Virus record (IMG/VR): IMGVR_UViG_3300029999_000002
Location: 1 to 64,000 of that record
Source: a virus
Length of the DNA: 64,000 nucleotides
Reading direction: 5' to 3' (one strand)
Below the pieces are notes generated by a model, which made no database searches, was not told where the DNA came from, and was given only the letters and a program-made list of their open reading frames with translations. The first letter of the stretch is position 1. Each line of letters begins with the position of its first letter. A program made the translations under genes and the position numbers. This document shows, piece after piece, positions 1 through 64,000 of this stretch.

Positions 1-484
1 GGACGCTGGAACAGTCTCTTTGCCCTGCCTTGTTTGGATCTCAATAGTTTTCTGTGTCATGCCAACACCTCAATCATGGAATCATCCTGTAAGGAAAAGT
101 AAACAAAACTGAATCCAAAGTAGCAGCTGTGGAACTGCCAGAACTCACGCTGCACGCAATCAGGATTCCAGAGGATCATGAATGCACGTTTGGATGTCGC
201 GAGATTGCAGATTGTTTTCAGGTTGGCTGCAGGATTGAATCGTTTGGAGATTGTCATATTTTCACCGTGTTTTCTTGTCCTGGTTCCGGACTGTGTTCAG
301 GTTGGTTACTTTGCGTAGAATGTCATTTTGCCGTGTTGAGAGATTACCATACCGATATTCGCTTTGCGGTAACCGCCATTCTCAATATAGAGTAGCAATC
401 CCTGCGATGCTAACTCATACTGTTTGGCTTTGCTCTTGATTGTTCGCATTGTGTGTTCCTTTCTGCAACTTCTCTAAGGTAATT

Positions 485-495
485 GCACACTGTGC
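485..495. repeat. dispersed 11-bp palindrome GCAYASTRTGC (first of 12 copies)
   Basis: This site, GCACACTGTGC, is the first of twelve exact matches to the palindrome GCAYASTRTGC. The others start at 684, 1932, 6373, 14507, 32039, 35483, 41126, 51450, 56368, 59467 and 59915. A thirteenth at 4532 has a central A, and one-sided variants (GCATACTCTGC, GCATACTTTGC) lie near 2521, 24884 and 50362. Copies occur in genes and between genes, in early and late regions. A degenerate palindrome of this kind is expected about 0.1 times in 64 kb. The function is unknown; see findings. Confidence 0.8.
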
Positions 496-1002
496 GGATG
501 TCAATAACTATTTTCATCTATTCACACTTTTATTTCATGCATACCCAATTGCACCCAATGATAGCCAATTCCTGCCACACCTGAAACACTGCACACAATC
601 CCATCCGGAACCTGCAGCGATAGCACTACGGTCCACCAGGTGCCGGCAACAGGCATTGAGATCCAATCAACTAGAACCAAAACGCATACTATGCGCAACC
701 ATGCCAGATACCTGAAATCGCGCCACATAAAAGAGACGGAGCATATAGTACGTATGGTATCGGTTGGCTTTGTGGGAACAGAGTGCTTCGCTGTTGTGTT
801 CAATCAGACACAGCTGGAAACAGAAGTGTGTCTTTCTTACCACACTAGATAAGCACTCTGAAACACTACCCCAAACACGCAGCGAAGCACTCTGCCCTAG
901 TGCGTCTGCCCCAACATCTAGTGTGTCACACCTGGTATCAGTGGAGATCAGTGTGGCCGGAACTGTAACCAATATGGAATCAGTCTCTTATCGCTGTAAC
1001 CA

Positions 1003-1295
1003 GGTTGGATTCAGAGTGGGAACAGCTGATCTCTTGTGGTGGACAATCATAATAGAATCATACACATAGCATATTGACACGCTGCAGCACCACAAGACAA
1101 TGGATACCTTATGGTTGCCTACCTGTGCCTATGAATGCTGCTATGTGTTGATAACAATAGGGATATGGTTGGGTTCAGGATGGGAACAGGTTGGGATTCT
1201 TATCATGATAACAGGATGAGACCACAACATATAGTGTATGGGGCATGGCTGTACCACTAGGGGTAGGGGTATGTGACTTCAGGGTGGGAACAGGT
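1003..1295 (+). repeat. three degenerate 23-26 bp repeats
   Basis: Copies lie at 1003-1025, 1167-1192 and 1274-1295, with a shared core close to TTCAGRRTGGGAACAG. The first two also share GGTTGG on the left. A related imperfect direct repeat (CTGTAACCA, four bases, GGAATCAG or GGATTCAG) runs from about 963 to 1014. Spacings are uneven (164 and about 107 bases), so these are not a simple tandem array. They could be protein-binding iterons or decayed repeats. Confidence 0.55.
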
Positions 1296-1418
1296 AGTCG
1301 CGACCGACTGACCAACCAAATTTTTATACCCACACATGAAAAATGTGGTAAGATGGACACATAACTGTGCCTAACCTACCACAAAGTGTGTCTAAATTGT
1401 GAATCTATGCCTGAACCC

Positions 1419-1447
1419 AATATACATCCAAACCTCAAGCATGTCAA
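1419..1447 (-). promoter_or_regulatory. sigma70-type promoter reading left into the gene-poor region
   Basis: On the minus strand TTGACA (1442-1447) is followed after exactly 17 bases by TATATT (1419-1424), a near-perfect sigma70 promoter. It lacks the ATRCAG box of the other early promoters. Transcription would start near 1412 and run left through DNA without clear genes, so the product may be a non-coding RNA, or the target gene lies beyond the window edge. Confidence 0.7.
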
Positions 1448-1592
1448 GGACTTTCTCAATCTCTAAAACAGCTTCCCAAAACTGAACCCAGATTGGACCC
1501 GAATAGCCTCACTGGAACCCTGATTGGCTGCGTTCAGGTGACTCATGTGCTCATTTGTCCGAGATTAGGTATCCCAGCACCCTGAATAGCAC

Positions 1593-2183
1593 CTAGACGC
1601 TGTGAGCTACCACATGAGCTGCTGAGTCCATCTGCTGCTTCTGGAACTCACCAACATCCACAACAACCAGTTCTTCTCTATTGCTCCCAGCAATCCACCG
1701 ACTGTGAGCATCCTGGATGATGGCCATGTCTGCCTTGGTCTTCCGGAGCGGCCCCCAGCCCTGGTTCACGAATGTGATCTGGCTGGGTCCCTCGGTAGCA
1801 TCAATGAAGTCTAGGCAGAAGCCGGCGAGGCTGATCTCATCTGTGGACTTGTCTTCAAACAGGATGTCGGTGATGTTTCCCATAGGAACAGTGATGCCTT
1901 GTGGGTGGATTGTGATCTCATCATGCTTCACGCATACTATGCAGGTCTTCAGCTTGCCACCCACTGTGAGCAGATGTGAACAGAAGGACACGCTCTGTGA
2001 CTTATTCGCCACACCTGGAGTCCTAGGAGTTAGTGACTTGAAAATGAAGTGCAGGACCACGATCCAGACCGGTGCCCAGAGAATGTTCCAGAGAGACAGG
2101 TAGAGGGTGTAGAAGAATCCCGCTGCGCTGAGGAGCAGGATGGCTGCACCGATTACGTCTTTGCTGCTCTTGAATCCCTTCAT
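1593..2183 (-). CDS. membrane protein of unknown function
   Basis: The 196-residue protein has two adjacent hydrophobic segments near the N-terminus (about residues 10-30 and 33-50), then a soluble beta-rich region. This suggests a protein anchored in the inner membrane with a cytoplasmic C-terminal domain. It is the last gene of the leftward operon that begins at 5709, and its ATG overlaps the stop of the upstream gene by four bases (ATGA), which implies translational coupling. I recognise no family. Confidence 0.75.
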   Translation of the reverse strand: MKGFKSSKDVIGAAILLLSAAGFFYTLYLSLWNILWAPVWIVVLHFIFKSLTPRTPGVANKSQSVSFCSHLLTVGGKLKTCIVCVKHDEITIHPQGITVPMGNITDILFEDKSTDEISLAGFCLDFIDATEGPSQITFVNQGWGPLRKTKADMAIIQDAHSRWIAGSNREELVVVDVGEFQKQQMDSAAHVVAHSV

Positions 2184-2404
2184 TGATTCCCTTTCTTTCG
2201 TATGGTGCCGTAGCGCAGAAAGTGATCAAACTGCTTCCTGAGGTCCATGGTGTCATCACTCAGCATAGTTGTGCTTCCTACTCTGATGCCATAGCAGTTC
2301 TTCTGGCTTTCCGGATACTTTCTGGCGAACACCCCGAAGTAAACAGTCCTCTGCTCCTTGGTCATCTTCTTGACCTCAACAAGTGAAAGTCCGTGGAGTG
2401 CCAT
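2180..2404 (-). CDS. hypothetical small protein
   Basis: The 74-residue protein is charged, with no membrane segment or cysteine motif. It overlaps its downstream neighbour by four bases and starts five bases after the SLOG-fold gene ends, so it is clearly part of the same co-translated operon. Operon membership and compact packing are the main reasons to accept it; no function can be proposed. Confidence 0.7.
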   Translation of the reverse strand: MALHGLSLVEVKKMTKEQRTVYFGVFARKYPESQKNCYGIRVGSTTMLSDDTMDLRKQFDHFLRYGTIRKKGNQ

Positions 2405-2408
2405 GGCT

Positions 2409-2759
2409 TTACACTACTCCCCTCTGAACCAAGATGAAAACCTTCCGATTCCTCATCTGAGCCTCTTCTATCATGTGCCTGGTCCCAGGGGAACCATTTG
2501 TGATTGCGATCAGGGCGTCTGCATACTCTGCCATCTGGGTGTTGCGTCGGAACCCAGCCTGTTTCCCAAAGGCAGCCCAGCTGGCTGGGAACAGCTTGTA
2601 CGGGATACCATTCTCGATGGCCCACCTCATGCCCAGGCTGTCGACACCTCTGGCGCCACCGCAGACGACTTCTGTGATCTTGAACCCACTACGGGCGACG
2701 GCCAGAGGGACCAGGCTGTATTTCAGGATGGTTCGGGAGCCTGCGATTATGACTTTCAC
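2409..2759 (-). CDS. SLOG-superfamily protein (DUF2493/YspA-like)
   Basis: A 116-residue Rossmann-like protein. The N-terminus KVIIAGSR, the VCGGARGVDSLG stretch and the C-terminal NGSPGTRHMI match the SLOG/DUF2493 pattern for binding a nucleotide or related ligand. Family members are linked to nucleotide sensing, but this one's ligand is unknown. The GTG at 2759 is preferred because GGAAGG lies just upstream and it overlaps the previous stop (GTGA); the longer open frame upstream lacks these signals. Confidence 0.75.
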   Translation of the reverse strand: MKVIIAGSRTILKYSLVPLAVARSGFKITEVVCGGARGVDSLGMRWAIENGIPYKLFPASWAAFGKQAGFRRNTQMAEYADALIAITNGSPGTRHMIEEAQMRNRKVFILVQRGVV

Positions 2760-3085
2760 AGACCTTCCTCGATCTCTGCCTTCGCTGCTGGAACCAGAAA
2801 TGGTCCTCCTGCCTCGACCTCCATGTTGAGCGCAAGACGGATATGGTCTTTGACCCACTTGGTGCCCGTAGCAGTCAGGTAGCCAGCATTGCTGAACCTT
2901 TGAAGCAGGATATCGGCGCGATCACACGACTCAAGAGGAACAGGCTTCAGCGCTCGGTACAGAGTCAGGAGTTTGTCGTAATCTTCTGACAACACATAAT
3001 AGCCATCTGGCGAGACCCACTCTTCACCTTGGTCTGTGTCGAAGCGGTCTACCTTCTCTGGATCTAACTCGGATTCAGAAGCCAT
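2756..3085 (-). CDS. hypothetical protein
   Basis: The protein has 109 residues and an acidic N-terminus. The middle (ADILLQRFSNAGYL, then TGTKWVKDH) has a helix-rich, possibly winged-helix character, but I recognise no family. GGAG lies seven bases before the ATG. It overlaps the basic 41-residue gene upstream by 11 bases and the SLOG gene downstream by four. Confidence 0.7.
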   Translation of the reverse strand: MASESELDPEKVDRFDTDQGEEWVSPDGYYVLSEDYDKLLTLYRALKPVPLESCDRADILLQRFSNAGYLTATGTKWVKDHIRLALNMEVEAGGPFLVPAAKAEIEEGL

Positions 3086-3200
3086 TGAAACTCCTTGCTA
3101 ACGCTTTGTGAATACGCTTCCACGTAATCTTCTTTTTAGCCTTCATTCCCTTGCGGAGTGGGAACCAGGACAGATGCCATGTTCGGTACCGGCGCGCCAC
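3075..3200 (-). CDS. small basic protein
   Basis: A 41-residue, strongly basic protein (KGMKAKKKITWKRIHKALA). The GTG start shares its G with the TAG stop of the upstream gene (taGTG), and the gene overlaps the next one by 11 bases. This end-to-end packing, repeated throughout the operon, supports it as real despite its size. The charge suggests nucleic-acid binding, but this is only an inference. Confidence 0.6.
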   Translation of the reverse strand: MARRYRTWHLSWFPLRKGMKAKKKITWKRIHKALARSFNGF

Positions 3201-3328
3201 TACTTGGTCTCCTTCTTCAGGTACCAGTCCGCCGGCCGGATATACTCATCGAAGGTGCCAAGCTTGGGAGCAGGAGGTCCAGGCTTCAGGTTCGGGTTGA
3301 TCACAACTGGGAATCCTAGAATCTTCAT
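3200..3328 (-). CDS. small proline-rich hypothetical protein
   Basis: A 42-residue protein with a Pro/Lys-rich middle (PNLKPGPPAPKLG) and the end DEYIRPADWYLKKETK. Its ATG overlaps the stop of the nucleotidyltransferase gene by four bases (ATGA) and its stop touches the next GTG. It is accepted because it fills the gap between two coupled genes exactly. The function is unknown. Confidence 0.6.
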   Translation of the reverse strand: MKILGFPVVINPNLKPGPPAPKLGTFDEYIRPADWYLKKETK

Positions 3329-4098
3329 GCGCCCAACTTCCAGTGCTTCAGATAGGCTTCAGTGATCAACTTTGAGATCGCAACACGATCCACATATCGA
3401 GGCAGATTGGACTCAACTTCAGCGCGGAGAACCTGGAGCTCAAGCTGACAGAACAACTGCTCCACATAGGTCTGAGTGAACTCACCCTGCCTGATGCTCA
3501 GAAGTAGATCGACATCCGGACGAGGGTACGTGATGATTCCTGTCTCCAAGAACTCTAGACATTCACTCATCATCCGGATCATGTGCATGGCTGCCTTTGT
3601 GTCATATCCCTTGGAGTCATCTCGCTGCCCATGCTTGCCGGCACCCTTGAGCCCCTGCAGCCGGTGCAACTGATTCCTGCCCATACCCAAGAAGCCCTTG
3701 GCGTGGGACGAGGCGAGGAACAGATGCCGGTTTGGCAGAATGACTTCCTTCCAGACACCCTCGATGGTAGTTGGCGCGAACAGATACCCGAGAACAGTTG
3801 GGTTCCCTTTGGCAGCCAGTGTTGCCCATTTGCGTAGAGTGTAAAGCTGGTAGTCCACGTCGGCCGAAGTGTTCTTGCTGGTTTGGTCCGAAGTGCTGGT
3901 GACAAAATGCTCTTCACGGTCCAGCCCAAGTGCCATCACTGGACTCTCGATGAACACACCGTAGACATCCAGATCCATCTTGCCGGGGAGCATGGCACCG
4001 TGCAGTTGGCTCCCACCTGCGAACACATGGAGCAACTTGTCTTCATGTTTGAAGCCTCTATCAGCCAGGGCTGAGAGCAGGATGTCATTAGTTACCAT
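3325..4098 (-). CDS. RlaP-like nucleotidyltransferase
   Basis: A 257-residue protein with the signature of the DNA polymerase beta-like nucleotidyltransferase superfamily: AGGSQLHG, about 12 residues later DLDVYGV (metal-binding acids), and a long helical C-terminal half. This fits the RlaP (RNA-ligase-associated) branch, common in phages. The family is expected to transfer a nucleotide to RNA or protein; the substrate here is unknown. It lies in the leftward early operon. Confidence 0.7.
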   Translation of the reverse strand: MVTNDILLSALADRGFKHEDKLLHVFAGGSQLHGAMLPGKMDLDVYGVFIESPVMALGLDREEHFVTSTSDQTSKNTSADVDYQLYTLRKWATLAAKGNPTVLGYLFAPTTIEGVWKEVILPNRHLFLASSHAKGFLGMGRNQLHRLQGLKGAGKHGQRDDSKGYDTKAAMHMIRMMSECLEFLETGIITYPRPDVDLLLSIRQGEFTQTYVEQLFCQLELQVLRAEVESNLPRYVDRVAISKLITEAYLKHWKLGA

Positions 4099-4320
4099 TT
4101 AGTCCTCAATGAATTCTGATGTCTCAAAGTCAACATCGTCGACGTTCTCTGCACCAACCATCTCTTCAGCGAAAGCGCGCTTGCCCTCAGGTGAATTGTC
4201 GTAGCAATGTGCAAACTGGAATTCGAACTTTATAGGGTCACCAGGTTCTGTCTCCACGGCATGGCCACAGCATCCTGAATCACAGCCATAATCAGTGTGG
4301 TAGATCCTAAGCTTGCTCAT
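4099..4320 (-). CDS. small Cys-containing hypothetical protein
   Basis: A 73-residue protein with a CDSGCCGH cluster near residue 12 that could bind a metal, followed by an acidic C-terminus (ENVDDVDFETSEF). The ATG at 4320 overlaps the stop of the upstream gene (ATGA), which fixes the start; the longer frame upstream is an overlap artefact. The function is unknown. Confidence 0.65.
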   Translation of the reverse strand: MSKLRIYHTDYGCDSGCCGHAVETEPGDPIKFEFQFAHCYDNSPEGKRAFAEEMVGAENVDDVDFETSEFIED

Positions 4321-4484
4321 CGGTTGGAAACCGGAGCAGGCCATACTACTGTGAACTGCCTTTTCGCATGGCAAATTCTGCACCGTCCAACACAGTCAGC
4401 AATTGGTCCCGAATACCTGAACCAATGATTCACAATCTTGCACAACCAGAGCAGACGGGTTCCATTTGCAATCTTGATGGTCAT
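4317..4484 (-). CDS. small putative zinc-binding protein
   Basis: A 55-residue basic protein with C-x3-C-x2-C spacing (CVGRCRIC) followed by H and an upstream Cys near residue 16, suggestive of a zinc ribbon. The ATG at 4484 overlaps the stop of the preceding gene (TGATG). A longer frame in the same phase starts at 4655, but its first half lies wholly under the preceding membrane-protein gene. Confidence 0.6.
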   Translation of the reverse strand: MTIKIANGTRLLWLCKIVNHWFRYSGPIADCVGRCRICHAKRQFTVVWPAPVSNR

Positions 4485-4681
4485 CACAGGCTGTTCCTCC
4501 ACTGATCCCTGAAACTGCTCCCACCGAATGCGCATAATGTGCACACGCAGAACAGGAACCGTGTCACCTGAAGTGGGATGTACCAGGCCAGGTTCCAGAT
4601 GATGCGAGGCAGAGGAAAGCTTCCTGTTTGCCTGTCTGATTTCCAACCCCACCACTTGAGTTTGAACTTACTCATCTTCAT
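4484..4681 (-). CDS. small membrane protein
   Basis: A 65-residue protein: basic, Trp-rich N-terminus (KFKLKWWGWKSDR), then one hydrophobic helix with several cysteines (about residues 28-50), then a short polar tail. Probably a single-span inner-membrane protein. It overlaps the upstream gene by 14 bases and the downstream gene at a TGATG junction. No family recognised. Confidence 0.6.
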   Translation of the reverse strand: MKMSKFKLKWWGWKSDRQTGSFPLPRIIWNLAWYIPLQVTRFLFCVCTLCAFGGSSFRDQWRNSL

Positions 4682-4862
4682 CTGCTTCCTTGAGGATAGT
4701 GACCTCAGAGAGTTTCAATTCGTGCCAACGCGCCCCATCAAAGTAATCCTTGAGATGCTCTTCAGCAATCTCAACGGCTTCATCGCGAGAAGCAATGTCG
4801 ATTCGCCGGAAAGAGCAATTGGCGCACTTCAGTTTGAACTTCTGTACGACTTGGATTTCCAT
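4668..4862 (-). CDS. small CxxC hypothetical protein
   Basis: A 64-residue protein with CANC near residue 14 and a predicted alpha/beta pattern, possibly a metal-binding or adaptor protein. The ATG at 4862 overlaps the stop of the upstream gene (TGATG), a better start than the upstream frame extension. The C-terminus is acidic (EADEDE). Confidence 0.65.
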   Translation of the reverse strand: MEIQVVQKFKLKCANCSFRRIDIASRDEAVEIAEEHLKDYFDGARWHELKLSEVTILKEADEDE

Positions 4863-5194
4863 CAGACCGTCACCGCCTTCGGGTGATAACTGAACACGAA
4901 GCAAGGATAGTAATCATCATAATCCGACGTACCAATCTCCAACCAAACATGACCGTCGTCAATATCAACCAATTGGTGACCATCAATGTTGGGAGCGTTC
5001 TCGACCCGAACACGCGCGATGACAGTCTGGAAGAAGATGAGCCCCTCAGGGTCCTTGACCTCGATGCTACCCAAGCTAGAACGATAACCATCATCTTCGT
5101 CTTCCAGGGCCTCGAACACAGTGTCACCCAGCTTGAAGGAGTTGTTGTCCACTCCGTAGAAATCAAATTCTTGTCCAACCAGTTTATCTAGCAT
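4862..5194 (-). CDS. acidic hypothetical protein
   Basis: A 110-residue, strongly acidic protein with alternating hydrophobic beta-strand patterns (VWLEIGTSDYDDYYPCFVFS). No catalytic motif is visible. GAGAGGGAAG lies just before the ATG. Two other frames across this stretch are also open; this one is preferred because its start and stop mesh with both neighbours and the product looks globular. Confidence 0.7.
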   Translation of the reverse strand: MLDKLVGQEFDFYGVDNNSFKLGDTVFEALEDEDDGYRSSLGSIEVKDPEGLIFFQTVIARVRVENAPNIDGHQLVDIDDGHVWLEIGTSDYDDYYPCFVFSYHPKAVTV

Positions 5195-5350
5195 CTACTT
5201 CCCTCTCATTGAGAACAACTTATAAATCATTCCACCCAGCTTCCGTTGCCGGCCGCTCTTCGTCAGAGGAATCCCAATCTTCATTCCCAGGTTCCTCTTC
5301 ATCCTAGTTATGCCTGTCAATCGCTTCAGGCTGAATCCGCCTCGGTTCAT
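5195..5350 (-). CDS. small basic protein
   Basis: A 51-residue, very basic protein (RMKRNLGMK, then KSGRQRKLGG). The ATG overlaps the stop of the upstream gene (ATGA) and the TAG directly precedes the next ATG. It is accepted because it fills the gap in an otherwise gapless operon. Possible nucleic-acid binder by charge only. Confidence 0.6.
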   Translation of the reverse strand: MNRGGFSLKRLTGITRMKRNLGMKIGIPLTKSGRQRKLGGMIYKLFSMRGK

Positions 5351-5709
5351 GAGTCACCATACTTTCCGCCAGCCTTCTGCATCTCTTCAACCGTCGCCCA
5401 CGTGCCACCATTATTCACAGTAGTGAAAGTCTTTGGCTTCTTGGCCGGTACAGGAAGACTGTTGAACGTCCAGCACTCGGAACCATCATATTCATCGCGG
5501 TCCAGCCAGAAATCATCTCCAACTACTACAAGGTCACTTGCAATGAGTTGAGACCCATACCCTGCGTTGTAGTCAACGTCAGCGATCTTGGCAAACTCTG
5601 CCCAAGTGATGGAGAATTTACCGTCACTGGAACCGACCCAGATTACATCTTCTGAGCAGCGATCATTTGACTCCAACTGGTTCAACGTTTCCTGCAAAAG
5701 ATTAGTCAA
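5347..5709 (-). CDS. hypothetical protein, first gene of the leftward early operon
   Basis: A 120-residue acidic protein without a recognised domain. Translation probably starts at TTG 5709, because GAGGTGA lies seven bases upstream and a promoter (5733-5780) is placed just before it. It heads a 14-gene co-directional unit running to 1593. Confidence 0.65.
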   Translation of the reverse strand: MTNLLQETLNQLESNDRCSEDVIWVGSSDGKFSITWAEFAKIADVDYNAGYGSQLIASDLVVVGDDFWLDRDEYDGSECWTFNSLPVPAKKPKTFTTVNNGGTWATVEEMQKAGGKYGDS

Positions 5710-5732
5710 TGTCTATCACCTCACTGAACCCA

Positions 5733-5780
5733 ACACTACACACCATCAGGCAGCATGTCAAGACTTTTCTTCCTGTATAG
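5733..5780 (-). promoter_or_regulatory. ATRCAG-type early promoter
   Basis: On the minus strand: CTATACAG (5773-5780), 11 bases, TTGACA (5756-5761), 17 bases, TAGTGT (5733-5738). It has the same geometry as five other promoters in the window. It drives the 5709-1593 operon; the start would be near 5726, giving a leader of about 17 bases that contains the ribosome binding site. Confidence 0.75.
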
Positions 5781-5782
5781 CT

Positions 5783-6049
5783 CTAATGAGAAAACTTCTT
5801 TGTGAGCCAGATTGCAACCAGTGAGCCACATGTTCCGCCCAGGGTGAATCCAGCCAGACCCAAATGGCTCTTGTCACCTTCAGTTGAAATCTTCCTGATG
5901 ATGAAGTAACTGTTCAGTCCGTAAGCAGTATCCGTCAGGATGATCCCAAGATAGCTGCCCTTTGATAGCACAATGATGCTGAGGCAGAAGAGAAGATACT
6001 GTGTGAACTGTACTGCGAACAGGGTGAGGAACTCGCGCCACTTAGCCAT
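5783..6049 (-). CDS. small multi-span membrane protein
   Basis: An 88-residue protein with two or three hydrophobic segments (about residues 6-30, 33-52, 66-82) and a basic C-terminus (WLTKKFSH), probably in the inner membrane. The ATG at 6049 overlaps the end of the Pth2-like gene, which fixes the start. Function unknown. Confidence 0.65.
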   Translation of the reverse strand: MAKWREFLTLFAVQFTQYLLFCLSIIVLSKGSYLGIILTDTAYGLNSYFIIRKISTEGDKSHLGLAGFTLGGTCGSLVAIWLTKKFSH

Positions 6050-6473
6050 TACAGATGCACTCATCAAGGAGCTTGTCAGTGATCGTATCGTGGGACCAGA
6101 GGAGCAGTTGCTGAAATTGGTCACCAATTTCAGCAACTGTTACTGGGTGCGTGCAAATAGCCGTCATAAACCCCAATGCTGACCCATACACTTCAAGATT
6201 TGTATCGAAGAAGGTTTCCACGGGAATACCCTCCCATCCCTCTTTCAAAATGCAGTAGAGGTCATGCAGACTATGATTGCTCGGAGCCGACAGCACAATA
6301 GTAGTGATGGGTTGATAGACTAAATGACCAGTAGCTCTCGCAAGCACCATGCGCATCTTCGACACGACGTGCGCACACTGTGCAGCAATCCGTCCGCAGG
6401 GTTGAACGATCACGCCATTAGGCGTGTCAACAGTCCCGGCCACCACGACGTAGATTATTTTCTCTTCGCTCAC
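6042..6473 (-). CDS. Pth2-like protein (peptidyl-tRNA hydrolase 2 fold)
   Basis: A 143-residue protein. The stretch GRIAAQCAHVV matches the GKIAAQCAHA signature of type 2 peptidyl-tRNA hydrolases, and the later GIPVETFFD...VYGSALGFMTAI fits the family core. Pth2 enzymes release peptides from stalled peptidyl-tRNA. It overlaps the CCA-adding enzyme gene by four bases, so both are probably made together in a tRNA-maintenance unit. The assignment rests on motif recall, not a search. Confidence 0.6.
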   Translation of the reverse strand: MSEEKIIYVVVAGTVDTPNGVIVQPCGRIAAQCAHVVSKMRMVLARATGHLVYQPITTIVLSAPSNHSLHDLYCILKEGWEGIPVETFFDTNLEVYGSALGFMTAICTHPVTVAEIGDQFQQLLLWSHDTITDKLLDECICNG

Positions 6474-7783
6474 GCTGTCTCCAATGTCATTACAAGATCA
6501 TGCATCGCTGTCAACGCTTCATCCCGAGTTGAAACCTTGCCCTCAAGCTGAAGTGTCTCGATACCTTCCAGAACCTCTTTGAATCTCGGACCAGGCGTCA
6601 GACCGTAGGCAATCAAGTCCTCACCTGTTACCAACCGAGCCGGCCGCAACACAGCAGGAGGCAGATCGACCAGCATCTTTGTGCAATGCTCGTAATTCCC
6701 CAGGTTTCCTGATCCAGCAGTAGCATCCAGCCTGTGGAGTTCCAGCAGCTCACTGAAGTTGTCCTGACGCAGAAATCTCATCAGCTTGGCCTTCCGCATC
6801 AGCTTCGAGACACGGAATGTCATGTGCTGGGCAACATGGCTGACAACAACCTCGATCACCTCGTTCGGGTACTTGAGCCGGCGCAGGATGTCCTCAGCAA
6901 TTGGCGCTCCTGCCTCTTCGTGCCCATGGAACGTAGGCTGCCCATCTTTGAGGGCAAACGTGGCAGGCTTCCCAATGTCATGCAGGAGAGCAGCAAGAGC
7001 CAAAGTCAGGGAGCAACCTGGTTCCAACTGTTCAAGCAACTTGAGTGTGTGGATTAGCACATTGCCTTCAGGATGGTACACAGGGTTCTGCTCACAGTGG
7101 AACAAGTTATTGAACTCAGGTAAGAAATGATGCAGCAGCCCTGAGCAGTAGAGAGCCCACAGACCATCCGCAGCCATGCCTGATGTCAGGATCTTGCTGA
7201 GCTCCATCTGAACCCGTTCTGCGCTCACCTTTGTGATCAGAGGGGAACAATCCTGAATCGCTTTGTATGTCGAATCCTCAACCCTGAACCCAAGCTGGGC
7301 AGCAAACCTGATTGCACGTAGCATCCGGAGTGGGTCCTCGATGAACCGATCACTGGGATTGCCCACAGCGCGCACGAGACCCAGCGCGAGATCCTTCTCG
7401 CCATGGAGTGGGTCCAGGATGTGACCATCTGCGTCCATGGTGATTGCATTTATCGTGAAATCTCTTCGCAATAAATCTTCCCGCAAGTTGCGCGTGAATG
7501 TTACAGTGTCTGGATGCCTAGAATCAGAATAGTTGCCGTCCGTGCGGAATGTCGCTACCTCCGCTGAGGCGCCGTCATAGTTCACTAGCACTACGCCGAA
7601 TGCTGCCCCAACTTTCTTCGTGTCCGAAAACAGGTCGGCAATTTCCTGTGAATCTGCTGATGTAGCAATGTCAACATCCTTGCTCCAGCGCTGCAGCAGA
7701 TGGTCACGAACGCAGCCGCCGACGAAATACGCTTTGTGTCCCGCCTGGTTCAGTTCGCGCAGAATTGATTTATGCTGTTGCAT
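6470..7783 (-). CDS. cca: CCA-adding tRNA nucleotidyltransferase with HD domain
   Basis: A 437-residue enzyme of the class II poly(A) polymerase/CCA transferase family. GGCVRD, then DVDIAT (catalytic Asp pair), RRDFTINAI and EDPLRMLRAIRFA mark the head and neck; ALLHDIGKPA in the C-terminal half is an HD phosphohydrolase motif. It adds or repairs the 3' CCA of tRNAs. This fits the phage tRNA-Arg at 56248, which does not encode CCA. A phage-borne full-length enzyme is uncommon. AAAGGGAA precedes the ATG. Confidence 0.92.
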   Translation of the reverse strand: MQQHKSILRELNQAGHKAYFVGGCVRDHLLQRWSKDVDIATSADSQEIADLFSDTKKVGAAFGVVLVNYDGASAEVATFRTDGNYSDSRHPDTVTFTRNLREDLLRRDFTINAITMDADGHILDPLHGEKDLALGLVRAVGNPSDRFIEDPLRMLRAIRFAAQLGFRVEDSTYKAIQDCSPLITKVSAERVQMELSKILTSGMAADGLWALYCSGLLHHFLPEFNNLFHCEQNPVYHPEGNVLIHTLKLLEQLEPGCSLTLALAALLHDIGKPATFALKDGQPTFHGHEEAGAPIAEDILRRLKYPNEVIEVVVSHVAQHMTFRVSKLMRKAKLMRFLRQDNFSELLELHRLDATAGSGNLGNYEHCTKMLVDLPPAVLRPARLVTGEDLIAYGLTPGPRFKEVLEGIETLQLEGKVSTRDEALTAMHDLVMTLETA

Positions 7784-7870
7784 CAGTTCCCTTTCAAAAG
7801 CTACCTAACGTCTGTAGACGGGTATTCATAAAGTCGGCAGTATCATATTGTGCCCGGTAACCAAAAAACT

Positions 7871-8077
7871 ATGCCCAAGCTTCGCGGCACCCTGGCACGA
7901 AATCTCCGAAGACTCAGGGCAGAACGTAAACTCTCGCAGGATGACTTGGCTGACCTTGCCTGTCTTCATCGCACGTACATAGGCTCAATCGAACGCGGAG
8001 AGCGCAACATTTCTATAGACAACATTGAGAAACTGGCTGTGGCATTTGGTATACCAGCCAGCATTCTTCTGGAGTAA
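7871..8077 (+). CDS. XRE-family helix-turn-helix regulator
   Basis: A 68-residue Cro/CI-type DNA-binding protein: RNLRRLRAERKLSQDDLADLA, then the recognition helix around HRTYIGSIERGERN, and a hydrophobic end (AVAFGIPASILLE). A GTG seven codons upstream (7850) is also possible; neither start has a clear ribosome binding site. It lies on the opposite strand inside the leader of the transcript that starts near 8092 and reads the cca gene, so the two transcripts oppose each other. It is a candidate repressor of the early promoters. Confidence 0.8.
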   Translation: MPKLRGTLARNLRRLRAERKLSQDDLADLACLHRTYIGSIERGERNISIDNIEKLAVAFGIPASILLE

Positions 8078-8098
8078 TAATTCTGCCCTTCTTCAAAT

Positions 8099-8146
8099 AT
8101 AGTAACTAGGCACCCACCTGATGTCAAGGTTTATTTTCCTGTATAG
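8099..8146 (-). promoter_or_regulatory. ATRCAG-type early promoter overlapping a gene end
   Basis: Minus strand: CTATACAG (8139-8146), 11 bases, TTGACA (8122-8127), 17 bases, TACTAT (8099-8104). The last codons of the upstream gene (ending in QENKP and TGA) form the box and the -35; the stop codon TGA lies inside TTGACA. The transcript would cross the helix-turn-helix gene antisense before reaching cca at 7783. Confidence 0.75.
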
Positions 8147-8378
8147 CAGTTTTGTAAATAGGATGGAAACCATCTTCTAGATCCGGGTACACACGGATCT
8201 CGACGCCGGCCAGCACATCAGTGAGCAGCGCTATGCGTGTAGGTGTGATCCTCTTGAGTTCGGCCCAGGTCTTCTCATTGCACCTGTAATAGAGGGGATA
8301 GTGTGCGCGCTGAGTTAGAGCCATCACTATCTTCTCAACATGCGCCAGCGCCTCAAACGTTATCTCAGGGTCAATCAT
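8124..8378 (-). CDS. hypothetical protein downstream of RNase H
   Basis: An 84-residue, mixed alpha/beta protein without a recognised domain. It overlaps the RNase H gene by eight bases and so is co-transcribed with it. Its 3' end doubles as promoter sequence for the next leftward unit, which constrains its last residues. Confidence 0.65.
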   Translation of the reverse strand: MIDPEITFEALAHVEKIVMALTQRAHYPLYYRCNEKTWAELKRITPTRIALLTDVLAGVEIRVYPDLEDGFHPIYKTAIQENKP

Positions 8379-8832
8379 CTCGCCGCTTCCCTTTTAGGGA
8401 ACACACAATCCCATGTCGGTCCATCACACGATTGCACAGTGCGTCTGCCTTTGTGTTGTGTTCACGACGGAACCAAGTAAGTGTCGTAGGACAGACACTG
8501 CACAGCTTGTTGAATGCAGTATTAGCGGATAAGTAATAAGGGCGAAGGTCTACATCCCTCACCTGCCACCTCTGATTGATCTGCTCAACAATCAATTGGG
8601 AATCACTAAATATATTTATTTCATGTACCTTTTCTATGTCTTGCAGATGACATAGAGATATACATGCAGCTTCCAAAGCTCTATACTCAGCTTGGTTGTT
8701 TGTGCAGTGGGGCAGGAACCCAGAATGCTCATGAACACTGTCGTTTTCGTTTGTTAGCAACACAAATGCCCATGCGCCCGGACCCGGATTATCTCTGCAT
8801 CCACCATCTGTCTGTACAACTATTTTTTTCAC
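8371..8832 (-). CDS. rnhA: ribonuclease HI
   Basis: About 153 residues. QTDGGCRDNPGPGAWAFVL carries the first catalytic Asp; NNQAEYRALEAA carries the Glu; FSDSQL the second Asp; and HNTKADALCN the C-terminal Asp region. It removes RNA from RNA-DNA hybrids, such as primers made during phage replication. GTG 8832 is chosen because the domain begins directly after it; a TTG at 8889 would add 19 residues but lacks a ribosome binding site and overlaps the divergent promoter. Confidence 0.88.
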   Translation of the reverse strand: MKKIVVQTDGGCRDNPGPGAWAFVLLTNENDSVHEHSGFLPHCTNNQAEYRALEAACISLCHLQDIEKVHEINIFSDSQLIVEQINQRWQVRDVDLRPYYLSANTAFNKLCSVCPTTLTWFRREHNTKADALCNRVMDRHGIVCSLKGKRRDD

Positions 8833-8872
8833 TAGGTCATCTACCTTTGTACTGTCATTGTGATTTCCACGC

Positions 8873-8900
8873 TTGACAAACTGAAACAATATGCTATTCT
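8873..8900 (+). promoter_or_regulatory. rightward promoter for the 8979 regulator
   Basis: TTGACA (8873-8878), 16 bases, TATTCT (8895-8900) on the plus strand, followed by a leader of about 70 bases before the regulator's ATG. It lacks the ATRCAG box, so it probably belongs to a different control class. It overlaps the start region of the divergent RNase H gene, so one bound protein could control both. Confidence 0.6.
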
Positions 8901-8978
8901 GTTGACGGAGAATAAAGGAGAAAGCCGATAGAGTAACACCCTAAGACATAACGCACACCCGAAAGAGAGGTACCAAAG

Positions 8979-9374
8979 ATGTCCCCCGCAAATGAAAAGC
9001 CGCTCAAAAGTGCAAGCCTAGGACTTGTGCTTCAACAAAAAGTCAAGGAGATGGGGTCCAACCCGCGAAGGCTATCTGCTGAAATAGACTATGCTTATGA
9101 CCATGTACGAAAGGTCTACAACGGCAGTGAGTTTCCTGGAAATACACTTCTCAAGAAACTCTGCACATACCTCAAGCTGGACTATGAGGAGATGCTTTCA
9201 CTAGTGGAGGCAGACAGGGCTTTCGACAAAGGCTGGCTTGATCTGGTTCTTGAAGAAGATCCTGCTGTCACCGATCTGAAGCGCTTCTGGCCTCACCTCA
9301 CCACAAATGACCGCGCTGAAATTCTTGACTTAGTAAAGACCAAAGCCGCCAGAGCTACAAGCGGTAAACGCTAG
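8979..9374 (+). CDS. helix-turn-helix repressor-like protein
   Basis: A 131-residue protein. Residues 15-70 (LVLQQKVKEMGSNPRRLSAE, then the recognition-like DHVRKVYNGSEFPG and LLKKLCTYLKLD) resemble an XRE/CI-type DNA-binding domain; the C-terminal half is acidic and could dimerise. GAGAGG precedes the ATG. It has its own promoter and converges on the dUTPase gene with a four-base overlap. It is a plausible lysogeny or early-gene repressor. Confidence 0.7.
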   Translation: MSPANEKPLKSASLGLVLQQKVKEMGSNPRRLSAEIDYAYDHVRKVYNGSEFPGNTLLKKLCTYLKLDYEEMLSLVEADRAFDKGWLDLVLEEDPAVTDLKRFWPHLTTNDRAEILDLVKTKAARATSGKR

Positions 9375-9808
9375 GTCCCTGTGCTACCAAATCCACCAGT
9401 GCCCCGTGCACTGTCTTCCAGGGCCATAACTTCCTCAATGCTCTCACCCGTGAACACTTCGGTTGGGAGCATTTGTGCGATACGGTCTCCTGCCTTGATC
9501 GTGAATGCTATAGCATGGCTCGTCATGATGACCTTGAGCTCACCTGTGTATCCAGCATCGATGACGCCGGCCGATACGGTGACGCCCTTAGCTGCTATTG
9601 AAGATCGATCCTTCAGCAGCAACCCAAACGTTCGTGCATCTTGATGTGACAGATGGAATGAGGCAGACACACCTGTTCTTACAAACGCGCGAACGCCTGG
9701 TTGAAGGAACACATCCTCCAAAGCGTACAGATCAAATCCAAGATCCTTTCCAGGGTGTGCAACTGTGGGCAGAATTGCCCCATCTTCAAGCCGTTTTACT
9801 TTTAGCAT
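9371..9808 (-). CDS. dut: deoxyuridine triphosphatase (dUTPase)
   Basis: A 145-residue enzyme with all five trimeric dUTPase motifs in order: DLGFDLYA, DRSSIAAKG, GVIDAGYTGE, KAGDRIAQM and the P-loop-like RGTGGFGSTG at the C-terminus. It hydrolyses dUTP to dUMP, keeping uracil out of phage DNA and feeding dTTP synthesis. It is the last gene of the polymerase-sigma-dut operon and overlaps the sigma gene by seven bases. Confidence 0.95.
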   Translation of the reverse strand: MLKVKRLEDGAILPTVAHPGKDLGFDLYALEDVFLQPGVRAFVRTGVSASFHLSHQDARTFGLLLKDRSSIAAKGVTVSAGVIDAGYTGELKVIMTSHAIAFTIKAGDRIAQMLPTEVFTGESIEEVMALEDSARGTGGFGSTGT

Positions 9809-10392
9809 CTTTGTAGCTTCCTCACTTTGGTTCTCATGTACCTAACTCGTTCCTTCACCGCTGTCTCAGTGAGGCCCATTGTGCTACCGATCTGCTCATA
9901 GTCCAGTCCCTGCCGAATGTAGTTGCAAATCAGCAGGTCGTGCCCCTGAATGAAATCAGGAAGCTTTCGCATGTACTGAACAGGTTCATCCCGGTAGAGT
10001 GCAGGATTGTCGTCAATGAAGCCATCCTCTCCCTCGATCTGCAACGGAACCCGCTTTGACACTTCCTTTGTTGAACTACTTTGTGCATCAGCCCCATGTG
10101 TATAGCAAATACGATTTAACCAAGAGTAGAAAATACTACAATCCCCCTTGAATGACGGTAGCTTGCTCCACACGATTAGCACAATGTCTTGCGCAAAGTC
10201 TTCCGCTCCCTCTGCCAGGTCATCCATGTCAAACAACACCGAGGTCATCTTTCCTCTTGCGAACTCGGTGACAGCCTTAAACAGAACTCCTTCAGACCCC
10301 TCTTCCTTTGCGAGGTAGCTTGCAAATGCTTTGTCAATCTTTGCCCGATTTCTTTTATAACCAATCTCGCGCAACCTACTCACTTCTGCCAC
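9802..10392 (-). CDS. ECF-type sigma factor
   Basis: A 196-residue protein with the two-domain plan of extracytoplasmic-function sigma factors. Region 2 lies around AEDFAQDIVLIVWSKLPSF and the following YSWLNRICY; region 4 is the C-terminal helix-turn-helix (LDYEQIGSTMGLTETAVKER). It should direct host RNA polymerase to phage promoters. It is translated from the polymerase operon (13-base overlap). The duplicated CACACTT-N15-GGTCTA promoters at 13838 and 14441 are its best candidate targets. Confidence 0.85.
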   Translation of the reverse strand: MAEVSRLREIGYKRNRAKIDKAFASYLAKEEGSEGVLFKAVTEFARGKMTSVLFDMDDLAEGAEDFAQDIVLIVWSKLPSFKGDCSIFYSWLNRICYTHGADAQSSSTKEVSKRVPLQIEGEDGFIDDNPALYRDEPVQYMRKLPDFIQGHDLLICNYIRQGLDYEQIGSTMGLTETAVKERVRYMRTKVRKLQRC

Positions 10393-12866
10393 CTTTTCGA
10401 GATCATCCCATCTGACTCCATCGGAACCACCTTCACGAACTCGGCGCCTGCGCGAATGATTGCATCTTCAACTGCGTCTGATACAGCCTGACTGTGTTGC
10501 TCCGGAGACTCAACAACAAACTCGTCATAGACATAGTTGAGCAGGAGAGCCAGGTAATCCGGTTCCAACACATGCCACAGATAAGGCTTTCCGTTAGGAT
10601 CAAACCCGCAGCCCATTGCGAGCATCATGAGTCGCGCACCTGTGCCCTGAATCGGCATATTTCCCGCTTCACGTTTCACAGCTGCAATCAAGTTCTGCAT
10701 CATCTGTGTGATCTTGTTCTGATCACACTTGTCACCATACTTTTCATACGCAGACTTCTTCGCTTGCTCATAGGAGACCTTCCGCATGATGCGCCTGCCA
10801 CCAGCTAGGTCTCGCGCCTCGCCCTTCTCATAGCCGTCGCTGCGAAGCTTCTCAAGGGTCTTCTGCGTGATCGCAAACTTTGTCTTCCAGGCATTGAGCA
10901 TGACCTCAACAACGTCCTTCGACTTCCCTAGCTCGTTGGCAAAGGAGAAGGCACTCTTGTCATAAACGACGCCAAAATTGAATGCCTTGTAGTCATTGCG
11001 GACCTCTTTGTGTTTGGGGCATTCACACTTCAACTGACCCTGATAGTAATAGGCACACTGAGGGTACGTCTTGACCTTGCCATGCACCGAGAGAACTGTC
11101 TCTGCATGGAGTGCGGACTTCTGCCACAGTTCAGGACTGATCATCTCGGCCGACATTGAGTGCAGATCCTTCTTGCCGAGGAAGGCAGAGATCCAAGCGG
11201 GTTCCTTTGAATACTCTGTGAGGATGCGAAGCTCTTGGCCGGCGCAATCCTTGCACACCATGTCATGGCCCTCGCGCGACACAAACGCTTCGCGATAGCG
11301 CCCCTCTTGCGGAAGGTTGAGCATGTTTGGGTTGGTGCAGGATGGTCTGCCTGTATCTGCTCCCGACTGCTGGAACCGAGCGTGGATTCGCCCGGTATGT
11401 GGGTCAACGAATCCCTTCTTTCCCGTTCGCTCATCAACCTGGTCCAGCGTAAGAATCCACCTGTACCCATATGTGGACAGAGCCTTTTCCAAACTGCGCT
11501 TCTTGCGTATGGCCTTGATGACAGGCAAGTCCGCGTGCTTCTCCATCGCCTTGTCGTTGGACTCTTTCATGTTGACCTTGTTGAGTCCAAAGTCTCCAGC
11601 CCAGAGTGCATTAAGAAGCTGCTGGGGAGCGTTGTAGTTGATGGCAGCCTGCCCCTGCATCTTGCTGAAGTCACTCTTGGCTTTAGCATTTCCCTTTGCT
11701 CGCTCCGCTGTGTATTCCTCTTTGGCAACAGCCTTGGCTGCCTTCCGCGCTGCCTCATGTGCAGACCGTAGCTCTTTGAGTTCAGCAGTGCGAACAGGGT
11801 CCTTGCGACAAAGGCGCAGTTGGGCGCTGAGATCAATCTCCTCGGGAGACTTCTCGTCATAGGACTTCCACACTGTCTCTAGACGATCAATGGCAGCCTG
11901 GTCCCACATTTGCTTCTGCCCCACAACTGGCAGGAAGTGTTTGTCCATCTCGTCAATGGCGGCTAGCAGGTCTCGTTCGTTGTCCTCATTGATCTTCTTC
12001 CACTGCTCGGGATCAGCCAGCATCCCGTTCAGGTGCATGTCACCGAACGCGGGAATCGCATCCATGGTGATCCGAACAGACCTGTCAAGCTTCGCCTCTG
12101 CCACCTTCTTCAGTTGCGTGCTGTAGATTCCAAAGGGCAGACGAATGTCCAGCGCCATGTAGATGATTTGTTCATCAGTCAGAGGGGACGATAGATCGAA
12201 TGTGGTCTGCGACTCTTTGCTAATCTGCAACTTCTGGTAACGGCGAACGAGGTCAGCGAGTCCCCAGAAGTCTTTCTGGTGGACAGGAATCAGGCCGGCC
12301 GTGAGATCTCGTTCTGCCCTGAGTGTGCACCAGAAGTTCCAGGCGCGAATGCCCAGGCACCACTTCGAGACCGTGTACTCGAACTCAAGGAAGTGGCCAA
12401 TCTTCAGATGGCTATTCGATTCCAACGTGGGACGGATCACCTTGATAACAGGTTCGAGAATTGACCTGTCCTCTGCGGACATGGTATTATTTTCCCTGTA
12501 TAGCCCTTGTCCCCTGATTAGCCGTTCTGGGGTTTCGGCAAATGCAAGGAGATCAATCAGGTACTGCTCATTGCGGTCCCCTATCTGCAGAGTCCGAGCT
12601 CGTCTGTTGTAGAAGGTGTCTACGCAGTTGGTTTCATAATCGAAGACGTACTTGTCAACTCGCGCATAGTATGCAGCCAGCTTGTCAAGTCCTGCCCCAT
12701 CAACCACCATGATGGGATTGAGCGAAGGAACCAGAGTGTACGGGTTCAGTTTGGGAATGTCTGGATACTTGTTCTCTTCCTCTTCGGAGGCATCAAGATC
12801 AAATCCAGGATAGGAAGCAAACCGTTTCAGGTCGAGATCAAATTCGTAAACATCGAGTTTCTGCAT
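10380..12866 (-). CDS. polA: family A DNA polymerase with 3'-5' exonuclease domain
   Basis: An 828-residue replicative polymerase. An N-terminal DEDD exonuclease domain carries VFDYETN. The polymerase core has GRIHARFQQSGADTGRPSC, motif A as KDCAGQELRILTEY, motif B as KAFNFGVVYD and motif C as VYDEFVVE. Between A and B is a Cys/His-rich insertion (QCAYYYQGQLKCECPKH) that could bind zinc. The promoter at 12875-12920 places the transcript start at or within two bases of the ATG, so the mRNA should be leaderless. Confidence 0.95.
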   Translation of the reverse strand: MQKLDVYEFDLDLKRFASYPGFDLDASEEEENKYPDIPKLNPYTLVPSLNPIMVVDGAGLDKLAAYYARVDKYVFDYETNCVDTFYNRRARTLQIGDRNEQYLIDLLAFAETPERLIRGQGLYRENNTMSAEDRSILEPVIKVIRPTLESNSHLKIGHFLEFEYTVSKWCLGIRAWNFWCTLRAERDLTAGLIPVHQKDFWGLADLVRRYQKLQISKESQTTFDLSSPLTDEQIIYMALDIRLPFGIYSTQLKKVAEAKLDRSVRITMDAIPAFGDMHLNGMLADPEQWKKINEDNERDLLAAIDEMDKHFLPVVGQKQMWDQAAIDRLETVWKSYDEKSPEEIDLSAQLRLCRKDPVRTAELKELRSAHEAARKAAKAVAKEEYTAERAKGNAKAKSDFSKMQGQAAINYNAPQQLLNALWAGDFGLNKVNMKESNDKAMEKHADLPVIKAIRKKRSLEKALSTYGYRWILTLDQVDERTGKKGFVDPHTGRIHARFQQSGADTGRPSCTNPNMLNLPQEGRYREAFVSREGHDMVCKDCAGQELRILTEYSKEPAWISAFLGKKDLHSMSAEMISPELWQKSALHAETVLSVHGKVKTYPQCAYYYQGQLKCECPKHKEVRNDYKAFNFGVVYDKSAFSFANELGKSKDVVEVMLNAWKTKFAITQKTLEKLRSDGYEKGEARDLAGGRRIMRKVSYEQAKKSAYEKYGDKCDQNKITQMMQNLIAAVKREAGNMPIQGTGARLMMLAMGCGFDPNGKPYLWHVLEPDYLALLLNYVYDEFVVESPEQHSQAVSDAVEDAIIRAGAEFVKVVPMESDGMISKRWQK

Positions 12867-12874
12867 GAGGTTCT

Positions 12875-12920
12875 AGTATGGAGCAAGTCCTCACGCATGT
12901 CAAGGTTTTTTATACTGCAT
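12875..12920 (-). promoter_or_regulatory. ATRCAG-type promoter giving a leaderless polymerase transcript
   Basis: Minus strand: GATGCAG (box 12915-12920), 11 bases, TTGACA (12898-12903), 17 bases, CATACT (12875-12880). Only eight bases separate the -10 from the ATG, so transcription should begin at about the start codon. It controls polA, the ECF sigma gene and dut. Confidence 0.75.
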
Positions 12921-12934
12921 CAAGGGAGTGTCAA

Positions 12935-13237
12935 ATGGCAGAAGATTTCAATAACGTAAAGGTATGGATGGAAGGCAAGCTGAGGGATCGTGGGCTGAGC
13001 ACCAGTCGACTGACACACCTAACTGGATACAAGATTTCCAGTGCTTCAGTCTTCCGATGGTACAACGACACATTCCGGCCGACTGAGAACAATATGCAAT
13101 TGATTTGCGATACGCTCAACCGGGTACCGCTGGTGACAAACAGTGCCACTCCTAAGTTTCAGGAAGTTCCCCTAGCCGAGGGAATGGCACAATTCAGTAA
13201 GCGCCCATGGAAGAACCGTACTAAACAAACACGCTGA
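12935..13237 (+). CDS. helix-turn-helix DNA-binding protein
   Basis: A 100-residue protein. LSTSRLTHLTG and SSASVFRWYNDTFRPTENN look like the two helices of an XRE-type domain, followed by LQICDTL-like dimerisation helices and a basic C-terminus. GGGAG lies six bases before the ATG. It is divergent from polA, with its start 15 bases beyond the ATRCAG box, so it is well placed to control that promoter. Confidence 0.7.
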   Translation: MAEDFNNVKVWMEGKLRDRGLSTSRLTHLTGYKISSASVFRWYNDTFRPTENNMQLICDTLNRVPLVTNSATPKFQEVPLAEGMAQFSKRPWKNRTKQTR

Positions 13238-13721
13238 CCGTGTATTTCTCTCCAAGTACCAACAACTGCAGCATATCGACCTGAGTGTCACCAAGTTTGA
13301 AACCCCGGTCGGCGACGGGAGGGTTACCCCAGACAGCCAGCTGGTGTGTTTCATACATTGAACAAAACTTTGACTTGAGTTGGTCTGCGAAGATTGCGTC
13401 AAGTGTCGGCGCCCCATCCAGGAGATAGGACAGATCCCCGTCAATAATCTTTAGACCACCAAACTCATCCTCCACTGTAAAGCCCAGGAAAATATGTTCA
13501 TCAAAATGTGCCCGGAGGCTCTCTTTTGCAGAGGCGCATAGGGTAGTGTGAGATACGGTTGCATCACAACTACAGGAACACCGGGAGCAAAAGTGCAGAC
13601 AACAGATGCGGCATTGGTTGAGATCGTCCGGAAGAAACGAGTGGCATCCAGCACAGAAAGCAGATGCTAACGTTATTGTTCTTAGAGAGTTACCTATTTG
13701 CTCTGCAATTGATGGTTTAAT
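13221..13721 (-). CDS. Cys-rich putative zinc-binding protein, start uncertain
   Basis: The frame is open from 13811 to 13221 but has no ATG, GTG or TTG until 13475. The part upstream of that GTG encodes an ordered cysteine array: CAGC, nine or ten residues, CRICC, CSRC, CSC, typical of a zinc ribbon or RING-like fold, so translation probably starts further up. ATT at 13721 has GGGTG five bases before it. The C-terminal 85 residues (from EDEFGGLKIIDGD) look globular. It overlaps the convergent regulator by 17 bases. Confidence 0.5.
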   Translation of the reverse strand: MKPSIAEQIGNSLRTITLASAFCAGCHSFLPDDLNQCRICCLHFCSRCSCSCDATVSHTTLCASAKESLRAHFDEHIFLGFTVEDEFGGLKIIDGDLSYLLDGAPTLDAIFADQLKSKFCSMYETHQLAVWGNPPVADRGFKLGDTQVDMLQLLVLGEKYTVSVFV

Positions 13722-13809
13722 GGTTACACCCGAGGGAATGAATTGTGTGCAGCGAAAGTAACTAGATAGTACACTATTTAAATTCTCTGCATAGGGTTGC
13801 CCTGTGGAA

Positions 13810-13892
13810 AACTATTTTGCATCTATTTCACTACTACTTCACACTTGCCTCTTCAAAAAACGGTCTATGACTATAGAGGGATAAATAAGTTT
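13810..13892 (+). promoter_or_regulatory. duplicated promoter block, copy 1 (ECF-like)
   Basis: The block shares about 65 of 83 positions, with no gaps, with 14413-14495. Invariant parts are AACTATTTT, CTATTTC, TTCACACTT (13838-13846), an A-tract and CGGTCTATGACTATAGAGGG (13861-13880). CACACTT, 15 bases, GGTCTA has the form of an ECF sigma promoter. Transcription would begin around 13875-13880, exactly where the structured RNA starts. A sigma70 reading is poor. Confidence 0.7.
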
Positions 13893-14300
13893 GTTCCCTT
13901 CTTTGGCGACTTGAACACCAGTCGCGGATTCCTGAGACAGCCTCACAGATGCCGGAACTCTCCAGAGCGAGAAGGCGTGAGCAACCTGAAACCCAGATGA
14001 TCCCAATACCCTGACGTTTACGATCAGGTCCACCAGACAAAGGTGATGAGGCAGTTTGCCGGCTTTGTACCTGCATGACGGTACCGCATCGATGAGGCTC
14101 GCTTGGAGCTCCGCAACATTCGGTCATGCGTTAAGAGGGAGTGCATTCCTACAAAGGGGAATGGCTGCGTAATGACCGGGATAGCCAAGCTTAGATGGGA
14201 ATACCCATTCCGAAACCCCCTCCCTCTAATTGACAGCTAGGTCTTAACTAGGAAACAGTGTTGTTTACTTAATCTATAAACAATGATTGTAAACAACTTA
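13880..14300 (+). ncRNA. large structured RNA 1
   Basis: This stretch of about 420 bases has no supported gene but many perfect helices: GCGACT/AGTCGC (13906/13920), CCTGA/TCAGG (14010/14024), GTACC/GGTAC (14067/14080), CGGTCAT/ATGACCG (14121/14172), CATTCC/GGAATG (14144/14158) and ATGGG/CCCAT (14195/14204). TAGAGGG at 13874 can pair with CCCTCTA at 14222 and close the whole molecule; the latter can also pair with AGAGGGAG at 14134, crossing the 14121 helix as a pseudoknot. No known RNA family is recognised. Confidence 0.65.
14260..14297. repeat. inverted repeat with alternative pairing
   Basis: GTTGTTTAC (14260-14268) and GTAAACAAC (14289-14297) form a perfect nine-base inverted repeat. A second copy of the right arm core, TAAACAA at about 14277, can pair with TTGTTTA instead, giving a shorter hairpin. 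No T-tract follows, so it is not a classic terminator. It may end RNA 1, act as a switch, or bind a protein. AT-rich sequence with further short repeats follows. Confidence 0.55.
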
Positions 14301-14412
14301 GTAACATATTGTTAACTACGCGCGAGATAAAAATTTTGTAGATTTTCGCCAAGCGAGAGGCAGAAGAGGCAGAAAGTTTCTTGCATTGTCGGTGTTCCGC
14401 CCCGGCCCCGCG

Positions 14413-14495
14413 AACTATTTTCAAACTATTTCTTTCTAGATTCACACTTAGTTGTCAAAAAAACGGTCTATGACTATAGAGGGGTAATTAAGTTT
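14413..14495 (+). promoter_or_regulatory. duplicated promoter block, copy 2 (ECF-like)
   Basis: Aligns without gaps to 13810-13892 (offset 603). TTCACACTT lies at 14441-14449 and CGGTCTATGACTATAGAGGG at 14464-14483, with the same 15-base spacing between CACACTT and GGTCTA. It precedes structured RNA 2, and no terminator is visible before the late operon, so it is the best candidate late promoter. Confidence 0.7.
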
Positions 14496-14960
14496 TACCT
14501 TCCCGCGCATAGTATGCGCACCCAATAAATACAAATTTGACTTTGCGCGCTGCCATTGTGTTGGTCGGTTCACGACTCCAGGCGCGCGTTCCTATGTGAA
14601 GCCGAAATCCCCACTTCCGGGTGCAACCCTCGTTTCGTGGGTCAGTAGGGCTTTCCCGGTAGAAATCCGGCACATAGGTAAATTCCGAGAAACCCTTAGG
14701 GGATGAAGGTACAGAACGGCTTGATGGAGCTTTGAAGAGCCCTGCCGAGACAAGAAGCAACTCCCATGACACTACTCGACTGTACGAGTGGATCTCAGAG
14801 CCTTATGGTGTCTGACTAATGTGTCTTCTCGATTGACGAGACTCCCTCGGATGGGCTTCAACCCAAAGTGGAGCAAGCGGGGTTCATAGCCCTGCACCCG
14901 TTCACCTGCCATGTGTAGGAGGAATTGGACTGACGCTGCGCGCCGGTCTCAAACAGATGG
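14483..14960 (+). ncRNA. large structured RNA 2 / possible late-operon leader
   Basis: About 480 bases with dense helices: GCGCATA/TATGCGC (14505), GCGCGC/GCGCGC (14544/14582), CCTATGTG/CACATAGG (14591/14671) enclosing CCG/CGG, CCGGG/CCCGG (14617/14655) and ACCC/GGGT (14626/14639), then CTACTCG/CGAGTGG (14772/14785), TCTCG/CGAGA (about 14825/14835) and GCGGGG/CCCTGC (14877/14890). The nested order makes a branched fold likely. A 94-residue leftward frame across it has no family and is rejected. The 3' end is unclear; no terminator is seen before 15054. Confidence 0.65.
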
Positions 14961-15053
14961 GGCGTGGAAGTTTGATTACAAAGCATTGACTCCGCGCGAC
15001 ATGATTACTGCTCTGATGCGGATTATCCACGTAGCGCAAATCAGGAGGTTCCA

Positions 15054-15221
15054 ATGATCAATCCATTCAAACATACAGGCAAAGTAGTATCGGATGCGTA
15101 TAAGTCCGCCAATGGCAGTGACTGTTGCCCTGGTCTGTGTGTGGCAGCCACCACGGTATTTGTTCTACCTTTTGCAGTTCCCTACTCTCTGGTTAGTGCC
15201 TTCTTCAAGAAGTCTGAGTAG
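15054..15221 (+). CDS. small membrane protein before the packaging genes
   Basis: A 55-residue protein with a polar N-terminus (NPFKHTGKVVSDAYK) and one hydrophobic helix (about residues 29-51). AGGAGG lies five bases before the ATG, a very strong site. The stop TAG shares its G with the GTG of the HNH gene, so the two are coupled. It is the first gene of the rightward late unit. Function unknown. Confidence 0.7.
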   Translation: MINPFKHTGKVVSDAYKSANGSDCCPGLCVAATTVFVLPFAVPYSLVSAFFKKSE

Positions 15222-15610
15222 TGGCCCAACGCACCAAGAAGAACTGTGCAACGGCTGGCTGCCCGAATAAGAGCCTCACACGCTGGTGTGATACCTGCGC
15301 TAAGGTTCCAGCCATCGTGCGCCCCTACGACACCCTGAGGGGCAGCAGTACGGCTCGTGGATATGATTACCAGTGGAAGCGCACCAGGCTAGTGGCCCTC
15401 AGGCGGGATCATTTTCTCTGTCAGCGCTGCCTCCAGATGGAGAACCGGCCGACTCCTGCAACTGAAGTCCATCACATCATCGGTATCGACGAGGACCCAA
15501 GCCTGAGGCTGGTTGTAGAAAACCTGATGTCCGTCTGCTCACCGTGTCATAAGGTGCTAACGATTGAGGATCAGGGTGTGTTCGGAAGAGCACCAACAAA
15601 TAAAGCTTAG
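15221..15610 (+). CDS. HNH endonuclease next to terminase
   Basis: A 129-residue protein with two CxxC-type zinc knuckles near the N-terminus (CPNKSLTRWCDTC) and an HNH core: CQRC, then EVHHI, ENLMSVCSPCH. Small HNH proteins placed directly before terminase are often needed for DNA packaging in cos-type phages, cutting together with the large terminase subunit. Its position here fits that role. Translation is coupled to the preceding gene. Confidence 0.88.
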   Translation: MAQRTKKNCATAGCPNKSLTRWCDTCAKVPAIVRPYDTLRGSSTARGYDYQWKRTRLVALRRDHFLCQRCLQMENRPTPATEVHHIIGIDEDPSLRLVVENLMSVCSPCHKVLTIEDQGVFGRAPTNKA

Positions 15611-15619
15611 GTGGGAACA

Positions 15620-16006
15620 ATGGCACCAAGAACTAAAACGCTTGATGAGGCACTGCTTTCCGGTGCAGTAGCTAAGAATCCCCAGCGTTACACTGATAGA
15701 CCCCCAGCCGTTCCCAAAGAACCTCTAGGTCGCGCCCCACGTCACTTGAACGCTAAGGAGCAGAAGGTTTGGCGTGAGCTCATTGCTCAGGCCCCTGCCG
15801 GATCTCTCGGAACCTGTGACACAGTGGCCATCGAGGTTGCTGTCCGGATGACGATGATGATGCGCGAAGGCAAGATGCTGAAGACCAGCGAACTTGCCAG
15901 TTACTTCAAGGTGCTTACTTCCCTTGGGATGACGCCGGCCGACCGTGGGAGAATCGCAGTAGCACCCCCACCAGAAAGTGATGACGGCCTCAGCGATCTT
16001 GACTAG
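15620..16006 (+). CDS. terS: terminase small subunit (P27-like)
   Basis: A 128-residue protein with a Pro-rich N-terminus, then LNAKEQKVWRELIAQAPAG and a helical part ending FKVLTSLGMTPADRGRI, a pattern typical of P27-family small terminases. It recognises phage DNA and hands it to the large subunit. ATG 15620 is preferred over GTG 15611 because GGTGGG lies four bases before it. It lies between the HNH and large terminase genes. Confidence 0.85.
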   Translation: MAPRTKTLDEALLSGAVAKNPQRYTDRPPAVPKEPLGRAPRHLNAKEQKVWRELIAQAPAGSLGTCDTVAIEVAVRMTMMMREGKMLKTSELASYFKVLTSLGMTPADRGRIAVAPPPESDDGLSDLD

Positions 16007-16023
16007 GCACGAAAGGATTATCT

Positions 16024-17763
16024 GTGCCTCGACTTCTAAACGGCCTCACACATCCTGAGGCTGCAACTCAGTATGCGCGCGACGTTGTAGACGGCACGAT
16101 AGTAGCCTGCAAATTCGTAAAGCAAGCGTGCCTACGCCACTTGAACGACCTGGTTAGATCCGAGACCACAGATTATCCGTACGTGTATGACCACAAGAAG
16201 GCGCAGAGATTCTGCACGTTCTTTGAAAAGCTTCCACATGTTGAAGGCAAGTGGGCAGCGCGTAAAGAGCTTCTGGTCATGGAGCCATGGCAGTGCTTCA
16301 TTGCATGTTCCATATTTGGGTGGGTGAAGAAGTCAGATGGCTACCGCAGATTCAAGCGCGCCTACTGTTGTGTACCTCGTAAGAATGGCAAGAGCGCGTT
16401 TGCGGCTGTCATTGCTGATTTCATGTTGGTTCTCGATGGTGAGCATGGAGCGCAGGTATACTCTGGTGCCACTTCAAAGGATCAAGCATCATTCGTATTC
16501 AATCCAGCCAAGAAGATGCTGGAACAGTCCCCTGCTATCTGCAAGAAGTATGGTGTGGTAGTCAATGCAGACTCAGTAACTGTAATGAGGACAAACTCAA
16601 AGTTTGTCAGACTCATTGGCAATCCTGGTGATGGTTCCTCACCCCATGGATATATTTGTGACGAGCATCACGAGGCCGAAGACTCGCTTCAGTATGACAC
16701 AATGACTTCCGGAATGGGAGCTCGTGAGCAGCCCCTTGCCTTCGTCATTACCACTGCAGGCTTTAACACGGCTGGACCTTGCTACCTACTTCAGAAAGAC
16801 ATGGAGAAGATACTCGAAGGTTCTATGGTTGCAGAGACTAGATTTGCAATCATCTACACCTGCGATCTTGAAGCTTATACATTCAATGGGCAGGACTTTG
16901 AGCCTGATGACTGGACTTCGGAAGCCGCGCTAATAAAGGCCAACCCCAATTGGGGAACTTCAGTCAACATTGCTGACGCCTTGGAAGAGCAGCGGGAAGC
17001 CATTATCTCCACAGAGAAGCAGAACCTCTTCAAGACTAAGAAGCTGAACATCTGGTGCTTTGCACGTAATGGTTTCTTCAATGTTGCCAAATGGATTAAC
17101 TGCTTTGACAAAGAGATGAAGCGTGAAGACTTCCTGGGCAAGCCGTGCATCAAGGGTCTTGATCTAGGATCTCAGATTGATCTCACAGCCGACGTGACTG
17201 TGTTCCAGAAGATGAATGAGGCAGACAACACTCTGCACTATTACATCTTTGGTCGCTACTATGTTCCTGAAGCCACTGTTGAACTCCCCACGAATCAGCA
17301 CTATCAGAAGTGGGTTCACGACGGCGCACTAATTGCTACGCCTGGTGACGAGATTGATTATCCAACTGTTCGCACGAACATTCTAGTGGATGTCGCCGAG
17401 TTTGATGTCAAGGAGTTTGCATTTGACTCGCACCAAGCAACGCTGATGAAGCAGGAGATCATTGAAGAGACTGGGATCGAAGCTGGTGTTGTTACCCAGA
17501 ACGCTCAGACACTCAACATCCCCATGAAGTGGTTGCAGGCCATGATGACATCCGGCCGACTTCACCACGATGGGAACCCTGTACTCACCTGGTGTGTGTC
17601 GAACACGATCTCCAGAGAAGACCGCAACGAGAACGACTTTCCAAACAAAGAGAGACCCGAAAATAAGATTGACGGTGTGTCTGCGATGTTGTGTGCGTTC
17701 AGTCGAATTCGCGCAGTGCTTGGTGAGACTGGTGACGGAAAATTTGTTTATAACGGAATGTAG
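16024..17763 (+). CDS. terL: terminase large subunit
   Basis: A 579-residue packaging ATPase-nuclease. Walker A appears as CVPRKNGKSAFAA (about residue 117), Walker B as GYICDEHHEAED (about 210), and the nuclease domain begins with KGLDLGSQIDLTAD (about 375). It drives DNA into the prohead and cuts it. GTG start with AAAGGAT upstream. Length and motif order fit the Terminase_1 family used with HK97-type heads. Confidence 0.95.
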   Translation: MPRLLNGLTHPEAATQYARDVVDGTIVACKFVKQACLRHLNDLVRSETTDYPYVYDHKKAQRFCTFFEKLPHVEGKWAARKELLVMEPWQCFIACSIFGWVKKSDGYRRFKRAYCCVPRKNGKSAFAAVIADFMLVLDGEHGAQVYSGATSKDQASFVFNPAKKMLEQSPAICKKYGVVVNADSVTVMRTNSKFVRLIGNPGDGSSPHGYICDEHHEAEDSLQYDTMTSGMGAREQPLAFVITTAGFNTAGPCYLLQKDMEKILEGSMVAETRFAIIYTCDLEAYTFNGQDFEPDDWTSEAALIKANPNWGTSVNIADALEEQREAIISTEKQNLFKTKKLNIWCFARNGFFNVAKWINCFDKEMKREDFLGKPCIKGLDLGSQIDLTADVTVFQKMNEADNTLHYYIFGRYYVPEATVELPTNQHYQKWVHDGALIATPGDEIDYPTVRTNILVDVAEFDVKEFAFDSHQATLMKQEIIEETGIEAGVVTQNAQTLNIPMKWLQAMMTSGRLHHDGNPVLTWCVSNTISREDRNENDFPNKERPENKIDGVSAMLCAFSRIRAVLGETGDGKFVYNGM

Positions 17764-17777
17764 TTCCGACGAGGCTC

Positions 17778-17936
17778 ATGCAAAACATTGTTACGGCAAT
17801 AGGCGTTGCCCTGATCACTCTGGGCATCGCCTTTATTTATTGGAAGGCAGCACTTATCTTCCTCGGAATTTTCTTGGTGGTTGCAGCAGTGAAGGGTTTT
17901 GATGATCCTCCTCGGACCACACCTAACAACAGCTAG
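17778..17936 (+). CDS. small two-span membrane protein
   Basis: A 52-residue protein with two hydrophobic segments (about residues 4-20 and 23-41) and a polar tail (DDPPRTTPNNS). GAGG lies just before the ATG. It fills the gap between terminase and portal. Nothing in the sequence gives a specific role. A 21-codon frame starts at 17954 and overlaps the portal start; I do not call it. Confidence 0.6.
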   Translation: MQNIVTAIGVALITLGIAFIYWKAALIFLGIFLVVAAVKGFDDPPRTTPNNS

Positions 17937-17999
17937 ATAAGGATGGACTCCCATGCCTGAATTAATCATGAGCGGGATAGTCACGGGAGGCACTTCACA

Positions 18000-19676
18000 T
18001 TGTCTAAATTTAGCCTAGCAAAGGTCTTCCGTAGTAACCCTTTCAATCAGGCCGGCTACCCGATGACTGAGATGAACGTAAACACGTTCCTCGCATCACT
18101 TGGCGGCACCAACCGGAGCCCGAGTGGAGAGGTAGTGAATGTAGAGACAAGTCTCCAGACATCAACAGTCTGGGCTTGCCTTAACCTCATCTCCACACAG
18201 ATTGCTATCAACCCTCTGAATTTGTACCAGTACGACGCAAAGGGCAGTCGGTCACTGGCGGTTGATCACGATTATTTTGACTTGATCAACAGCAATCCGA
18301 ATCCTCACCAGGACGCAATTGCATTCCGCACTGCTGTACAAGTTCATATTGATCTTACTGGCAATGGGTACATTGAGATTCAGCGAGACGGTGCTGCTCG
18401 TGTAGTTGCCCTCTGGCATCGTGCGTCGAACAGGACAAAACCTGTTCTGCAGCCAAATGGGGTTCTCTTCTACGAGACCACTGATAGTGCCGAAGGCTCT
18501 CCACGCCGCATTGAAGCCTACAACATGGTTCACATCATGGGTATGACAATGAATGGCTATATTGGCCTGGACCCCCTGTATTACTTCAAGGGTTCAATTG
18601 GTGCCAAGCTGGCTATGGATAAGTTTGCCGCACGCTTCTTTGCGAATGATGCAACTCCGTCTGGAATTCTTAGCACCGCAGCCTCAGTAAAGCCTGAAGA
18701 CAAAACAAAGATGCGCGAGGACTGGCAACAGTTGCAGTCTGGGTCACAAACCCATAAGACTGCAATTCTTGATAATGGTCTTAAATATGACAAGATCAGC
18801 GCCACTCAGGATGAGTCCCAGTATCTGCAGACTAAGGTTGAAGTCTCCAAAGAGATAGCAGCCTTCTTCGGCGTGCAAGGATATGCAGTAGGTCTTCTCG
18901 ATAAAGGCATCAAAGCCAACGTTGAACAGCAGGCTCAGGATCTCTACAACTATTGCTTGCGCCCGCGCATGGCTAAGTGGGAGAAGGCATTTAGCCACAA
19001 ACTGTTCTCCACCAAAGGTAGAAGTGCCGGCCGATACTTCGTTGAATATGATGTGTTCAAGTTGTTGCACCCTGATGACACCAGCCTGGAGCAGACGATT
19101 ACTTCTGCTACTCAGAATGGCGGTATGACCCCGAATGAGGGACGTGCGCTTCGTGGATTCAACCCAGTTGGACCTGAAGGTGATCAGCTTTACATTCAGT
19201 TGAACATGCAGACTCTTGAACAGGCTAATTCTGTGGTTCCTGTTGTTGGTCAACCTGACACTGAGCTATTGCTTGAACAAGAAGAGAACAGTTTGAGTCG
19301 CACTGGTGCAACATATCGTGGCCTGTTCAAAGATGGCGTGCAACGCGTCATGAAGGGCAATCGCGACTACAAGGCTGTCTATCGCTGCCTCTGGCCAACA
19401 CTCGAATCAATCTCTAAGGCTGCCCAGATGGGTAAGAAGCTTGATGACTCCGCTGAGTGCAACAAGGCTGTTGAGAAACTGATTGAGGGCATGGAGCACC
19501 GCGCCAAGAAATGGGCAGAAGAGGACATTGAGTCTATCTGCTCCGATGAGCTACGACGGGTTGCCAAGAGCCTCATTTTCGCAGTCAACCAAGATGTAGC
19601 CAACCAAAAATCTAGGGCCGATGTGGCCCAGCTTGAAGCTGATGCAGCTGAGCAGGAGAGTGAAGATGTCGAATAA
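18000..19676 (+). CDS. portal protein (HK97 family)
   Basis: A 558-residue protein. TSTVWACLNLISTQIA, the DLINSNPNPHQDAIAFR stretch, GNGYIEIQRDG and the long helical C-terminal part are typical of HK97-type portals, which form the dodecameric DNA gate at one head vertex. The start is probably TTG at 18000, with GGGAGG nine bases upstream. The C-terminal Glu-rich tail overlaps the protease gene by 11 bases. Confidence 0.92.
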   Translation: MSKFSLAKVFRSNPFNQAGYPMTEMNVNTFLASLGGTNRSPSGEVVNVETSLQTSTVWACLNLISTQIAINPLNLYQYDAKGSRSLAVDHDYFDLINSNPNPHQDAIAFRTAVQVHIDLTGNGYIEIQRDGAARVVALWHRASNRTKPVLQPNGVLFYETTDSAEGSPRRIEAYNMVHIMGMTMNGYIGLDPLYYFKGSIGAKLAMDKFAARFFANDATPSGILSTAASVKPEDKTKMREDWQQLQSGSQTHKTAILDNGLKYDKISATQDESQYLQTKVEVSKEIAAFFGVQGYAVGLLDKGIKANVEQQAQDLYNYCLRPRMAKWEKAFSHKLFSTKGRSAGRYFVEYDVFKLLHPDDTSLEQTITSATQNGGMTPNEGRALRGFNPVGPEGDQLYIQLNMQTLEQANSVVPVVGQPDTELLLEQEENSLSRTGATYRGLFKDGVQRVMKGNRDYKAVYRCLWPTLESISKAAQMGKKLDDSAECNKAVEKLIEGMEHRAKKWAEEDIESICSDELRRVAKSLIFAVNQDVANQKSRADVAQLEADAAEQESEDVE

Positions 19677-21633
19677 ACGAGAACGTAGGTTCCTGCAAAG
19701 TGATGTAAGCGTTCAAGGTGATGGTACTCCAAAGATCACGGGTTATGCGGCCGTATTTAATCGGCGCAGTCATAATCTTGGGGATTTTGTCGAGGTCGTG
19801 GACCCGCACGCGTTCGATGCCTGCTTAGCCACCAACCCAGACATCAAGGGCCTTTATAACCATGATGAGGGCCAGGTTCTAGGGCGCACAACTTCCGGCA
19901 CGATGAAAGTATCAGTGGATGCAACTGGTCTCAAGTACGAGATTGATGCTCCTGAAACCTCATATGCAAAGGATCTTCTGATCTCGATGCGCAGAGGTGA
20001 CGTTGACGCTTCTAGCTTTGGTTTTTATTGCGAGAAGGACGTATGGTCTTATGACCGCGAAGCGAAAGTAAATGTTCGCACCCTGTTGCAGTGCAGTGTG
20101 TTTGACTGCAGTGTTGTGACGAATGGTGCGTATCCTGATGCTTCCAGCCAATTGCGCTCTCTTTTCCCTGATGACAAAGGCAATATACCTGAAGCCATCA
20201 CAGAGAAGCTTGCTGAGCTCCGCAATGCACAGCGTAAAGAGAAGCGCGGCCGCAATGTTCTGGCTACTGTCTCTTCCACCAAATGGGCAATCCTTCCTGA
20301 GAAACTTGAAGCCATCTGTGCGTTCCTGAACGCATGGTCTGAAGGTAAGGGACCGAGCAAAGCTGAAGTTCAGGCTGGACTCATGGGCTATGACGAAGAT
20401 GAGTTCGATGACCTCAACGAGGACTCACCTGTTGCTCAGATTAAGGTTTATGGCTCCATTGGTCAGAAGATGAACATGATGACTGAGTTCTCTGGTGGCT
20501 GCTCTTGCGAGAGCCTCACGAAGAGCTTCCGCGCTGCGCTGGCTGATGACTCGATCACTTCAATCGTGTTCGACATTGACTCGCCTGGTGGCACTGTCAC
20601 TGGCGTCCCTGAACTCGCTGCTGAGATCCTCGCTGGACGCGGCAAGAAGCCCATCATCGCTGTTGCTAATGGAATGGCTGCTTCTGCTGCTCTCTGGATT
20701 GCTACTGCTGCTGATAAGTTCTACTGCATCCCGAGTGGTGATGTTGGATCGATTGGCGTCTATATGACGCATCAGGACGTTTCGCAAGCCATGGACAAAG
20801 CCGGTGTGAAGATGACCTTCATCAAGGCGGGCAAGTACAAGACGGATGGTAACCCCTATGAGCCAGCTTCCGCCGAGTTCCTCGCAGACGCCCAACGAGG
20901 TGTTGACGAGTTCTACGAGATGTTCGTTGCTGGTGTTGCTGCTGGTCGCAATGTATCAGCGGCTAAAGTAATGTCGGATTTCGGCCAGGGCAGAATGCTT
21001 ATGGCTAAGGATGCACTTGCTGCGGGTTTGATTGATGGAATCCAGACATTGGATGAAGTTGTTGCTGGACTGAGTGCTGTAGATAGTTCGGCTAGTTCTT
21101 TTGGAGGAACGCAGATGAGCGCAGCAAAGATTTCTGAGACTGGCTGCACTTGCATGTGTCCCCAGTGTGTGGGTGGAGATCACCCCAATTGTACGGGTCC
21201 TGTTGATGGAACCTGTGACTATGACGGTGACAAGGACGCTCCGGACGACAACAACGATGGTCAGCAGGCTTCCAAGCAGGCAATCATGGATAGTGGCTGC
21301 AATTGCCCCTGTCCCGAGTGCATGGCGGGTCTTCATTCGCAGTGCACAGGTCTGGATGGCGCGTGTGATCAAGATGGTGACAGAGATGCGCCAGATGATG
21401 CCAATGACGGCCAACAGGCTTCCAAGGTAGTAAAGACCGTGATTGATACGTGTGGTTGCATGTGCCCCGAATGTATGGATGGCGACCACGATGATTGCAC
21501 CGGTCAAGAAGATGGCTGCGATTGGGATGATGACGATGAAGACTTCGATGATGACGATGAGTTGGCAAAGGCTGAAGCTGAGGCCAATGCGAATACTCTA
21601 GCCAAGGTCAAAGTCATGCAGATGAGTCAGTAA
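19666..21633 (+). CDS. fused prohead protease: S78 + S49 domains with metal-binding repeats
   Basis: A 655-residue protein. Residues 1-165 form an HK97-type S78 prohead protease (catalytic His in LYNHDEG, Ser in DASSFGF). Residues about 240-465 form an SppA/ClpP-like S49 domain, as in lambda gpC: GGTVTG, ANGMAASAALW with the Ser, and FIKAGKYKTDGNPYEP with the Lys. Then come three Cys/His/Asp-rich repeats and an acidic tail. Phages usually carry one protease type, not both. Start: ATG inside the portal end, preceded by GGAG. It precedes the capsid gene. Confidence 0.85.
   Translation: MSNKRERRFLQSDVSVQGDGTPKITGYAAVFNRRSHNLGDFVEVVDPHAFDACLATNPDIKGLYNHDEGQVLGRTTSGTMKVSVDATGLKYEIDAPETSYAKDLLISMRRGDVDASSFGFYCEKDVWSYDREAKVNVRTLLQCSVFDCSVVTNGAYPDASSQLRSLFPDDKGNIPEAITEKLAELRNAQRKEKRGRNVLATVSSTKWAILPEKLEAICAFLNAWSEGKGPSKAEVQAGLMGYDEDEFDDLNEDSPVAQIKVYGSIGQKMNMMTEFSGGCSCESLTKSFRAALADDSITSIVFDIDSPGGTVTGVPELAAEILAGRGKKPIIAVANGMAASAALWIATAADKFYCIPSGDVGSIGVYMTHQDVSQAMDKAGVKMTFIKAGKYKTDGNPYEPASAEFLADAQRGVDEFYEMFVAGVAAGRNVSAAKVMSDFGQGRMLMAKDALAAGLIDGIQTLDEVVAGLSAVDSSASSFGGTQMSAAKISETGCTCMCPQCVGGDHPNCTGPVDGTCDYDGDKDAPDDNNDGQQASKQAIMDSGCNCPCPECMAGLHSQCTGLDGACDQDGDRDAPDDANDGQQASKVVKTVIDTCGCMCPECMDGDHDDCTGQEDGCDWDDDDEDFDDDDELAKAEAEANANTLAKVKVMQMSQ
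21129..21560 (+). repeat. three tandem Cys-His/Asp repeats in the protease C-terminus
   Basis: Each unit of about 50 residues reads C-x-C-x-C-P-x-C, four residues, H, two residues, CTG, then an Asp ladder such as DYDGDKDAPDD followed by NDGQQASK. The third copy ends in a pure Asp/Glu run. The Cys/His part could bind zinc and the Asp ladder resembles calcium loops. DNA-level similarity between units shows a recent duplication. Confidence 0.8.
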
Positions 21634-21655
21634 CCCACAACCAATAGAAACACCT

Positions 21656-21684
21656 AAGCCCTCCTGATCACTCGGAGGGCTTTT
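21656..21684 (+). terminator. intrinsic terminator after the protease gene
   Basis: AAGCCCTCC, nine bases, GGAGGGCTT followed by a short T-run. This is a stable hairpin between protease and capsid and could reduce read-through or protect the capsid mRNA. The next 130 bases before the capsid gene hold no feature I can support. Confidence 0.7.
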
Positions 21685-21819
21685 CAGTTTGGCAAAAAGT
21701 TAGTCCGCGAGTCGGTGCCTTTGAATAGGCAACTGCGATTTTGTCTGCGTTGAAGAAAGTCCCAGGTGGGCTTCTCTGTCCCGCGCTGCAACACCAATCT
21801 GTAACACCTAAGGAACCAT

Positions 21820-23037
21820 ATGAACATTGTTGAAATGAAGGAAAAGCGCAACCGACTCGTAGTAGAAGCCTCCAGCCTCGTCAAGGGCGACATGAACGCC
21901 GAGACGCGCGCCAAGGTTGATGCGATCTACGCTGATGCGGATGCAATCAAGGGCGACATCGAGCGCGCTGAGCGTTCTGAGGCTCTCGAAGCCGAGATGC
22001 GCAAGAGCACTCCCCCGCCTCCGACCTCGCTGGGTGATTCGGCCCAGGCTGAGTCTGCTGCGAAGGAAGTTCGCGCGGCGAAGTACAAGGAAGCTTTCTC
22101 CACCTATCTCCGCAAGGGCGAGCGTGGCGTGAATGCTGAGCAGGCAAGCATCCTCTCTGAGTACCGTACTCAGTCGGCTGCTACGCTGGGCTCTGGTGGT
22201 TACACCGTGCCAATCGATCTGGCTGACCAGATTGAAGTGGCGTTGAAATACTTCGGTGGAATGCGCGCCGTCTCCAAGAACATCAAGACCTCTGGCGGTG
22301 GAACGTTGAACTGGCCTACGAACAACGACGTGACCAACGTTGGTGCGATTCTGAGCGGTTCTGCTGCAGAGCAGGATCTGACGTTCAGCAACGTGCCGTT
22401 CGGTGCGTTCACGTACACCACGAAGCAGATCCCGGTTCAGAAAGAGCTCCTGCAGGATTCGGCGTTCAATCTGGAAGAGTTCATTCGTGAGGCGTTCGTC
22501 AACCGTATCGGCCGTATCCAGAACACTCATTTCACCGTGGGAACTGGTACCACGATGCCTAATGGTGTTGGCGTTGTCTGTCCGACTGGTGTGACTGCTG
22601 CGACCGGTGGAGCGACCTCGATCACGTATGGCAATCTTGTGGACACTCTCCACTCGGTTGATGTTGCGTATCGTTCGGGCGCGAAGTGGATGTTCAATGA
22701 TCTGACCCTTGCGGCTCTCCGTAAGTTGGTTGATACGCAGAACCGCCCTCTGTTGGGTCTGGGAATCAACGGTGGCGATCCTGACACCATCTTGGGCTAC
22801 CAGTATGTCATCAACAATGACGTACCGGTAATGGCTGCTTCTGCTAAGTCTGTTCTGTTCGGCGACTTCAGCAAGTATCTCATCCGTGACGTTGCTGAGT
22901 CGCTTCAGATCGTTCGTTTGGATGAGCTCGGCGCATTAAGTAACCAAGTTATTTTTGTCGGTTTTACTCGTGCTGACGGACAGCTGCTCGACGCGGGTAC
23001 CCACCCGATTCAGGCGTTCGCCAACAGCGCGACTTAA
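21820..23037 (+). CDS. major capsid protein (HK97 fold)
   Basis: A 405-residue protein. The first 85 residues are a charged coiled coil (the delta-domain scaffold normally removed by the prohead protease), ending at a Pro/Ser-rich linker. The rest has the HK97 pattern: LGSGGYTVPIDLADQIEV, GGGTLNWPTNNDV, FTYTTKQIPVQKELLQDSA and the C-terminal VGFTRADGQLLD. GC-rich, codon-optimised bases fit very high expression. Confidence 0.95.
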   Translation: MNIVEMKEKRNRLVVEASSLVKGDMNAETRAKVDAIYADADAIKGDIERAERSEALEAEMRKSTPPPPTSLGDSAQAESAAKEVRAAKYKEAFSTYLRKGERGVNAEQASILSEYRTQSAATLGSGGYTVPIDLADQIEVALKYFGGMRAVSKNIKTSGGGTLNWPTNNDVTNVGAILSGSAAEQDLTFSNVPFGAFTYTTKQIPVQKELLQDSAFNLEEFIREAFVNRIGRIQNTHFTVGTGTTMPNGVGVVCPTGVTAATGGATSITYGNLVDTLHSVDVAYRSGAKWMFNDLTLAALRKLVDTQNRPLLGLGINGGDPDTILGYQYVINNDVPVMAASAKSVLFGDFSKYLIRDVAESLQIVRLDELGALSNQVIFVGFTRADGQLLDAGTHPIQAFANSAT

Positions 23038-23071
23038 TTCCTAGTAACTAACACATAGTAAAGCACTTACG

Positions 23072-23108
23072 GGCTTACCCTCCATGCGATAGCGGACGAG
23101 GGTAAGCC
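23072..23108 (+). terminator. perfect 11-base hairpin after capsid
   Basis: GGCTTACCCTC, 15 bases, GAGGGTAAGCC is a perfect stem directly after the capsid gene. The T-tract after it is weak (GTACTTGTTT), so it may stabilise the capsid mRNA or terminate only partly. The homing endonuclease gene follows. Confidence 0.6.
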
Positions 23109-23139
23109 GTACTTGTTTGAAGAATAAAGGCAATCACAA

Positions 23140-24081
23140 ATGAACGGATACATCTACAAGATTACGAACACTATCAATGGCATGGTGTATGTTGGCCAAA
23201 CTGTATCTCAAGTGAGATCAAGGTTTGCTTCACATAAGAGAAATGCAAAGAACCTCTCAAACAATTTCAAGATCACATTAGCAATCGCTAAGTACAAACC
23301 TGAGAACTTTACCGTAGAAACACTCGCGCAGGTTCCTCGTGAATGGCTTAATGCAGCAGAGGTTTCTTTCATAGCTGCTTGCAAGTCCAACGACCTTTTA
23401 TTTGGGTACAACATAAACGCTGGTGGGAGCGGGTATGCAGAGTGGACATCAGAAAAGATTAGTAAGGCAATGGCTGGGCGAATTCCTTGGAACAAGGGAA
23501 AGCAGGGACCGCCCGCATGGAACAAAGGTCTCCCGTGGGACGAGACTACCAAAGCAAAGATGGCAGGTCCCAGAGGCCCTATCACGCAGCAGCGTCGAGA
23601 GGCTAATGCTGCTCGCAATATGTCACCCGATAAAGTTCTAGCCAGAGAAACAAAAGCTGCAAACAGACTCGCAGAACGACTGGCTAAGAAGGCTGTCAAG
23701 AGTGAGGCCGCAGTCATCGCGCGCCAAAAGAGATTAGAAGAAAAGCCCGTCTTGGAACCAAGGCAGTTTCTCCCCGGAGCAATTCCGTGGAACAAAGGTG
23801 TGCCAGCTTCCGAAGAGCACAAGCTGAAACTCAGTGAGTCCCACAAGGGAATCATTCCTTCAGCAGAGTCCAATGCCAAGCGTGCTGCTTCCCTTCGTGG
23901 TCAGAAGCGCACAGAAGCTCAGCGCAAGACGATGAGTGAGTCGGCTATAGGACGAAAGAATTCAGATGAACATAAACAGTCTTGCAGAGACGCCATCAAG
24001 GCGTTGTGGGCAGACCCTGTTTACAGAGAGAACATGCTTCAGTCTCGTCGAGATAAAGCAGCGCTGCGCAAAGCGGCATAA
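23140..24081 (+). CDS. GIY-YIG homing endonuclease
   Basis: A 313-residue free-standing homing nuclease. GYIYKITNTINGMVYVGQT is the GIY-YIG motif; the catalytic Arg and Glu regions follow; the C-terminal half contains NUMOD3-type DNA-binding repeats (SEEHKLKLSESHKG, then SDEHKQ). Such genes spread by cutting intron- or insert-free alleles. It interrupts the capsid-connector order and is paralogous to 27869-28639. Confidence 0.9.
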   Translation: MNGYIYKITNTINGMVYVGQTVSQVRSRFASHKRNAKNLSNNFKITLAIAKYKPENFTVETLAQVPREWLNAAEVSFIAACKSNDLLFGYNINAGGSGYAEWTSEKISKAMAGRIPWNKGKQGPPAWNKGLPWDETTKAKMAGPRGPITQQRREANAARNMSPDKVLARETKAANRLAERLAKKAVKSEAAVIARQKRLEEKPVLEPRQFLPGAIPWNKGVPASEEHKLKLSESHKGIIPSAESNAKRAASLRGQKRTEAQRKTMSESAIGRKNSDEHKQSCRDAIKALWADPVYRENMLQSRRDKAALRKAA

Positions 24082-24089
24082 GGAGTTTT

Positions 24090-24296
24090 ATGAAAGTAAA
24101 AATTGAGCAGTCCATCGCTGGACACGAGTTTGCATATGCACCAGGTGACATTGCTGATCTCGAACCTGAACTAGCTTCTGCTTGGATCGAATCAGGCGTT
24201 GCAAGTCGCATCGCGCCGACTGTTAAGACCAAAGAATTCGCAGTGCCCGCAAAAGCCGAAACCCCTGAGAAGCCTAAGACTGAGACCGTAGCCTAA
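24090..24296 (+). CDS. small head-associated protein
   Basis: A 68-residue protein: MKVKIEQSIAGHEFAYAPGD and DLEPELASAWIESGVASRI fit a small conserved protein often found right after the capsid gene in HK97-type phages. The Pro/Lys tail (AKAETPEKPKTE) is probably disordered. Its role is not established; position suggests head completion or decoration. Confidence 0.7.
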   Translation: MKVKIEQSIAGHEFAYAPGDIADLEPELASAWIESGVASRIAPTVKTKEFAVPAKAETPEKPKTETVA

Positions 24297-24310
24297 GGAG
24301 GGCCACCAAG

Positions 24311-25240
24311 ATGCCCTTTCCTCTACGCAGGACACTCGACCCGCTTGTGGAACCCGTATCCCTCGCGGCGATGAAGAATTATTTGCGTGTTGACATTGAT
24401 GACGATGATGATTTTATCTCAACGCTGATTAGTGTTGCACGGGAACGCGCGGAGGACATGACAGGCAGGTGCCTGTTGGCTCAAGAGTGGACATTCTCCA
24501 TGGACCGTTTCCCATGTTATTGGGGAGAAGGGCGCGGTGAGGGATTCTTTGGGCAGCATCATGAGTTCCATCAGTCGTTGTTCAGACGCAATGATCTCGC
24601 TATCACGCTGCCTCGCGGACCTGTCATCAGTGTTGAGAGCATTCAGTATGTTGACAACACGCAGACTTTACAAACACTGAACCCTGAGAGCTATGAAGTT
24701 GATTACCTGTCACAGCCAGCTAGGATCACTCCTGTTTACGCAGGAAGCTGGCCGACTGCCCTGTGGGATACCAACTCTGTAACCATCATGTTCACAGCAG
24801 GCTATCAGCAGACTGTGACAGAGATCCTGAACTTGGTTCCAGTGTACGCAGTTGGTACAACACCCCCAGTGACTGCATACTCTGCAACGCTTCAGCGTGC
24901 AAGTACGGCTATTGCACTTGTGTCTTGCTCTGACTTGACTCTTGGTGCAGCAACTAACCCAGTATCTGTGGTTCCTGTTGCTGGTGTGACATTCAGCAAT
25001 GGCGTCTTGGTTCTACCTTCCACTGTGAATCCAGATGATGTTATTCAGGCTGTTTACACAGTCACCAGTATCCCTCAGAGCTTCCTGCATGCAATCAAGC
25101 TTATCTGCAGCACCTATTACGAGAATCGCGCGGAAGTCATTCAAGGTGGAGGAAACTTCAATTCTTTTCCATTGCCGTTTGGTGCAGCTTCACTCTTGAA
25201 GACCTATGAATTGTTTCCGCTTGGATACCCGAAGGGATAA
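24311..25240 (+). CDS. head-tail connector (gp6-like), extended
   Basis: A 309-residue protein. The N-terminal SLAAMKNYLRVDIDDDDDF and SVARERAEDMTGR are typical of the gp6/phiE125 gp8 connector family, which forms the ring under the portal. The protein is longer than the usual 100-200 residues because of an inserted beta-rich, Thr/Val-rich segment (about residues 175-250) before the conserved C-terminal helices. Confidence 0.85.
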   Translation: MPFPLRRTLDPLVEPVSLAAMKNYLRVDIDDDDDFISTLISVARERAEDMTGRCLLAQEWTFSMDRFPCYWGEGRGEGFFGQHHEFHQSLFRRNDLAITLPRGPVISVESIQYVDNTQTLQTLNPESYEVDYLSQPARITPVYAGSWPTALWDTNSVTIMFTAGYQQTVTEILNLVPVYAVGTTPPVTAYSATLQRASTAIALVSCSDLTLGAATNPVSVVPVAGVTFSNGVLVLPSTVNPDDVIQAVYTVTSIPQSFLHAIKLICSTYYENRAEVIQGGGNFNSFPLPFGAASLLKTYELFPLGYPKG

Positions 25241-25246
25241 ACAAAT

Positions 25247-25600
25247 ATGCAAGCAGGAACCCTTCGACATCGCATCACAATTCAATCCCCTCCCCCTGCT
25301 TCAGGTGATCCGTTCGCGTCTCTGCCTTCAGGTTCTCCCCCGGCATGGATACCTGTTGTCACTATGTGGGCAAGCATTTCTCCGCTGACTAGCAAGGAAG
25401 TCTTCCAGGCAGGCCAATTGAACATGAAGGTCAGCCATAAAATCATGATCCGCTATCCAGGTGCAGCTTACACAGTGAGCGCCGGTGACCAGGTTGTGTT
25501 TGGATTCAGAGTTTTCAATCTTGCAACTGGGATCATCAATCCCGATGAGCGCAACATTGTGCTTGAACTTCTCGCCTATGAGATCACCGCTAACCAATAA
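25247..25600 (+). CDS. head-closure / head-tail joining protein
   Basis: A 117-residue protein. MQAGTLRHRITIQSP at the N-terminus and WASISPLTSKE with VSHKIMIRYP are typical of the SPP1 gp16-like head-tail adaptor family (HK97 gp7-like). It closes the head exit channel after packaging. Its order after the connector is canonical. Confidence 0.88.
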   Translation: MQAGTLRHRITIQSPPPASGDPFASLPSGSPPAWIPVVTMWASISPLTSKEVFQAGQLNMKVSHKIMIRYPGAAYTVSAGDQVVFGFRVFNLATGIINPDERNIVLELLAYEITANQ

Positions 25601-25611
25601 AGGAGGACCTC

Positions 25612-26046
25612 ATGGACGTGCGTTGTGAAGTTCGACTGAATGGTATCGAGGAGATGCTCAATCAGATTGGACCCAAGCTGGCAAAGTCTCATCTCCGCAA
25701 GGCAATGAAGCAGTCAATGATGCTGATCGAGGCAGATGCCAAAGCGAGAGCCCCGGTGGACACAGGCTCTCTCAGGGACTCGATCACTACTGTGACCGTG
25801 CTGAATGCTAACAAGGAGTCGGGAAGAGCCTCTGTAGGCCCAGCAATGACACCTGGATTGAAGAAGTCTGGTAATGATCCCACACAAGACCCAGGGTTCT
25901 ATGGTCGCCTTGTTGAGTTCGGCGTACCAAAGAGGAACATTCAGAAGCAGCCATTTTTGCGGCCTAGTTTTGACGCGCAGGCTGAGAACGTTGTGGCCAA
26001 GTTCGCAGAGGTTCTCAAAGAGGGTCTGTTGGAGGCAGTCAAATGA
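25612..26046 (+). CDS. HK97 gp10-like tail-completion protein
   Basis: A 144-residue protein with the family pattern: LRKAMKQSMMLIEADAKARAPVDTGSLRDSI, then GRLVEFG and a PFLRPSFDAQ C-terminal segment. It joins the tail to the head. GGAGG precedes the ATG. It overlaps the next gene by four bases (ATGA). Confidence 0.9.
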   Translation: MDVRCEVRLNGIEEMLNQIGPKLAKSHLRKAMKQSMMLIEADAKARAPVDTGSLRDSITTVTVLNANKESGRASVGPAMTPGLKKSGNDPTQDPGFYGRLVEFGVPKRNIQKQPFLRPSFDAQAENVVAKFAEVLKEGLLEAVK

Positions 26047-26471
26047 CTCTAACGCCGCTCATCCTTCTTGAACAAGGCTTACTGCAGTTGCTGAAAGCCG
26101 ACCCTGATGTATCTGGTTTCGCTACTGTAGCAGGAATCTTCCTGAACTCAGTACCAGAGACCGCTCCTGATCCCTCTTGTTGCTTCTCAAAAATCTCCGC
26201 AACACCGGATACCACGAATGATGGTCCGTCTGGTCTGAATTTCAGGCGCTATCAGTTTGAAACATTCTCGAAAGACTACCCGACCGCTTTATTGCTTGCG
26301 GCATACATCCGCAAAGCAATCGACGGGTTCAGTGGAACTTTGCCGAATGGCAAGAGGGTATTCAACATCATCCGAGATAACGAGATTGATGGCTTTGATG
26401 ATGTCACAGGTGAGAGCAGAGTGATCACTGACTACTTCATTCACTATTTGGATGCGAACACTCTTGGCTAG
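26043..26471 (+). CDS. tail terminator-like protein
   Basis: A 142-residue protein with an N-terminal helix (ILLEQGLLQLLKADPDVSG), a beta strand with FRRYQFETFSKDYPTALLLA and a C-terminal strand. This matches the DUF3168-type tail terminator that caps the tube at the head end. Position between gp10-like and tail tube genes supports it. Confidence 0.75.
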   Translation: MTLTPLILLEQGLLQLLKADPDVSGFATVAGIFLNSVPETAPDPSCCFSKISATPDTTNDGPSGLNFRRYQFETFSKDYPTALLLAAYIRKAIDGFSGTLPNGKRVFNIIRDNEIDGFDDVTGESRVITDYFIHYLDANTLG

Positions 26472-26515
26472 TATCTCGCCGTAATCTCCGCACATTTTAC
26501 CCAGTAACACCAACA

Positions 26516-26532
26516 GCCCACCTCAAGTGGGC
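26516..26532 (+). terminator. hairpin before the tail tube gene
   Basis: GCCCAC, five bases, GTGGGC. A short, stable hairpin without a strong T-tract, 24 bases before the tail tube start. It may protect the 5' end of tail tube mRNA or be a weak terminator. Confidence 0.5.
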
Positions 26533-26556
26533 CATTCAAGTTTAAGGACAAAACAC

Positions 26557-27015
26557 ATGGCCGATCTCGTCAGTAAAGCATTTACAGGAAAAGGAACAGT
26601 ATTCTCCATCGGCACGGCCGGTGTCACTCCTACCTACACCGGGGTTAGTGAACTAAAGACGTTCTCTTTCTCTGGAACCAAAAATGATACGGAAGATGTC
26701 ACCAACAGTGACTCGGCCGGTCGCGCACGTGAGTTCCTTGTGACTCTGCTCGATAGCGGTGAAATCTCGGTATCAGGCAACTACGTTGCTTCTGATGCTG
26801 GGCAGATCGCGTTTCGCGCAGCTTTCAATTCAGGCGTCATTCTTCCTTTCAAGATTCAGCTTCCGCTTGCACCTGGTCAGACGACCCTTGGTGACTTGTT
26901 TACGTTTCTTGGTCTTGTTACTGAGAACGCACTTGATTTGCAGTTCGACAAGGCCACGTCGTTCGCGGGTAAGGTAAAAATTTCTGGTTTGATTACCTAC
27001 ACGGAAGGCTCTTAG
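26557..27015 (+). CDS. major tail tube protein
   Basis: A 152-residue beta-rich protein (KTFSFSGTKNDTEDVTNSDSA; then GEISVSGNYVAS, ITYTEGS end) typical of phage tail tube subunits. ATG 26557 is chosen because AAGGA lies eight bases upstream; the upstream GTG has none. Hairpins flank the gene, as for other highly expressed structural genes. Confidence 0.85.
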   Translation: MADLVSKAFTGKGTVFSIGTAGVTPTYTGVSELKTFSFSGTKNDTEDVTNSDSAGRAREFLVTLLDSGEISVSGNYVASDAGQIAFRAAFNSGVILPFKIQLPLAPGQTTLGDLFTFLGLVTENALDLQFDKATSFAGKVKISGLITYTEGS

Positions 27016-27023
27016 AAAATAAA

Positions 27024-27066
27024 GGGCTATTTATCAACTACTTAGAAGGTAAATAGCCCAGTTGTT
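27024..27066 (+). terminator. terminator after tail tube gene
   Basis: GGGCTATTTA, 16 bases, TAAATAGCCC is a perfect 10-base stem, followed by AGTTGTTTTA. It probably lowers read-through from the tail tube gene into the chaperone genes, which need lower expression. Confidence 0.7.
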
Positions 27067-27110
27067 TTACCGAAACACAAAATTAGAAACACCCAAGGAC
27101 ATTACACCCA

Positions 27111-27494
27111 ATGGCATCTCGCAAGTCAGTAGCAGGCATTCCCGGTAAAGACCCAACTCTTCCCAACGTCCCACTCGAACTCAATGGCAAGGTGTATCAC
27201 TTGGCATTCAGTTTTAATGCGATGGCGAAGGTTGAAGAACTCACTGGTCTTAAATTGCTGAACGCAATTGAGTTCAATGACCTCAGCGTCACCCAGTATA
27301 GAGCCCTCCTGTTCTCTGCCCTGCTTACCGAGAACCCAGACATCACACTCGAAGAGGTGGGCAACTTGATCAACCTCAAGACGTTGGCGCCTATCACTGT
27401 TGCTCTCGTCCATGCGTGGACAGGAAGCCAGCCTGAGGTGGTTGCCCTAGGCAAAGATGAAAACCCTCCAGTGGAGCAGCCGGCCCAGAGTTAA
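27111..27494 (+). CDS. tail assembly chaperone G-like
   Basis: A 127-residue protein before the tape measure gene: LELNGKVYHLAFSFNAMAKV, EELTGLKLLN and LLFSALLTENPDITLEEV fit the G-type tail chaperone. It coats the tape measure during tail assembly. Near its 3' end a slippery site and hairpin (27461-27506) should produce a longer G-T fusion. Confidence 0.82.
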   Translation: MASRKSVAGIPGKDPTLPNVPLELNGKVYHLAFSFNAMAKVEELTGLKLLNAIEFNDLSVTQYRALLFSALLTENPDITLEEVGNLINLKTLAPITVALVHAWTGSQPEVVALGKDENPPVEQPAQS

Positions 27495-27506
27495 GCCCTG
27501 CTGCTC
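27461..27506 (+). promoter_or_regulatory. programmed -1 frameshift site for the tail chaperone
   Basis: Slippery heptamer A AAC CCT at 27461-27467 in the G frame, six-base spacer, then GAGCAG (27474-27479) pairing with CTGCTC (27501-27506). The -1 frame has a stop just upstream (27458) and is open from 27461 through the T frame to 27859. This is the classic signal layout. Confidence 0.8.
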
Positions 27507-27526
27507 ATTGGTCGCTCCTGTGGTCG

Positions 27527-27859
27527 ATGGCGAGATTTGATCTGCGCCTAAGTGATGATGAGTTCTTCTCACTTACGCCCAGGCAATTCTGGGCGCTCAC
27601 CCAGAGGAAAAAAGAAGAGAACGAGCGCGCCGAACTACTAATGGGGATTCAGACCTCAGTTCTCGCCAATCACTCAATGAGTCCTCCGAAGAAGCCATAC
27701 GCGCCCCATGACTTCATGCCCTCAAAGCAGAAAGAAAAGGTGCAGAAGCCGAAGCGCTTCAATAGGCAGAAGTTTGCAAACGAGATCCGAACAGTCATGA
27801 AGATGCTGCCTGCGGATAGAGTGAAGTTCATTCCCGCTGCACCCAAGACTGAAGACTAG
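27527..27859 (+). CDS. tail assembly chaperone T-like (made as G-T fusion)
   Basis: A 110-residue frame, -1 relative to G. ARFDLRLSDDEFFSLTPRQFWALTQ is typical of the T part, which recruits tail tube subunits to the tape measure. The ATG at 27527 has no ribosome binding site, and the frame is open back to the slippery site, so it is probably made only as the G-T fusion, starting at about 27461. Confidence 0.82.
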   Translation: MARFDLRLSDDEFFSLTPRQFWALTQRKKEENERAELLMGIQTSVLANHSMSPPKKPYAPHDFMPSKQKEKVQKPKRFNRQKFANEIRTVMKMLPADRVKFIPAAPKTED

Positions 27860-27868
27860 GAGGAAGCC

Positions 27869-28639
27869 ATGCTCGACCCAGAAAGCGGCATCGAGTATGG
27901 CTTTATCTACCGACTGACAAATACGGTCAATGGGAAGGTCTACATAGGGCAAACCCTGTACTCCGTGAAGAGGCGCTGGCAGGGCCATTGTCAAGTTGCT
28001 GGAAAGAATCCTAAGTGGAGATTATCCAAGGCAATTGTAAAGTATGGTGCGGAAGTCTTCAAAGTTGAAGCATTAGCTTACATACCAGGAACGTGGCTTA
28101 ATCATGTTGAGACAGCCTGCATTGACATTTATGACTCGATGAGGAATGGCTACAACATGCGCGCCGATGGTAGCAGGATCTCGCCCGATGTTCGGAAGAG
28201 GATGAGTGAAGCGCATATTGGTAGGCCCTCTAATCGCAAAGGCAAGAAGAATGATCCAGTACAGATGGAAGCCCTTAGACAATCCAATATAGGTCGGTTA
28301 GCTTCCCCAGAGACAAAAGCAAAGATGGCTGCCTCCCAACGGGCTCGGCGTATATCTAGTCCTGAATCCTATAAGAAATCAGATGAGCAAAAGGAACGTG
28401 CGAGGGTCACCCAGACAGGAAAGAGGATGTCTGCTGAGACTTTGGTTCGCATGAGTCTTGCAAAACTAGGTAAGACGAAGAGTGAAGAGACCAAACAGAG
28501 AATGAAGGATGCCTGGAAGCTCCGCGCTCCACGTAAGCCTATAACGGATGAACAGAGACGCAACCTGAGTGTAGCCATTCAAGCAGCGTGGGATAGGCGA
28601 AGAGCCGCTAAGGAGATCGTCCAATGTCAATCCGTCTAG
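27869..28639 (+). CDS. GIY-YIG homing endonuclease, second copy
   Basis: A 256-residue nuclease with YGFIYRLTNTVNGKVYIGQT (GIY-YIG), catalytic Arg/Glu regions, and NUMOD3-like repeats (SPETKAKMAASQRA, MSLAKLGKTKSEETK). It is paralogous to the 23140 gene but diverged. Its last 16 bases overlap the tape measure start, so it is well fitted into the operon. GGAGGAAG precedes its ATG. Confidence 0.9.
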   Translation: MLDPESGIEYGFIYRLTNTVNGKVYIGQTLYSVKRRWQGHCQVAGKNPKWRLSKAIVKYGAEVFKVEALAYIPGTWLNHVETACIDIYDSMRNGYNMRADGSRISPDVRKRMSEAHIGRPSNRKGKKNDPVQMEALRQSNIGRLASPETKAKMAASQRARRISSPESYKKSDEQKERARVTQTGKRMSAETLVRMSLAKLGKTKSEETKQRMKDAWKLRAPRKPITDEQRRNLSVAIQAAWDRRRAAKEIVQCQSV

Positions 28640-31600
28640 GCCAAATTGTTGTCGATCTTACGGCGAACACTGTGTCATTTTCGCAAGGAATGGACAAAGC
28701 ATCACAGATTGCGCTCAACAGTTCTAAGAATATTCAGCGTTCTCTCAACATGGTATCCGTAAGCGCAGCCGCAATGGCTTCCTCCATTATTGGATCGTTT
28801 ACGATTGCTATTGACAAAGCTCAGAACTTTGCATTCCAGATTCAGAAGTCTGCACAGCAAGTAGGCTCCAGTTCCGAGATGTTCTCCAAGCTTGCATACA
28901 ATGCAAAGCTCGTCGGTACGCCGATGGAAACACTCTCGATGGCCATGATGAGAATGGCTAGAACGTCGACTGCTGCTCAGGCTGGTACCAAAGAGTCAAT
29001 TGGAGCCTATGCTGCACTCGGTATCACGGTCAAGATGCTCCAAGGTCCTCTCAAGGACTCTGGTAACCTCTTCGTTGCTGTTGCCAAGGGCCTAGATAAG
29101 TATGCTGACTCCAGCGCCAAGACTGGACTGGAGCAGAAGCTCCTGGGTCGCTCTGGCGCCATGTTGGCACCTCTCCTGAAACAAGTTGCTACCGGATTTG
29201 ACACAGCTTCTCAAGCAGCTACTATCTTCGGGGTAGTCGTTGGTGACAAGGCTGCTGCCCAGGCACTCCAACTGCACCAATCTCTGGAGATGCTGGAATC
29301 AATCTCAATGGGCTTTGCTCTCAGATTGCTAACAGGTGTGTCGCCTGCTCTGCAGGATGCAGCCAGTAAGATCATCAAGTTTGCAACAAGTGCCAACGGC
29401 ATGAAGACAGTGGCGAACATCGCTGAAGGCATCTCGAAGACAATCTATGGTGTGGGTAATGCTTTTGTGTTTCTGGTGCAGCACGCTGGGGCAGTGAAAG
29501 CTATTCTGGAAGGTATAGTTGCCGTCAAGGTAGCCTCGTTCTTCATTCCTCTGATTGCCAGTGCTGCTACAGCAGACGGTGCCCTCGTGGGTATGGGCAT
29601 GGCTGCTGTAGCAGCAGTTGGAAGAGTATCAGGCATTGGAGCAATCGCCAGGGTATTTGTACCAATCATCGCTGGAGCGTGGGGAACGACAACCGCGCTG
29701 CTCAGTCTTGCAGCCAGTGAAGGTGTTGCTGCGACCGCGTCCTATGCGTTTAGCACGGCATTCGGTTCCATCAAGGCTGCCCTGGTAGCAAACCCGATCA
29801 CAGCCATTCTGGTTGGTTCGTTTGCGGTACTCGCTGGGGTCTTCCATAGCACGCTGAAGGAAGCACAGAGCCTATCTGGTGGCGCAGCACAGTCCACGGA
29901 CATCTGGACAGCTGCAATCAACCAGTTGACAGACAAGTACCGGATGCTCCATCTTGCGATGGACAAGGTAACAGGCAAGCCGCTCACAATTGATGACAAG
30001 AGCGCACAGGACACGATTGCCAAGTATGGTCTACTCGGTAAGACCATGGCTCAGGCCACGGCTGATGCAGCAAAGGATCGTCAGGCTGCACAATCAAAGT
30101 CACAAGCAGATGCTCCAAAGCTTCCTGATACCAGGCCTGATGCCCCAGTTGTTCCCAAGGCTGCTTCCGATAAGACAGACCACCTAAAGTTGAAGATGCT
30201 TGAACTGGCTGAAGCGGCTAAAGCTGCTCACCAGACGCTGGCTGATGCCGGCAAGGGTGTGGACTTCGAGCGCGCCGGGGACATCACCAAAGAGTACACG
30301 AAGGTCATTGCTGAACTCGACCCACAACTCAAGAAGCTGAACGCAACACAGCGTGCAGCGGCCGAGGCTGCGATCAAGGCGAGTGTCACGACCATTGTCA
30401 ATGATAACTCTCAGGCAAAGTACAAAGATGAACTCGACAAATCCACTGATTCCCTTCTGGGACAGGCTGCTGCACAGCGGATACTCACTGATGCCATTGG
30501 CAAGGGTGCTGCTGCTGTTCGCGCTGCACAAATGGCAGCTGCAGCCGCGCAGAGGGATCAGGGTAAGAGCAAGGACTGGGCAGCCGCTAATTCTGGATTG
30601 CTCAAGACGAACGATGATGCCACGCAGGCTGTCAAGGATCAGTCGAATGATACCACTGACAAGACAAACCTGCTAGGAATCACGCGTCAGATTGATGCTC
30701 AGAAATTGCTCAATGCGGCAATCATGCAGGGCAAGGAAGCAAGAGAACAAGCTGCTCAGACCAACGAGGAGCAGTCTCTCCGCAATGCCTACGCTGATCG
30801 CGGTGATAAGGACAAAGATGGTTCCCTTGAGTCGCAGCTTGCGATGAACAAGGAACTATTCAACATCAAGAAGCAAGAGGCTGCTCTGGAGAGCGCCCGT
30901 GCGATGAATCCTGCTGCAGTTTATCAGGAAGAAGCAATGGCGCTGGAACGTGTCGCTAAGGCCGCGCGTGATGCTGGGCAGGCTGTTGACACTATGCAGC
31001 TTGCTGCTGCCAGCAAACGAAGCTGGGATGAATATCTGTCATCTGTTGATAGAGTGAATCTGGCTGTTGGTAATCTTGGTGACGGTGTTGGTACCTTCTT
31101 CCGGCAGATGGCAAGAGAGACTGAATCGGCTGCTCAGCAGATACACGATGTGCTCTCTAAGGCTTTCGATTCGATCAATGATGTGCTTGTGAGAATGTTG
31201 GACGGGCAAAAGAACAGTTTTGCTCAATTCTTCCGTTCTATCTCGCAGCAGTTAGCCAAGATTGCACTTCAGAAGACTGAGGCTGCAGTTGCTGGCTCTA
31301 TTACCAAGGCTATAGGCAGTGGAGACCACACGAAGCCCACAGGCCCAGCCAGTGGCATTATGGCTGCGCTGACAGGTGGTAACAAGCAGGGTCCAAACCC
31401 GCTCATCGCATTACAGAAGACCGCTAACGATTACCTGAAGATGATTGCAGAGAAGATGACTGCTGCGACGGGTACCGGAACTGGAACGACAGCTGGTGCC
31501 GTAGCTCCCCCAGCGGGTGCTGTAGGTGCTGGTCTGGGAGCCATAACAGGTGGTCTGAGTACGTCAAGCAATTCAGCAGTGGGTACAACGGCATCTGCTG

Positions 31601-31941
31601 TGCGAGGGTTCCTTCCTCTACTCAGCCTGATCCCAGGCATGCCAACAGGTCTGTTTGGTGGTCACTTCGCCACTGGTGGTGATGTAACGGCCGGCATGTC
31701 ATATGACGTGGGCGAGATGGGACGTGAGACGTTCACTCCTTCTGTGAATGGACGAATCACTCCTAACAGCAAGTTGGGCGGTGGTCACACGATCAACATT
31801 GATGCTCGTGGTGCAAATGATCCAGCGCAGGTTAACGCAGCTGTGCACCGTGCCATGGCTCAGTATGGACCGCTGCTGGTCAAGGCAAGTGCAACAAGCC
31901 AGCATGATCGGCAACGAAGAATGCCGAGTGGTAGTAGGTAA
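28624..31941 (+). CDS. tape measure protein
   Basis: A 1105-residue protein with an N-terminal helical part (SQGMDKASQIALNSSKNIQRSL), hydrophobic helices in the middle (about residues 285-420), long Ala/Lys/Gln-rich coiled coils, and a C-terminal GG/Ser/Thr-rich end. It sets tail length; at about 1.5 angstrom per residue the tail would be about 165 nm. It follows the chaperone genes, as usual. Confidence 0.93.
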   Translation: MSIRLGQIVVDLTANTVSFSQGMDKASQIALNSSKNIQRSLNMVSVSAAAMASSIIGSFTIAIDKAQNFAFQIQKSAQQVGSSSEMFSKLAYNAKLVGTPMETLSMAMMRMARTSTAAQAGTKESIGAYAALGITVKMLQGPLKDSGNLFVAVAKGLDKYADSSAKTGLEQKLLGRSGAMLAPLLKQVATGFDTASQAATIFGVVVGDKAAAQALQLHQSLEMLESISMGFALRLLTGVSPALQDAASKIIKFATSANGMKTVANIAEGISKTIYGVGNAFVFLVQHAGAVKAILEGIVAVKVASFFIPLIASAATADGALVGMGMAAVAAVGRVSGIGAIARVFVPIIAGAWGTTTALLSLAASEGVAATASYAFSTAFGSIKAALVANPITAILVGSFAVLAGVFHSTLKEAQSLSGGAAQSTDIWTAAINQLTDKYRMLHLAMDKVTGKPLTIDDKSAQDTIAKYGLLGKTMAQATADAAKDRQAAQSKSQADAPKLPDTRPDAPVVPKAASDKTDHLKLKMLELAEAAKAAHQTLADAGKGVDFERAGDITKEYTKVIAELDPQLKKLNATQRAAAEAAIKASVTTIVNDNSQAKYKDELDKSTDSLLGQAAAQRILTDAIGKGAAAVRAAQMAAAAAQRDQGKSKDWAAANSGLLKTNDDATQAVKDQSNDTTDKTNLLGITRQIDAQKLLNAAIMQGKEAREQAAQTNEEQSLRNAYADRGDKDKDGSLESQLAMNKELFNIKKQEAALESARAMNPAAVYQEEAMALERVAKAARDAGQAVDTMQLAAASKRSWDEYLSSVDRVNLAVGNLGDGVGTFFRQMARETESAAQQIHDVLSKAFDSINDVLVRMLDGQKNSFAQFFRSISQQLAKIALQKTEAAVAGSITKAIGSGDHTKPTGPASGIMAALTGGNKQGPNPLIALQKTANDYLKMIAEKMTAATGTGTGTTAGAVAPPAGAVGAGLGAITGGLSTSSNSAVGTTASAVRGFLPLLSLIPGMPTGLFGGHFATGGDVTAGMSYDVGEMGRETFTPSVNGRITPNSKLGGGHTINIDARGANDPAQVNAAVHRAMAQYGPLLVKASATSQHDRQRRMPSGSR

Positions 31942-31949
31942 ACAAAAGA

Positions 31950-31972
31950 CCCACCGTGACTATACCGGTGGG
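31950..31972 (+). terminator. hairpin after tape measure
   Basis: CCCACCG, nine bases, CGGTGGG directly after the tape measure gene and before the first tailspike. No T-tract, so it may be an mRNA stability element. A near-identical, T-tailed hairpin follows that tailspike gene at 33935. Confidence 0.5.
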
Positions 31973-31990
31973 CACGCATTGGAGACATAA

Positions 31991-33910
31991 ATGAAGAAGC
32001 TGATGACACTGCTGTTTGCAGTCGTGATGTTGTTTGGTGCACAGTATGCGCGCGCAACAGGACCCGCTGGGACACTCAATGTCGTGGCTTACAACGTCCT
32101 GGATTCAACGGGGACTCCGCTCGTTAGTGGTACTGTGTACTTCGCGCCAGTGGATGGCAGTGGTAACCCTTTGTCATACAGGCTGGGCAGCTTGGGGCAG
32201 GCAATAAGTTCTCCGGTCTCGGCGCCAATTGTCAATGGAGCTTTTTCACTCAATCTTCCTAACGTATCGCTCACAAACCCTGTGAACGTTTGCTTCAACA
32301 CGACAATCATCAATAATAGCAATGGGCAGAGTGTGCTGGGCGGAGGATATACTTGTGTCCAACCAAATCCCTCATTGGGGTGGTGCAATACAACGACTTG
32401 CGACTTTGATAACTATCCCCCAAACGAAGCGGGTATTGGGATCGTCTACCCTGCTACTGTTTCAATTGGCACTGTGACGACAGGAACGCCTGGGTCTTCG
32501 GCGTCTGCAACAATGAGTGGTACACCTTCAGCAGCTGTCTTGAATCTCACGTTGCCTCAGGGCATTCAAGGACCGATAGGCGCTCCTACCAGTGGCGTCA
32601 ATTTGTCTACAACTTCTTTGCAGATGATGCTTGGCCCTTTGAATAGTGCCGGGTTCAATGGTCTTGTAAATGCTGCTGTGCTGACAGGTTCAGACATCGG
32701 TGCAAAGATCAATAGCTTCGGCCCAACCGGAACACTATGGATTCCCGAAGGCACTTATAGCTTTTCCACGCCTATCTCCATCACACTCACCAACACGAAT
32801 AATTTGCATATCATCTGTGCCTCACACAACACTATCCTGAATTACACGGGAACGGGTGACGCAGTATATGTAAATGGGCAATTAGCCAATGGACAGTTTC
32901 ACATGGAGAACTGCCAGCTTAACGGTAACTCCGGTGCAACAAACGGTGTCCACTTATTTGACACAGCAAATGCAAGATTAACAAACATGGTGGTTTCAGG
33001 ATTCACTCTTGGTTCTGGTATATATGGCCAGGGATCTCTGCTGGGTATGTTTATTGGCAATGGAGTGACGAGCAACAAGTATGGTGTGCGGTTGCAACCC
33101 GATACCACTAACAATTATGCAGCCAACCGCAATAGTGTTATAGGGGGCTCGCTTGGGTACAACACATCCTTTAATTTTTGGGATGAGGGAAACTCCAGCA
33201 ACTATGGTGGGGATAGCAGTAATGTCTTGGATGGTGTAACGCTAGAAGAGAACGCTAATGTTGTTCAGTTCCTGGTTGAAGGTACATGGAACGATGCTAT
33301 CGTAAATAGCTATATTGAAAACAATTTTGGCACATCTACATCCAGTTTACCCACCGGAATTGTAGGCAACATTGCGAGCAGTGGGTACGGGTCCAATGCA
33401 ACATACACGGCAGTTGATTTTTCGTTCTCCAATAATTATGTAACTTCAGTATTAGCCGGGTCAGGGTTTGTCACTGAGACTTTACTTGCGGAGAACACAA
33501 CTGCATTAACTGTGACAACTATATCTGACACGGGATCTCCTAGTTACTTTGTAAACTTCAACGCTAGCGGTACTAATTCCTATACATCAATTGGAGTTTC
33601 TGAGGACAGTTGGAAAACTGCACCCTACTTGAATTTACCGACAGATGCGATAGCTTGGACGTTTCAGCAGACACCAGGGTCTTCAGGGTTTACAGGGTCA
33701 CCAACAGGATTGATTCTGGGTAGCTTGACAACGACAAAGACGGTCTCAAATGCCCTCATCCAGAATGGTGCAGCGCCTACAGTGGGTAGTGGTCAGATTT
33801 CTATTGGTGCTACTACAAATGGGGCCGCAGCATGTGGTTCTATTGTTGGAGCGGCCGGTTGCATTGTTTTCAATCTAGGTGGGGTAACTCACTATTTCCC
33901 TTACTGGTAG
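31991..33910 (+). CDS. tailspike-like beta-helix protein with Sec signal peptide
   Basis: A 639-residue protein. It starts with a textbook signal peptide (MKKLMTLLFAVVMLFG, cleavage near ARA). An Ig-like domain follows, then a right-handed beta-helix of the pectate-lyase type (about residues 230-520: ENCQLNGNSGATNGVHL). It ends in a compact cassette GVTHYFPYW shared with the 46366 protein. It probably binds or degrades host surface sugar. A Sec signal on a tail protein is odd. It sits between tape measure and distal tail genes. Confidence 0.75.
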   Translation: MKKLMTLLFAVVMLFGAQYARATGPAGTLNVVAYNVLDSTGTPLVSGTVYFAPVDGSGNPLSYRLGSLGQAISSPVSAPIVNGAFSLNLPNVSLTNPVNVCFNTTIINNSNGQSVLGGGYTCVQPNPSLGWCNTTTCDFDNYPPNEAGIGIVYPATVSIGTVTTGTPGSSASATMSGTPSAAVLNLTLPQGIQGPIGAPTSGVNLSTTSLQMMLGPLNSAGFNGLVNAAVLTGSDIGAKINSFGPTGTLWIPEGTYSFSTPISITLTNTNNLHIICASHNTILNYTGTGDAVYVNGQLANGQFHMENCQLNGNSGATNGVHLFDTANARLTNMVVSGFTLGSGIYGQGSLLGMFIGNGVTSNKYGVRLQPDTTNNYAANRNSVIGGSLGYNTSFNFWDEGNSSNYGGDSSNVLDGVTLEENANVVQFLVEGTWNDAIVNSYIENNFGTSTSSLPTGIVGNIASSGYGSNATYTAVDFSFSNNYVTSVLAGSGFVTETLLAENTTALTVTTISDTGSPSYFVNFNASGTNSYTSIGVSEDSWKTAPYLNLPTDAIAWTFQQTPGSSGFTGSPTGLILGSLTTTKTVSNALIQNGAAPTVGSGQISIGATTNGAAACGSIVGAAGCIVFNLGGVTHYFPYW

Positions 33911-33934
33911 TAGCTGTTCTTAGCCTGATCAATC

Positions 33935-33967
33935 AAAGCCCACTGTGAGTATCCCGGTGGGCTTTTT
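33935..33967 (+). terminator. strong terminator after first tailspike
   Basis: AAAGCCCAC, 13 bases, GTGGGCTTT followed by TTGTTTT. Perfect nine-base stem with T-rich tail. Confidence 0.8.
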
Positions 33968-34019
33968 GTTTTAACCACCGCTTATCGCGGAAAAGGGGAT
34001 CGCCATCACATACCAACCT

Positions 34020-34676
34020 ATGACCATTCCGGACTTCACAGCGGTCACTGTGTTCAACGGCTGGAACGTGATGCCGATGCCTCTCTATCCCGGCTTCAGA
34101 GATGTTGAGTTCACAGTCAATGACACGGTGGCGCAGGTTGCCAACCCATTCACGCAGCAGAGTCAGTTTCAATCATGGCCCGGTGGTGACTTTTGGGCTG
34201 GAACACTCACACTTCCCAAGATGAATCGTGCCTCGGCCGCTCAGTGGATTGCATTCCTGATGGCAGCACGAGGCTCAGCTAATTGCTTCCTGGTGGGTGA
34301 CCCTTCCATGAAGAACCCACAGGGATCTCCCACAGGCTCCATGGTGGCCAACACGACTGGCTCTAACAACGCAGCCATGACTACTTCCCTGTTCGTCTCT
34401 GGCCTCGTAGCGCTATCCACTCGCAACCTCCTGCCTGGAGATCAGATTCAGGTTGGTAACAGGCTGCACACATGTTTGAACACGGTGAACGCTGATGCAA
34501 GTGGTAATGCCAACATCGGAATTTGGCCAAGCCTCAGAGAGATTCCAACTAATGGAGAGGCCATTATCACCAACCATCCAAAGGGACTCTTCAGATTGGC
34601 GACTAACGCGCGCACATGGAGTGTAGATGAGACTCGTCTGTTCGGGTTGAGCTTCAAGATTGTAGAGGCCAAATAG
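34020..34676 (+). CDS. distal tail protein (GTA gp12-like position)
   Basis: A 218-residue protein with LYPGFRDVEFTV, SWPGGDFWAGTLTLPKM and TWSVDETRLFGLSFKIVEAK, a beta-sandwich pattern of distal tail proteins. ATG 34020 has no ribosome binding site. An ATC at 34005 with GGGG six bases before it would add ITYQP, which fits homologues I recall better. It heads the four-gene tail tip set, in the same order as gp12-gp15 of the Rhodobacter gene transfer agent. Confidence 0.75.
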   Translation: MTIPDFTAVTVFNGWNVMPMPLYPGFRDVEFTVNDTVAQVANPFTQQSQFQSWPGGDFWAGTLTLPKMNRASAAQWIAFLMAARGSANCFLVGDPSMKNPQGSPTGSMVANTTGSNNAAMTTSLFVSGLVALSTRNLLPGDQIQVGNRLHTCLNTVNADASGNANIGIWPSLREIPTNGEAIITNHPKGLFRLATNARTWSVDETRLFGLSFKIVEAK

Positions 34677-34677
34677 C

Positions 34678-35232
34678 ATGTCACGACAACTGGACCCCTC
34701 TCTAGCTTCTGCGCTGTCTGATGGCATCATCTATCCCATCGTTCTTGTGATGCTGACCTTCGCATCAAGTACGAAGTATGTGTGGAGCGGCGTAGGCAAT
34801 TTTGTCTATAACGGCAACACCTATCTGGGTGTTGGATCTCTGGGCAGCATCAGCACGATTAGTGAAGGCTCCGAAGTGCAGGCAGATGGAATCAACCTGA
34901 AGCTATCAGGTATCGATCCTGTCTTCATGGGCGAGTGCATGGCTGACATTCAGCTGGGTGCACCTGCAAAGGTGTGGTTTGCCCTCGTGAGTGAAGGTGC
35001 CATTATTGGCTCCCCATATCTCATCTTCAGTGGCAACGTAGACCAGCCAAAGTTCAACACTTCTGCTGATGAGTGCTCGATAACTCTTTCACTAGAGAAC
35101 GAGTTGGTGAACCTTCAGAGAGCTAGTCAGCGCAGGTATACGAGTGCTGACCAAAGAAATTTTTATCCCAACGACACTGCATTCGGTTGGGTAGAACAGC
35201 TAAATGACCAGGCGCTTGTCTGGGGAACCTAG
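34678..35232 (+). CDS. tail hub protein (DUF2163-like)
   Basis: A 184-residue protein; YPIVLVMLTFASSTKYVWSG, YNGNTYLGVGSLGSIS and the LSLENELVNLQRASQRRYT stretch are typical of DUF2163-type hub proteins, including the end that leads to a zinc- or iron-binding Cys region in relatives (here not evident). It starts two bases after the distal tail gene. Confidence 0.78.
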   Translation: MSRQLDPSLASALSDGIIYPIVLVMLTFASSTKYVWSGVGNFVYNGNTYLGVGSLGSISTISEGSEVQADGINLKLSGIDPVFMGECMADIQLGAPAKVWFALVSEGAIIGSPYLIFSGNVDQPKFNTSADECSITLSLENELVNLQRASQRRYTSADQRNFYPNDTAFGWVEQLNDQALVWGT

Positions 35233-35242
35233 AGGAGACATC

Positions 35243-35683
35243 GTGGCATTAGTACGCAAAGATCATTGGGCCACGCGCTCCTATCATCAGTTCCTTATAG
35301 ACAACAAAGACAAGACATTCGAGTGGGGGTCCTGGGACTGCACAACATTCTGCGCCAATGCAATTGAGGCTATGACAGGTGTCGACATCGCTGATGAAGT
35401 TCGTGGAAAGTACACAACCGCTATTGGTGCCATGAAGCTAATCAAGTCACTTACTGGTGGAACTACTGTTGCTGATGCGGTTGCATACTGTGCGCAAAAG
35501 CATGGCCTTCCAGAACTTGAGAAGCCCAAGTTTGCAAAGCGTGGGGACGTGGTTGTCATCAAGAATGGTGATGACTTGATTGCAGGCATGGTGCACCTCA
35601 ATGGCAGGCATGTGATCTGTGTATCTGAGACGGGACTTGTTCGTCTATCGATTGAAAACGTACAGAGAGCATGGAGTGTATAG
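35243..35683 (+). CDS. NlpC/P60-like tail tip peptidase
   Basis: A 146-residue protein. WDCTTFCANAIEAMTG contains the probable catalytic Cys, and NGRHVICV the His region. In related phages this cell-wall hydrolase sits at the tail tip and opens the peptidoglycan during DNA entry. GTG 35243 is chosen because GAGGAGA lies four bases upstream; the longer frame would start inside the hub gene. Confidence 0.78.
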   Translation: MALVRKDHWATRSYHQFLIDNKDKTFEWGSWDCTTFCANAIEAMTGVDIADEVRGKYTTAIGAMKLIKSLTGGTTVADAVAYCAQKHGLPELEKPKFAKRGDVVVIKNGDDLIAGMVHLNGRHVICVSETGLVRLSIENVQRAWSV

Positions 35684-35686
35684 GCT

Positions 35687-38587
35687 ATGAGCAAGGCACT
35701 TATGTCCGCTGCAATTGGCGCTGCGCTCATCGCAGGCGCAGCGGCTATCTTCATTGCTACGGGTGGCGTAGCAGCTGTCGCCGCCATCGGACTAGAAGCC
35801 ACCCTCGGAGCAACATCATCAGTAGTTGTCGGATTGGCTGTAGCTGGCATCTCGATGGAAGCAGCGTCGATTGCCAATGCTCTGACCACCAATCGTGGTA
35901 TGAATATCACCACGAGAGCAGCAGCAAGTTACAGACAAGTCATCTATGGGCAGCAGCGTGTTGGAGGCGTGACTATTTACCGCAGCACAACCGGCTCCCA
36001 TAAAGATCAGTACAATTATGTCATTGTTATAGCAGGGCATGAGATTGATAGCATTCAGAACCTATACCTGGATGGAAGACAAGTCTACTGGGATACGTCT
36101 TCGGTTGGTAACAGCACTCGCAACGGTGTGAACTTTGGCGGTAATGCTGATAGTAATAACCACGAGGGACCCAACGGAGTTCAATACAACTTCGGTTCTG
36201 GTAACGGTTATGCTGCTCAGGTCTTCTGTGACGCCTATTATGGCGACCAGGCTCCTAACACTGTTGACGGCCACCTCACAGCGAATGACCCTGTATGGGC
36301 ACCGGATGGTGCTGGTGGGTATCCCTGGGTCGCAGGCTGTGCCTATGTATACCTCAAGGTAGAGTCAAACGCCACCGAGTTCCCTGGTGAGCCTGAGATC
36401 AGATTCACGGTCAACGGTAAGAACAACATTCTTGATCCCCGCGAGCCGGCTGTTGATGGAATTCCCTACACTGGATTCACCTCTAACTGGGCGCTGATAG
36501 CAGCAGACATCATCACTGATCCCATCTTTGGTCTCGGTGATCCTACAGTAAATCAGGCTCAACTGATCGCAGCTGCAAATGTCTGCGATGAGCAGGTAGA
36601 TATTGCTATCGGTGGTACAGAAGCCCGATACCATATTGGACACCACTACGACACCTCAACGTCCCCAGGCGATGCCCTGAACTCAATCATGGCCTCGGCC
36701 GCTGGGCGCATTAGCCGTATTGGTGGTGAGTGGTACTTGTGGCCGGCTTATTGGCAGGGACCATCCTTCAGTTTCTCTGATACCAACTTCACGGGCGCTG
36801 TTGAGTGGAAGCCATATCGTAGCTATCGGGATCTCATCAATCGGGTGAACGGTACTTACACCGCTCCCAACTTCCCCTGGAATGTCACAGGCAATCTCTA
36901 TGATGCCAATGGCTTCTACAACGGGTTCACGCAGAATAACTTCGCGTTTGCCTTCCAGCCAACAAATTATCCCCAGTATGCGGCCGACGTGCTCCATGGG
37001 TACGCTTCGGATCAGTACCTGATAGCAGATGGCGGTAAACAGCTTCCACTTGAACTCACGCTGAACCCAGTGCTGTCAGTATCACAGGCGCAGAGAATTG
37101 CGAAAATCGCGCTACTGAGAAATAGGCAGCAGGGTATGGGAACCTTCCATCTCAATCTTGCTTGTTGGCAGATGCAGCCTGTTGACGTGTTCCTGTTTGA
37201 TTACGCTAACTACGGCTGGACGAGCAAGGTGCTTGAAGTTGGTTCTGTCAAATTCTCCATTTCTTCTGGATCAGATGAGTCGGCGCCCAGTGTGCGCGCC
37301 GAGTTTGAGGTTCACGAGACCGCCGAAACGGTTTATGAGTGGAGCACGGTTGAAGAGCTAACTGTCTATGACGTTGGTGCTACACCGACTCAGTATTCGG
37401 GCATTGTTGCACCGCCAACATCGCTCACAGCCGTGTCCTCAGCAGCAACCGCTCTTGTATCTCCAGATGGCAAGACAGTAACGCCTCGCATTGAGGTCAC
37501 CTGGGATACCCCGCTGGACACATATGTTTCGCAGATTCAGATTCAGTATCAGGTGGCTGAGACTACAGCTTGGCTGGATGGTGGCATCGTGTCCGTGGAG
37601 GCAAATCTCGCGTACATTGCCAACATCGTTGCTGGTCAACAGTACAACATTCAGATAGCTTCAGTCCGCGCCAATGGCAACACTTCAGCGTGGGTTGGTC
37701 CTGTGACAATCACTGCTGGCTTGGTTCTCTCAATTGAGACGGTAGCTGGCCTTGATCCTGGGTCTCTGGTTGGAGATGCTTATGATACGGGCTACGGAGC
37801 AGTAACCTGCAACCCGTTCACAGCACTGATTGGTCAAGTGTCTCTGCCAATCCTTCCTGGAGGCGCAGTCACTGTTTCCGTTGATGGAACAAGTGGACTC
37901 GCACCGCTAACACCTGTGTCGCAGCAGACCCTGTACTACGTGTACTACATTGACCTAACGTCGTCCGGTGGAAACATCACGCCAATCGTGACCACGAATC
38001 CAGTCGACTTCCTTGGAAAGCTTGGGTACTGGCTGATTGGAACAGTGACCACTCCCTATGCTGCTGTTACAGGTAGCGGTCCTGGTGGCAGCACTCCTGG
38101 GTCTTTGTATCAACCTTCAACCTCTACGAGTGTAGGAACCAGAACACCAACAAATCCCTCATGGGCATATGACGGTAACACGTCTACTTCTGCAGGGGTT
38201 GGTAGTAGTGCTACCAGTATTTATCGTCTTGGTTCTACAACTTCATCTTCATCATATGGGAATGTCACCTGGGGTGTATTCCCTAGCTATGTTGCTCCAT
38301 CAGGGGGAATGACGCTATCGATAAACCTGTCCTCAGTGGCGTCAGCAACTAACAACCCATTTGGTGCATGGACGTTGACAGCGGTTATCAATGGTGTTTC
38401 CTCAACGATAGCCTCTGGTACCAACACAACGCAACAGATATTTACGGCCGCAATCGCTGCTGGAGTGAATCTCAACACAATCTCAGTGACGTTGAATGTC
38501 GCGCCCGGTACTCCAGTTGCAAGCTCTGGAACAACAGTCGCAAGTGCGTCAACGAATGTATCTGTGTTCGAGATATATGCACAGTAA
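35687..38587 (+). CDS. tail tip / receptor-binding hub (J-like)
   Basis: A 966-residue protein. The hydrophobic Ala-rich N-terminus (GAALIAGAAAIFIATGG), SYRQVIYGQQRVGG and the tip domains with NVQAD-like strands are typical of J/gp15-type megaproteins. Fibronectin-type and beta-sandwich modules follow (about residues 565-680). The Ser/Thr-rich C-terminus may be the exchangeable receptor-binding part. It ends the tail tip operon set. Confidence 0.85.
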   Translation: MSKALMSAAIGAALIAGAAAIFIATGGVAAVAAIGLEATLGATSSVVVGLAVAGISMEAASIANALTTNRGMNITTRAAASYRQVIYGQQRVGGVTIYRSTTGSHKDQYNYVIVIAGHEIDSIQNLYLDGRQVYWDTSSVGNSTRNGVNFGGNADSNNHEGPNGVQYNFGSGNGYAAQVFCDAYYGDQAPNTVDGHLTANDPVWAPDGAGGYPWVAGCAYVYLKVESNATEFPGEPEIRFTVNGKNNILDPREPAVDGIPYTGFTSNWALIAADIITDPIFGLGDPTVNQAQLIAAANVCDEQVDIAIGGTEARYHIGHHYDTSTSPGDALNSIMASAAGRISRIGGEWYLWPAYWQGPSFSFSDTNFTGAVEWKPYRSYRDLINRVNGTYTAPNFPWNVTGNLYDANGFYNGFTQNNFAFAFQPTNYPQYAADVLHGYASDQYLIADGGKQLPLELTLNPVLSVSQAQRIAKIALLRNRQQGMGTFHLNLACWQMQPVDVFLFDYANYGWTSKVLEVGSVKFSISSGSDESAPSVRAEFEVHETAETVYEWSTVEELTVYDVGATPTQYSGIVAPPTSLTAVSSAATALVSPDGKTVTPRIEVTWDTPLDTYVSQIQIQYQVAETTAWLDGGIVSVEANLAYIANIVAGQQYNIQIASVRANGNTSAWVGPVTITAGLVLSIETVAGLDPGSLVGDAYDTGYGAVTCNPFTALIGQVSLPILPGGAVTVSVDGTSGLAPLTPVSQQTLYYVYYIDLTSSGGNITPIVTTNPVDFLGKLGYWLIGTVTTPYAAVTGSGPGGSTPGSLYQPSTSTSVGTRTPTNPSWAYDGNTSTSAGVGSSATSIYRLGSTTSSSSYGNVTWGVFPSYVAPSGGMTLSINLSSVASATNNPFGAWTLTAVINGVSSTIASGTNTTQQIFTAAIAAGVNLNTISVTLNVAPGTPVASSGTTVASASTNVSVFEIYAQ

Positions 38588-38611
38588 CCAGTAGTCCGCA
38601 AAGAGGAATTG

Positions 38612-39163
38612 ATGAACTATCTTCAGATAATCCAATATCTCTACCCTTCATCTGTCCAGGGTGCGGACTACTACTTCTCTCTCATGCTTGATGGTGTCAC
38701 TCCGATTCTCACGAATTGGAACACCACCAAGCTGGGAGTGCAGCCAACTGCTGCCACCCTGCAAGCAGCTTGGGCCGCAACGCAACTAAACTTGGCTCAG
38801 CAGCAGCAGCTTTTACTGTTGCAGTCCTGTGCAGCGGCAGCAATTACAAGCGGGTTCACATCCTCTGCGTTAGGCAGTCCGCACACATATCCATCACAGA
38901 CAACAGATCAGTTGAACTTGACTGCTTCAATAGTGGCTTCGATGATCCCAGCTGTAGAGACTGGCTATACCACTCTCTTCTACTGCGCTATCGGCAGCCC
39001 TCTCGTGTGGTCATTCACTTCACACACAGCAGCACAGATTCAGCAGGTTGGCATCGACGCCAAAGCGTGGATTCAATCTCAGCAAGCAATACATGCAACA
39101 CTCGCTGCCCAAGTAGCAGCAGCAACCACAGTCGCGACCGTCCAAGCAATTGTTTGGCAGTAG
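38612..39163 (+). CDS. DUF4376-like tail protein
   Basis: A 183-residue protein with TYPSQTTDQLNLTASIVAS and WSFTSHTAAQIQQVG, the DUF4376 pattern found in small tail-fibre-linked proteins. AGAGG lies five bases before the ATG. Central Gln-rich helix (QLNLAQQQQLLLLQ) suggests oligomerisation. It follows the tail tip gene. Confidence 0.7.
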   Translation: MNYLQIIQYLYPSSVQGADYYFSLMLDGVTPILTNWNTTKLGVQPTAATLQAAWAATQLNLAQQQQLLLLQSCAAAAITSGFTSSALGSPHTYPSQTTDQLNLTASIVASMIPAVETGYTTLFYCAIGSPLVWSFTSHTAAQIQQVGIDAKAWIQSQQAIHATLAAQVAAATTVATVQAIVWQ

Positions 39164-39222
39164 TAGTTCAGGCCCTCTAACACAGCAATGCAGTCTGTTA
39201 CTGCGTGGGGAGAAACCATGTC

Positions 39223-39579
39223 ATGGTCCCAGTAGATGTAGTTTTAGGAATAGCAGCCGCACTTGGTGGTATAGGAACATTCGTATTTGGTGGGGGTATG
39301 TTTCGCCAGATGTTTTCCCATAGCAACAAGATGGCAATTCAGTCGCACCGACAAGATCAGACTGAAGTGTTAGTCAAAGATAACAACAACTCCATTATCT
39401 CTCTTCAGATGACTGTGGCTTTGCAGAACCAAAACATGGAAGGCTTCCAGCGCCAGTTAATCAAGCTAGACCTTATTCCAGACATTAGCGCAAAGCTGAA
39501 CAGTTTTGGCCAAGTCATGGATGATGTCAAAGACCAACTCAGAGAGCTTCGCGAAGATCGCATTAGAGACAGAGAGTAA
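39223..39579 (+). CDS. membrane-anchored coiled-coil protein
   Basis: A 118-residue protein. One N-terminal hydrophobic helix (VVLGIAAALGGIGTFVFGG), then a polar coiled coil ending in a highly charged KDQLRELREDRIRDRE. The layout resembles small phage proteins linked to lysis or membrane. GTG 39205 is an alternative start. No function assigned. Confidence 0.65.
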   Translation: MVPVDVVLGIAAALGGIGTFVFGGGMFRQMFSHSNKMAIQSHRQDQTEVLVKDNNNSIISLQMTVALQNQNMEGFQRQLIKLDLIPDISAKLNSFGQVMDDVKDQLRELREDRIRDRE

Positions 39580-39603
39580 GAGACAACACCGGAGATCCAC
39601 ATA

Positions 39604-40623
39604 ATGAGTTCTAACACTCGGACGGACCTCGCAACTCGCGAGTCCGTCATGGCAGAGGTGCGCGCCGGCATAAGCAACAGGCAGGTTGCCAGCAATCATG
39701 GAATTGATGAAGCAACCGTTCGTAGGATTCGCGCAGCATCTTTGCCGAAGCCTACCACGAATGTTGAGTACCTTGACAAGAAGATTGGTGGGTTCAACTG
39801 GCGTGATGCAATCGCTCCTATCCAGGAGATGCAGAAGCTCCACCGTGAAGCCTCTTGGTCCCAGCAGACTGCGACAATTCGTGTTGGCACTGGCCCTGGT
39901 CCCATTGGCATCCTTGTTTGGGGTGATCAGCATGTCGGCGCCAGAGGCACTGAGTATGACACGTTTGTCCAACTGACCGATCTCTTGCTTGAGACTCCAA
40001 ACTTGTACGCGATGCTAACGGGTGATGTTGCAGAGTGGGCAGTCAAGCTTCGAGGTGTTGCTGAAGTCTGCGCACAACTCCTTGATCCTTCTCTCCAGCT
40101 TCAGTTCATTGAGTCGTGGTTTGACGAGATCAAGCACAAGGTCATTGCCAGTACCTGGGGCAATCACACTGATGACAGATCAGAAGCCGGAATCGGTGTA
40201 TGTCCTCTCAAAAACATTATTGCCAAGCACGTTCCTTATTTCAGTGGCATCGGCCACATGGAATTGCTGGTTGGAGAGCAGTCATACAAGATTGCGTGCT
40301 CCCACAAGTTCTCTGGTGTGACAGCCCTTGACTCTACGGCGGGTGCGAAGAAATATCTAAGAATGGAAGCCCCAAGCTTTGATGCTGCCATTCAAGGGGA
40401 CTGTCATCGTGCTGGTGTCTCGATGTACAACGAAGGACCCAGCCACCGTATTGCTATTACCAATGGTACACACCATCTGCACAGCGGCTTCGCTGCACGT
40501 TATTTCTCTATCGCTACGAGTGACTGTATGCCTGTTCTAGCGTTGTGGCCAGATACGAAGCGCATGGTTGGCTTCTTCAATGTGGATCAGTTCACAGCAA
40601 CGATAGGTGGTAAGAGTGTCTAA
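39604..40623 (+). CDS. metallophosphoesterase with N-terminal helix-turn-helix
   Basis: A 339-residue protein. Residues 1-50 form a Hin/homeodomain-like helix-turn-helix (GISNRQVASNHGIDEATVRRI). The rest is a calcineurin-like phosphoesterase: WGDQHVGA (DxH), TGDVAEW (GD), WGNHTDD (GNH) and GDCHRAG. It probably acts on DNA, for example as a nuclease or repair enzyme. It lies between tail genes and a nucleotide kinase; the role is inferred. Confidence 0.82.
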   Translation: MSSNTRTDLATRESVMAEVRAGISNRQVASNHGIDEATVRRIRAASLPKPTTNVEYLDKKIGGFNWRDAIAPIQEMQKLHREASWSQQTATIRVGTGPGPIGILVWGDQHVGARGTEYDTFVQLTDLLLETPNLYAMLTGDVAEWAVKLRGVAEVCAQLLDPSLQLQFIESWFDEIKHKVIASTWGNHTDDRSEAGIGVCPLKNIIAKHVPYFSGIGHMELLVGEQSYKIACSHKFSGVTALDSTAGAKKYLRMEAPSFDAAIQGDCHRAGVSMYNEGPSHRIAITNGTHHLHSGFAARYFSIATSDCMPVLALWPDTKRMVGFFNVDQFTATIGGKSV

Positions 40624-41236
40624 GTCATTAGTGATTGGGTTTAGTGGTTTGGCCCGGTCGGGAAAAGACTCTTGTGTTGATCACTTGGTCAGCAAATATA
40701 AGAGCAGCAAAATTCTAAAGACCTCATTTGCGAAAAAATTACGCAGTGAAGTTCACAAAGCTATGCACGCGGTAATGGAAGAGCAAACCTGCTCCGAGCG
40801 TGAAGGTCTTAGAGTGCTCTGTGAGCGTGAAGGTGTTGAGTATGAACCCTTCGCTTGCAGAGACACGATGGACCCTTTTGGCAAGCAACGTTATCTCCTT
40901 CAAGCCTGGGGAATGAAGCGAAGAAATGAACATGCTGATTATTGGGTTGAGAAAGTAGAAGAAGAGATTGCTTCTAGGCAGCCTGATTTCGTGCTCATTT
41001 CTGATCTCCGTTTCGAGAACGAGGCTGCCTACATAGCCAGCGTTGAAGGAAAGACTGTAAGGGTAAATCGTCCCAATAGTGGGCTTACTGGACAGGCAGC
41101 AACTCATGTGTCCGAGCACGCGCTTGCACACTATGCATTTGATTACGAGATTGCTAACACGGGCACAATCAAGCATCTTCACCAGCGAGTGGAGCAGGTG
41201 TTCGGGGCAATTCAGCAAACGAGGTTCAAATGGTAA
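40616..41236 (+). CDS. deoxynucleoside monophosphate kinase
   Basis: A 206-residue kinase with Walker A GLARSGKDS, a LID-like Arg-rich region and LISDLRFENEA, a pattern typical of T4 gp1-like dNMP kinases. It supplies dNTPs for phage DNA. GTG 40616 is chosen since AGGTGG lies about six bases upstream. It overlaps the phosphoesterase by eight bases. Confidence 0.8.
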   Translation: MSKSLVIGFSGLARSGKDSCVDHLVSKYKSSKILKTSFAKKLRSEVHKAMHAVMEEQTCSEREGLRVLCEREGVEYEPFACRDTMDPFGKQRYLLQAWGMKRRNEHADYWVEKVEEEIASRQPDFVLISDLRFENEAAYIASVEGKTVRVNRPNSGLTGQAATHVSEHALAHYAFDYEIANTGTIKHLHQRVEQVFGAIQQTRFKW

Positions 41237-41487
41237 TAGAGACAGCCCTAGCCGCCTTGGTTGGCGTCTTCGCTGCACAGTCCCTGAACGCAGCAGTGTC
41301 TGCAATGTCCAAGCCGAAGCGGGACGACGGAGCTTATGCCTACTGGTTTAAGTTTTTGCATGCCGAGGCATCCATAGTTACTTCTCTGATCGAGAAGAAG
41401 GTAGATGGACTTGATGTGCAGACAAACACGTTCGTAAAAACTGAGACCGCGATTACACCGGCCTCCTCAACAGACCCAAAAAGCTAA
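41230..41487 (+). CDS. small membrane-associated protein
   Basis: An 85-residue protein with one N-terminal hydrophobic segment (IETALAALVGVFAAQSLNAA), then basic and polar parts. It overlaps the kinase by seven bases and precedes the holin-like gene. It may belong to the lysis set, but I cannot assign a role. Confidence 0.6.
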   Translation: MVIETALAALVGVFAAQSLNAAVSAMSKPKRDDGAYAYWFKFLHAEASIVTSLIEKKVDGLDVQTNTFVKTETAITPASSTDPKS

Positions 41488-41501
41488 CAAGGAGTAACAC
41501 T

Positions 41502-41915
41502 ATGAGTTTGATCACTGATTTGAAGTCGTTCGCATCGAAGGTAGAAGTTGCTTTCAAGAAGCTCTTCGGTGATGCGCCCGAGTGGATCACTATTGCACAG
41601 GGTGTGCTCACCTACCTGGGACCGGTCGTTGTCACGATCCTGACCATTGGTGGTGGCGTGGCTCTGGGCACGGAAGCGAACACCATCATCGCTGGTATCA
41701 AGTCCGATCTGGCTACTGCCATGGCAACTGTGACTACGGTCAACGCTGCTTCCAGCCTGCCTGCATTGCTGACTGGTATTCAGGCTCAGTTGCCTGCGCT
41801 CTTGGCTGCGGTCAAGGTCAGCAACCCGACGAAGGCTGCTGAGATCGAGAACTACACGAGCATCATCTCGACGGAGCTCACGGCTGTTGTCAATGCCATT
41901 CCTTCTGTTGCCTAA
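41502..41915 (+). CDS. putative holin-like membrane protein
   Basis: A 137-residue protein with an amphipathic N-terminus (KSFASKVEVAFKKLFGD), one strong hydrophobic helix (YLGPVVVTILTIGGGVAL) and a long Ala/Thr-rich helical tail. Holins form membrane holes that time lysis; single-span ones exist, but this assignment is from layout only. GC-rich composition like the capsid gene suggests high expression. AAGGAG precedes its ATG. Confidence 0.5.
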   Translation: MSLITDLKSFASKVEVAFKKLFGDAPEWITIAQGVLTYLGPVVVTILTIGGGVALGTEANTIIAGIKSDLATAMATVTTVNAASSLPALLTGIQAQLPALLAAVKVSNPTKAAEIENYTSIISTELTAVVNAIPSVA

Positions 41916-41937
41916 GAACTATCCAAGTAATTCCTCA

Positions 41938-41961
41938 GGGGCGCGCTAGTACAGGCGCCCC
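41938..41961 (+). terminator. repeated-type hairpin before tailspike 2
   Basis: GGGGCGC, ten bases, GCGCCCC. Sequence relative of the hairpins at 46304 and 49626, which have the same GCTTGTACAGG-like loop. The three copies flank the two large tailspike genes. Confidence 0.65.
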
Positions 41962-41988
41962 GACATTTTGTAACAGATAAGGACCCTC

Positions 41989-44900
41989 ATGAACCGTTTG
42001 TTTAAAGCAGTTCTCGCCCTCGTGTGTCTGTTTGGCCTGGGCCAAATGGCGAGTGCGCAGACCACCACCGTCACGGCTGCACATTTGAAAATGGGTGGCT
42101 ACCTTATTTCTACAGGACAGGTTGACATTACACCTGTTAATTTGCAGGGTGTTCCCATTGCTTTCGCTGATGCCACTGGTGCCCAGAACGGACCCACGGC
42201 GTATTCTTGCCAAGTTGTAGCCGGCGTGATCACTGGCGCCATCGGTGAAACCGGAACTGTTAGCGGAACCTGCGTCGTACCCGATGCGTCCCTCACGACT
42301 CCTGCCAACATCCTGTACCAGATTCAGGTTCTGGATCAGTCCACTGGGCAGCGCACCTCTGGCTTGGCTTACACCATGCAGGCTGTTGTAGGTGTCACAG
42401 GCTCTACCTGGGCTCTGGATCACTATGGTCCCCCGGCTCAGACTTCTGCTGTAAGCTCGCTTCAGGCTACTCAGGGCTCTACCTTGCCCACGTCCTGCGT
42501 CTCGCCCTCGGTGTTTACCTACTACAACACAGGTGGTTCATTTCTTGGCTTCTATACCTGCGTGGGTGGCGTTGAAGTTGCCATCACTACAGGCAGCACA
42601 GGTCCAACTGGTCCTGCTGGACCTACAGGTCCCGCTGGTACGGCTGGTGCAACGGGTCCCACGGGAGCAACAGGTCCAACTGGCCCAACTGGATCAACGG
42701 GTGCCACTGGTCCTACAGGCTCAACCGGCTCCGCTGGCGCTGCTGCCACCATCGCTGTTGGCACTGTGACCGCGCTGTCTCCTGGTGCAACGCCTACCGT
42801 TGTCAATGCAGGCACATCGAGTGCGGCCACTTTCAACTTTGGTATCCCTAGCACTTCTAGCTTGACTCTGGCCAACATTGGGGCAGGGGCAGCAGGCGCT
42901 GGTCTGTTTGACTTCTCCGCTGCGACCGCGCTGAAGGTTCCTATTCATGCAGGTGCAACAGCTGCCGCTGCTGGTGAGTTGATCTATGACTCGACCAACG
43001 GCAACCTACACACGAATGTTGTTGGCACTGATTTGATCCTTGCTGGATTCCCTTCTGCGTCCCTGCCTACAACCGGCCATTGCGCTCAGTTCACTGAAAT
43101 TGGCGCCTGGTGGGAGATCACGGATGCTGGGGCGGCTTGCGGTAGTGGCTCTGGTGGTGCGCCCTATCCGTCTGGTTCTGGTATTCCAGTTGTCGCTGGT
43201 GGTGCATCGTGGGGAACCACCGTAGCTGCCCCCGCTGGAGCCATCGTTGGTACCACTGATACCCAGATGCTGACCAACAAGACGGTCGATGGTGTAACTC
43301 CTGCGACCTTGGCGTTCATGGATGCCACGAGCAGCGTTCAGACTCAATTGAATGCGCGCACGTCTAGCACAAAGGCTAAGTATGTATCTACCGTCACCGG
43401 TGTAACATCATACCCGTACACAAATTGTGCACCTGGAGCTTCAGCAACTGGGTTGACAGACAGTTGGTCTGTGATAAACGCTTATGCTGCCACTGCTGGC
43501 CAGCGATTGGAGTTTGACGGCTGTTTTGCGTTGAGCCAAGCACTAACTCCCAACTCTTCCACCACCCTCCATGGCGCATTTGGTGGCGCGGGCGTCATTA
43601 TGCTCACGGGTGCCAACACTCCAGCCATCCAGAACCTCCATCAGGCCGGACCCACCACCGCCAGCGGCACGGGAGGGTATGCCGTTTCTAACATCACGGA
43701 CACCAACATCAGCGTGTCTGACATGATGATCAACTGCAACTCAACGCAATCCGTCACCGGCAGCGGCAACGGCCAGAGCGTAGCACACACTACCAACAGT
43801 TCAAACGTGTGGATCTTCTGTGAACAGTACCTTGGCGTTAGCGGTCTGTTCCACGATCACAACTACGTCTACGACGCAGGCACATATAGTGTCATGTACT
43901 CCAACGTGGAGCATGCTTGGTTTGGTCATGACCAATTGATCCAACCCACACCGTTGGTGCTGAAAAAGAACACGGACGGACTGCATTGCACCGGGCCATG
44001 CACGGACATTCACATCAGTGATGAGCGGATTCTAGCTGGCGACGACGCTATGGCCATCAACTGTAATGACGGCAACCAAACAGACCCCGGAGCCTACCCG
44101 ACCGGCTTCAAGTTCGGCCCGTGCCTGGGCTTCTATATCAACAACGTCAACATAGACGGTAGCTTGTCCGGCCCGCTCATCTATAGCAGCACTGAGCTAG
44201 CAGACGACATCCACATGAATAACATCGGCGGGACAGTCCTCGGTAACGGTCTAGAGATTGCACCGTTCACCACCGGCCCGGGTAACGTTGGCAGTGTCTA
44301 TATCAGCGGCTACAGTTCGCAGTCCAACGGTTCACAGAACCCTTGGTCGCAACCGTATCCCTTCCTCATCACGGCCAACTACAAGCTTATCGAGCTTGGC
44401 ATCCAGTACAAGAACCCCGCAGCCGCCGTTGCGACGTGGCCGATTCTTACCCATAACGTCGCGACCCCGGGCATCCTGTCGTTGCGGAACTGGGACGTGA
44501 ACACCTCCACCACGACCCTAACCGTCCCTTTGATTGACATAACGGGTGGAGGCGCTCCGCAGGTCTCTATCAGTGGCCTGAACTGGCAGGATGTCATCAC
44601 GGGCGGGACCGCTACCGTGTTCGGCGGCTCGACCGTACCGGCCACGCTCAACTGCTCCAACTACAACGGTCCGAACCGTCTGCTCGCGTCTGGGTTCGCT
44701 CCAGCCCAGCAAAACGGCGACTGCTTCACCAACACCTATCCCTCTACCCACACCATCGGTTTGATTCCCGCGATGACGGGTGGAAACACCACGATAGCTG
44801 CAGACCAGGTAACCCTTTTGGGAACTCCCTTCCCGGTGTCGGGAACACTGTCCTCGATTAGCTTCCAATATGGAGCTGCACCCGGCAGCACTACTCCCAT

Positions 44901-45204
44901 AACGATAGCAATCTTCAGCGGTACGCTGCCTAACCTAACCGTTGTCAACAGCTTCACCGTCACTCCAGCAAATGTAGCGACAGTGCAAACGATGACAGGT
45001 GGCGGTGTCAACTTCCCAACGACAGCTATCACAGCAGGGGAGTATATCGGATACTGGGGAACAACCGTAACGCCAGGCTTCGGTGTGGCTTCGGGGTATA
45101 ACATCTACTACTCACCGTCACACACAACCCTGCCCACCGGCTCGGTCGCGTATACGCTGCTAGGCGGGGATGCGATTGCTTTGACTGCAACCACAACTCC
45201 CTAA
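41989..45204 (+). CDS. collagen-like, GH28-like tailspike with Sec signal peptide
   Basis: A 1071-residue protein. Signal peptide ([13 protein letters not shown], cut before QT), a 130-residue domain shared with the 46366 protein, a collagen-like GPTGPAG... stalk (about residues 202-245), then a right-handed beta-helix. The NTDG and GDDA pair at about residues 660-690 match GH28 polygalacturonase-type enzymes, so it may cut a host polysaccharide. From about 43600 the codons become GC-rich, suggesting an acquired C-terminal half. No PYW end. Confidence 0.78.
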
Positions 45205-46241
45205 GAGCTATACCAAACCGCAGTACGTTCAATGGACTCAGCCAGAGAATAATGCTGGCTGAGTCCAAGTTCGTGTTGCACCCGCTGCGTTGCTGGAACA
45301 TAGCGCGTGGGTGCAACACCTTCCTTTGGATGTTGAGCAATGCTGATTGGCAAAGAGGGGTTGAGGGTGTCTGCTGTAAGGCGTGCCAACTCAGCGATGC
45401 TGATTGCCTCATCTGAACCCACGTTGAATGGGCGAAGAGTAGGAGCTTTGAAAAGAATAGTCCACAACCAAACTGCGAGATCAGCCGCGTAGAGATATGA
45501 ACGTAATGGTGTGCCATCCCCACCGATCTGAATTGGTGATCCTTTGATAGCATCTCGAATGAAGTTTCCAACAGCAAAGTTGCTGTCAAGAGGCAGATTG
45601 GGACCTACGAAGGCAAAGCAGCGCGCAATCTTGAACTCAATAGATGATTGCTTTGCGTACAGTGCGCACATCAGTTCTGATGCCCTTTTCCCTTCACCAT
45701 AAGCAGAATTTGGGGAAAGCACATCCGGCGCACCGAGGAATTCTTCTGAAACGTTGCTGAGATCAGTTGGTTGTACACCATAGACAGCACCCGAGCTAGT
45801 GAGAAGAAACTTCTTAGTTGCATGGGTGGCTGCAAACTCTAACATATGTGCAGTGCCCTCTGTGATAGCAGTGTATCGCTCAATAGGATTGCTATTTTTA
45901 GTGATTGTAGAAACCTCTGTTGCAGCGTGGATAACAAATTCAAATTCACCTGGAGGTATCTGGAACGACCTTATATCTCCAGAGACCATAGTTACGGATG
46001 GATCACTAGCAAGATGAGGTGATTGTGTTCTAAAACGTTCTGGGTAACGTGTGAGTACAGATACCTCAGCGTGTAAAGTCAACTTTTTGTTGATATGCAG
46101 GAATGTTGAGAGTAGCCATGTGCCGAAGAATCCAGTACCACCTGTGATGAAGAGTCTCTTATTCCTAAGCTCATCCCACAGTGGGCGGGTCTGCTCAAGC
46201 ACAAAGTTTAGGTCATCAGTTGCAAAGGGCTTGTTAGTCAT
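45201..46241 (-). CDS. NAD-dependent sugar-nucleotide epimerase/dehydratase
   Basis: A 346-residue extended short-chain dehydrogenase. [14 protein letters not shown] is the Rossmann dinucleotide site, HAATEVS the core, and YGEGKR the catalytic Tyr-Lys. It modifies a nucleotide sugar, so it may change host surface polysaccharide (a moron). It lies antisense between two tailspike genes, has AT-richer bases than they do, and its last codons overlap the 41989 gene by four bases. GAGGAA precedes the ATG. Confidence 0.85.
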
Positions 46242-46303
46242 AGTTATTCCTCACTGCGCCCACCATACAGCATTAGAAACAATTTGTCACAACCTGAACC
46301 CAA

Positions 46304-46335
46304 GAGGGACGTGCTTGTATAGGCGTCCCTCTTTT
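46304..46335 (+). terminator. repeated-type terminator before tailspike 3
   Basis: GAGGGACG, 12 bases, CGTCCCTC followed by TTTTCTTG. Nearly the same loop and tail as 49626. It also lies just upstream of the leftward epimerase gene start. Confidence 0.8.
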
Positions 46336-46365
46336 CTTGTATGACACCAGATAAGGACACAACTC

Positions 46366-49300
46366 ATGAAATTTTTGTATCGATTCGCCCTTGCCCTTGT
46401 ATGTCTGTTCGGCCTGGGACAAGTTGCAAGCGCGCAATCTACAACTGTTACAGCATCACAAATCAAGATCAGTGGGTTTCTCATCCCAACAGGACTGGTG
46501 ACCTTTGCCCCAGTTGACATCAACGGCGCACCCATCTCGTTTGCAGACGGTACCGGCGCCCAGAACGGTCCTAAGGCCATCGCGTGCCAGATCGTCAACG
46601 GTGCCATCACTGGAGCCCTCACTGAATCCGGGTCCGTTAGCGGATCGTGCGTAGTCCCCGACTCCTCGCTGACCACTCCTCAAAACATTATGTACCAGAT
46701 TCAGGTCACCGATCAGTCCACAGGACTGAGAACAAGTGGCATTAGCTACACACTGCACACGGTTGTTGGCGTGTCTGGATCAACCTGGGCGCTAGACCAT
46801 TATGGCCCCCCTGCTCAGACGACCAACGTGAGCCCTCTTGAGTCCAGTGTGGGCACCGTGCTTCCCAGCCCCTGCGTGGTGCCGTCCGTATTCACCTTGA
46901 TGGCTTCAGGTGTGCTCTCAGGCTTCTACACATGTGTTGGTGGTACAGAAGTTCTCATCACTAATGGAACTGGTAGCGGCTCGGTAGGCCCTATGGGACC
47001 GACCGGACCTACTGGTGCAACCGGCGCTGCTGGATCAAATGGTGCAGCCGGCCCCAACATTGTTACCACGTCGACCTCAACCACGATCACAGGATTGCTA
47101 AAGGGTAATGGCAGCAATGTGGGTCTTGCGGTTGCAGGTACTGATTACATGCTGCCCACCAGCAACATCACAGGCACGGCCGCAGGCTTGAGTGCAGCTT
47201 CTGCTCTACCTAATGGCACCACGGTCACAACGCAGTCAACAAGTGACACAAGTGGACAGGCTGCTTCTGATGAGTTCGTAGCTGCTGCCATTACAGCCTC
47301 AGGTGGTGCTGCTCCCGGAGCCTATCTTCAGACAGGTGCAAGTGGCAGTCAGACCATGGTGATCCCAGCTGCTGGCGGTCTTTTCGAAACGGAGACAAAC
47401 AACACTCTAGCTTCTATGGTCATGCACAAACTGACGCTGCTCAATGTGGGTCAAGGATACGATCTCGGCAGCCCTTGGAGCACGCATAACACGCTGACTC
47501 TCAACGAACTCAACACTGTTCGCGGCAACAACCAGATGATCCCAATCACGTTCAACAATTGGGCCGTGGGTGATGCGGATGGTTTGTATATTGCCATGCT
47601 GAACTTTGGTGGTAAGAAGTTTGCCAGCGACGAGGGTGTAAATACACAGACTTTGCAGATGCATCAGGCACCTGAGATTTATGGGCCACTAGCCACACCA
47701 CAAGCAGGCAATCTGTTTGGGGCATTCGGTGCGCTAGTTGCTGGTAATACATTCATTTCTATTGGTGCTGTGTTCCCGGTCACGGGTCAAGTGCAGACTG
47801 TGAGCATCCCGTTCCCAAGTGGTTCCACTGCGCAGACAGCTTATGTCGGTGTTGGAACTTTGGGTACAGCAAACAGCATCACAATCACTCAAGTTGTTCC
47901 CATCAGCATCCCTACGACGGTCGGAAACAACACCCAGGTTTACACTGCTGGGTCCACACTTCCTACCTTGTTAGCTTCAGGTGGGCAGGTGCTGCTCTAT
48001 TTCCAAGCTACGGGTGAGGGTCCATCTGGCACCTCTGTTTCTCCAAACTGTCTTCCTGCATCTGGAGTTCCGACTGTTGGAACCTACACGATGTCAACCA
48101 CGAATGCTGCCTGCAACATCGGTGGCTATTATGGTGGCCTTGTTATTGAAGCAACCCAAGCTGCACCCACAGTTGGTGCAACGACCATCTGGATCAATCC
48201 TGTTAGCTACTATGGCTATCTGGACTACAATCTGAGCCCGCCAATGTTCTCAGATGATCAGATCGTCTATGACACAGCTTCAGTTGCAACGGGTACCATT
48301 GGTTCGCAGTCGACGCTGGAAGGTCTTGCTACTGGGTTCACTCTTAGTTCAGGAACGGTTCCAGTTTCTACCGCGTTTGGGTTCCTGTCTGCTTGCTCTG
48401 GTTCGGGCAATGGTCAGACTCAGGTTGCAGCACTGGTGACCTGCACGGTTACACCCTCTACCTCACCAGCGAGCGGTGCGTTCGTTGCACCCATCACGCT
48501 GACAGGTTCGACAACCAGTGGCAGCACGACGGTACCAGTATCTTCCACCACTGGCATGATTGTTGGGCAGATGTTGATTGGAACAGGAATCCCGGCTTGG
48601 GACACGATTGCTTCCATTGGGTCTGGTTCAGTAGTCATGACCACGGCCGCAACTGCGACCAACAGCACTGAAGCAATGCACATCAGGACCACTGTGGCTA
48701 TCTCCGGATACTTCGGTGAGACCGCTGCGATGTCAACTGTCACAGCTTTGTCTGGTGGAACGCAGACCATTGCATTCTATTCGACGTATCCCCCCGTTGC
48801 TCACGATGGCGAGTTCATTGGACAGGGTGGTATGGCTGGTACCGGCATGACAATTGCGAACACAGGCTGGGCTCCTATGTGGCAGATCATTGCTTCTATA
48901 TCCAGCACTCAGTTCATTCTCAGCAACTGCGTCACTGGAGGCTGCTTCACTACCGGTTACCTTCCTGCTGCTACCAATAGTGCTTACTTCTATCCGATGA
49001 GCTATGTGAATGGCACCAACGGAGGAATCTCCGGATCGGCAAATCTGTTAGCAAATGATATGCCTGACAATCCAGGTGATGGCATCGAAGGTGCGCCGTC
49101 AACTGAGTATTCAGGCAACATCACCTTTGAGGTGTTTGGGCAGAATACCCCAATTGATTACTCGCAACCAAGCGGCATGCACTACATGTTGCATGATGGC
49201 CCGATTGGTCCTGCTTACGAGTGGGACATTCAGGAGAATGGCAGCCTGTTCACAAACACCATGATGTTGAACGGTGTTCACTACGGGTCTGTGTTCAGCT

Positions 49301-49602
49301 TCTCTCACTATCCGACCACTTGCTTTGCATGTTGGAGCAGTCAGTCTTCGGGTGCAGTCTTCACTCTGTTCGGTGTCTACAACGTGGGCAACTTCAGTGT
49401 TGATTACAGCGGGTTCCACTTCAACACGCCTCTGAGCTCTAACAACATTGTGTTCAGTGCTGCTGCTCCCACGACCACTACGGGACAGGTTGGCTTTGGA
49501 TCAACAGTCGTTGCATCTAGCTTCTGCGGATCACTGAGTGGAGCAATTGGATGCACTGTGATTAACGTCGCAGGAACTGCCCATTATCAACCATACTGGT
49601 AG
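46366..49602 (+). CDS. collagen-like tailspike with Sec signal peptide, paralogue
   Basis: A 1078-residue protein. The signal peptide ([15 protein letters not shown]) and the following 130 residues are about 70 percent alike to the 41989 protein by eye. A short collagen-like stalk ([16 protein letters not shown]) follows, then long beta-rich repeats, and the C-terminal cassette GTAHYQPYW shared with the 31991 protein. It is probably a trimeric, surface-binding spike. It is a mosaic of modules from both other spikes. Confidence 0.78.
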   Translation: MKFLYRFALALVCLFGLGQVASAQSTTVTASQIKISGFLIPTGLVTFAPVDINGAPISFADGTGAQNGPKAIACQIVNGAITGALTESGSVSGSCVVPDSSLTTPQNIMYQIQVTDQSTGLRTSGISYTLHTVVGVSGSTWALDHYGPPAQTTNVSPLESSVGTVLPSPCVVPSVFTLMASGVLSGFYTCVGGTEVLITNGTGSGSVGPMGPTGPTGATGAAGSNGAAGPNIVTTSTSTTITGLLKGNGSNVGLAVAGTDYMLPTSNITGTAAGLSAASALPNGTTVTTQSTSDTSGQAASDEFVAAAITASGGAAPGAYLQTGASGSQTMVIPAAGGLFETETNNTLASMVMHKLTLLNVGQGYDLGSPWSTHNTLTLNELNTVRGNNQMIPITFNNWAVGDADGLYIAMLNFGGKKFASDEGVNTQTLQMHQAPEIYGPLATPQAGNLFGAFGALVAGNTFISIGAVFPVTGQVQTVSIPFPSGSTAQTAYVGVGTLGTANSITITQVVPISIPTTVGNNTQVYTAGSTLPTLLASGGQVLLYFQATGEGPSGTSVSPNCLPASGVPTVGTYTMSTTNAACNIGGYYGGLVIEATQAAPTVGATTIWINPVSYYGYLDYNLSPPMFSDDQIVYDTASVATGTIGSQSTLEGLATGFTLSSGTVPVSTAFGFLSACSGSGNGQTQVAALVTCTVTPSTSPASGAFVAPITLTGSTTSGSTTVPVSSTTGMIVGQMLIGTGIPAWDTIASIGSGSVVMTTAATATNSTEAMHIRTTVAISGYFGETAAMSTVTALSGGTQTIAFYSTYPPVAHDGEFIGQGGMAGTGMTIANTGWAPMWQIIASISSTQFILSNCVTGGCFTTGYLPAATNSAYFYPMSYVNGTNGGISGSANLLANDMPDNPGDGIEGAPSTEYSGNITFEVFGQNTPIDYSQPSGMHYMLHDGPIGPAYEWDIQENGSLFTNTMMLNGVHYGSVFSFSHYPTTCFACWSSQSSGAVFTLFGVYNVGNFSVDYSGFHFNTPLSSNNIVFSAAAPTTTTGQVGFGSTVVASSFCGSLSGAIGCTVINVAGTAHYQPYW

Positions 49603-49625
49603 CTTATATAAATCAACTTCATACC

Positions 49626-49657
49626 GAGGGGCGCGCTTGTACAGGTGCCCCTCTTTT
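49626..49657 (+). terminator. repeated-type terminator after tailspike 3
   Basis: GAGGGGCGC, ten bases, GTGCCCCTC (one G-T pair) followed by TTTTCTTG. Third copy of the tailspike-flanking hairpin. Confidence 0.8.
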
Positions 49658-49675
49658 CTTGTTTATCGAGGTCTC

Positions 49676-49717
49676 ATGGCAACGATCACCGCAGCACAGG
49701 TTGGCTCGATGTGTTAG
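49676..49717 (+). pseudogene. vestigial start of an endolysin-like gene
   Basis: A 13-codon frame, MATITAAQVGSMC, resembles the first residues of the endolysin that follows (METAITAEQVSVLL). It ends in a stop at 49715. It looks like the remnant of a replaced or duplicated lysozyme, though a short leader peptide is possible. Confidence 0.4.
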
Positions 49718-49780
49718 AGAAGCTACAACATTGTTCAACTTGTCGCGAACCCAGTATTACCGAATCAAAAGAGGCGAGCA

Positions 49781-50299
49781 ATGGAAACCGCAATAACTGC
49801 AGAACAGGTTAGTGTTTTACTGGGAGTTGCTCCTAGCAAGAACATACCTCTATTTTTATCGTTGATCGCATTCAGCGAAGGTGCAAACTACAACACCATT
49901 GTCACAGGCATTCACGGCCCTGAAGTCTTCACGGATTACAGCACGCACCCATTTGCTAACGGACGGCCTCCACAGGTTGTCAGACTGAACCCGCTCCTGG
50001 AGTCAACTGCATCCGGCCGCTACCAATTGCTGGAGCGTTACTGGGTCGCATACAAGAAGCAACTGAACCTGCCAGACTTCTCGCCCTTGTCTCAGGACAA
50101 GATTGCAATCCAACAGATTGGTGAGCACAGAGATGCCAACCATGTAGGCGCCCTGACTCACATCATAAACGGTGACATCCAGACTGCGATCCAGTTGTGC
50201 TCAGCAACGTGGGCGAGCTTTCCGAACAACAGCTATGGACAGGGTGGAAAATCGATGGGAACTCTGTTGACCAAATGGGCAGAATTGGTGGCAGCATGA
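49781..50299 (+). CDS. endolysin (lambda R-like lytic transglycosylase)
   Basis: A 172-residue enzyme of the GH104/lambda R type: FLSLIAFSEGANYNTIV with the catalytic Glu, FTDYSTHPF, TASGRYQLLERYWVAYKKQL and the end CSATWASFPNNSYGQGG. It cuts peptidoglycan at lysis. No signal peptide, so it needs a holin. Its stop overlaps the next gene (ATGA). Confidence 0.92.
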   Translation: METAITAEQVSVLLGVAPSKNIPLFLSLIAFSEGANYNTIVTGIHGPEVFTDYSTHPFANGRPPQVVRLNPLLESTASGRYQLLERYWVAYKKQLNLPDFSPLSQDKIAIQQIGEHRDANHVGALTHIINGDIQTAIQLCSATWASFPNNSYGQGGKSMGTLLTKWAELVAA

Positions 50300-51018
50300 T
50301 TCCTCAAATTATACCCCAGCAAATCCTAGCCTGGGCAAAAGCCACGCTAGTTGTGTTTGTTTGCATACTTTGCATTCCGGCCAGCTACTTGATGTTCCAT
50401 GCTAACAAGACTCTGACCGGAGTTGACACAGCGGTAGCTGGTCTGAACGCAGCCTTGGTCACTATCAACAAGCCGAAGTCCGGAACGCTGTCCATGCTGG
50501 ATGACACGATCCTCCAGATACGACTCACAATTGATTCTCTGAACAAGGTTGCACTCCATGAGCAGAACCAGTTGACGACTTTGGACTCAGACCTGGCCCA
50601 ATTGGTGTCCCACACCAATGGAGCGCTGACTGCAGTCACGGGGACCGCTAATCAGGCGACTACAACCCTCTCCAGCGTGTCTCACAGCGTCCAGGACGTT
50701 TCCGACCATGTAACCCCTGCTGCCGACGCTGTGACGAGCACCACGGTCAAGCTGGGAGCAGCGATAGACGCTCTGAGCCCCTCTGAGGTAGCCCTGGCTA
50801 AGTCTGTGAAGGACTTTGACGAGCTAGTCACGAGTTCCCCAGTGCAGCAGATACTTGTCAACATGGCGGATGGCACAAAGACCGGAGACCACATCCTGAT
50901 TACAACTGATGCCCTGGAGACCAAGATGGCACAGTGTACACTTCATCCGAACTTCGGTTGCTTCGTCAAACAGGATCTCTTGTTTGGTGCTCAAGTCGGT
51001 GGCTACCTATTGAAGTAA
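50296..51018 (+). CDS. membrane-anchored coiled-coil protein, spanin-like
   Basis: A 240-residue protein. One N-terminal span (about residues 12-31), then a long periplasmic coiled coil (LTTLDSDLAQLVSHTNGALT; SSVSHSVQDVSDHVT). The overlap with endolysin and the topology suit an i-spanin, but it is longer than the usual Rz, so other membrane-tether roles are possible. ATG 50296 is fixed by the four-base overlap. Confidence 0.6.
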   Translation: MIPQIIPQQILAWAKATLVVFVCILCIPASYLMFHANKTLTGVDTAVAGLNAALVTINKPKSGTLSMLDDTILQIRLTIDSLNKVALHEQNQLTTLDSDLAQLVSHTNGALTAVTGTANQATTTLSSVSHSVQDVSDHVTPAADAVTSTTVKLGAAIDALSPSEVALAKSVKDFDELVTSSPVQQILVNMADGTKTGDHILITTDALETKMAQCTLHPNFGCFVKQDLLFGAQVGGYLLK

Positions 51019-51032
51019 TTGAAAACAAACCT

Positions 51033-51069
51033 GCTCCCCAGTTGCCCTAACAGGCGCTGGGGAGCTTTT
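51033..51069 (+). terminator. strong terminator after lysis genes
   Basis: GCTCCCCAG, 15 bases, CTGGGGAGC followed by TTTTGTGTTT. It ends the late rightward transcript before the next promoter. Confidence 0.85.
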
Positions 51070-51082
51070 GTGTTTAAGTGTT

Positions 51083-51128
51083 ATGCAGTATTTATTTCCT
51101 TGACATCATTGAAGGAGTGTGTGATTCT
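51083..51128 (+). promoter_or_regulatory. ATRCAG-type promoter, rightward
   Basis: ATGCAG (51083-51088), 11 bases, TTGACA (51100-51105), 17 bases, GATTCT (51123-51128). The only rightward member of the six-promoter class. It starts the accessory unit from 51166. Confidence 0.75.
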
Positions 51129-51165
51129 GAATGGGCGATACAAAGCTTCAAGGAGAACCACCAGA

Positions 51166-51372
51166 ATGGCATTCAAGAAAGCAGTCTCCACATTCAGTTT
51201 GACTTCAGACTTCCAGCGTATGGCCGACACTGAGGACAAGATCAATCGCAGAGCGACCAAAGATGCAGCCAATGCGCGCAACAAAGCAAACCAGAAGGCA
51301 CTCGGAGCATGGCATGGGAGCAGCAGAGGGAAGATGAACGAGATCCCGATGCCAGCGAGGCGCACAACCTAA
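51166..51372 (+). CDS. small basic hypothetical protein
   Basis: A 68-residue, Lys/Arg/Ala-rich protein (INRRATKDAANARNKANQKA) without known domain. AAGGAG lies seven bases before the ATG, and the promoter at 51083 excludes longer upstream starts. Its TAA overlaps the next ATG (TAATG). Confidence 0.7.
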   Translation: MAFKKAVSTFSLTSDFQRMADTEDKINRRATKDAANARNKANQKALGAWHGSSRGKMNEIPMPARRTT

Positions 51373-51545
51373 TGGCTGACATCCGGGTTGAGCTCAAGAT
51401 TTGTGAAGCCTGTGGGGCGCTGGGATTGCGTCCTGTTACCAGCCTGAACGCATACTGTGCACAATGCTCTAACAAACTGGGAGCCGTTGTAACACCTGTT
51501 CACAGGACGAGCCCAGGTCGCGCGCCAAGGATGGCAGTAGCTTGA
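51372..51545 (+). CDS. small zinc-ribbon protein
   Basis: A 57-residue protein with CEAC (about residue 11) and CAQC (about residue 30), a compact zinc-ribbon pattern, and a basic tail (HRTSPGRAPRM). The ATG overlaps the previous stop. It carries one copy of the dispersed palindrome inside the gene (51450). Confidence 0.68.
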   Translation: MADIRVELKICEACGALGLRPVTSLNAYCAQCSNKLGAVVTPVHRTSPGRAPRMAVA

Positions 51546-51790
51546 TTCTCGGTGAGCAACATGCAATCACCTCGATAGCCGATGAGGGATTCGGCCTGAT
51601 GATTCATGGCTTCCTTGTCTACACCGGGCCTGAAGAGGGTAGAGATCACTTCCACCAGTTGCTGACTACGTTCCTAGCTGGTGTCAGGTTCACGAACTAC
51701 GAATGGGAAGATCAGGGCGAAGACGAGGAACAGGAAGGTCACGTCATTCGTCAGTATTCGGTCATCAACAAATCGAAGTTGATTCACTAG
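51542..51790 (+). CDS. hypothetical acidic protein
   Basis: An 82-residue protein with a TTG start that overlaps the previous stop (TTGA). The C-terminal part is very acidic (WEDQGEDEEQEG). No family recognised. Confidence 0.6.
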   Translation: MILGEQHAITSIADEGFGLMIHGFLVYTGPEEGRDHFHQLLTTFLAGVRFTNYEWEDQGEDEEQEGHVIRQYSVINKSKLIH

Positions 51791-51799
51791 AGGAGCCCT

Positions 51800-51979
51800 A
51801 TGAACGCAAATGATCTCATCCTGTATACACACCGAGCCTATCAGTTCAAAGCAAAGGTGCTGACCGGCCGACCTGATAAACAAGGATTCCTGATCGTTCG
51901 CAGGGATGACAACGGACTGATGTGTTGGGCGAACCCAGAGTTGATGGTAGCGATTGAGCAGCAATTGGAGGCAGCGTGA
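51800..51979 (+). CDS. small hypothetical protein
   Basis: A 59-residue protein (NDLILYTHRAYQFKAK; ending ELMVAIEQQLEAA). AGGAG lies five bases before the ATG. Its stop overlaps the following GTG. Function unknown. Confidence 0.65.
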   Translation: MNANDLILYTHRAYQFKAKVLTGRPDKQGFLIVRRDDNGLMCWANPELMVAIEQQLEAA

Positions 51980-52155
51980 AGTATTTCATACGAATCAAGC
52001 AACCGGATGGAACCTGGAAGCGAACCAGGTGGACAACCACTGGCGATGCAGCACGGCCATATCCAGTGAAGACCAAAGCTCGGGCAAAGGAATGCTTGAA
52101 GGATGCGCTAAAGATGTACCCGAATGAGAAGTACCGGATCGAGGAAGTGGCATGA
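51976..52155 (+). CDS. small basic hypothetical protein
   Basis: A 59-residue protein with a WKRTRWTTTGDAARPYPVKT stretch, suggesting a small beta-rich, possibly nucleic-acid-binding domain. GTG start overlaps the previous stop, and its own stop overlaps the next ATG. Confidence 0.65.
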   Translation: MKYFIRIKQPDGTWKRTRWTTTGDAARPYPVKTKARAKECLKDALKMYPNEKYRIEEVA

Positions 52156-52334
52156 GCCATCAAGATGTAGTAGACGAGGTTTCAGACGCCCTACCTAGCT
52201 ATATTCCAAATGCTATCAAAGAGAAGATACTTGATGCCGTTTGGACGATACTTCATGACAATTTACCAGATCCCGCCGATGAAGCATACGAGGCAGAATG
52301 CGCCAAAGACATTCCTCTTCCCAAGGGTAACTGA
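52152..52334 (+). CDS. small acidic hypothetical protein
   Basis: A 60-residue acidic helical protein (VDEVSDALPSYIPNAIKEKI). The ATG overlaps the previous stop (ATGA). Last gene of this overlapping set; about 130 bases without features follow. Confidence 0.62.
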   Translation: MSHQDVVDEVSDALPSYIPNAIKEKILDAVWTILHDNLPDPADEAYEAECAKDIPLPKGN

Positions 52335-52465
52335 TATGTGGTTCTTATGCTCCGTCTCCAACAGTAAGATATGCGGAACTTCTGATTGACCGCGCTCTGT
52401 ATGGCCGTATCAGAGGCGGGATGTAGAAACGGCCAGATTTACCCCAGTACCAGAAGGAGAGAGAG

Positions 52466-52906
52466 ATGAAGGCAATAGCACTCTTGATGTTTAGCGCGGC
52501 ACTCACGGCGGGATGTCGTAGTCAAACAGCGAAGCATAAACCCACGTCAAAAGCGGTGGATGATTCCTGTGGTGCATCTATGATTGGTGCCACAGGTGGG
52601 AGCGACGGGACTCAGTACAAGTGCACCAAGGGTGCTGATGGCAAGGGCCACTGGGTTGAGGATCTGGAGGCCGAAAAGTCAATTCGCGAATTTTACGCTC
52701 ATCGGTCAATGTTGCGGAGCGCTCTAACTACCCGCGTACTTACAAATGTAGAGATGGCAGAGGTGCTTGATATTGGATCGGATATTTTCGTGAACCCCTA
52801 CGAGAGTTTCCGGCAGGAAGACGTGGATCAAAAATATCTCGTGGCCCTAAAAATCCAAGAGGAATTGCGGAACTTACATCTCCCGCCTACAGCCCCAAAG
52901 CACTAA
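52466..52906 (+). CDS. putative lipoprotein
   Basis: A 146-residue protein with a lipoprotein signal: basic start, hydrophobic core and lipobox LTAGC at about residues 13-17. The mature part is charged and helical (EMAEVLDIGSDIF; KYLVALKIQEELRN). It may lie in the outer membrane and act in lysis (o-spanin) or in blocking superinfection. Codon use differs from the early genes. GGAGAGAGAG precedes the ATG. Confidence 0.72.
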   Translation: MKAIALLMFSAALTAGCRSQTAKHKPTSKAVDDSCGASMIGATGGSDGTQYKCTKGADGKGHWVEDLEAEKSIREFYAHRSMLRSALTTRVLTNVEMAEVLDIGSDIFVNPYESFRQEDVDQKYLVALKIQEELRNLHLPPTAPKH

Positions 52907-52936
52907 CCCCAGCTACGATAAAGGAATGGAGAGACC

Positions 52937-53128
52937 GTGAGCGAGAAAATTTGGATAGCGAAGGACGGATTTCCCGTTGAACACATCAAAGGCCGTTGGT
53001 TCACTAATTGGCTGCGCGACCTGATCCACGGTCGAGAATTGATGACGTGGGACGAATGGAATGAGGAGCAGCACAGGCGTCGAGTTGCGAGCGCACTAAT
53101 GGGCGGATCATCCACACGCCTTCCTTGA
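52937..53128 (+). CDS. small hypothetical protein
   Basis: A 63-residue, Trp-rich, basic protein (GRWFTNWLRDLIHGRE; MTWDEWNEEQHRRR) with GTG start preceded by GGAGAG. No family recognised. Confidence 0.6.
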   Translation: MSEKIWIAKDGFPVEHIKGRWFTNWLRDLIHGRELMTWDEWNEEQHRRRVASALMGGSSTRLP

Positions 53129-53182
53129 ACCCCCTGTAGCAAAGAACTGATGCGCTGCTTCGACGAAATGAGGAAAAATGGG

Positions 53183-53296
53183 ATGAGCGATCTTTTATTG
53201 GGTCTAATACTTTTTGTTCTGCTGATTATCAACTTTGCGGCTTGGTCATGTGTTGATCTTTTGAAGAAAATTGCCGCACCACCTGAAGCAAAGTAG
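53183..53296 (+). CDS. very small membrane protein
   Basis: A 37-residue protein with one hydrophobic helix (LLLGLILFVLLIINFAAW) and a short basic tail. AGGA lies about eight bases before the ATG; two upstream ATGs lack a good site. It may be a small lysis- or signalling-related protein. Confidence 0.5.
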   Translation: MSDLLLGLILFVLLIINFAAWSCVDLLKKIAAPPEAK

Positions 53297-53316
53297 TCCC
53301 ACCACAAGGAGCAGAG

Positions 53317-54054
53317 ATGGCAGACGTAGAAGAGATGAAGGCGGCACTCAAAGCGGCGGGTATTACGGTTTGGAATGATGGTGACCAATGGACGGGAGTT
53401 CATGACGAACTGACTTGGTTTGCGACGCCAAAGCCTTGGGCAGAAGCTGCGACCGAAGAGGAAGCCATTCGAGTCGCTTACGCCAAGCTCCCAGCAGATG
53501 CTATCCCCTCAGAGCCGCAGGAGCAGGATGAGCCGATACGTTTGGCGCGAACGAGAGACCACGAAGGGAATCCACTAACCGATGAGCTGCGAAAGTGGCA
53601 TGATTGGAGCGAAGAAAAGCTACGCGAGATGGCTGCTGCTGAGGATATGGTCGGCGTGGGTTCAGTAGATGCGGTCATGGAGCAGATATTTGGCAAGCCT
53701 CCCACAGCCCCAACAGCAGCAGGGAGCGAGGAGCCGAAGCCGCTCAAGTTCAACCTTGAGAATCCTGGCGAGATGATTGCCGCGTCTGGAGCGGTGAAAG
53801 CATTACATGATGCTGGATATAGGGCGGCTCCTGTGGCATCCCAAGCCCCAGCCCCGAAGCGGCCTGAGGCTATCAAAGATGCTGGATTGGGAAAGAAGTA
53901 TTGGGCACACGAAGCCGACGCCTACATGGACTATCTAGAGTGCCGCGTAAGGGAGTTGGAGGCCAAACTAGAAAGCGCGATGACCGAAGAAGTGATGCTC
54001 CGCAGCCAACTACTTGATCTCGGGAAAAGACCCGGCGAGGCCAACCATGAATAA
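53317..54054 (+). CDS. hypothetical protein, modular
   Basis: A 245-residue protein: an N-terminal globular part (VEEMKAALKAAGITVWNDGD), two acidic, Ala/Pro-rich linkers and a C-terminal coiled coil (YLECRVRELEAKLESAMTEE). GGAG precedes the ATG. No known family. Its GCG- and GAG-rich codons differ from the replication genes. Confidence 0.62.
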   Translation: MADVEEMKAALKAAGITVWNDGDQWTGVHDELTWFATPKPWAEAATEEEAIRVAYAKLPADAIPSEPQEQDEPIRLARTRDHEGNPLTDELRKWHDWSEEKLREMAAAEDMVGVGSVDAVMEQIFGKPPTAPTAAGSEEPKPLKFNLENPGEMIAASGAVKALHDAGYRAAPVASQAPAPKRPEAIKDAGLGKKYWAHEADAYMDYLECRVRELEAKLESAMTEEVMLRSQLLDLGKRPGEANHE

Positions 54055-54379
54055 GCCCCTAGACACGCAAGAACTGCCGCCACTGCCTAAGCCGATGATG
54101 TCGAGTAAGCATTGGGACTCTGGAATAGAGTGGTCTCTGGCGGGTGAACGAGCCGTACGCCTAGAGCGCGAAGATCAGCTACGCGAAGCCTTGTCTCGGA
54201 TCTCCCAGCTTGAGAAAGAGAACGCTGCGCTGTATTCCGCCTTGAGTGATTTGGTAGACGGGATCGAAGATGCGGGCGGTCACGATGAGAATGGAGATGT
54301 GTTCGCTATCGAGGATGCTGTATCCGCCTTAGAAATGCACGAAAAACGGCTCCCATCCCCTCCCAAGGAGGCACTTTGA
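54047..54379 (+). CDS. coiled-coil hypothetical protein
   Basis: A 110-residue protein with a central coiled coil (REDQLREALSRISQLEKENA) and an acidic end, typical of the small ead/ea-type accessory proteins of temperate phages. ATG 54047 overlaps the previous gene by eight bases. Confidence 0.62.
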   Translation: MNKPLDTQELPPLPKPMMSSKHWDSGIEWSLAGERAVRLEREDQLREALSRISQLEKENAALYSALSDLVDGIEDAGGHDENGDVFAIEDAVSALEMHEKRLPSPPKEAL

Positions 54380-54422
54380 GCTTCGAGCGCCTATCCGATC
54401 CGCTATTGAGGGAGACTCTAGC

Positions 54423-54614
54423 ATGAAGACTAGAACCATTTCCATTGGTCAGAAGTTTGCTGCAAAGGCTGGACTCATTGCTGAGGTCACGAAGATCAGG
54501 TGGGTGGGTAATGGTCGACATGTGGTGTTCGACTATGACGGCGGCTTCTCCATCCTGCCAGCAGGTGAGTTTCTGCGCCGATTCAAGTTGGTTCCAGATG
54601 AGATTGCTCAATGA
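54423..54614 (+). CDS. small hypothetical protein before excisionase
   Basis: A 63-residue basic protein with beta-rich pattern (VTKIRWVGNGRHVVFDYDGG). It overlaps the excisionase-like gene by four bases (ATGA), so the two are co-translated; it may assist it. Confidence 0.62.
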   Translation: MKTRTISIGQKFAAKAGLIAEVTKIRWVGNGRHVVFDYDGGFSILPAGEFLRRFKLVPDEIAQ

Positions 54615-54817
54615 GTAACGCAACTGAGTACCTAACCCCCGAACAGGCCGCTGTCATCCTGAACGTCTCCCCGATGACGGTGATGCGCAAGTTCGAGCAG
54701 CGCAAGGGTGTTCTGGATCTTGGTACCCCGGAGACCAGGCACAAGCGGCGGCGTCGTATACTCCGGATACCTCGTGAGGTATTTGATGCCTATGTCCACG
54801 AGGTTCGCATCCGGTAG
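54611..54817 (+). CDS. xis: excisionase-like DNA-binding protein
   Basis: A 68-residue MerR/HTH_17-like protein: YLTPEQAAVILNVSPMTVMRKFEQ is the helix-turn-helix, followed by a basic wing (KRRRRILRIPREVF). Next to the integrase gene this is most likely the recombination directionality factor that favours prophage excision. It could instead be a transcription regulator. Confidence 0.78.
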   Translation: MSNATEYLTPEQAAVILNVSPMTVMRKFEQRKGVLDLGTPETRHKRRRRILRIPREVFDAYVHEVRIR

Positions 54818-55049
54818 CAAATTGGGAAAATTTTGTGAAAGTCTTCTGTTGGTTGGGTGCTTTGTGTGAGTTGTGTGACTTGTAGAATTTGTAACTTACA
54901 CATTCCATTAGATAGAGGGATGAACGAATCCTTCCGGGCGCACCATTCTAAACTATTGAAAACAAAAGGAATAGCTGGTGGAGCTTGACTTTTGAGAAAG
55001 AATTGTGAAAGTCTCCAATCGAGGTTGATTCTCGGAATGAGGCTTCACC
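54818..55049. other. non-coding gap before integrase, possible arm-type sites
   Basis: About 230 bases without a gene. It is AT-rich at the left, with GTGTGAGTTGTGTGACTTGT-type short repeats and two copies of GTGAAAGTCT. Such repeats could be integrase or excisionase arm sites, but none is proven. GAATGAGG at 55035 is the likely ribosome binding site for integrase. Confidence 0.4.
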
Positions 55050-56213
55050 ATCGAACTGCAACCGTCTGTCCCCACCGTCACAGTCTTCGTCCGGCACCGC
55101 GAGAAGTGCGAATTTGCGGACGATGAGGCCTACAAACGCTGTCGCTGTCTAAAGCATCTACGCTGGTATCAGAACGGCCGGCTGATGCGAAGGAAGACAG
55201 GGACCCGCAGCTGGTCCCTGGCTGTGGAAGCTCAGATCAAAGTGACCAATCAGTTACTGGCTGCCGCCCGTCCGGACGCTGTAAAGGTCCAGGCGGATGA
55301 CGCGCGTGATATGAGGCGCACAGTTGATCTCTTCCTTGCTAACCGTAGGGCAGAGGGTGCTGGCAAAGAGACCATGAGCAAGTACGCCAGGGAACTCGAA
55401 CGCTTCGTGGTGTTCATGGGGAAGCGGAACAAGTTCTTTCCCTCTGAGGTCGACCGTGAGCTCCTGATTGAATACAGAGACTCCTGGGACGCCATCTATC
55501 CTGCTAGCATCACTCGGAGCTTGGTCCTGATGCGCCTGAACACACTGCTGGCCTTCTGTGTCCAGATGGGGGATCTCAGGGTTGTGCCCAAGCTGTCCAA
55601 GATCAAGGTCCACAGGGAGCCCACACAGCCTCTCGTAGACGGCCAGTATCCGGCGCTGCTGAAGGCTGTGGAGGCCATGGGCGTCACTGACAGCATCCCT
55701 ACGGCCAAGAGGCTTGCTGTGGTCAAGCTGATGCGCTGGGCAGGCCCCTCGATCACAGATGCCATCATGATGCGCAGAGACAGTCTCAAGTGGGTACCCA
55801 AGCAGAATGAGTACCAACTGACCTACATCCGGATAAAGACCAAGGTGCGCGTGTCGTTCCCCATCCCGAAGTCACTGGGTGACGAACTGATTGAGGCAGG
55901 CAAGTTGTCAGACAGTCCAACGTACCTGTTCCAGATGAAGCATGAAGAAGGAACCGGCCGTGGGTCCAAGAGGCGCTGGGTTGACTTCTTTGCTGCTGCC
56001 TTTGTGAAGGCTGGGCAGCCTGGAGGCCACAGTCATCAACTGAGGGACACGTTTGCAGTCGGGCTGCTGCTCAAGGAAGTGGCCCTGGAAGACGTGTCGA
56101 AGGCGCTGGGTCACAAGTCCATCGTGGTGACAGAGAAGTATTACTCACCTTGGATCGTGGCGAGGCAGAACCGGCTGGATGACAAGATCAGGGCATCTTG
56201 GGATATTGATTAA
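55050..56213 (+). CDS. int: tyrosine integrase with non-canonical start
   Basis: The frame encodes the family's N-terminal zinc-like part (VFVRHREKCEFADDEAYK, then RCRC) before the first ATG at 55185, but no ATG, GTG or TTG lies upstream; ATC 55050 has TGAGG seven bases before it. About 387 residues. HQLRDTFA, LGHKS and KYYSPW give the His, second Arg, His and Tyr. The first catalytic Arg is not where expected (GPSITDA instead of GLRISDA). It inserts the phage, possibly at the adjacent tRNA-Arg. Confidence 0.85.
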   Translation: MELQPSVPTVTVFVRHREKCEFADDEAYKRCRCLKHLRWYQNGRLMRRKTGTRSWSLAVEAQIKVTNQLLAAARPDAVKVQADDARDMRRTVDLFLANRRAEGAGKETMSKYARELERFVVFMGKRNKFFPSEVDRELLIEYRDSWDAIYPASITRSLVLMRLNTLLAFCVQMGDLRVVPKLSKIKVHREPTQPLVDGQYPALLKAVEAMGVTDSIPTAKRLAVVKLMRWAGPSITDAIMMRRDSLKWVPKQNEYQLTYIRIKTKVRVSFPIPKSLGDELIEAGKLSDSPTYLFQMKHEEGTGRGSKRRWVDFFAAAFVKAGQPGGHSHQLRDTFAVGLLLKEVALEDVSKALGHKSIVVTEKYYSPWIVARQNRLDDKIRASWDID

Positions 56214-56247
56214 TCCACAGGAAACAATCTGATACTCTTCAGCCTCA

Positions 56248-56321
56248 GGGCGAGTAGTTCAACTGGATAGAGCACGGATCTTCTAAGTCCAAGGTTGCAG
56301 GTTCAAGTCCTGCCTCGCCCA
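56248..56321 (+). tRNA. tRNA-Arg(TCT)
   Basis: A full 74-base cloverleaf: acceptor GGGCGAG/CTCGCCC, D stem GTTC/GAGC, anticodon loop CTTCTAA with TCT, T stem GCAGG/CCTGC with loop TTCAAGT, discriminator A. The anticodon stem has one mismatch (C-A at the top). CCA is not encoded, so the phage or host CCA enzyme must add it. It lies 34 bases after integrase, so it may be a translational aid for AGA/AGG codons, an attachment-site relic, or both. Confidence 0.92.
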
Positions 56322-56335
56322 CTAAACACAAGAAA

Positions 56336-56367
56336 GCCTCCCTGAACCAGCGGGAGGCGTTTATTTT
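56336..56367 (+). terminator. terminator after integrase and tRNA
   Basis: GCCTCCC, nine bases, GGGAGGC followed by GTTTATTTTG. It closes the rightward integrase-tRNA transcript and faces the convergent leftward gene ending at 56381. Confidence 0.75.
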
Positions 56368-56380
56368 GCACACTGTGCGT

Positions 56381-56719
56381 TCAGGGTGTCACGGTATAGT
56401 GTACCTTGAGTGCCTCGAATACGACCCCGGCAACAGCCTTGGCCTCAGGACTGCGGAAATCAAAGTCAAGCTGACGCTGACCGAAGTGTCCCTGGTCGAT
56501 GACTGCCAGCGTCTCGAATCCCCTGCAGACAACCCAGGCGCCGGTCATGCAATCATACCCGCCCATCTCCCTGAACTCCATTGTGATCCCCTGGGAGTCA
56601 GCCACGCGCTTCTCGATGGCAGAGTAGTCCGTTAGATCCTTCCTCTTGTCAGCAGTGACTTCATCCCAGGTTTGGCCCATGAGGCCATCTGAGGATTGTG
56701 GTGGCTTCTTGTCGCTCAT
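56381..56719 (-). CDS. hypothetical protein with leaderless transcript
   Basis: A 112-residue protein with a polar N-terminus and an alpha/beta body (GYDCMTGAWVVCRGFETLAV). It stands alone as a single-gene unit with its own ATRCAG-type promoter; the -10 ends six bases before the ATG, so the mRNA should start at the start codon. Function unknown. Confidence 0.72.
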   Translation of the reverse strand: MSDKKPPQSSDGLMGQTWDEVTADKRKDLTDYSAIEKRVADSQGITMEFREMGGYDCMTGAWVVCRGFETLAVIDQGHFGQRQLDFDFRSPEAKAVAGVVFEALKVHYTVTP

Positions 56720-56725
56720 GTGCTC

Positions 56726-56773
56726 AGGATATGCATTGATTCCTACTGTGTCAAGGTAAATTTTACTGTATAG
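56726..56773 (-). promoter_or_regulatory. ATRCAG-type promoter giving a leaderless transcript
   Basis: Minus strand: CTATACAG (56766-56773), 11 bases, TTGACA (56749-56754), 17 bases, TATCCT (56726-56731), then six bases to the ATG at 56719. Confidence 0.78.
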
Positions 56774-56781
56774 CTTAAATA

Positions 56782-56815
56782 AAAATGAGACCCCAGACTG
56801 TTCCCTGAGGTCTCC
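56782..56815 (-). terminator. terminator of the leftward small-gene operon
   Basis: On the minus strand GAGACCTCAG, about eight bases, CTGGGGTCTC (ten pairs, one G-T), followed by ATTTTTATTT. It ends the operon running from 60808 and insulates it from the next promoter. Confidence 0.82.
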
Positions 56816-56821
56816 ATGTTG

Positions 56822-57076
56822 CTACTTGCTTGATTTCTTCGCCGCTGCCCTCTTGTCGGCCCAGCGCTTCTTCATCATCTCTGCTATCCGCTTGCGACCC
56901 TCTGGTGTCATGCCTGATCTCTTCTTTGCTGCCTTGCGGGGAGCCCGTGTGACTTTGTGTCCAGAAGCTGACATTGAGTGAACAACTGAGGACGTGTTTG
57001 AGGCAAGGAGATCACGCGCCTGAGTGAGCCGTGCAATCTCAGCATTCAGTTCAAGGACTATTGAATCTGCGTTCAT
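56822..57076 (-). CDS. Lys/Arg-rich small protein
   Basis: An 84-residue protein: N-terminal helix (VLELNAEIARLTQARDLLAS), linker, then a basic end with TPEGRKRIAEMMKKRW. That last motif is common in small proteins of Acidobacteriota as I recall, and suggests nucleic-acid binding. Last gene before the terminator. Confidence 0.75.
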   Translation of the reverse strand: MNADSIVLELNAEIARLTQARDLLASNTSSVVHSMSASGHKVTRAPRKAAKKRSGMTPEGRKRIAEMMKKRWADKRAAAKKSSK

Positions 57077-57118
57077 GGTGTTCCTCCGTTAGTGCCTTAC
57101 CACTATAGCACTAGGAGG

Positions 57119-57367
57119 CTACTTCTTGGTGTCAGTGTGCTCCCACCATCCGCCTTCGGTGCTTGCCTGACAGCTATAGGCTTCTCCACGGTTGGTCAGG
57201 TAGAAGTCACCATAGGAACAGGGCGTAGCTGGATACGTGGTGGTCAGTACCGCAGTGACAGGTTGCTTCATCTCACTGATGCTGAACCTGATCCCAATGT
57301 AGAAGCCTGCCAGCACCGACCAGGCAACAATTGAGATCAGTACGGCAATACGGGAAGCTAGTCTCAC
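57119..57367 (-). CDS. small exported or membrane-anchored protein
   Basis: An 82-residue protein with an N-terminal hydrophobic segment (IAVLISIVAWSVLAGFYIGI) and a polar C-terminal part with two cysteines (CSYGDFYLTNRGEAYSC) that could form a disulphide outside the cytoplasm. GTG start overlaps the previous stop. Confidence 0.68.
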   Translation of the reverse strand: MRLASRIAVLISIVAWSVLAGFYIGIRFSISEMKQPVTAVLTTTYPATPCSYGDFYLTNRGEAYSCQASTEGGWWEHTDTKK

Positions 57368-57564
57368 TCTTCACCTCGGATCTTAGCCAGAGCCCGTGTG
57401 GCATCCGGCCCAACAAACATGTAGCTCTTTAGCAACCTCTTGAGAGCAAGGCGCTCAGCTGCGTCCAGGATGACACCGCCCCGTTCAATGACCGTTAGTA
57501 AGGCAATTCCTCGTGCCAGTGTGTCTCGGTCAGATTGGTGCAGCATTACAGTTAGATCCGGCAC
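57364..57564 (-). CDS. small helical hypothetical protein
   Basis: A 66-residue helical protein (GIALLTVIERGGVILDAAER). GTG start lies inside the end of the 57552 gene, and its stop overlaps the next gene. No family recognised. Confidence 0.62.
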   Translation of the reverse strand: MPDLTVMLHQSDRDTLARGIALLTVIERGGVILDAAERLALKRLLKSYMFVGPDATRALAKIRGEE

Positions 57565-57716
57565 GTGCCCTTCACTTTCTTGGTAACAGCCAGAGCATCC
57601 CTGAGCTCATCCAGGTCATCAGTCTTGAGGCTCTTTATGAATGCCTTTGCTGCCTTCTCGATACCTTGGAGACGCTTCAGTTCGTTCGACAATAATTCTT
57701 TCGCTGCTGCTGTCAT
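57552..57716 (-). CDS. small charged helical protein
   Basis: A 54-residue protein (KELLSNELKRLQGIEKAAKA; SLKTDDLDELRDAL). It fills the gap between coupled genes; its start overlaps the stop of the membrane protein gene at 57716 and its end overlaps the next gene by 13 bases. Confidence 0.6.
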   Translation of the reverse strand: MTAAAKELLSNELKRLQGIEKAAKAFIKSLKTDDLDELRDALAVTKKVKGTCRI

Positions 57717-57937
57717 TACTTTCCTGCTTTCTTGATGAGAACTTTGTCGAACAAGTTGTTTTCACAACTGAGCCAGATAATGGAAGTTAGGACTGTGACC
57801 AAACCACCAATTCCTCCCAAGGTCACTGCCGCTATGAGATCGCCCACAGTGATGTCAGTGATTGTCCTTGTGGTGTAGAGCATTGAACTGAAACCAATCA
57901 GCCACCACAGGAGCCCAGCTAGAATCCAGATGATCAT
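57716..57937 (-). CDS. small membrane protein, family of three, copy 1
   Basis: A 73-residue protein with two spans (IWILAGLLWWLIGFSSMLY; GGIGGLVTVLTSIIWL) and a Lys-rich end (KVLIKKAGK). The 58159 product and the frameshifted 57934 product share this plan, so the three arose by tandem duplication. The ATG overlaps the true end of the middle copy (ATGA). Confidence 0.7.
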   Translation of the reverse strand: MIIWILAGLLWWLIGFSSMLYTTRTITDITVGDLIAAVTLGGIGGLVTVLTSIIWLSCENNLFDKVLIKKAGK

Positions 57938-58162
57938 AGTGACCTCTTCTTTGCGATCACGATGTCAGGGAACGTTGCTTTGGTTAGTAGCCAGTACAGA
58001 CCAAACATAAGCATGACGGCCGGCCATGTAGCAATGAAGAGAACCACAAGGGGGCAGGTGGGCCAGCTTTACATCACTGTTCTCTGTCATCCAGTGGCGT
58101 GTGTATACACTCCCGATGCAGCCATATAGAGCGGAAAGTGTCCAGATAAAGATGTGGATCAT
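57934..58162 (-). pseudogene. frameshifted membrane protein, family of three, copy 2
   Basis: The first 37 residues (IHIFIWTLSALYGCIGSVY) match the family. At a run of five C (minus strand CTGCCCCCTTG, about 58050) the frame fails, giving an unrelated tail. One +1 step restores LVVLFIATWPAVMLMFGLYW and DIVIAKKRSL, which end exactly at the ATGA overlap with copy 1. This is a one-base insertion, a sequencing error, or a programmed +1 shift. Confidence 0.65.
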
Positions 58163-58365
58163 CGCTGCCTCCCCTTGATGATCACCTTGTCCTCAATAAG
58201 AATGGAGAACACCACTCCTGTGGCTATCAGACCCATGATGCCAGCAAAGATGAGCACGGGGAGTTCATTACCGGTGACATCATCACCCTCAACCCAAAAC
58301 CAGTAGACCCACGTTGCAAATCCAATAAACCACCACGCTAGAGCAAACAAGATGAAAGGCAACAC
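58159..58365 (-). CDS. small membrane protein, family of three, copy 3
   Basis: A 68-residue protein with two spans (LPFILFALAWWFIGFATWVY; FAGIMGLIATGVVFSILI) and a KVIIKGRQR end. Its start touches the stop of the Nudix gene. Same plan as the 57716 protein. Confidence 0.7.
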   Translation of the reverse strand: MLPFILFALAWWFIGFATWVYWFWVEGDDVTGNELPVLIFAGIMGLIATGVVFSILIEDKVIIKGRQR

Positions 58366-59036
58366 TATGCAACCTCCTGAACCAAATATGAATCACCACG
58401 AGTCAAAGCCAGCTTCGCCATTGGGATCAGGAAGGTGAGGTTGGGAATAGCATTGTCAGCAGTGATGCAGTCTGTGCTGTAGATGACAACCTGCTCGTCC
58501 GTGGTTGACTTCAGGGAGCGGATGGGTCCGACGGATGCAAAGAAGTCAACCCGGTAATCAGGGCCTTCGAGAATAGCCAGTTGGACCCATTGGAATATAG
58601 AAGTGTCCAGTCCTGTTTCCTCGCGGAACTCTCGAACCATAGCCTCAAAGGTTACTTCACCCTGCTCAACATGCCCACCAATCCCATTCAGTTTCCCAGC
58701 CTGCCAATCCGGCCGCTTCTTCTCAATGAGAGCAACGTGTTTCAACTCTGGGTCGAACATGAATCCTGCTACGTACAGTGTCTTACTCATGGCTCTCCAT
58801 CCAATCACAATCTGATTCTTGTACTGGGACTTCACTGGCAGCACGTAACCCAGCAAGATTGCAAAGACGGCAGCGAACAGGAGAGTTCCTATTCCGGCCA
58901 TGAACCCTACTGGACCCACAATGGCGAAAATAGTTGCGATCACTGCGCCGTAGAACAAATGAGCCAAAGTGACCCGCCTCAGGGTACAGATGATGCCGAA
59001 GATGAACAACGAGAGTACAATGAAAAATGTGATCAT
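58365..59036 (-). CDS. membrane-anchored Nudix hydrolase
   Basis: A 223-residue protein. The first 80 residues hold two or three membrane spans (ITFFIVLSLFIFGIICTL; GPVGFMAGIGTLLFAAVFAI), followed by a Nudix domain with the box GGHVEQGE...REFREETGL. Nudix enzymes hydrolyse nucleoside diphosphate derivatives. ATG 59036 has AAGGAT upstream. An internal ATG at 58790 with GGAGA could also make the soluble Nudix domain alone. Confidence 0.8.
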   Translation of the reverse strand: MITFFIVLSLFIFGIICTLRRVTLAHLFYGAVIATIFAIVGPVGFMAGIGTLLFAAVFAILLGYVLPVKSQYKNQIVIGWRAMSKTLYVAGFMFDPELKHVALIEKKRPDWQAGKLNGIGGHVEQGEVTFEAMVREFREETGLDTSIFQWVQLAILEGPDYRVDFFASVGPIRSLKSTTDEQVVIYSTDCITADNAIPNLTFLIPMAKLALTRGDSYLVQEVA

Positions 59037-59043
59037 AAGATCC

Positions 59044-59376
59044 TTAGAATTGAGCCCAGACCAGCGGCTTGGATTGTTGACTGCGTGAGACTTGCTGTGC
59101 ACCGCGCCGAGAAGAGTTGTGAACTTCCTCAATGATCTCTTCATCAGTTGAGTCATTGGTCAGGTGCTTGAGGGCATCTGCCAACTCCTGGTGCGTGTGG
59201 AGAGTCTCCCGATACTGAATGACTTCCACATTGGTGCAGCCGGCCTTGACTGTTGCCAGCGCTGTTCTCAGGGCTGCTGCATATTCGTTCCTGAAGATGA
59301 GAGATGTGTAGACTCGGCCGCAGAAGCGACCACGACTGTACTTGACGATGATGTTGCTGGGATCAAAGCGCTGCAT
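59044..59376 (-). CDS. hypothetical protein
   Basis: A 110-residue protein; a beta-rich N-terminal half (DPSNIIVKYSRGRFCGRVYT) and a helical, acidic middle (HQELADALKHLTNDSTDEEI). No known family. It ends seven bases before the Nudix start. Confidence 0.65.
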   Translation of the reverse strand: MQRFDPSNIIVKYSRGRFCGRVYTSLIFRNEYAAALRTALATVKAGCTNVEVIQYRETLHTHQELADALKHLTNDSTDEEIIEEVHNSSRRGAQQVSRSQQSKPLVWAQF

Positions 59377-59402
59377 GTCAGTCTCTTCTTGGGAACAGGT
59401 TG

Positions 59403-59897
59403 TTACTGCTCAATGTTCTTCGGTATTTCACCAATTTTGAGATAGTCCAAATCCACCAACTCATGCGCACAGTATGCGTTCTGTGTGTACTCAATTACCT
59501 TGTCCAACTCCTCACCCAATTCCTTCAGGTGTGGTGAGATACGGGTCCTCATGGTCTCCCAGATGTCCAGCAACTCAATGTAGAACTCGCCCCTGGTCAT
59601 CAACTGATTGGGATCAAGTGGCCCGTTGGTGTAGTCAATCTGAACCAGGAAGAAACTGAAGACATCCGTGCAGACTGATTCCAATGTCACATCGTCATCA
59701 GGTACGCGCCGGACGTGGTTCTGATCTGGGTACAGCGTTCCATTGTGCCAGCAGGGTCTGACTGTGATGTTGACCCTCTTGCCAATCTGAAGCTCTCTGG
59801 CGTTGCGGTGGAGAGCAGCACAGTTGACCTCCTTGGCAGCAGTCCGTGAGAGAACACCAGGTGCAATTGTGTTCAAGTCGTTAGGCTGCTCTGACAT
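59403..59897 (-). CDS. hypothetical protein
   Basis: A 164-residue protein without a recognised domain; MRTRISPHLKELGEELDKVI is helical, the rest mixed. ATG 59897 overlaps the previous gene by 17 bases; the longer frame lies under that gene. It contains two dispersed palindromes nearby (59467, 59915). Confidence 0.65.
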   Translation of the reverse strand: MSEQPNDLNTIAPGVLSRTAAKEVNCAALHRNARELQIGKRVNITVRPCWHNGTLYPDQNHVRRVPDDDVTLESVCTDVFSFFLVQIDYTNGPLDPNQLMTRGEFYIELLDIWETMRTRISPHLKELGEELDKVIEYTQNAYCAHELVDLDYLKIGEIPKNIEQ

Positions 59898-60132
59898 GTT
59901 CTGCCAACCAATCTGCATACTGTGCATCCAGCTTGCCTAACGTGTAGAGGGTTCCTGATTTGGTGAGGGCTGTGACCTTGTTGAACTCAATCACTCGACT
60001 GGTGTCCACATGGGTTCCGTCAACCTGCGTTGGGTGATCAGTCACGATCCCATTCAGGAACGACTTGGGTCCAGCTTCGGCAACGTACTCGAAGTATTCG
60101 CCACGGAGAGACCATTGCTCAAGATGTGCCAT
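59881..60132 (-). CDS. hypothetical protein
   Basis: An 83-residue beta-rich protein (SRVIEFNKVTALTKSGTLYTL is a beta-hairpin pattern). It overlaps the upstream gene by 14 bases. Function unknown. Confidence 0.62.
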   Translation of the reverse strand: MAHLEQWSLRGEYFEYVAEAGPKSFLNGIVTDHPTQVDGTHVDTSRVIEFNKVTALTKSGTLYTLGKLDAQYADWLAEHVRAA

Positions 60133-60304
60133 AAGCCTCCTTCAGTAGTGACACCATGCAACGGATGGCAAGCTTGTGAGCCTTGCGTTGGTTCTGGACT
60201 GGCAGCCCTCGGTATAGTTTGAGGAGCCGCCGAATGCTCTTGATCTCGTCTCGAACAGGTTTGGGCAGAGTGCTGCGCTGACGAGTGGGTACCGTTGTGA
60301 TCAT
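60119..60304 (-). CDS. small basic hypothetical protein
   Basis: A 61-residue, Arg/Lys-rich helical protein (RDEIKSIRRLLKLYRG; QRKAHKLAIRCMVSLL). Possibly nucleic-acid binding by charge. It overlaps the next gene by 14 bases. Confidence 0.62.
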   Translation of the reverse strand: MITTVPTRQRSTLPKPVRDEIKSIRRLLKLYRGLPVQNQRKAHKLAIRCMVSLLKEAYGTS

Positions 60305-60328
60305 GGGGACTCCGGTGTGGTTACAGGG

Positions 60329-60808
60329 TTAGTTCTTGATAGGAGGTAATTCGTAATTGCCAAGCCCGAGAGCGACCAGTTGCCCAGCCTTGACCAGTTC
60401 AGACACCCGAGACGAGATACCATTCTTGGCAACATCTGGGAACGCAGCCTGAATATGAGATATGTGTGCAAAGCCAACACCTTCAAACCAGTCCAGGATT
60501 CTGCTCTTTGTGGTTGGTGCTGTGGGCAGGCTGAGTTCAGCTACGGCCACATGAGCAACAACTTCCTGTTCCCTGATCGTTGGCGCCAAGGCATCCTGAC
60601 CGTCAGTGAAGAACTCCTCCAGGCTGCCCCTGAAGACATATGTAGGAGACATCGGGTTGAACCTGTCATCATCTGTCTTCAGGGGCAGCGGCTTCTTGAA
60701 CAGGCCCGTCAGCCAAGCTGGTAACCCGAATGACTTCTTGATGCGCTCAATTCTGGGGGTGAGGAAATCGGGATCGGCCGAAGCCTGGATGGTGGGGATT
60801 GTGTGCAA
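60329..60808 (-). CDS. winged-helix-like protein, first gene of the right leftward operon
   Basis: A 159-residue protein. The C-terminal 55 residues (SRILDWFEGVGFAHISHIQA; ISSRVSELVKAGQLVALG) resemble a winged helix, so it may be a DNA-binding regulator. TTG 60808 is chosen because AAGGAG lies six bases upstream and because a GTG at 60856 would lie upstream of the promoter's -10 at 60838. Confidence 0.7.
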   Translation of the reverse strand: MHTIPTIQASADPDFLTPRIERIKKSFGLPAWLTGLFKKPLPLKTDDDRFNPMSPTYVFRGSLEEFFTDGQDALAPTIREQEVVAHVAVAELSLPTAPTTKSRILDWFEGVGFAHISHIQAAFPDVAKNGISSRVSELVKAGQLVALGLGNYELPPIKN

Positions 60809-60837
60809 TTGGTGCTCCTTGCTTGATGTCTGAATTG

Positions 60838-60883
60838 AGTGTATCGAATTGCTCACTGCATGTCAATGTATTTCATGCTGCAT
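60838..60883 (-). promoter_or_regulatory. ATRCAG-type early promoter
   Basis: Minus strand: ATGCAG (60878-60883), 11 bases, TTGACA (60861-60866), 17 bases, TACACT (60838-60843). It drives the 12-gene leftward unit 60808-56822. It sits in the gap after the ribonucleotide reductase gene. Confidence 0.75.
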
Positions 60884-60897
60884 TTACCAGAGAGTCA

Positions 60898-62805
60898 TTA
60901 CTTGATGGGACAGGCTCCAGATGAGCACTCATCCGTATCCAGTAAGTCAGCCTCTGAAACCTCAACCGAATGGATAGGCTTGACACTGGCTGCCATCGTG
61001 TTGTACTGCTCCTCGGTGATCTCCTCGTAGGGAGCCTGGACGAACCCATGCTCCTGATAGAGCAGGAAGCTGACAGTCTTGACACCATCATTGAAGTTCT
61101 TCGCCAACCACTTCTGGATCTTCGGTAGCTCAGACTTCTTGTAGTAGACCGTGCATGAGACAGAGTTATCACTCCACTCAGTCTGCAGGCGCCTGACGAA
61201 CTCCAACTGGTCAATTGCTGTTACATCTTTCGCGCAGACTGTTCCCTCTGGATACCGAGATGGGAAGCTGACCACAACAGTGTTCTTGTCGTTGGTGCCA
61301 TCGAAGTTCTTCTGGAACTCGACTGGGTAGCCATTCTTCTTGCAGAGGTCTACAAGAGGGATATTGGCTGCCATACGGATGCGCCGGATGAAGAACATGC
61401 TGAACCCAGGATGGACACCTGGAGTCACACCTGGGAGCAGGCTGAGCGTTCCTGATGGCTTGCAGGTTGTGATCTTGATGGAGACAGGCCAATTGTGTGC
61501 GGCCGAATACTCCACGTCGAATGCCCTGAGCTCTGTGTAGACCTCAGAGAGCCACTGCTTCTTCTCTTCGCTAGCCTGAAGGTAGCCTGTGACACCTATG
61601 CCCATCCGCATGTTCTTGTGAACAATGGCAGCAGTCTCGGCCGAGTGCGAGGGCAGCGCCAGTGAATGCTTGTTTATCCGGTAGAGATACTTGGCAACCT
61701 TTAATAGCTCAGCCTTGCTATTAATGTTTGGCAGCACGATCTCAGCTAGGCAGCATGTCTCATAGTTCGCAAGACTCTGCTCACTGCAGGGGTTAAATAC
61801 CTCAACATCCGGATCTGGGTACTGCGTCTCACCAAGTCTGCCCACCTTTCGAGACAGACTAAGATTTATCAGGCCGTACGCCTCACCGTTGCCCAGGTAC
61901 CCTTCCCAGAACTCCTTGGGCAGCTTGCTGAAGTCATTGCAGACCACAGAGTTGTTCGACATCGCGCGCCAGTTGGGAATACCTGTAGGCACGCCGTCAA
62001 CAGTCCAGGTCTTTGCAGATAGGAACTGAAGATCATCCATGTCACCGATTGCGATCTGAGCAGAACGGCGAACATTTCCAGACACTACGACAAACCCAAT
62101 GATATTCATAATGTCGAGAGCATCAATCGTCCGGATGCGTTTTCCTGCGCGTGCGTTGAGCAGTTTGGAAATCTCTAGCATGCCCCACACGAGTTCTTCG
62201 GGTCCAGATGCAACACCACCGAACCCCTTGATGGTTGCACCCTTGCTCCGAATGCACACCGTGCTGAAGCTGAACCCTTTGCCACCAATGAAGTGGGCCT
62301 TGAGAACCTTGCCCAACAACCGCACCCAACCCTCGCGCGAATCGGGAACAATAAAGTCAGCGTCGTTCGTGTCCAGGCGTGTGATCTTGGCACGCTTCAC
62401 AACAGGAAGCTGATACACGTTCTCACGTTGAATGTTGTAGCCCACACCTGCACCCAGCATGAGGGCATCCATGGTCCAGGTAAACGGACGAACAGGCTCA
62501 TTCACAACAACCGCTGCGCAGTTCTGCAGTGAGAACATGCCTAGCTGGTCTACGGTCTTTGTTCCAAGCTGCCACAGGAAGCGGCCGGCTACGGAACCTT
62601 TGAGGTTCAGGAAGATTTCACGTAAGTCATCTTCTTCGGTAGGAGTGAATCCTACCTTGAGTTGTGTTCTGCATCCCTTAATGACCCGTTCAATGACCTG
62701 ATCGAATTCCTCTGTGGGACTGTTGGGTGTGTCCTTGAGTCGTCGCGCATATGTGCGCTTCATGGTGATATAGCCGGTGCTGCCAAAAGGTGTTACGTGT
62801 TTCAA
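60898..62805 (-). CDS. nrdJ: adenosylcobalamin-dependent (class II) ribonucleotide reductase
   Basis: A 635-residue monomeric RTPR-type enzyme: LQNCAAV, FNPCSEQSLANYETC with the radical-site Cys, and the C-terminal CSSGAC redox pair. It makes deoxynucleotides from ribonucleotides with a B12 cofactor, without oxygen. It gives the phage its own dNTP supply if the host has cobalamin. TTG start with AGGAAT upstream. It overlaps no other gene but follows the hydrolase gene by nine bases. Confidence 0.92.
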   Translation of the reverse strand: MKHVTPFGSTGYITMKRTYARRLKDTPNSPTEEFDQVIERVIKGCRTQLKVGFTPTEEDDLREIFLNLKGSVAGRFLWQLGTKTVDQLGMFSLQNCAAVVVNEPVRPFTWTMDALMLGAGVGYNIQRENVYQLPVVKRAKITRLDTNDADFIVPDSREGWVRLLGKVLKAHFIGGKGFSFSTVCIRSKGATIKGFGGVASGPEELVWGMLEISKLLNARAGKRIRTIDALDIMNIIGFVVVSGNVRRSAQIAIGDMDDLQFLSAKTWTVDGVPTGIPNWRAMSNNSVVCNDFSKLPKEFWEGYLGNGEAYGLINLSLSRKVGRLGETQYPDPDVEVFNPCSEQSLANYETCCLAEIVLPNINSKAELLKVAKYLYRINKHSLALPSHSAETAAIVHKNMRMGIGVTGYLQASEEKKQWLSEVYTELRAFDVEYSAAHNWPVSIKITTCKPSGTLSLLPGVTPGVHPGFSMFFIRRIRMAANIPLVDLCKKNGYPVEFQKNFDGTNDKNTVVVSFPSRYPEGTVCAKDVTAIDQLEFVRRLQTEWSDNSVSCTVYYKKSELPKIQKWLAKNFNDGVKTVSFLLYQEHGFVQAPYEEITEEQYNTMAASVKPIHSVEVSEADLLDTDECSSGACPIK

Positions 62806-62814
62806 ATTTGATTC

Positions 62815-63366
62815 CTATCTATTCGGTTGGTTCGCTTTGAACGAAGTTGAATGGTCCACTGACGCCCGCCGAGAACCTCTCTGCTGCCTCAAGAGCAATC
62901 GGATGTGCGCAACTGGGTCCAAGGTGGGATCAAGTGCAAACATCGCGCCCAGTGCCAAGTCCTGACCACAGCCAACTGCTGCATATGGCTGGGCCTGCAT
63001 AGCTACCTGGTAGTCTCCTTCGATCTCATATAGCTTGCCCCTGTACCCAACGAGGAACGTGCCACCCTCTTCCACCTCGTTACTCTTTGAGGCAAAACCT
63101 ACGTTCTTCAAGCACTCTCGAACGTTGTCGATGAAGCGTGTGACCATGAACGCGAAGTCATCCATTGATGCAGGATGCTCAGGTGTCTGCAGTTTGTGTT
63201 GAAGGATCTGCCCCATGCGGAATGAGGATGTGAATCCGATAACGAATGGGCCTCTCTTGAATACCTTTGGGTCCAGGCGGCTCTGAATTCTGTAGCCACC
63301 AACACCAGCGGAGTCACCACCTATATGGACGATGCCCTTCTCTACTACTCCTACAATGCAAGTCAT
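62815..63366 (-). CDS. proteasome/HslV-like Ntn hydrolase
   Basis: A 183-residue protein. MTCIVGVVEKGIVHIGGDSA is the pattern of T1-family peptidases and related Ntn hydrolases: after Met removal the Thr would be the nucleophile. The target protein is unknown; similar phage proteins have been seen, but no role is established. It lies between the reductase and an acidic protein; start overlaps the latter's stop by four bases. Confidence 0.7.
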   Translation of the reverse strand: MTCIVGVVEKGIVHIGGDSAGVGGYRIQSRLDPKVFKRGPFVIGFTSSFRMGQILQHKLQTPEHPASMDDFAFMVTRFIDNVRECLKNVGFASKSNEVEEGGTFLVGYRGKLYEIEGDYQVAMQAQPYAAVGCGQDLALGAMFALDPTLDPVAHIRLLLRQQRGSRRASVDHSTSFKANQPNR

Positions 63367-63632
63367 TCTGCTCCTAAGTCTTCAAATTCGAGTTCAGGGT
63401 AGGCAACGAACTTCACATCCTTGAGTCCAGGAGTGAAATCAACTTCGCCTTCAACGTCATCAGGCTCTTGGATCTCTCTGCTCTCAAGAGGAATCTCCAG
63501 GGCCTGAAAGATGTCACTTGGGCTCAGGCTGTGACCATCTGCAACCTTAACACCGTTCAAGTAGAGAGCCTCCCAGTCGCCACTGCTGTTGCTGACTATT
63601 ACTGCGTTCGGGATAGGCATTATTGCTGACAT
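63363..63632 (-). CDS. small acidic hypothetical protein
   Basis: An 89-residue acidic protein (AVIVSNSSGDWEALYLNGVK; many Glu/Asp). It overlaps genes on both sides by four and 13 bases. It may interact with the neighbouring Ntn hydrolase, but that is inference. Confidence 0.62.
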   Translation of the reverse strand: MSAIMPIPNAVIVSNSSGDWEALYLNGVKVADGHSLSPSDIFQALEIPLESREIQEPDDVEGEVDFTPGLKDVKFVAYPELEFEDLGAE

Positions 63633-64000
63633 TTCTTGGTCCTCGCTGCAATAAAAGCCATGACCTCTGGCCAGTTACGATTGAAGTGAATTCCCTTGTC
63701 ATCAACCAGCCAGGTGTAGTCAGCCTTGCCTCGGCTGCCATCATCGATCTCGTCATAGGCATAGCCGTGTTCATCGAGCCAAGTCTTCATGGCAACAACT
63801 GACTCACGTTCAAGTGTTGGTGTCTCACGCTTGATATTCGGGTAGAGATCATAGTGCCAGTGACACGTCCTGCAGCTGAAGATCAGGATGAGGTAGCCAA
63901 GGTCTCTGAATAGCTGCAATGCCTCTTTGCCGCCTGGGATCGGTAGGCCACAGAGAGGATAGTTCGAGTCGCAGAGTGTCTTGTCGAAGTCGACAGCAAT
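63620..64000 (-). CDS. HAD-family phosphatase, cut by the window edge
   Basis: The frame continues beyond 64000. The visible N-terminal part contains AVDFDKTLCDSNYP, the DxDxT catalytic motif of HAD hydrolases, then the helical cap and KADYTWLVDDKGIHF with the second Asp pair. Family members in phages dephosphorylate small molecules or nucleotides, or nucleic acid ends. A TTG at 63919 is internal, so the gene must not be started there. Confidence 0.8.
   Translation of the reverse strand: MAVDFDKTLCDSNYPLCGLPIPGGKEALQLFRDLGYLILIFSCRTCHWHYDLYPNIKRETPTLERESVVAMKTWLDEHGYAYDEIDDGSRGKADYTWLVDDKGIHFNRNWPEVMAFIAARTKKCQQ

Follow-up and report, generated by a model that had tools for sequence, protein, structure and literature searches.

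The window analysed here, a stretch of 64,000 nt (positions 1 to 64,000 of the 89,140-base virus record IMGVR_UViG_3300029999_000002), has a candidate sigma factor gene among its early replication genes and two copies of a promoter-like block facing its late genes. This raises the question of whether the phage turns on its late genes with a sigma factor of its own.

A sigma factor gene in the early polymerase operon

The candidate sigma gene (9802-10392, minus strand) has a GTG start and encodes 196 amino acids with regions 2 and 4. It lies between the genes for a family A DNA polymerase (polA, 10380-12866, minus strand; PF00476, 2.5e-45), with which its start overlaps by 13 nt, and a dUTPase (9371-9808, minus strand; PF00692, 2.3e-25), which overlaps its end. 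A sigma70-type early promoter, TTGACA-N17-CATACT (12875-12903, minus strand), precedes polA-sigma-dut, and its upstream element is common to other early promoters (family D2). The sequence-only reading had placed the sigma gene in the early polymerase operon and the candidate promoters toward the late genes, and this placement is right. On the plus strand, 12878-13237 encodes a Cro/C1-type helix-turn-helix (HTH) protein, a candidate regulator that is kept in the compared loci L037 (42%) and L038 (29%). Opposite this gene is a Cys-rich open frame (13221-13700, minus strand) with an ambiguous start codon and a coding score of 0.04, slightly under that of the lowest true-gene segment (0.06).

The protein matched TIGR02937 (sigma70-ECF, NCBIfam; residues 60-192) with an E-value of 6.5e-8 and 32.4 bits, below the curated cut-off of 42.9, and RpoE (NCBIfam) with 1.2e-5, also below the curated cut-off. 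In Pfam, the two regions were matched at E-values of 0.0069 (region 4) and 0.023 (region 2), again below cut-off. As a yardstick we used gp36 of phiEco32, described as a sigma factor confirmed by experiment (PMC9965538), which matched TIGR02937 at 4.1e-5 and Pfam region 2 at 0.002 with no match to region 4; the phage sigma outscores it on TIGR02937. As is the mark of ECF (group IV) factors, homology to regions 2 and 4 occurs in one chain of ~200 amino acids that has no other sigma domains. Region 2 includes the stretch SFKGDCSIFYSWLNRI, and the region 4 helix-turn-helix resembles that of P. aeruginosa SigH, which is also the top solved-structure match (6in7, E = 9e-4). Among the candidate stretches, a bacterial ECF sigma (L033) aligned over the full length with 24-26% identity (E = 7e-10). 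AlphaFold models from one and two input sequences had mean pLDDT values of 40.6 and 44.2, and were fairly confident at the region 4 helix-turn-helix only. The profile matches confirm, though at sub-cut-off scores, the earlier claim of a 196-residue protein with ECF regions 2 and 4, and its assignment as an ECF-like sigma factor is well supported by homology.

Neither the single protein nor a two-row alignment (A4) found relatives of the phage sigma in IMG/VR. Searching genome contigs returned one bacterial ECF sigma, and the phage collection gave one weak match. A second sigma-like match in the record (77517-77627) was rejected, as it is an HNH endonuclease.

Two repeated blocks ahead of the late genes

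Block 1 (13810-13892) and block 2 (14413-14495), both on the plus strand, are an 83-nt repeat pair with 78% identity, a repetition far beyond chance. Each contains CTATTT-N5-CTATTT (13812-13828 and 14415-14431), a candidate -35 element CACACTT (13840-13846 and 14443-14449) and a candidate -10 element GGTCTA (13862-13867 and 14465-14470). As the sequence-only reading had stated, CACACTT-N15-GGTCTA occurs in both blocks at identical spacing (13840-13867 and 14443-14470, plus strand); the window has no further exact copy, and none of 100 shuffles contained two such motifs. With up to 3 mismatches allowed, CGGTCTATGACTATAGAGG has only two copies in the entire record. The longest run conserved between the blocks, CAAAAAACGGTCTATGACTATAGAGGG, extends beyond the -10 element, and in block 1 the candidate -10 is followed by the conserved TGACTATAGAGGG. 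It is past the proposed -10 that the blocks are most conserved, a pattern for which an ECF promoter does not account. The exact 17-mer GGTCTATGACTATAGAG was found in five IMG/VR contigs, once in each and in unrelated context; we read these matches as chance.

Both blocks are oriented toward the HNH and terminase genes, and they are the sole two blocks facing the late cluster, a placement that suits a late switch of the phiEco32 type. This cluster comprises a small ORF of 55 codons (15054-15221) with AGGAGG upstream, as read by eye, an HNH endonuclease (15221-15610), which is the first recognised late gene, and the small (15611-16006) and large (16024-17763) terminase subunits, all on the plus strand. 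Each block opens into non-coding DNA rather than straight into genes: a stretch of ~350 nt after block 1 (13893-14240, plus strand; fold z of -2.2) and a leader of ~560 nt that separates block 2 from the first late ORF (14496-15053, plus strand; fold z of -1.2). The two stretches have no mutual similarity. Rfam gave no match on 13700-15100 at E up to 5, and only a tRNA in the window at gathering score. The 5′ AGAGGGA of the proposed block 1 transcript is complementary to 14221-14227. Between the blocks, an AT-rich stretch (14230-14350, 31% GC) carries inverted copies of TTGTTTAC/GTAAACAA and is a possible operator or origin element.

Fit to known promoter layouts

ECF promoters combine a -35 element containing AAC(TT), a spacer of 15-17 nt and a -10 element containing GTC. 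As the phage sigma has both the region 2 stretch and the region 4 helix-turn-helix, a two-element promoter is expected. Against an ECF consensus, both copies of the block scored 9 of 14. The proportion of column shuffles that matched the ECF layout equally well was 6.2%, 8.2% and 37% for three forms of the consensus, so that for two of these forms the fit exceeds 92-94% of shuffles. The fit to a sigma70 layout was no better than that of nearly all shuffles, and the extended -10 of phiEco32-type promoters, tAATGTATAtA, was not found in the blocks. Published phage-sigma promoters are well conserved and low in copy number, and were detected by pairwise intergenic comparison (PMC4331800). The blocks, being conserved, low-copy and located ahead of late genes, match this appearance. 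The layout is suggestive of ECF promoters, and it is plausible that the phage sigma reads them.

No sigma70-like promoter (at least 9/12) directed toward the late genes was found in 12500-15300. The absence of a sigma70-like match (at most 3 mismatches) in the region searched has P = 0.27 by shuffling, a frequency that counts against a phage sigma acting on the blocks.

Comparison with polA relatives

Acidobacterial phages are distant relatives of the integrase-bearing lineage to which the phage belongs. At 60 of 63 polA-relative loci, a sigma70-like promoter directed toward the late side was found no more than 2.6 kb from polA (14.3 expected); once near-duplicates are removed, this holds for 41 of 44 (10.2 expected). 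That such a host-type promoter is present in the relatives but not in the phage lends indirect support to the blocks being read by the phage sigma; against this, promoters are frequent on the opposite strand of that region as well (31 of 44 relatives).

The sequence-only reading had suggested checking whether related phages retain the sigma gene and promoter together. This was not found: the close polA relatives examined have neither the sigma gene nor the block pair, and no relative with both gene and block was identified. The sigma family search, covering the records of 42 of the 63 loci, returned no two-region match and partial region 4 matches only in L037, L040 and L041. In L038, an exact 19-mer (9145-9127, minus strand) equals 14413-14431 of block 2 at the same place, and a sigma70 promoter follows ~75 nt downstream of it. 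Its 31.7-kb contig has no sigma match, and this occurrence therefore counts against a phage sigma reading the blocks. So does a virus sampled as L063/L069, in which a sigma70 promoter contains CACACTT-N14-GGTCTA and the sigma search had no match; it is the only one with this motif in the 2.93 Mb of examined loci, where ~0.67 are expected by chance. L037 has two promoter-like blocks of mutual similarity (score 98; no shuffle exceeded 69), which do not resemble those of the window. In L017/L018, whose terL is 75% identical in its first part, the upstream sequence is unrelated.

A proposed late switch and its alternatives

The explanation that we favour, with moderate confidence in it as a whole, is that the early operon supplies a sigma factor with which host core polymerase transcribes the late genes from the two blocks. 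Host RNA polymerase would transcribe polA-sigma-dut from the sigma70-type promoter, as its sequence indicates, and the operon would yield the sigma factor predicted by homology. Together with host core, this protein may read both blocks, with CACACTT as the putative -35, GGTCTA as the putative -10, and the CTATTT repeats, located at about -45 to -62, as a possible UP-like or activator site. Transcription would start near 13873-13877 and 14476-14480 and cross the two long non-coding leaders, presumably continuing into the packaging and structural genes; the late genes appear to have no host-type promoter of their own in the region.

Alternatively, the blocks could be late promoters for host holoenzyme assisted by a phage activator bound to the CTATTT repeats, with the sigma serving other genes; the HTH protein (12878-13237) and the Cys-rich protein are examples of such an activator. 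Among 199 loci, CTATTT-N5-CTATTT occurs only in the two blocks and the late region of L038, which has the HTH gene and no sigma match on its contig. However, neither block has a usable sigma70 -10/-35, and the clear sigma70-like promoters that relatives have at this region are lacking in the phage; we consider this explanation unlikely.

It is less probable still that the blocks serve mainly as paired replication or packaging sites, in an origin or cos/pac-like region ahead of the HNH and terminase genes, and that transcription comes from elsewhere. Their position next to HNH-terS-terL would suit such a function, as would the long non-coding DNA, the AT-rich stretch with inverted repeats between them, the nearby genes for RNase H and a family A polymerase, and the conservation past the -10. 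Against it, the blocks are asymmetric and both point toward the late genes, ordinary promoters occupy the same place in L037 and L038, and GC skew in the window turns sharply nowhere other than at the gene-strand change. An RNA-primed origin of the ColE1 type, suggested by RNase H, polA and structured RNA, was dropped for lack of a positive test.

That a T7-like single-subunit RNA polymerase uses the conserved ATGACTATAGAGGG core as its promoter is very improbable. ACTATAGA resembles SP6/T7 promoter cores, but the five window ORFs of at least 780 amino acids are polA, the tape measure, two ORFs with collagen-like repeats and a central tail fibre; elsewhere in the record no ORF exceeds 640, and neither part holds a candidate polymerase of the needed size (a PF00940 profile search had no match, but neither did its control).

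Relationship to known systems

The late switch through a phage sigma was thought by the sequence-only reading to have no counterpart in other phages. This is incorrect, as in the coliphage phiEco32 the holoenzyme containing the phage sigma gp36 is described as reading all late genes (PMC9965538, PMC4281155), and the phage studied here is probably, judging from its sequence, a further case of this kind. In phiEco32 and Kuravirus-like phages (7-11, SU10, Privateer), an ECF-family sigma is encoded within the replication gene cluster, as here, and the promoters, like the candidate promoters here, are conserved and low-copy. Unlike the phage here, these are C3 podophages, and gp36 is only weakly similar to the phage sigma (BLASTP E = 0.001 over a 61-residue stretch). 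Their promoters are described as having the extended -10 (PMC4281155) and have no recognisable -35 (PMC5333181), whereas the blocks have a putative two-element layout with the candidate -35 CACACTT. A small regulator in phiEco32-type phages also inhibits host sigma70 polymerase; we identified none here. What is new is the lineage, which is unrelated to phiEco32, the putative two-element layout and the long non-coding stretch that follows each block.

A role in late transcription is also held by Xpf, a protein of the PBSX prophage of B. subtilis. It is described as the positive control factor of PBSX and, like the phage sigma, as a two-domain (sigma2, sigma4) group IV protein (PMC10141391); the likeness is by description only, and its source is a defective Gram-positive prophage. 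With the promoter consensus of the sigmaE-type (ECF) factors of E. coli and P. aeruginosa, the candidate -10 of the blocks has GGTC in common and the candidate -35 has ACTT, while the candidate -35 lacks the usual GGAAC. We recognised no anti-sigma gene adjoining the phage sigma.

A more specific history is tentative and rather doubtful: a bacterial ECF sigma may have been captured into the polA-dut operon in one branch of an integrase-bearing group that otherwise has host-type late promoters, and the late region placed under a canonical two-element ECF promoter present in duplicate, with a long structured non-coding RNA also made from each copy ahead of the late genes. If so, late switches run by a phage sigma have arisen in phages other than the phiEco32 group, the phage provides a two-element ECF promoter unlike the phiEco32 type, and this phage and its sigma-less relatives offer a natural before-and-after comparison between host-type and own-sigma late promoters. 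The nearest named polA relatives are Tunturi_4 (34%) and Tunturi_3 (30%), phages of Tunturiibacter (Acidobacteriota), whose whole records have no sigma match. Both carry polA in the early cluster, as here, and Tunturi_4 also has the dUTPase gene there; unlike here, the two are separated by a gene whose annotation is nucleotide phosphatase.

Genome layout and the sigma gene

The full record is 89,140 bases long, the window being its first 64,000. The turn between the leftward early genes and the rightward packaging and structural genes lies at about 12.9-15.2 kb. By polA, the nearest named relatives are Tunturi_4 (34% identity) and Tunturi_3 (30%), both phages of Tunturiibacter. The integrase gene (55185-56213) adjoins a tRNA-Arg, which suggests a temperate phage. 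The early region also encodes a CCA-adding tRNA nucleotidyltransferase (6470-7783) and an RlaP-like RNA-repair nucleotidyltransferase (3325-4098), and two similar terminator-like hairpins (GAGGG...CCCTCTTTTCTTGT; 46304-46340 and 49626-49662) lie near long genes of the tail region.

The sigma ORF (9802..10392, minus strand) overlaps both of its neighbours, polA at that gene's end and the dUTPase gene at its start, so the three are probably co-transcribed. The protein matched the sigma70-ECF model over residues 60-192 with an E-value of 6.5e-8 (score below the curated cut-off), and SigH of P. aeruginosa in the PDB (E 9e-4). Such low scores are not unusual in phage sigmas, as gp36 of phiEco32 reached only 4.1e-5 against the same model. 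Of the relatives found, the closest is L033, a bacterial ECF sigma. A profile of these two rows, which leans on the bacterial one, picked up ECF sigmas in a search of solved structures, with 24 distinct sequences at E <=0.001; the predicted structure was of poor quality. These matches and the overlap with polA bear out the sequence-only reading of an ECF sigma in the early polymerase operon, and the protein is very probably a sigma factor.

The probable promoter of the three genes, TTGACA-N17-CATACT (12903-12875, minus strand), belongs to an early set sharing an upstream element, with minus-strand -35 boxes at about 5764, 8127, 12903 and 56754, plus 87894 beyond the window (record coordinates). 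The element, near GCTATACAGGAAAATAAACC, lies directly 5′ of TTGACAt. The record's most over-represented 9-mer is CTATACAGG, with 10 copies against 0.45 expected. All ten are on the early (minus) strand, inside and between genes (record positions 5781, 8147, 12504, 66076, 70444, 77724, 79983, 84629, 86970 and 88261, the last seven beyond the window). In an integrase-bearing phage this recalls mycobacteriophage stoperator sites, as described in excerpts of PMC9283540.

Repeated blocks before the late genes

Two 83-nt repeats (13810-13892 and 14413-14495) align gap-free at 78% identity, and no third copy occurs in the whole record. Conservation is concentrated in a CTATTT-N5-CTATTT pair, TTCACACTT and a run through CGGTCTATGACTATAGAGGG. 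The CACACTT-N15-GGTCTA reported earlier at identical spacing is indeed exact in both blocks, with 0.01 expected by chance. The blocks were scored against three ECF promoter consensus forms. Two of the forms were matched at 9 of 14 positions in both copies and the third at 7 of 11, fits equalled by 6.2%, 8.2% and 37% of column shuffles, respectively; for the sigma70 layout, practically all shuffles equalled or beat the blocks. The repetition is thus genuine, and the blocks do not resemble host promoters but look mildly ECF-like in sequence. They are likely to be promoters; that the sigma reads them is a putative link, which we favour slightly. The blocks also carry a variant of CTATACAGG, CTATAGAGG, on the opposite strand.

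Downstream, 13900-14230 and 14496-15050 scored as non-coding in all six frames. Minus-strand ORFs at 13834-14127 and 14488-14772 had coding scores of -0.19 and about 0 (true gene segments: mean 0.29, minimum 0.06). Fold z was -2.2 in the first stretch versus -1.2 in the second and +0.8 in a neighbouring one, which suggests RNA structure in the first only; neither matched an Rfam family. The first late ORF, read by eye, starts at 15054, followed by HNH, terS and terL. In one terL relative (L017, 4853-7210) the first part of the gene is 75% identical to that of the window, and an insert of about 580 bases interrupts it.

Promoters and sigma genes in relatives

The polA relatives were the best 80 of 223 IMG/VR loci. 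Promoters were tested in 63 of 70 (L037-L106); L044, L052, L057, L059, L096, L103 and L104 were excluded for a match too close to the locus end or a long-ORF strand balance unlike the window. A sigma70-like promoter (<=2 mismatches, facing the late side, <=2.6 kb from polA) was found in 60 of the 63 (14.3 expected), in 41/44 with near-duplicates removed (10.2 expected) and in 35/44 when 400 bases beside polA were also omitted (8.8 expected). The same test found none in the window, where the best has 4 mismatches (chance probability of no match at <=3 mismatches, 0.27). The opposite strand gave 31/44 and 24/44, so the relatives' region is promoter-rich in both directions. Some of the late-facing promoters may drive the HTH gene instead of late genes.

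The HTH gene between polA and the late genes is kept in L037 (42%) and L038 (29%), whose polA is 53% and 37% identical to that of the window phage. L037 encodes a different, HNH-like protein at the sigma's position and two tRNA genes; by eye, it has a sigma70-like promoter with an extended -10 (8248-8221, minus strand). Two promoter-like blocks in L037 (8470-8060 and 9980-9455, minus strand) resemble each other, with a local score of 98 against at most 69 in shuffles; one lies 5′ of the HTH gene and the other 5′ of the tRNA and late genes.

One search for the sigma family covered 50 records, which include 42 of the 63 tested loci, and a second covered 8, among them the window's own; many of the records are fragments. 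Outside the window, two-region matches came only from L116 and L117, very large records with distant polA. Region 4 alone matched in four other records of the first search and one (that of L016) of the second. Two findings in relatives, along with the chance probability of 0.27 given above, count against the sigma reading the blocks. L038 has AACTATTTTCAAACTATTT, identical to block 2 and in the same place, but its sigma70 promoter (TTGACA-N16-TATATT, 9055-9028, minus strand) follows about 75 nt downstream; by this comparison the island is not linked to the sigma. One virus (L063/L064/L069) has, 544 bases upstream of its polA match, CACACTT-N14-GGTCTA around a sigma70 -35, which may be chance, as about 0.67 matches are expected over all fetched loci.

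Comparison with known phage sigmas

Our literature search turned up no account of such a sigma from acidobacterial phages, and the word "sigma" is absent from the main text of the Tunturi paper (PMC11924767). The proposal that an early-to-late switch run by an ECF sigma is not known from other phages did not hold. According to the portions consulted, the ECF-family sigma of phiEco32-like phages forms a holoenzyme that transcribes all late and some middle genes (PMC9965538, PMC4281155, PMC7881722). The kind of system is already known, and this is a probable new instance in another lineage. In the parts of the sources used here, sigma homologues occur in <15% of >4,000 phage genomes (PMC9429907), and the PBSX protein Xpf has two domains and belongs to group IV (PMC10141391). 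The promoters that phage sigmas read come in few copies, and comparison of intergenic regions is the best way to find them (PMC4331800); those of phiEco32-like phages have an extended -10 without a recognisable -35 (PMC5333181).

Follow-up and report, generated by a model that had tools for sequence, protein, structure and literature searches.

We found that one of two gene-free stretches lying ahead of the packaging genes of a virus contains, we are nearly certain, a conserved structured RNA domain. The window analysed is a stretch of 64,000 nucleotides from a virus record of 89,140 bp, and the domain, 88 nt long, is absent from Rfam and has a structure that is supported by paired changes. 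The best explanation, which we hold with moderate confidence, is that the interval is a late phage non-coding RNA region with dedicated promoters, and that its portable tRNA-like domain would act in trans. Transcription, promoter function, tRNA-like recognition and action in trans are what we infer from the sequence.

By comparison of DNA polymerases, the closest annotated relatives of the virus are the Tunturiibacter phages Tunturi_4 and Tunturi_3 (88 and 98 kb), and its host is therefore probably an acidobacterium, of the soil Acidobacteria. Leftward genes for RNase H, dUTPase, a sigma-like factor and DNA polymerase lie to the left of the interval. To its right are the rightward genes for a 55-aa ORF, HNH, TerS, TerL, portal, protease and capsid, the last three named by relatedness to terminase-linked loci. 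The preliminary description had placed the two stretches directly before the packaging genes, and indeed the 55-aa ORF, HNH, TerS and TerL genes come next. The features are as follows:

9802 to 10392, minus strand: sigma-70-like factor gene, which weakly matches regions 2 and 4
12878 to 13237, plus strand: Cro/C1-type HTH-like regulator gene, which also adjoins the interval in the relatives L062, L101 and Tunturi_4
13810 to 13892, plus strand: promoter-like block, copy 1 (83 nt), with the core AAAAAACGGTCTATGACTATAGAGGG at 13855-13880 and tandem CTATTT elements upstream
13893 to 14412, plus strand: RNA1, a gene-free stretch and putative RNA, for which homologue searches gave no match
14413 to 14495, plus strand: promoter-like block, copy 2, with the core at 14458-14483 and a AACTATTTTCAAACTATTTC element that recurs before the late genes of the relative L101
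14496 to 15053, plus strand: RNA2, a gene-free stretch extending as far as the ribosome-binding site that precedes the 55-aa ORF
14591 to 14678, plus strand: conserved RNA domain of RNA2, an 88-nt three-way junction, from the covariance model and the homologue in phage contig L190
15054 to 15221, plus strand: ORF of a predicted small membrane protein of 55 aa, with an L190 counterpart that is 73-74% identical and lies downstream of the homologous RNA

On the minus strand, positions 13221-13690 carry a strong coding signal (20.8) and cysteine motifs, and this signal begins upstream of any ATG, GTG or TTG; L062:7425-7937(-), which is similarly placed and also has cysteine motifs, may be its counterpart.

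The 83-nt repeat that had been described as gap-free with an offset of 603 is indeed so, with 65 of 83 positions identical (78%). Its 26-nt core, ACGGTCTATGACTATAGAGGG, has two exact copies in the window and two in the entire record, where none is expected, and a 21-mer of the core has no other occurrence in the 89,140 bp. Because the upstream half of the block contains CTATTT repeats and its AACTATTTTCAAACTATTT stretch recurs ahead of the late genes in the relative L101, a fair reading is that the block combines a regulator site with a promoter. The HTH-like regulator would then be a candidate for binding the block and the sigma-70-like factor a candidate for using it as a promoter. At the threshold of the tool, no consensus match to sigma-70 -35/-10 hexamers with 16-18 nt spacing was found on the plus strand of the blocks, and an exact scan of viral contigs with the promoter core gave no match. 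The likeness to a T7-type promoter is confined to ACTATAG, and the search for a PF00940-type single-subunit polymerase gave no match in the record, nor any in the control genomes. An element, TTGTTGATTC, recurs in the same orientation in the interval before the polymerase gene in four relatives, at L020:8776(-), L101:9782(-), L102:9535(-) and L179:8343(+).

That no convincing gene follows either block, as stated earlier, is borne out by codon statistics, the best coding scores of the stretches being 5.2 and 5.7, below the 5% quantile of genic windows (11.7). Rfam returned nothing at E <= 5 over positions 13700-15100, and over the whole window at gathering score it returned one tRNA and no other family; positions 13893-14412 and 14496-15053 are unmatched, in agreement with the earlier remark that no known family is recognised. 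The many perfect helices of up to eight pairs that had been offered as evidence of two large structured RNAs are, however, at the level of chance in dinucleotide shuffles (96 observed vs 92, and 220 vs 207). An equally strong best helix was present in 101 of 200 shuffles of RNA1 and 92 of 200 of RNA2, and an equally good crossing pair in 74 and 147 of 200, respectively. RNA1 folds with a mildly low energy (MFE z of -2.4 to -2.75 at full length, -1.5 for the 5′ part) and RNA2 with an ordinary one (about -0.9 to -1.0), against a coding background with a mean z of -0.16 and a standard deviation of 1.05. The earlier claim of two large structured RNAs thus stands for the 88-nt domain of RNA2, while the helix evidence fails for both stretches. 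The pseudoknots proposed by eye were rejected: those of RNA1 (CGGUCAU/AUGACCG with AGAGGGAG/CUCCCUCU) are matched by shuffles, and that of RNA2 (AUCCCC/GGGGAU) is incompatible with the conserved P3.

The two RNAs had also been thought to have diverged behind a kept promoter. Their similarity ends about 25 nt past the block and is undetectable beyond, so RNA1 and RNA2 need not be related, and the comparisons gave no support for RNA2 as a paralogue of RNA1. No homologue of RNA1 was found in anything searched, and DNA homologue searches of phage and plasmid collections gave no match. RNA1 is probably a non-coding RNA; as a structured RNA it is unproven. One reading, possible though on the unlikely side, is that non-coding DNA with a regulatory role, or gene decay, accounts for RNA1 and for most of RNA2, leaving the 88-nt domain as the only functional RNA. 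The weak z-scores, the helices at chance level and the searches without a homologue for RNA1 and the rest of RNA2 are consistent with it, as is the equivalent 407-nt gap of Tunturi_3, which folds like shuffled sequence. On the other hand, RNA1 lies behind the same exactly kept 26-nt core as RNA2 and its full-length z is low.

The decisive evidence for a structured RNA comes from comparing positions 14591-14678 with another phage; when folded alone, this segment gives a three-way junction as its minimum free energy structure. All of its elements are on the plus strand:

14591-14598 paired with 14671-14678: P1, an 8-bp acceptor-like stem
14599-14603 paired with 14649-14653: P2
Between P2 and P3: loop-E-like internal loop, GAAAUC/UCAGUA
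14610-14614 paired with 14637-14641: P3
14656-14670: T-arm-like hairpin with a 7-nt loop

A homologue was found at L190:6684-6779; L190 is a phage contig from a Granulicella MAG and came from a TerL-alignment scan of bacterial genome contigs. The structure of the covariance model was taken from the fold of the window alone, without L190, whereas the segment ends were picked after L190 had been seen; the model scored this homologue at 48.3 bits (E = 2.6e-9, 38 loci). A sequence-only model of the same 88 nt scored it at 23.9 bits (E = 2.2e-5), and paired changes therefore carry about half of the signal. In the alignment of the two sequences, from which a 10-nt L190 insertion between P2 and the T-arm-like hairpin is omitted by hand, standard pairs occupy 43 of the 44 pair cells (97.7%). 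Both sides have changed in 9 of 22 pairs (five in P1, four in P2), which was equalled by 1 of 500 shuffles, and sliding the helix partners lowers pairing to 32-46%. The covariation check that the preliminary description had proposed is thereby passed for this part of RNA2. Window and L190 do not differ in the P3 stem or in the loop sequences GAAAUC and UCAGUAG.

The acceptor-like stem abuts the T-arm-like hairpin, with its 7-nt loop, in the minimum free energy structure of the window and, by hand alignment, in L190, where the minimum free energy structure of the segment alone is not the full junction. The L190 T-arm-like hairpin has one broken pair in the hand alignment, and the covariance-model alignment did not recover it. 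Judged by the known motif consensus, GAA facing AGUA would be a bulged-G (loop-E) signature, and the loops of the hairpin, UAGAAAU and UCGAACU, would fit the T-loop pattern UNNRANN. Speculatively, tRNA-binding factors might recognise the stack formed by the acceptor-like stem and the T-arm-like hairpin.

The surroundings of the domain differ in L190, where it sits in an intergenic gap of less than 240 nt that has a small ORF on one side and a lysozyme gene on the other. The terminase of L190 is about 3.2 kb away, and a hairpin resembling an intrinsic terminator, with a U-run, comes directly after the domain. This context bears on the possibility, raised in the preliminary description, that the stretches are a late leader: they would form the 5′ leader of the late packaging and structural operon, with the domain as a cis element in antitermination, RNA stability or translation of the 55-aa ORF. 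In the window, no terminator-like site lies between the blocks and the start of the 55-aa ORF, RNA2 ends at the AGGAGG of this ORF, and the ORF is common to the window and L190. However, in L190 the terminator-like hairpin comes after the domain, and about 1.2 kb, including the lysozyme gene, separate the domain from the 55-aa homologue downstream; L240 and L241 carry the ORF and lack the RNA domain. The leader thus appears rather unlikely to us as the main role; the same fold in two gene contexts and the L190 terminator-like hairpin favour an autonomous RNA over a leader of the packaging genes. Regulatory DNA or decayed genes in the remainder of the stretches can be combined either with this autonomous RNA or with a leader.

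The L190 context also bears on a packaging RNA of the phi29 kind, a further earlier suggestion, for which the position upstream of TerS and TerL and the three-way junction could be cited. Since the L190 copy, between its small ORF and lysozyme gene, is not beside the terminase of that phage, and near relatives with a related TerL lack the domain, we regard this as highly improbable.

L190 represents the single independent homologue, L225 and L238 having the same sequence. When about 110 loci, 398 genomes of the family, 396 of the phylum and a further 22 records, with 20 related phages covered as whole records, were scanned with the covariance model, only L190 and these duplicates were found, which indicates that the domain is rare or fast-evolving. 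Near relatives from TerL- and polymerase-based searches lack RNA1 and RNA2. A covariance-model match in Tunturi_3 overlaps a tRNA and is due to chance, as are eight further matches of a relaxed RNA pattern scan, in all of which the pairing is absent.

Next, we considered the same interval in relatives. L062 keeps the order of polymerase, HTH gene, HNH, TerS and TerL and has tRNA-Asn and tRNA-Trp at the position of the RNAs. L105:7900-9370(-) is a 1.4-kb gene-poor stretch in which two tRNAs are embedded; it has a sigma-70-like promoter, and its end resembles a terminator. A 450-nt part folds strongly (z of -6.4), and Rfam gave no convincing match there besides tRNA. Two paralogous non-coding stretches at L020:6900-8190(-) have the common core GCGCCGAnnGAGUAAGUCGC and paired changes in a hairpin. 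Tunturi_3 (L179), a phage cultured on Tunturiibacter psychrotolerans X5P2, has the layout of the window, with a promoter-like 21-mer duplicated at 8213-8233 and 8661-8681 and a gene-free stretch of about 400 nt between the copies. No such RNA was found in the interval of L101 and L004. Near the same interval, a common hairpin occurs at L102:8762-8781(-), L103:4995-5017(-), L104:9314-9332(-) and L105:9235-9254(-). Its outer helix covaries in 7 of 8 pairs and is 100% paired, its inner helix differs too, and its loop contains CUCCUUU, which resembles the 16S anti-Shine-Dalgarno sequence. This hairpin, which is not in the window, is possibly a new RNA family. As the relatives L062, L105, L020 and Tunturi_3 have tRNAs or other RNAs there, the interval is a recurrent site of non-coding RNA with contents that vary by phage. 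The region between polymerase and late genes thus appears to be a hot spot for tRNAs, the 88-nt domain or another covarying hairpin.

Three further observations were made in phage contigs. An abiF RNA match above gathering score (41.2 vs 37 bits) lies beside the phage tRNAs at L062:8569-8604. Permuted tmRNA matches above Rfam gathering score were found in the phage contigs L106 (13320-13599) and L107 (13885-14159). In L004 (4853-7216) and L005, an insert of about 600 bp splits the TerL gene and carries an HNH-like ORF in a different frame; it is a candidate intron or intein that Rfam did not match.

Taken together, we propose that the interval, with leftward replication genes on one side and rightward late genes on the other, would be transcribed on the plus strand from the two dedicated promoter copies. 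The second transcript would carry at least one autonomous structured domain (14591-14678), most likely a trans-acting, tRNA-like phage RNA that lacks a D-arm; host proteins or the ribosome would recognise its acceptor/T-arm stack and its internal loop. The transcript may also continue by read-through as a leader of the packaging operon, because no terminator intervenes. More tentatively, and with considerable doubt, the domain might define a new class of tRNA-like phage RNA: portable, D-arm-less, with a third arm of loop-E-like character and a dedicated duplicated promoter, and acting in trans on host translation or tRNA processing late in the infection of Acidobacteriota. Our results thus provide an RNA domain outside Rfam, with paired-change support, in phages of a poorly studied phylum, and cultured relatives, the Tunturi phages on Tunturiibacter, make the role of such RNAs testable.

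Among known systems, GOLLD and ROOL are located close to tRNA islands (PMC12286853). The preliminary description had suggested this type, and the stretches could be members or distant relatives of these large multimerising phage RNAs, given their phage location, their size of 400-560 nt and the tRNA genes that relatives carry in this interval. The suggestion fails at the level of Rfam, where the covariance models of GOLLD (RF02032), ROOL and OLE are unmatched in the window, with nothing at E <= 5 in the interval; furthermore, RNA2 folds no better than shuffles and the domain recurs in the short L190 gap. We therefore consider it improbable: like GOLLD and ROOL, the RNAs would be phage-encoded non-coding RNAs of unknown function with tRNA genes near in related phages, whereas the conserved part here is about 90 nt. 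Rfam models of the group I intron and of other curated ribozymes are likewise unmatched. The phi29 packaging RNA forms a three-way junction and lies upstream of packaging genes. The window domain is alike in both respects and differs in that its homologue is unlinked to the terminase, the phage type is different and Rfam gives no match. ARAGORN and the Rfam models recognise neither a tRNA cloverleaf nor a tmRNA in the domain. mascRNA is not known to have a canonical D-arm. Compared with tRNA and with D-arm-less tRNA-like non-coding RNAs such as mascRNA/menRNA (PMC11693755), the window domain has no CCA after P1 and no anticodon arm, and carries a conserved loop-E-like internal loop; what it would share with them is a predicted acceptor-length stem that abuts a short hairpin with a 7-nt UNNRANN loop, together with a third arm.
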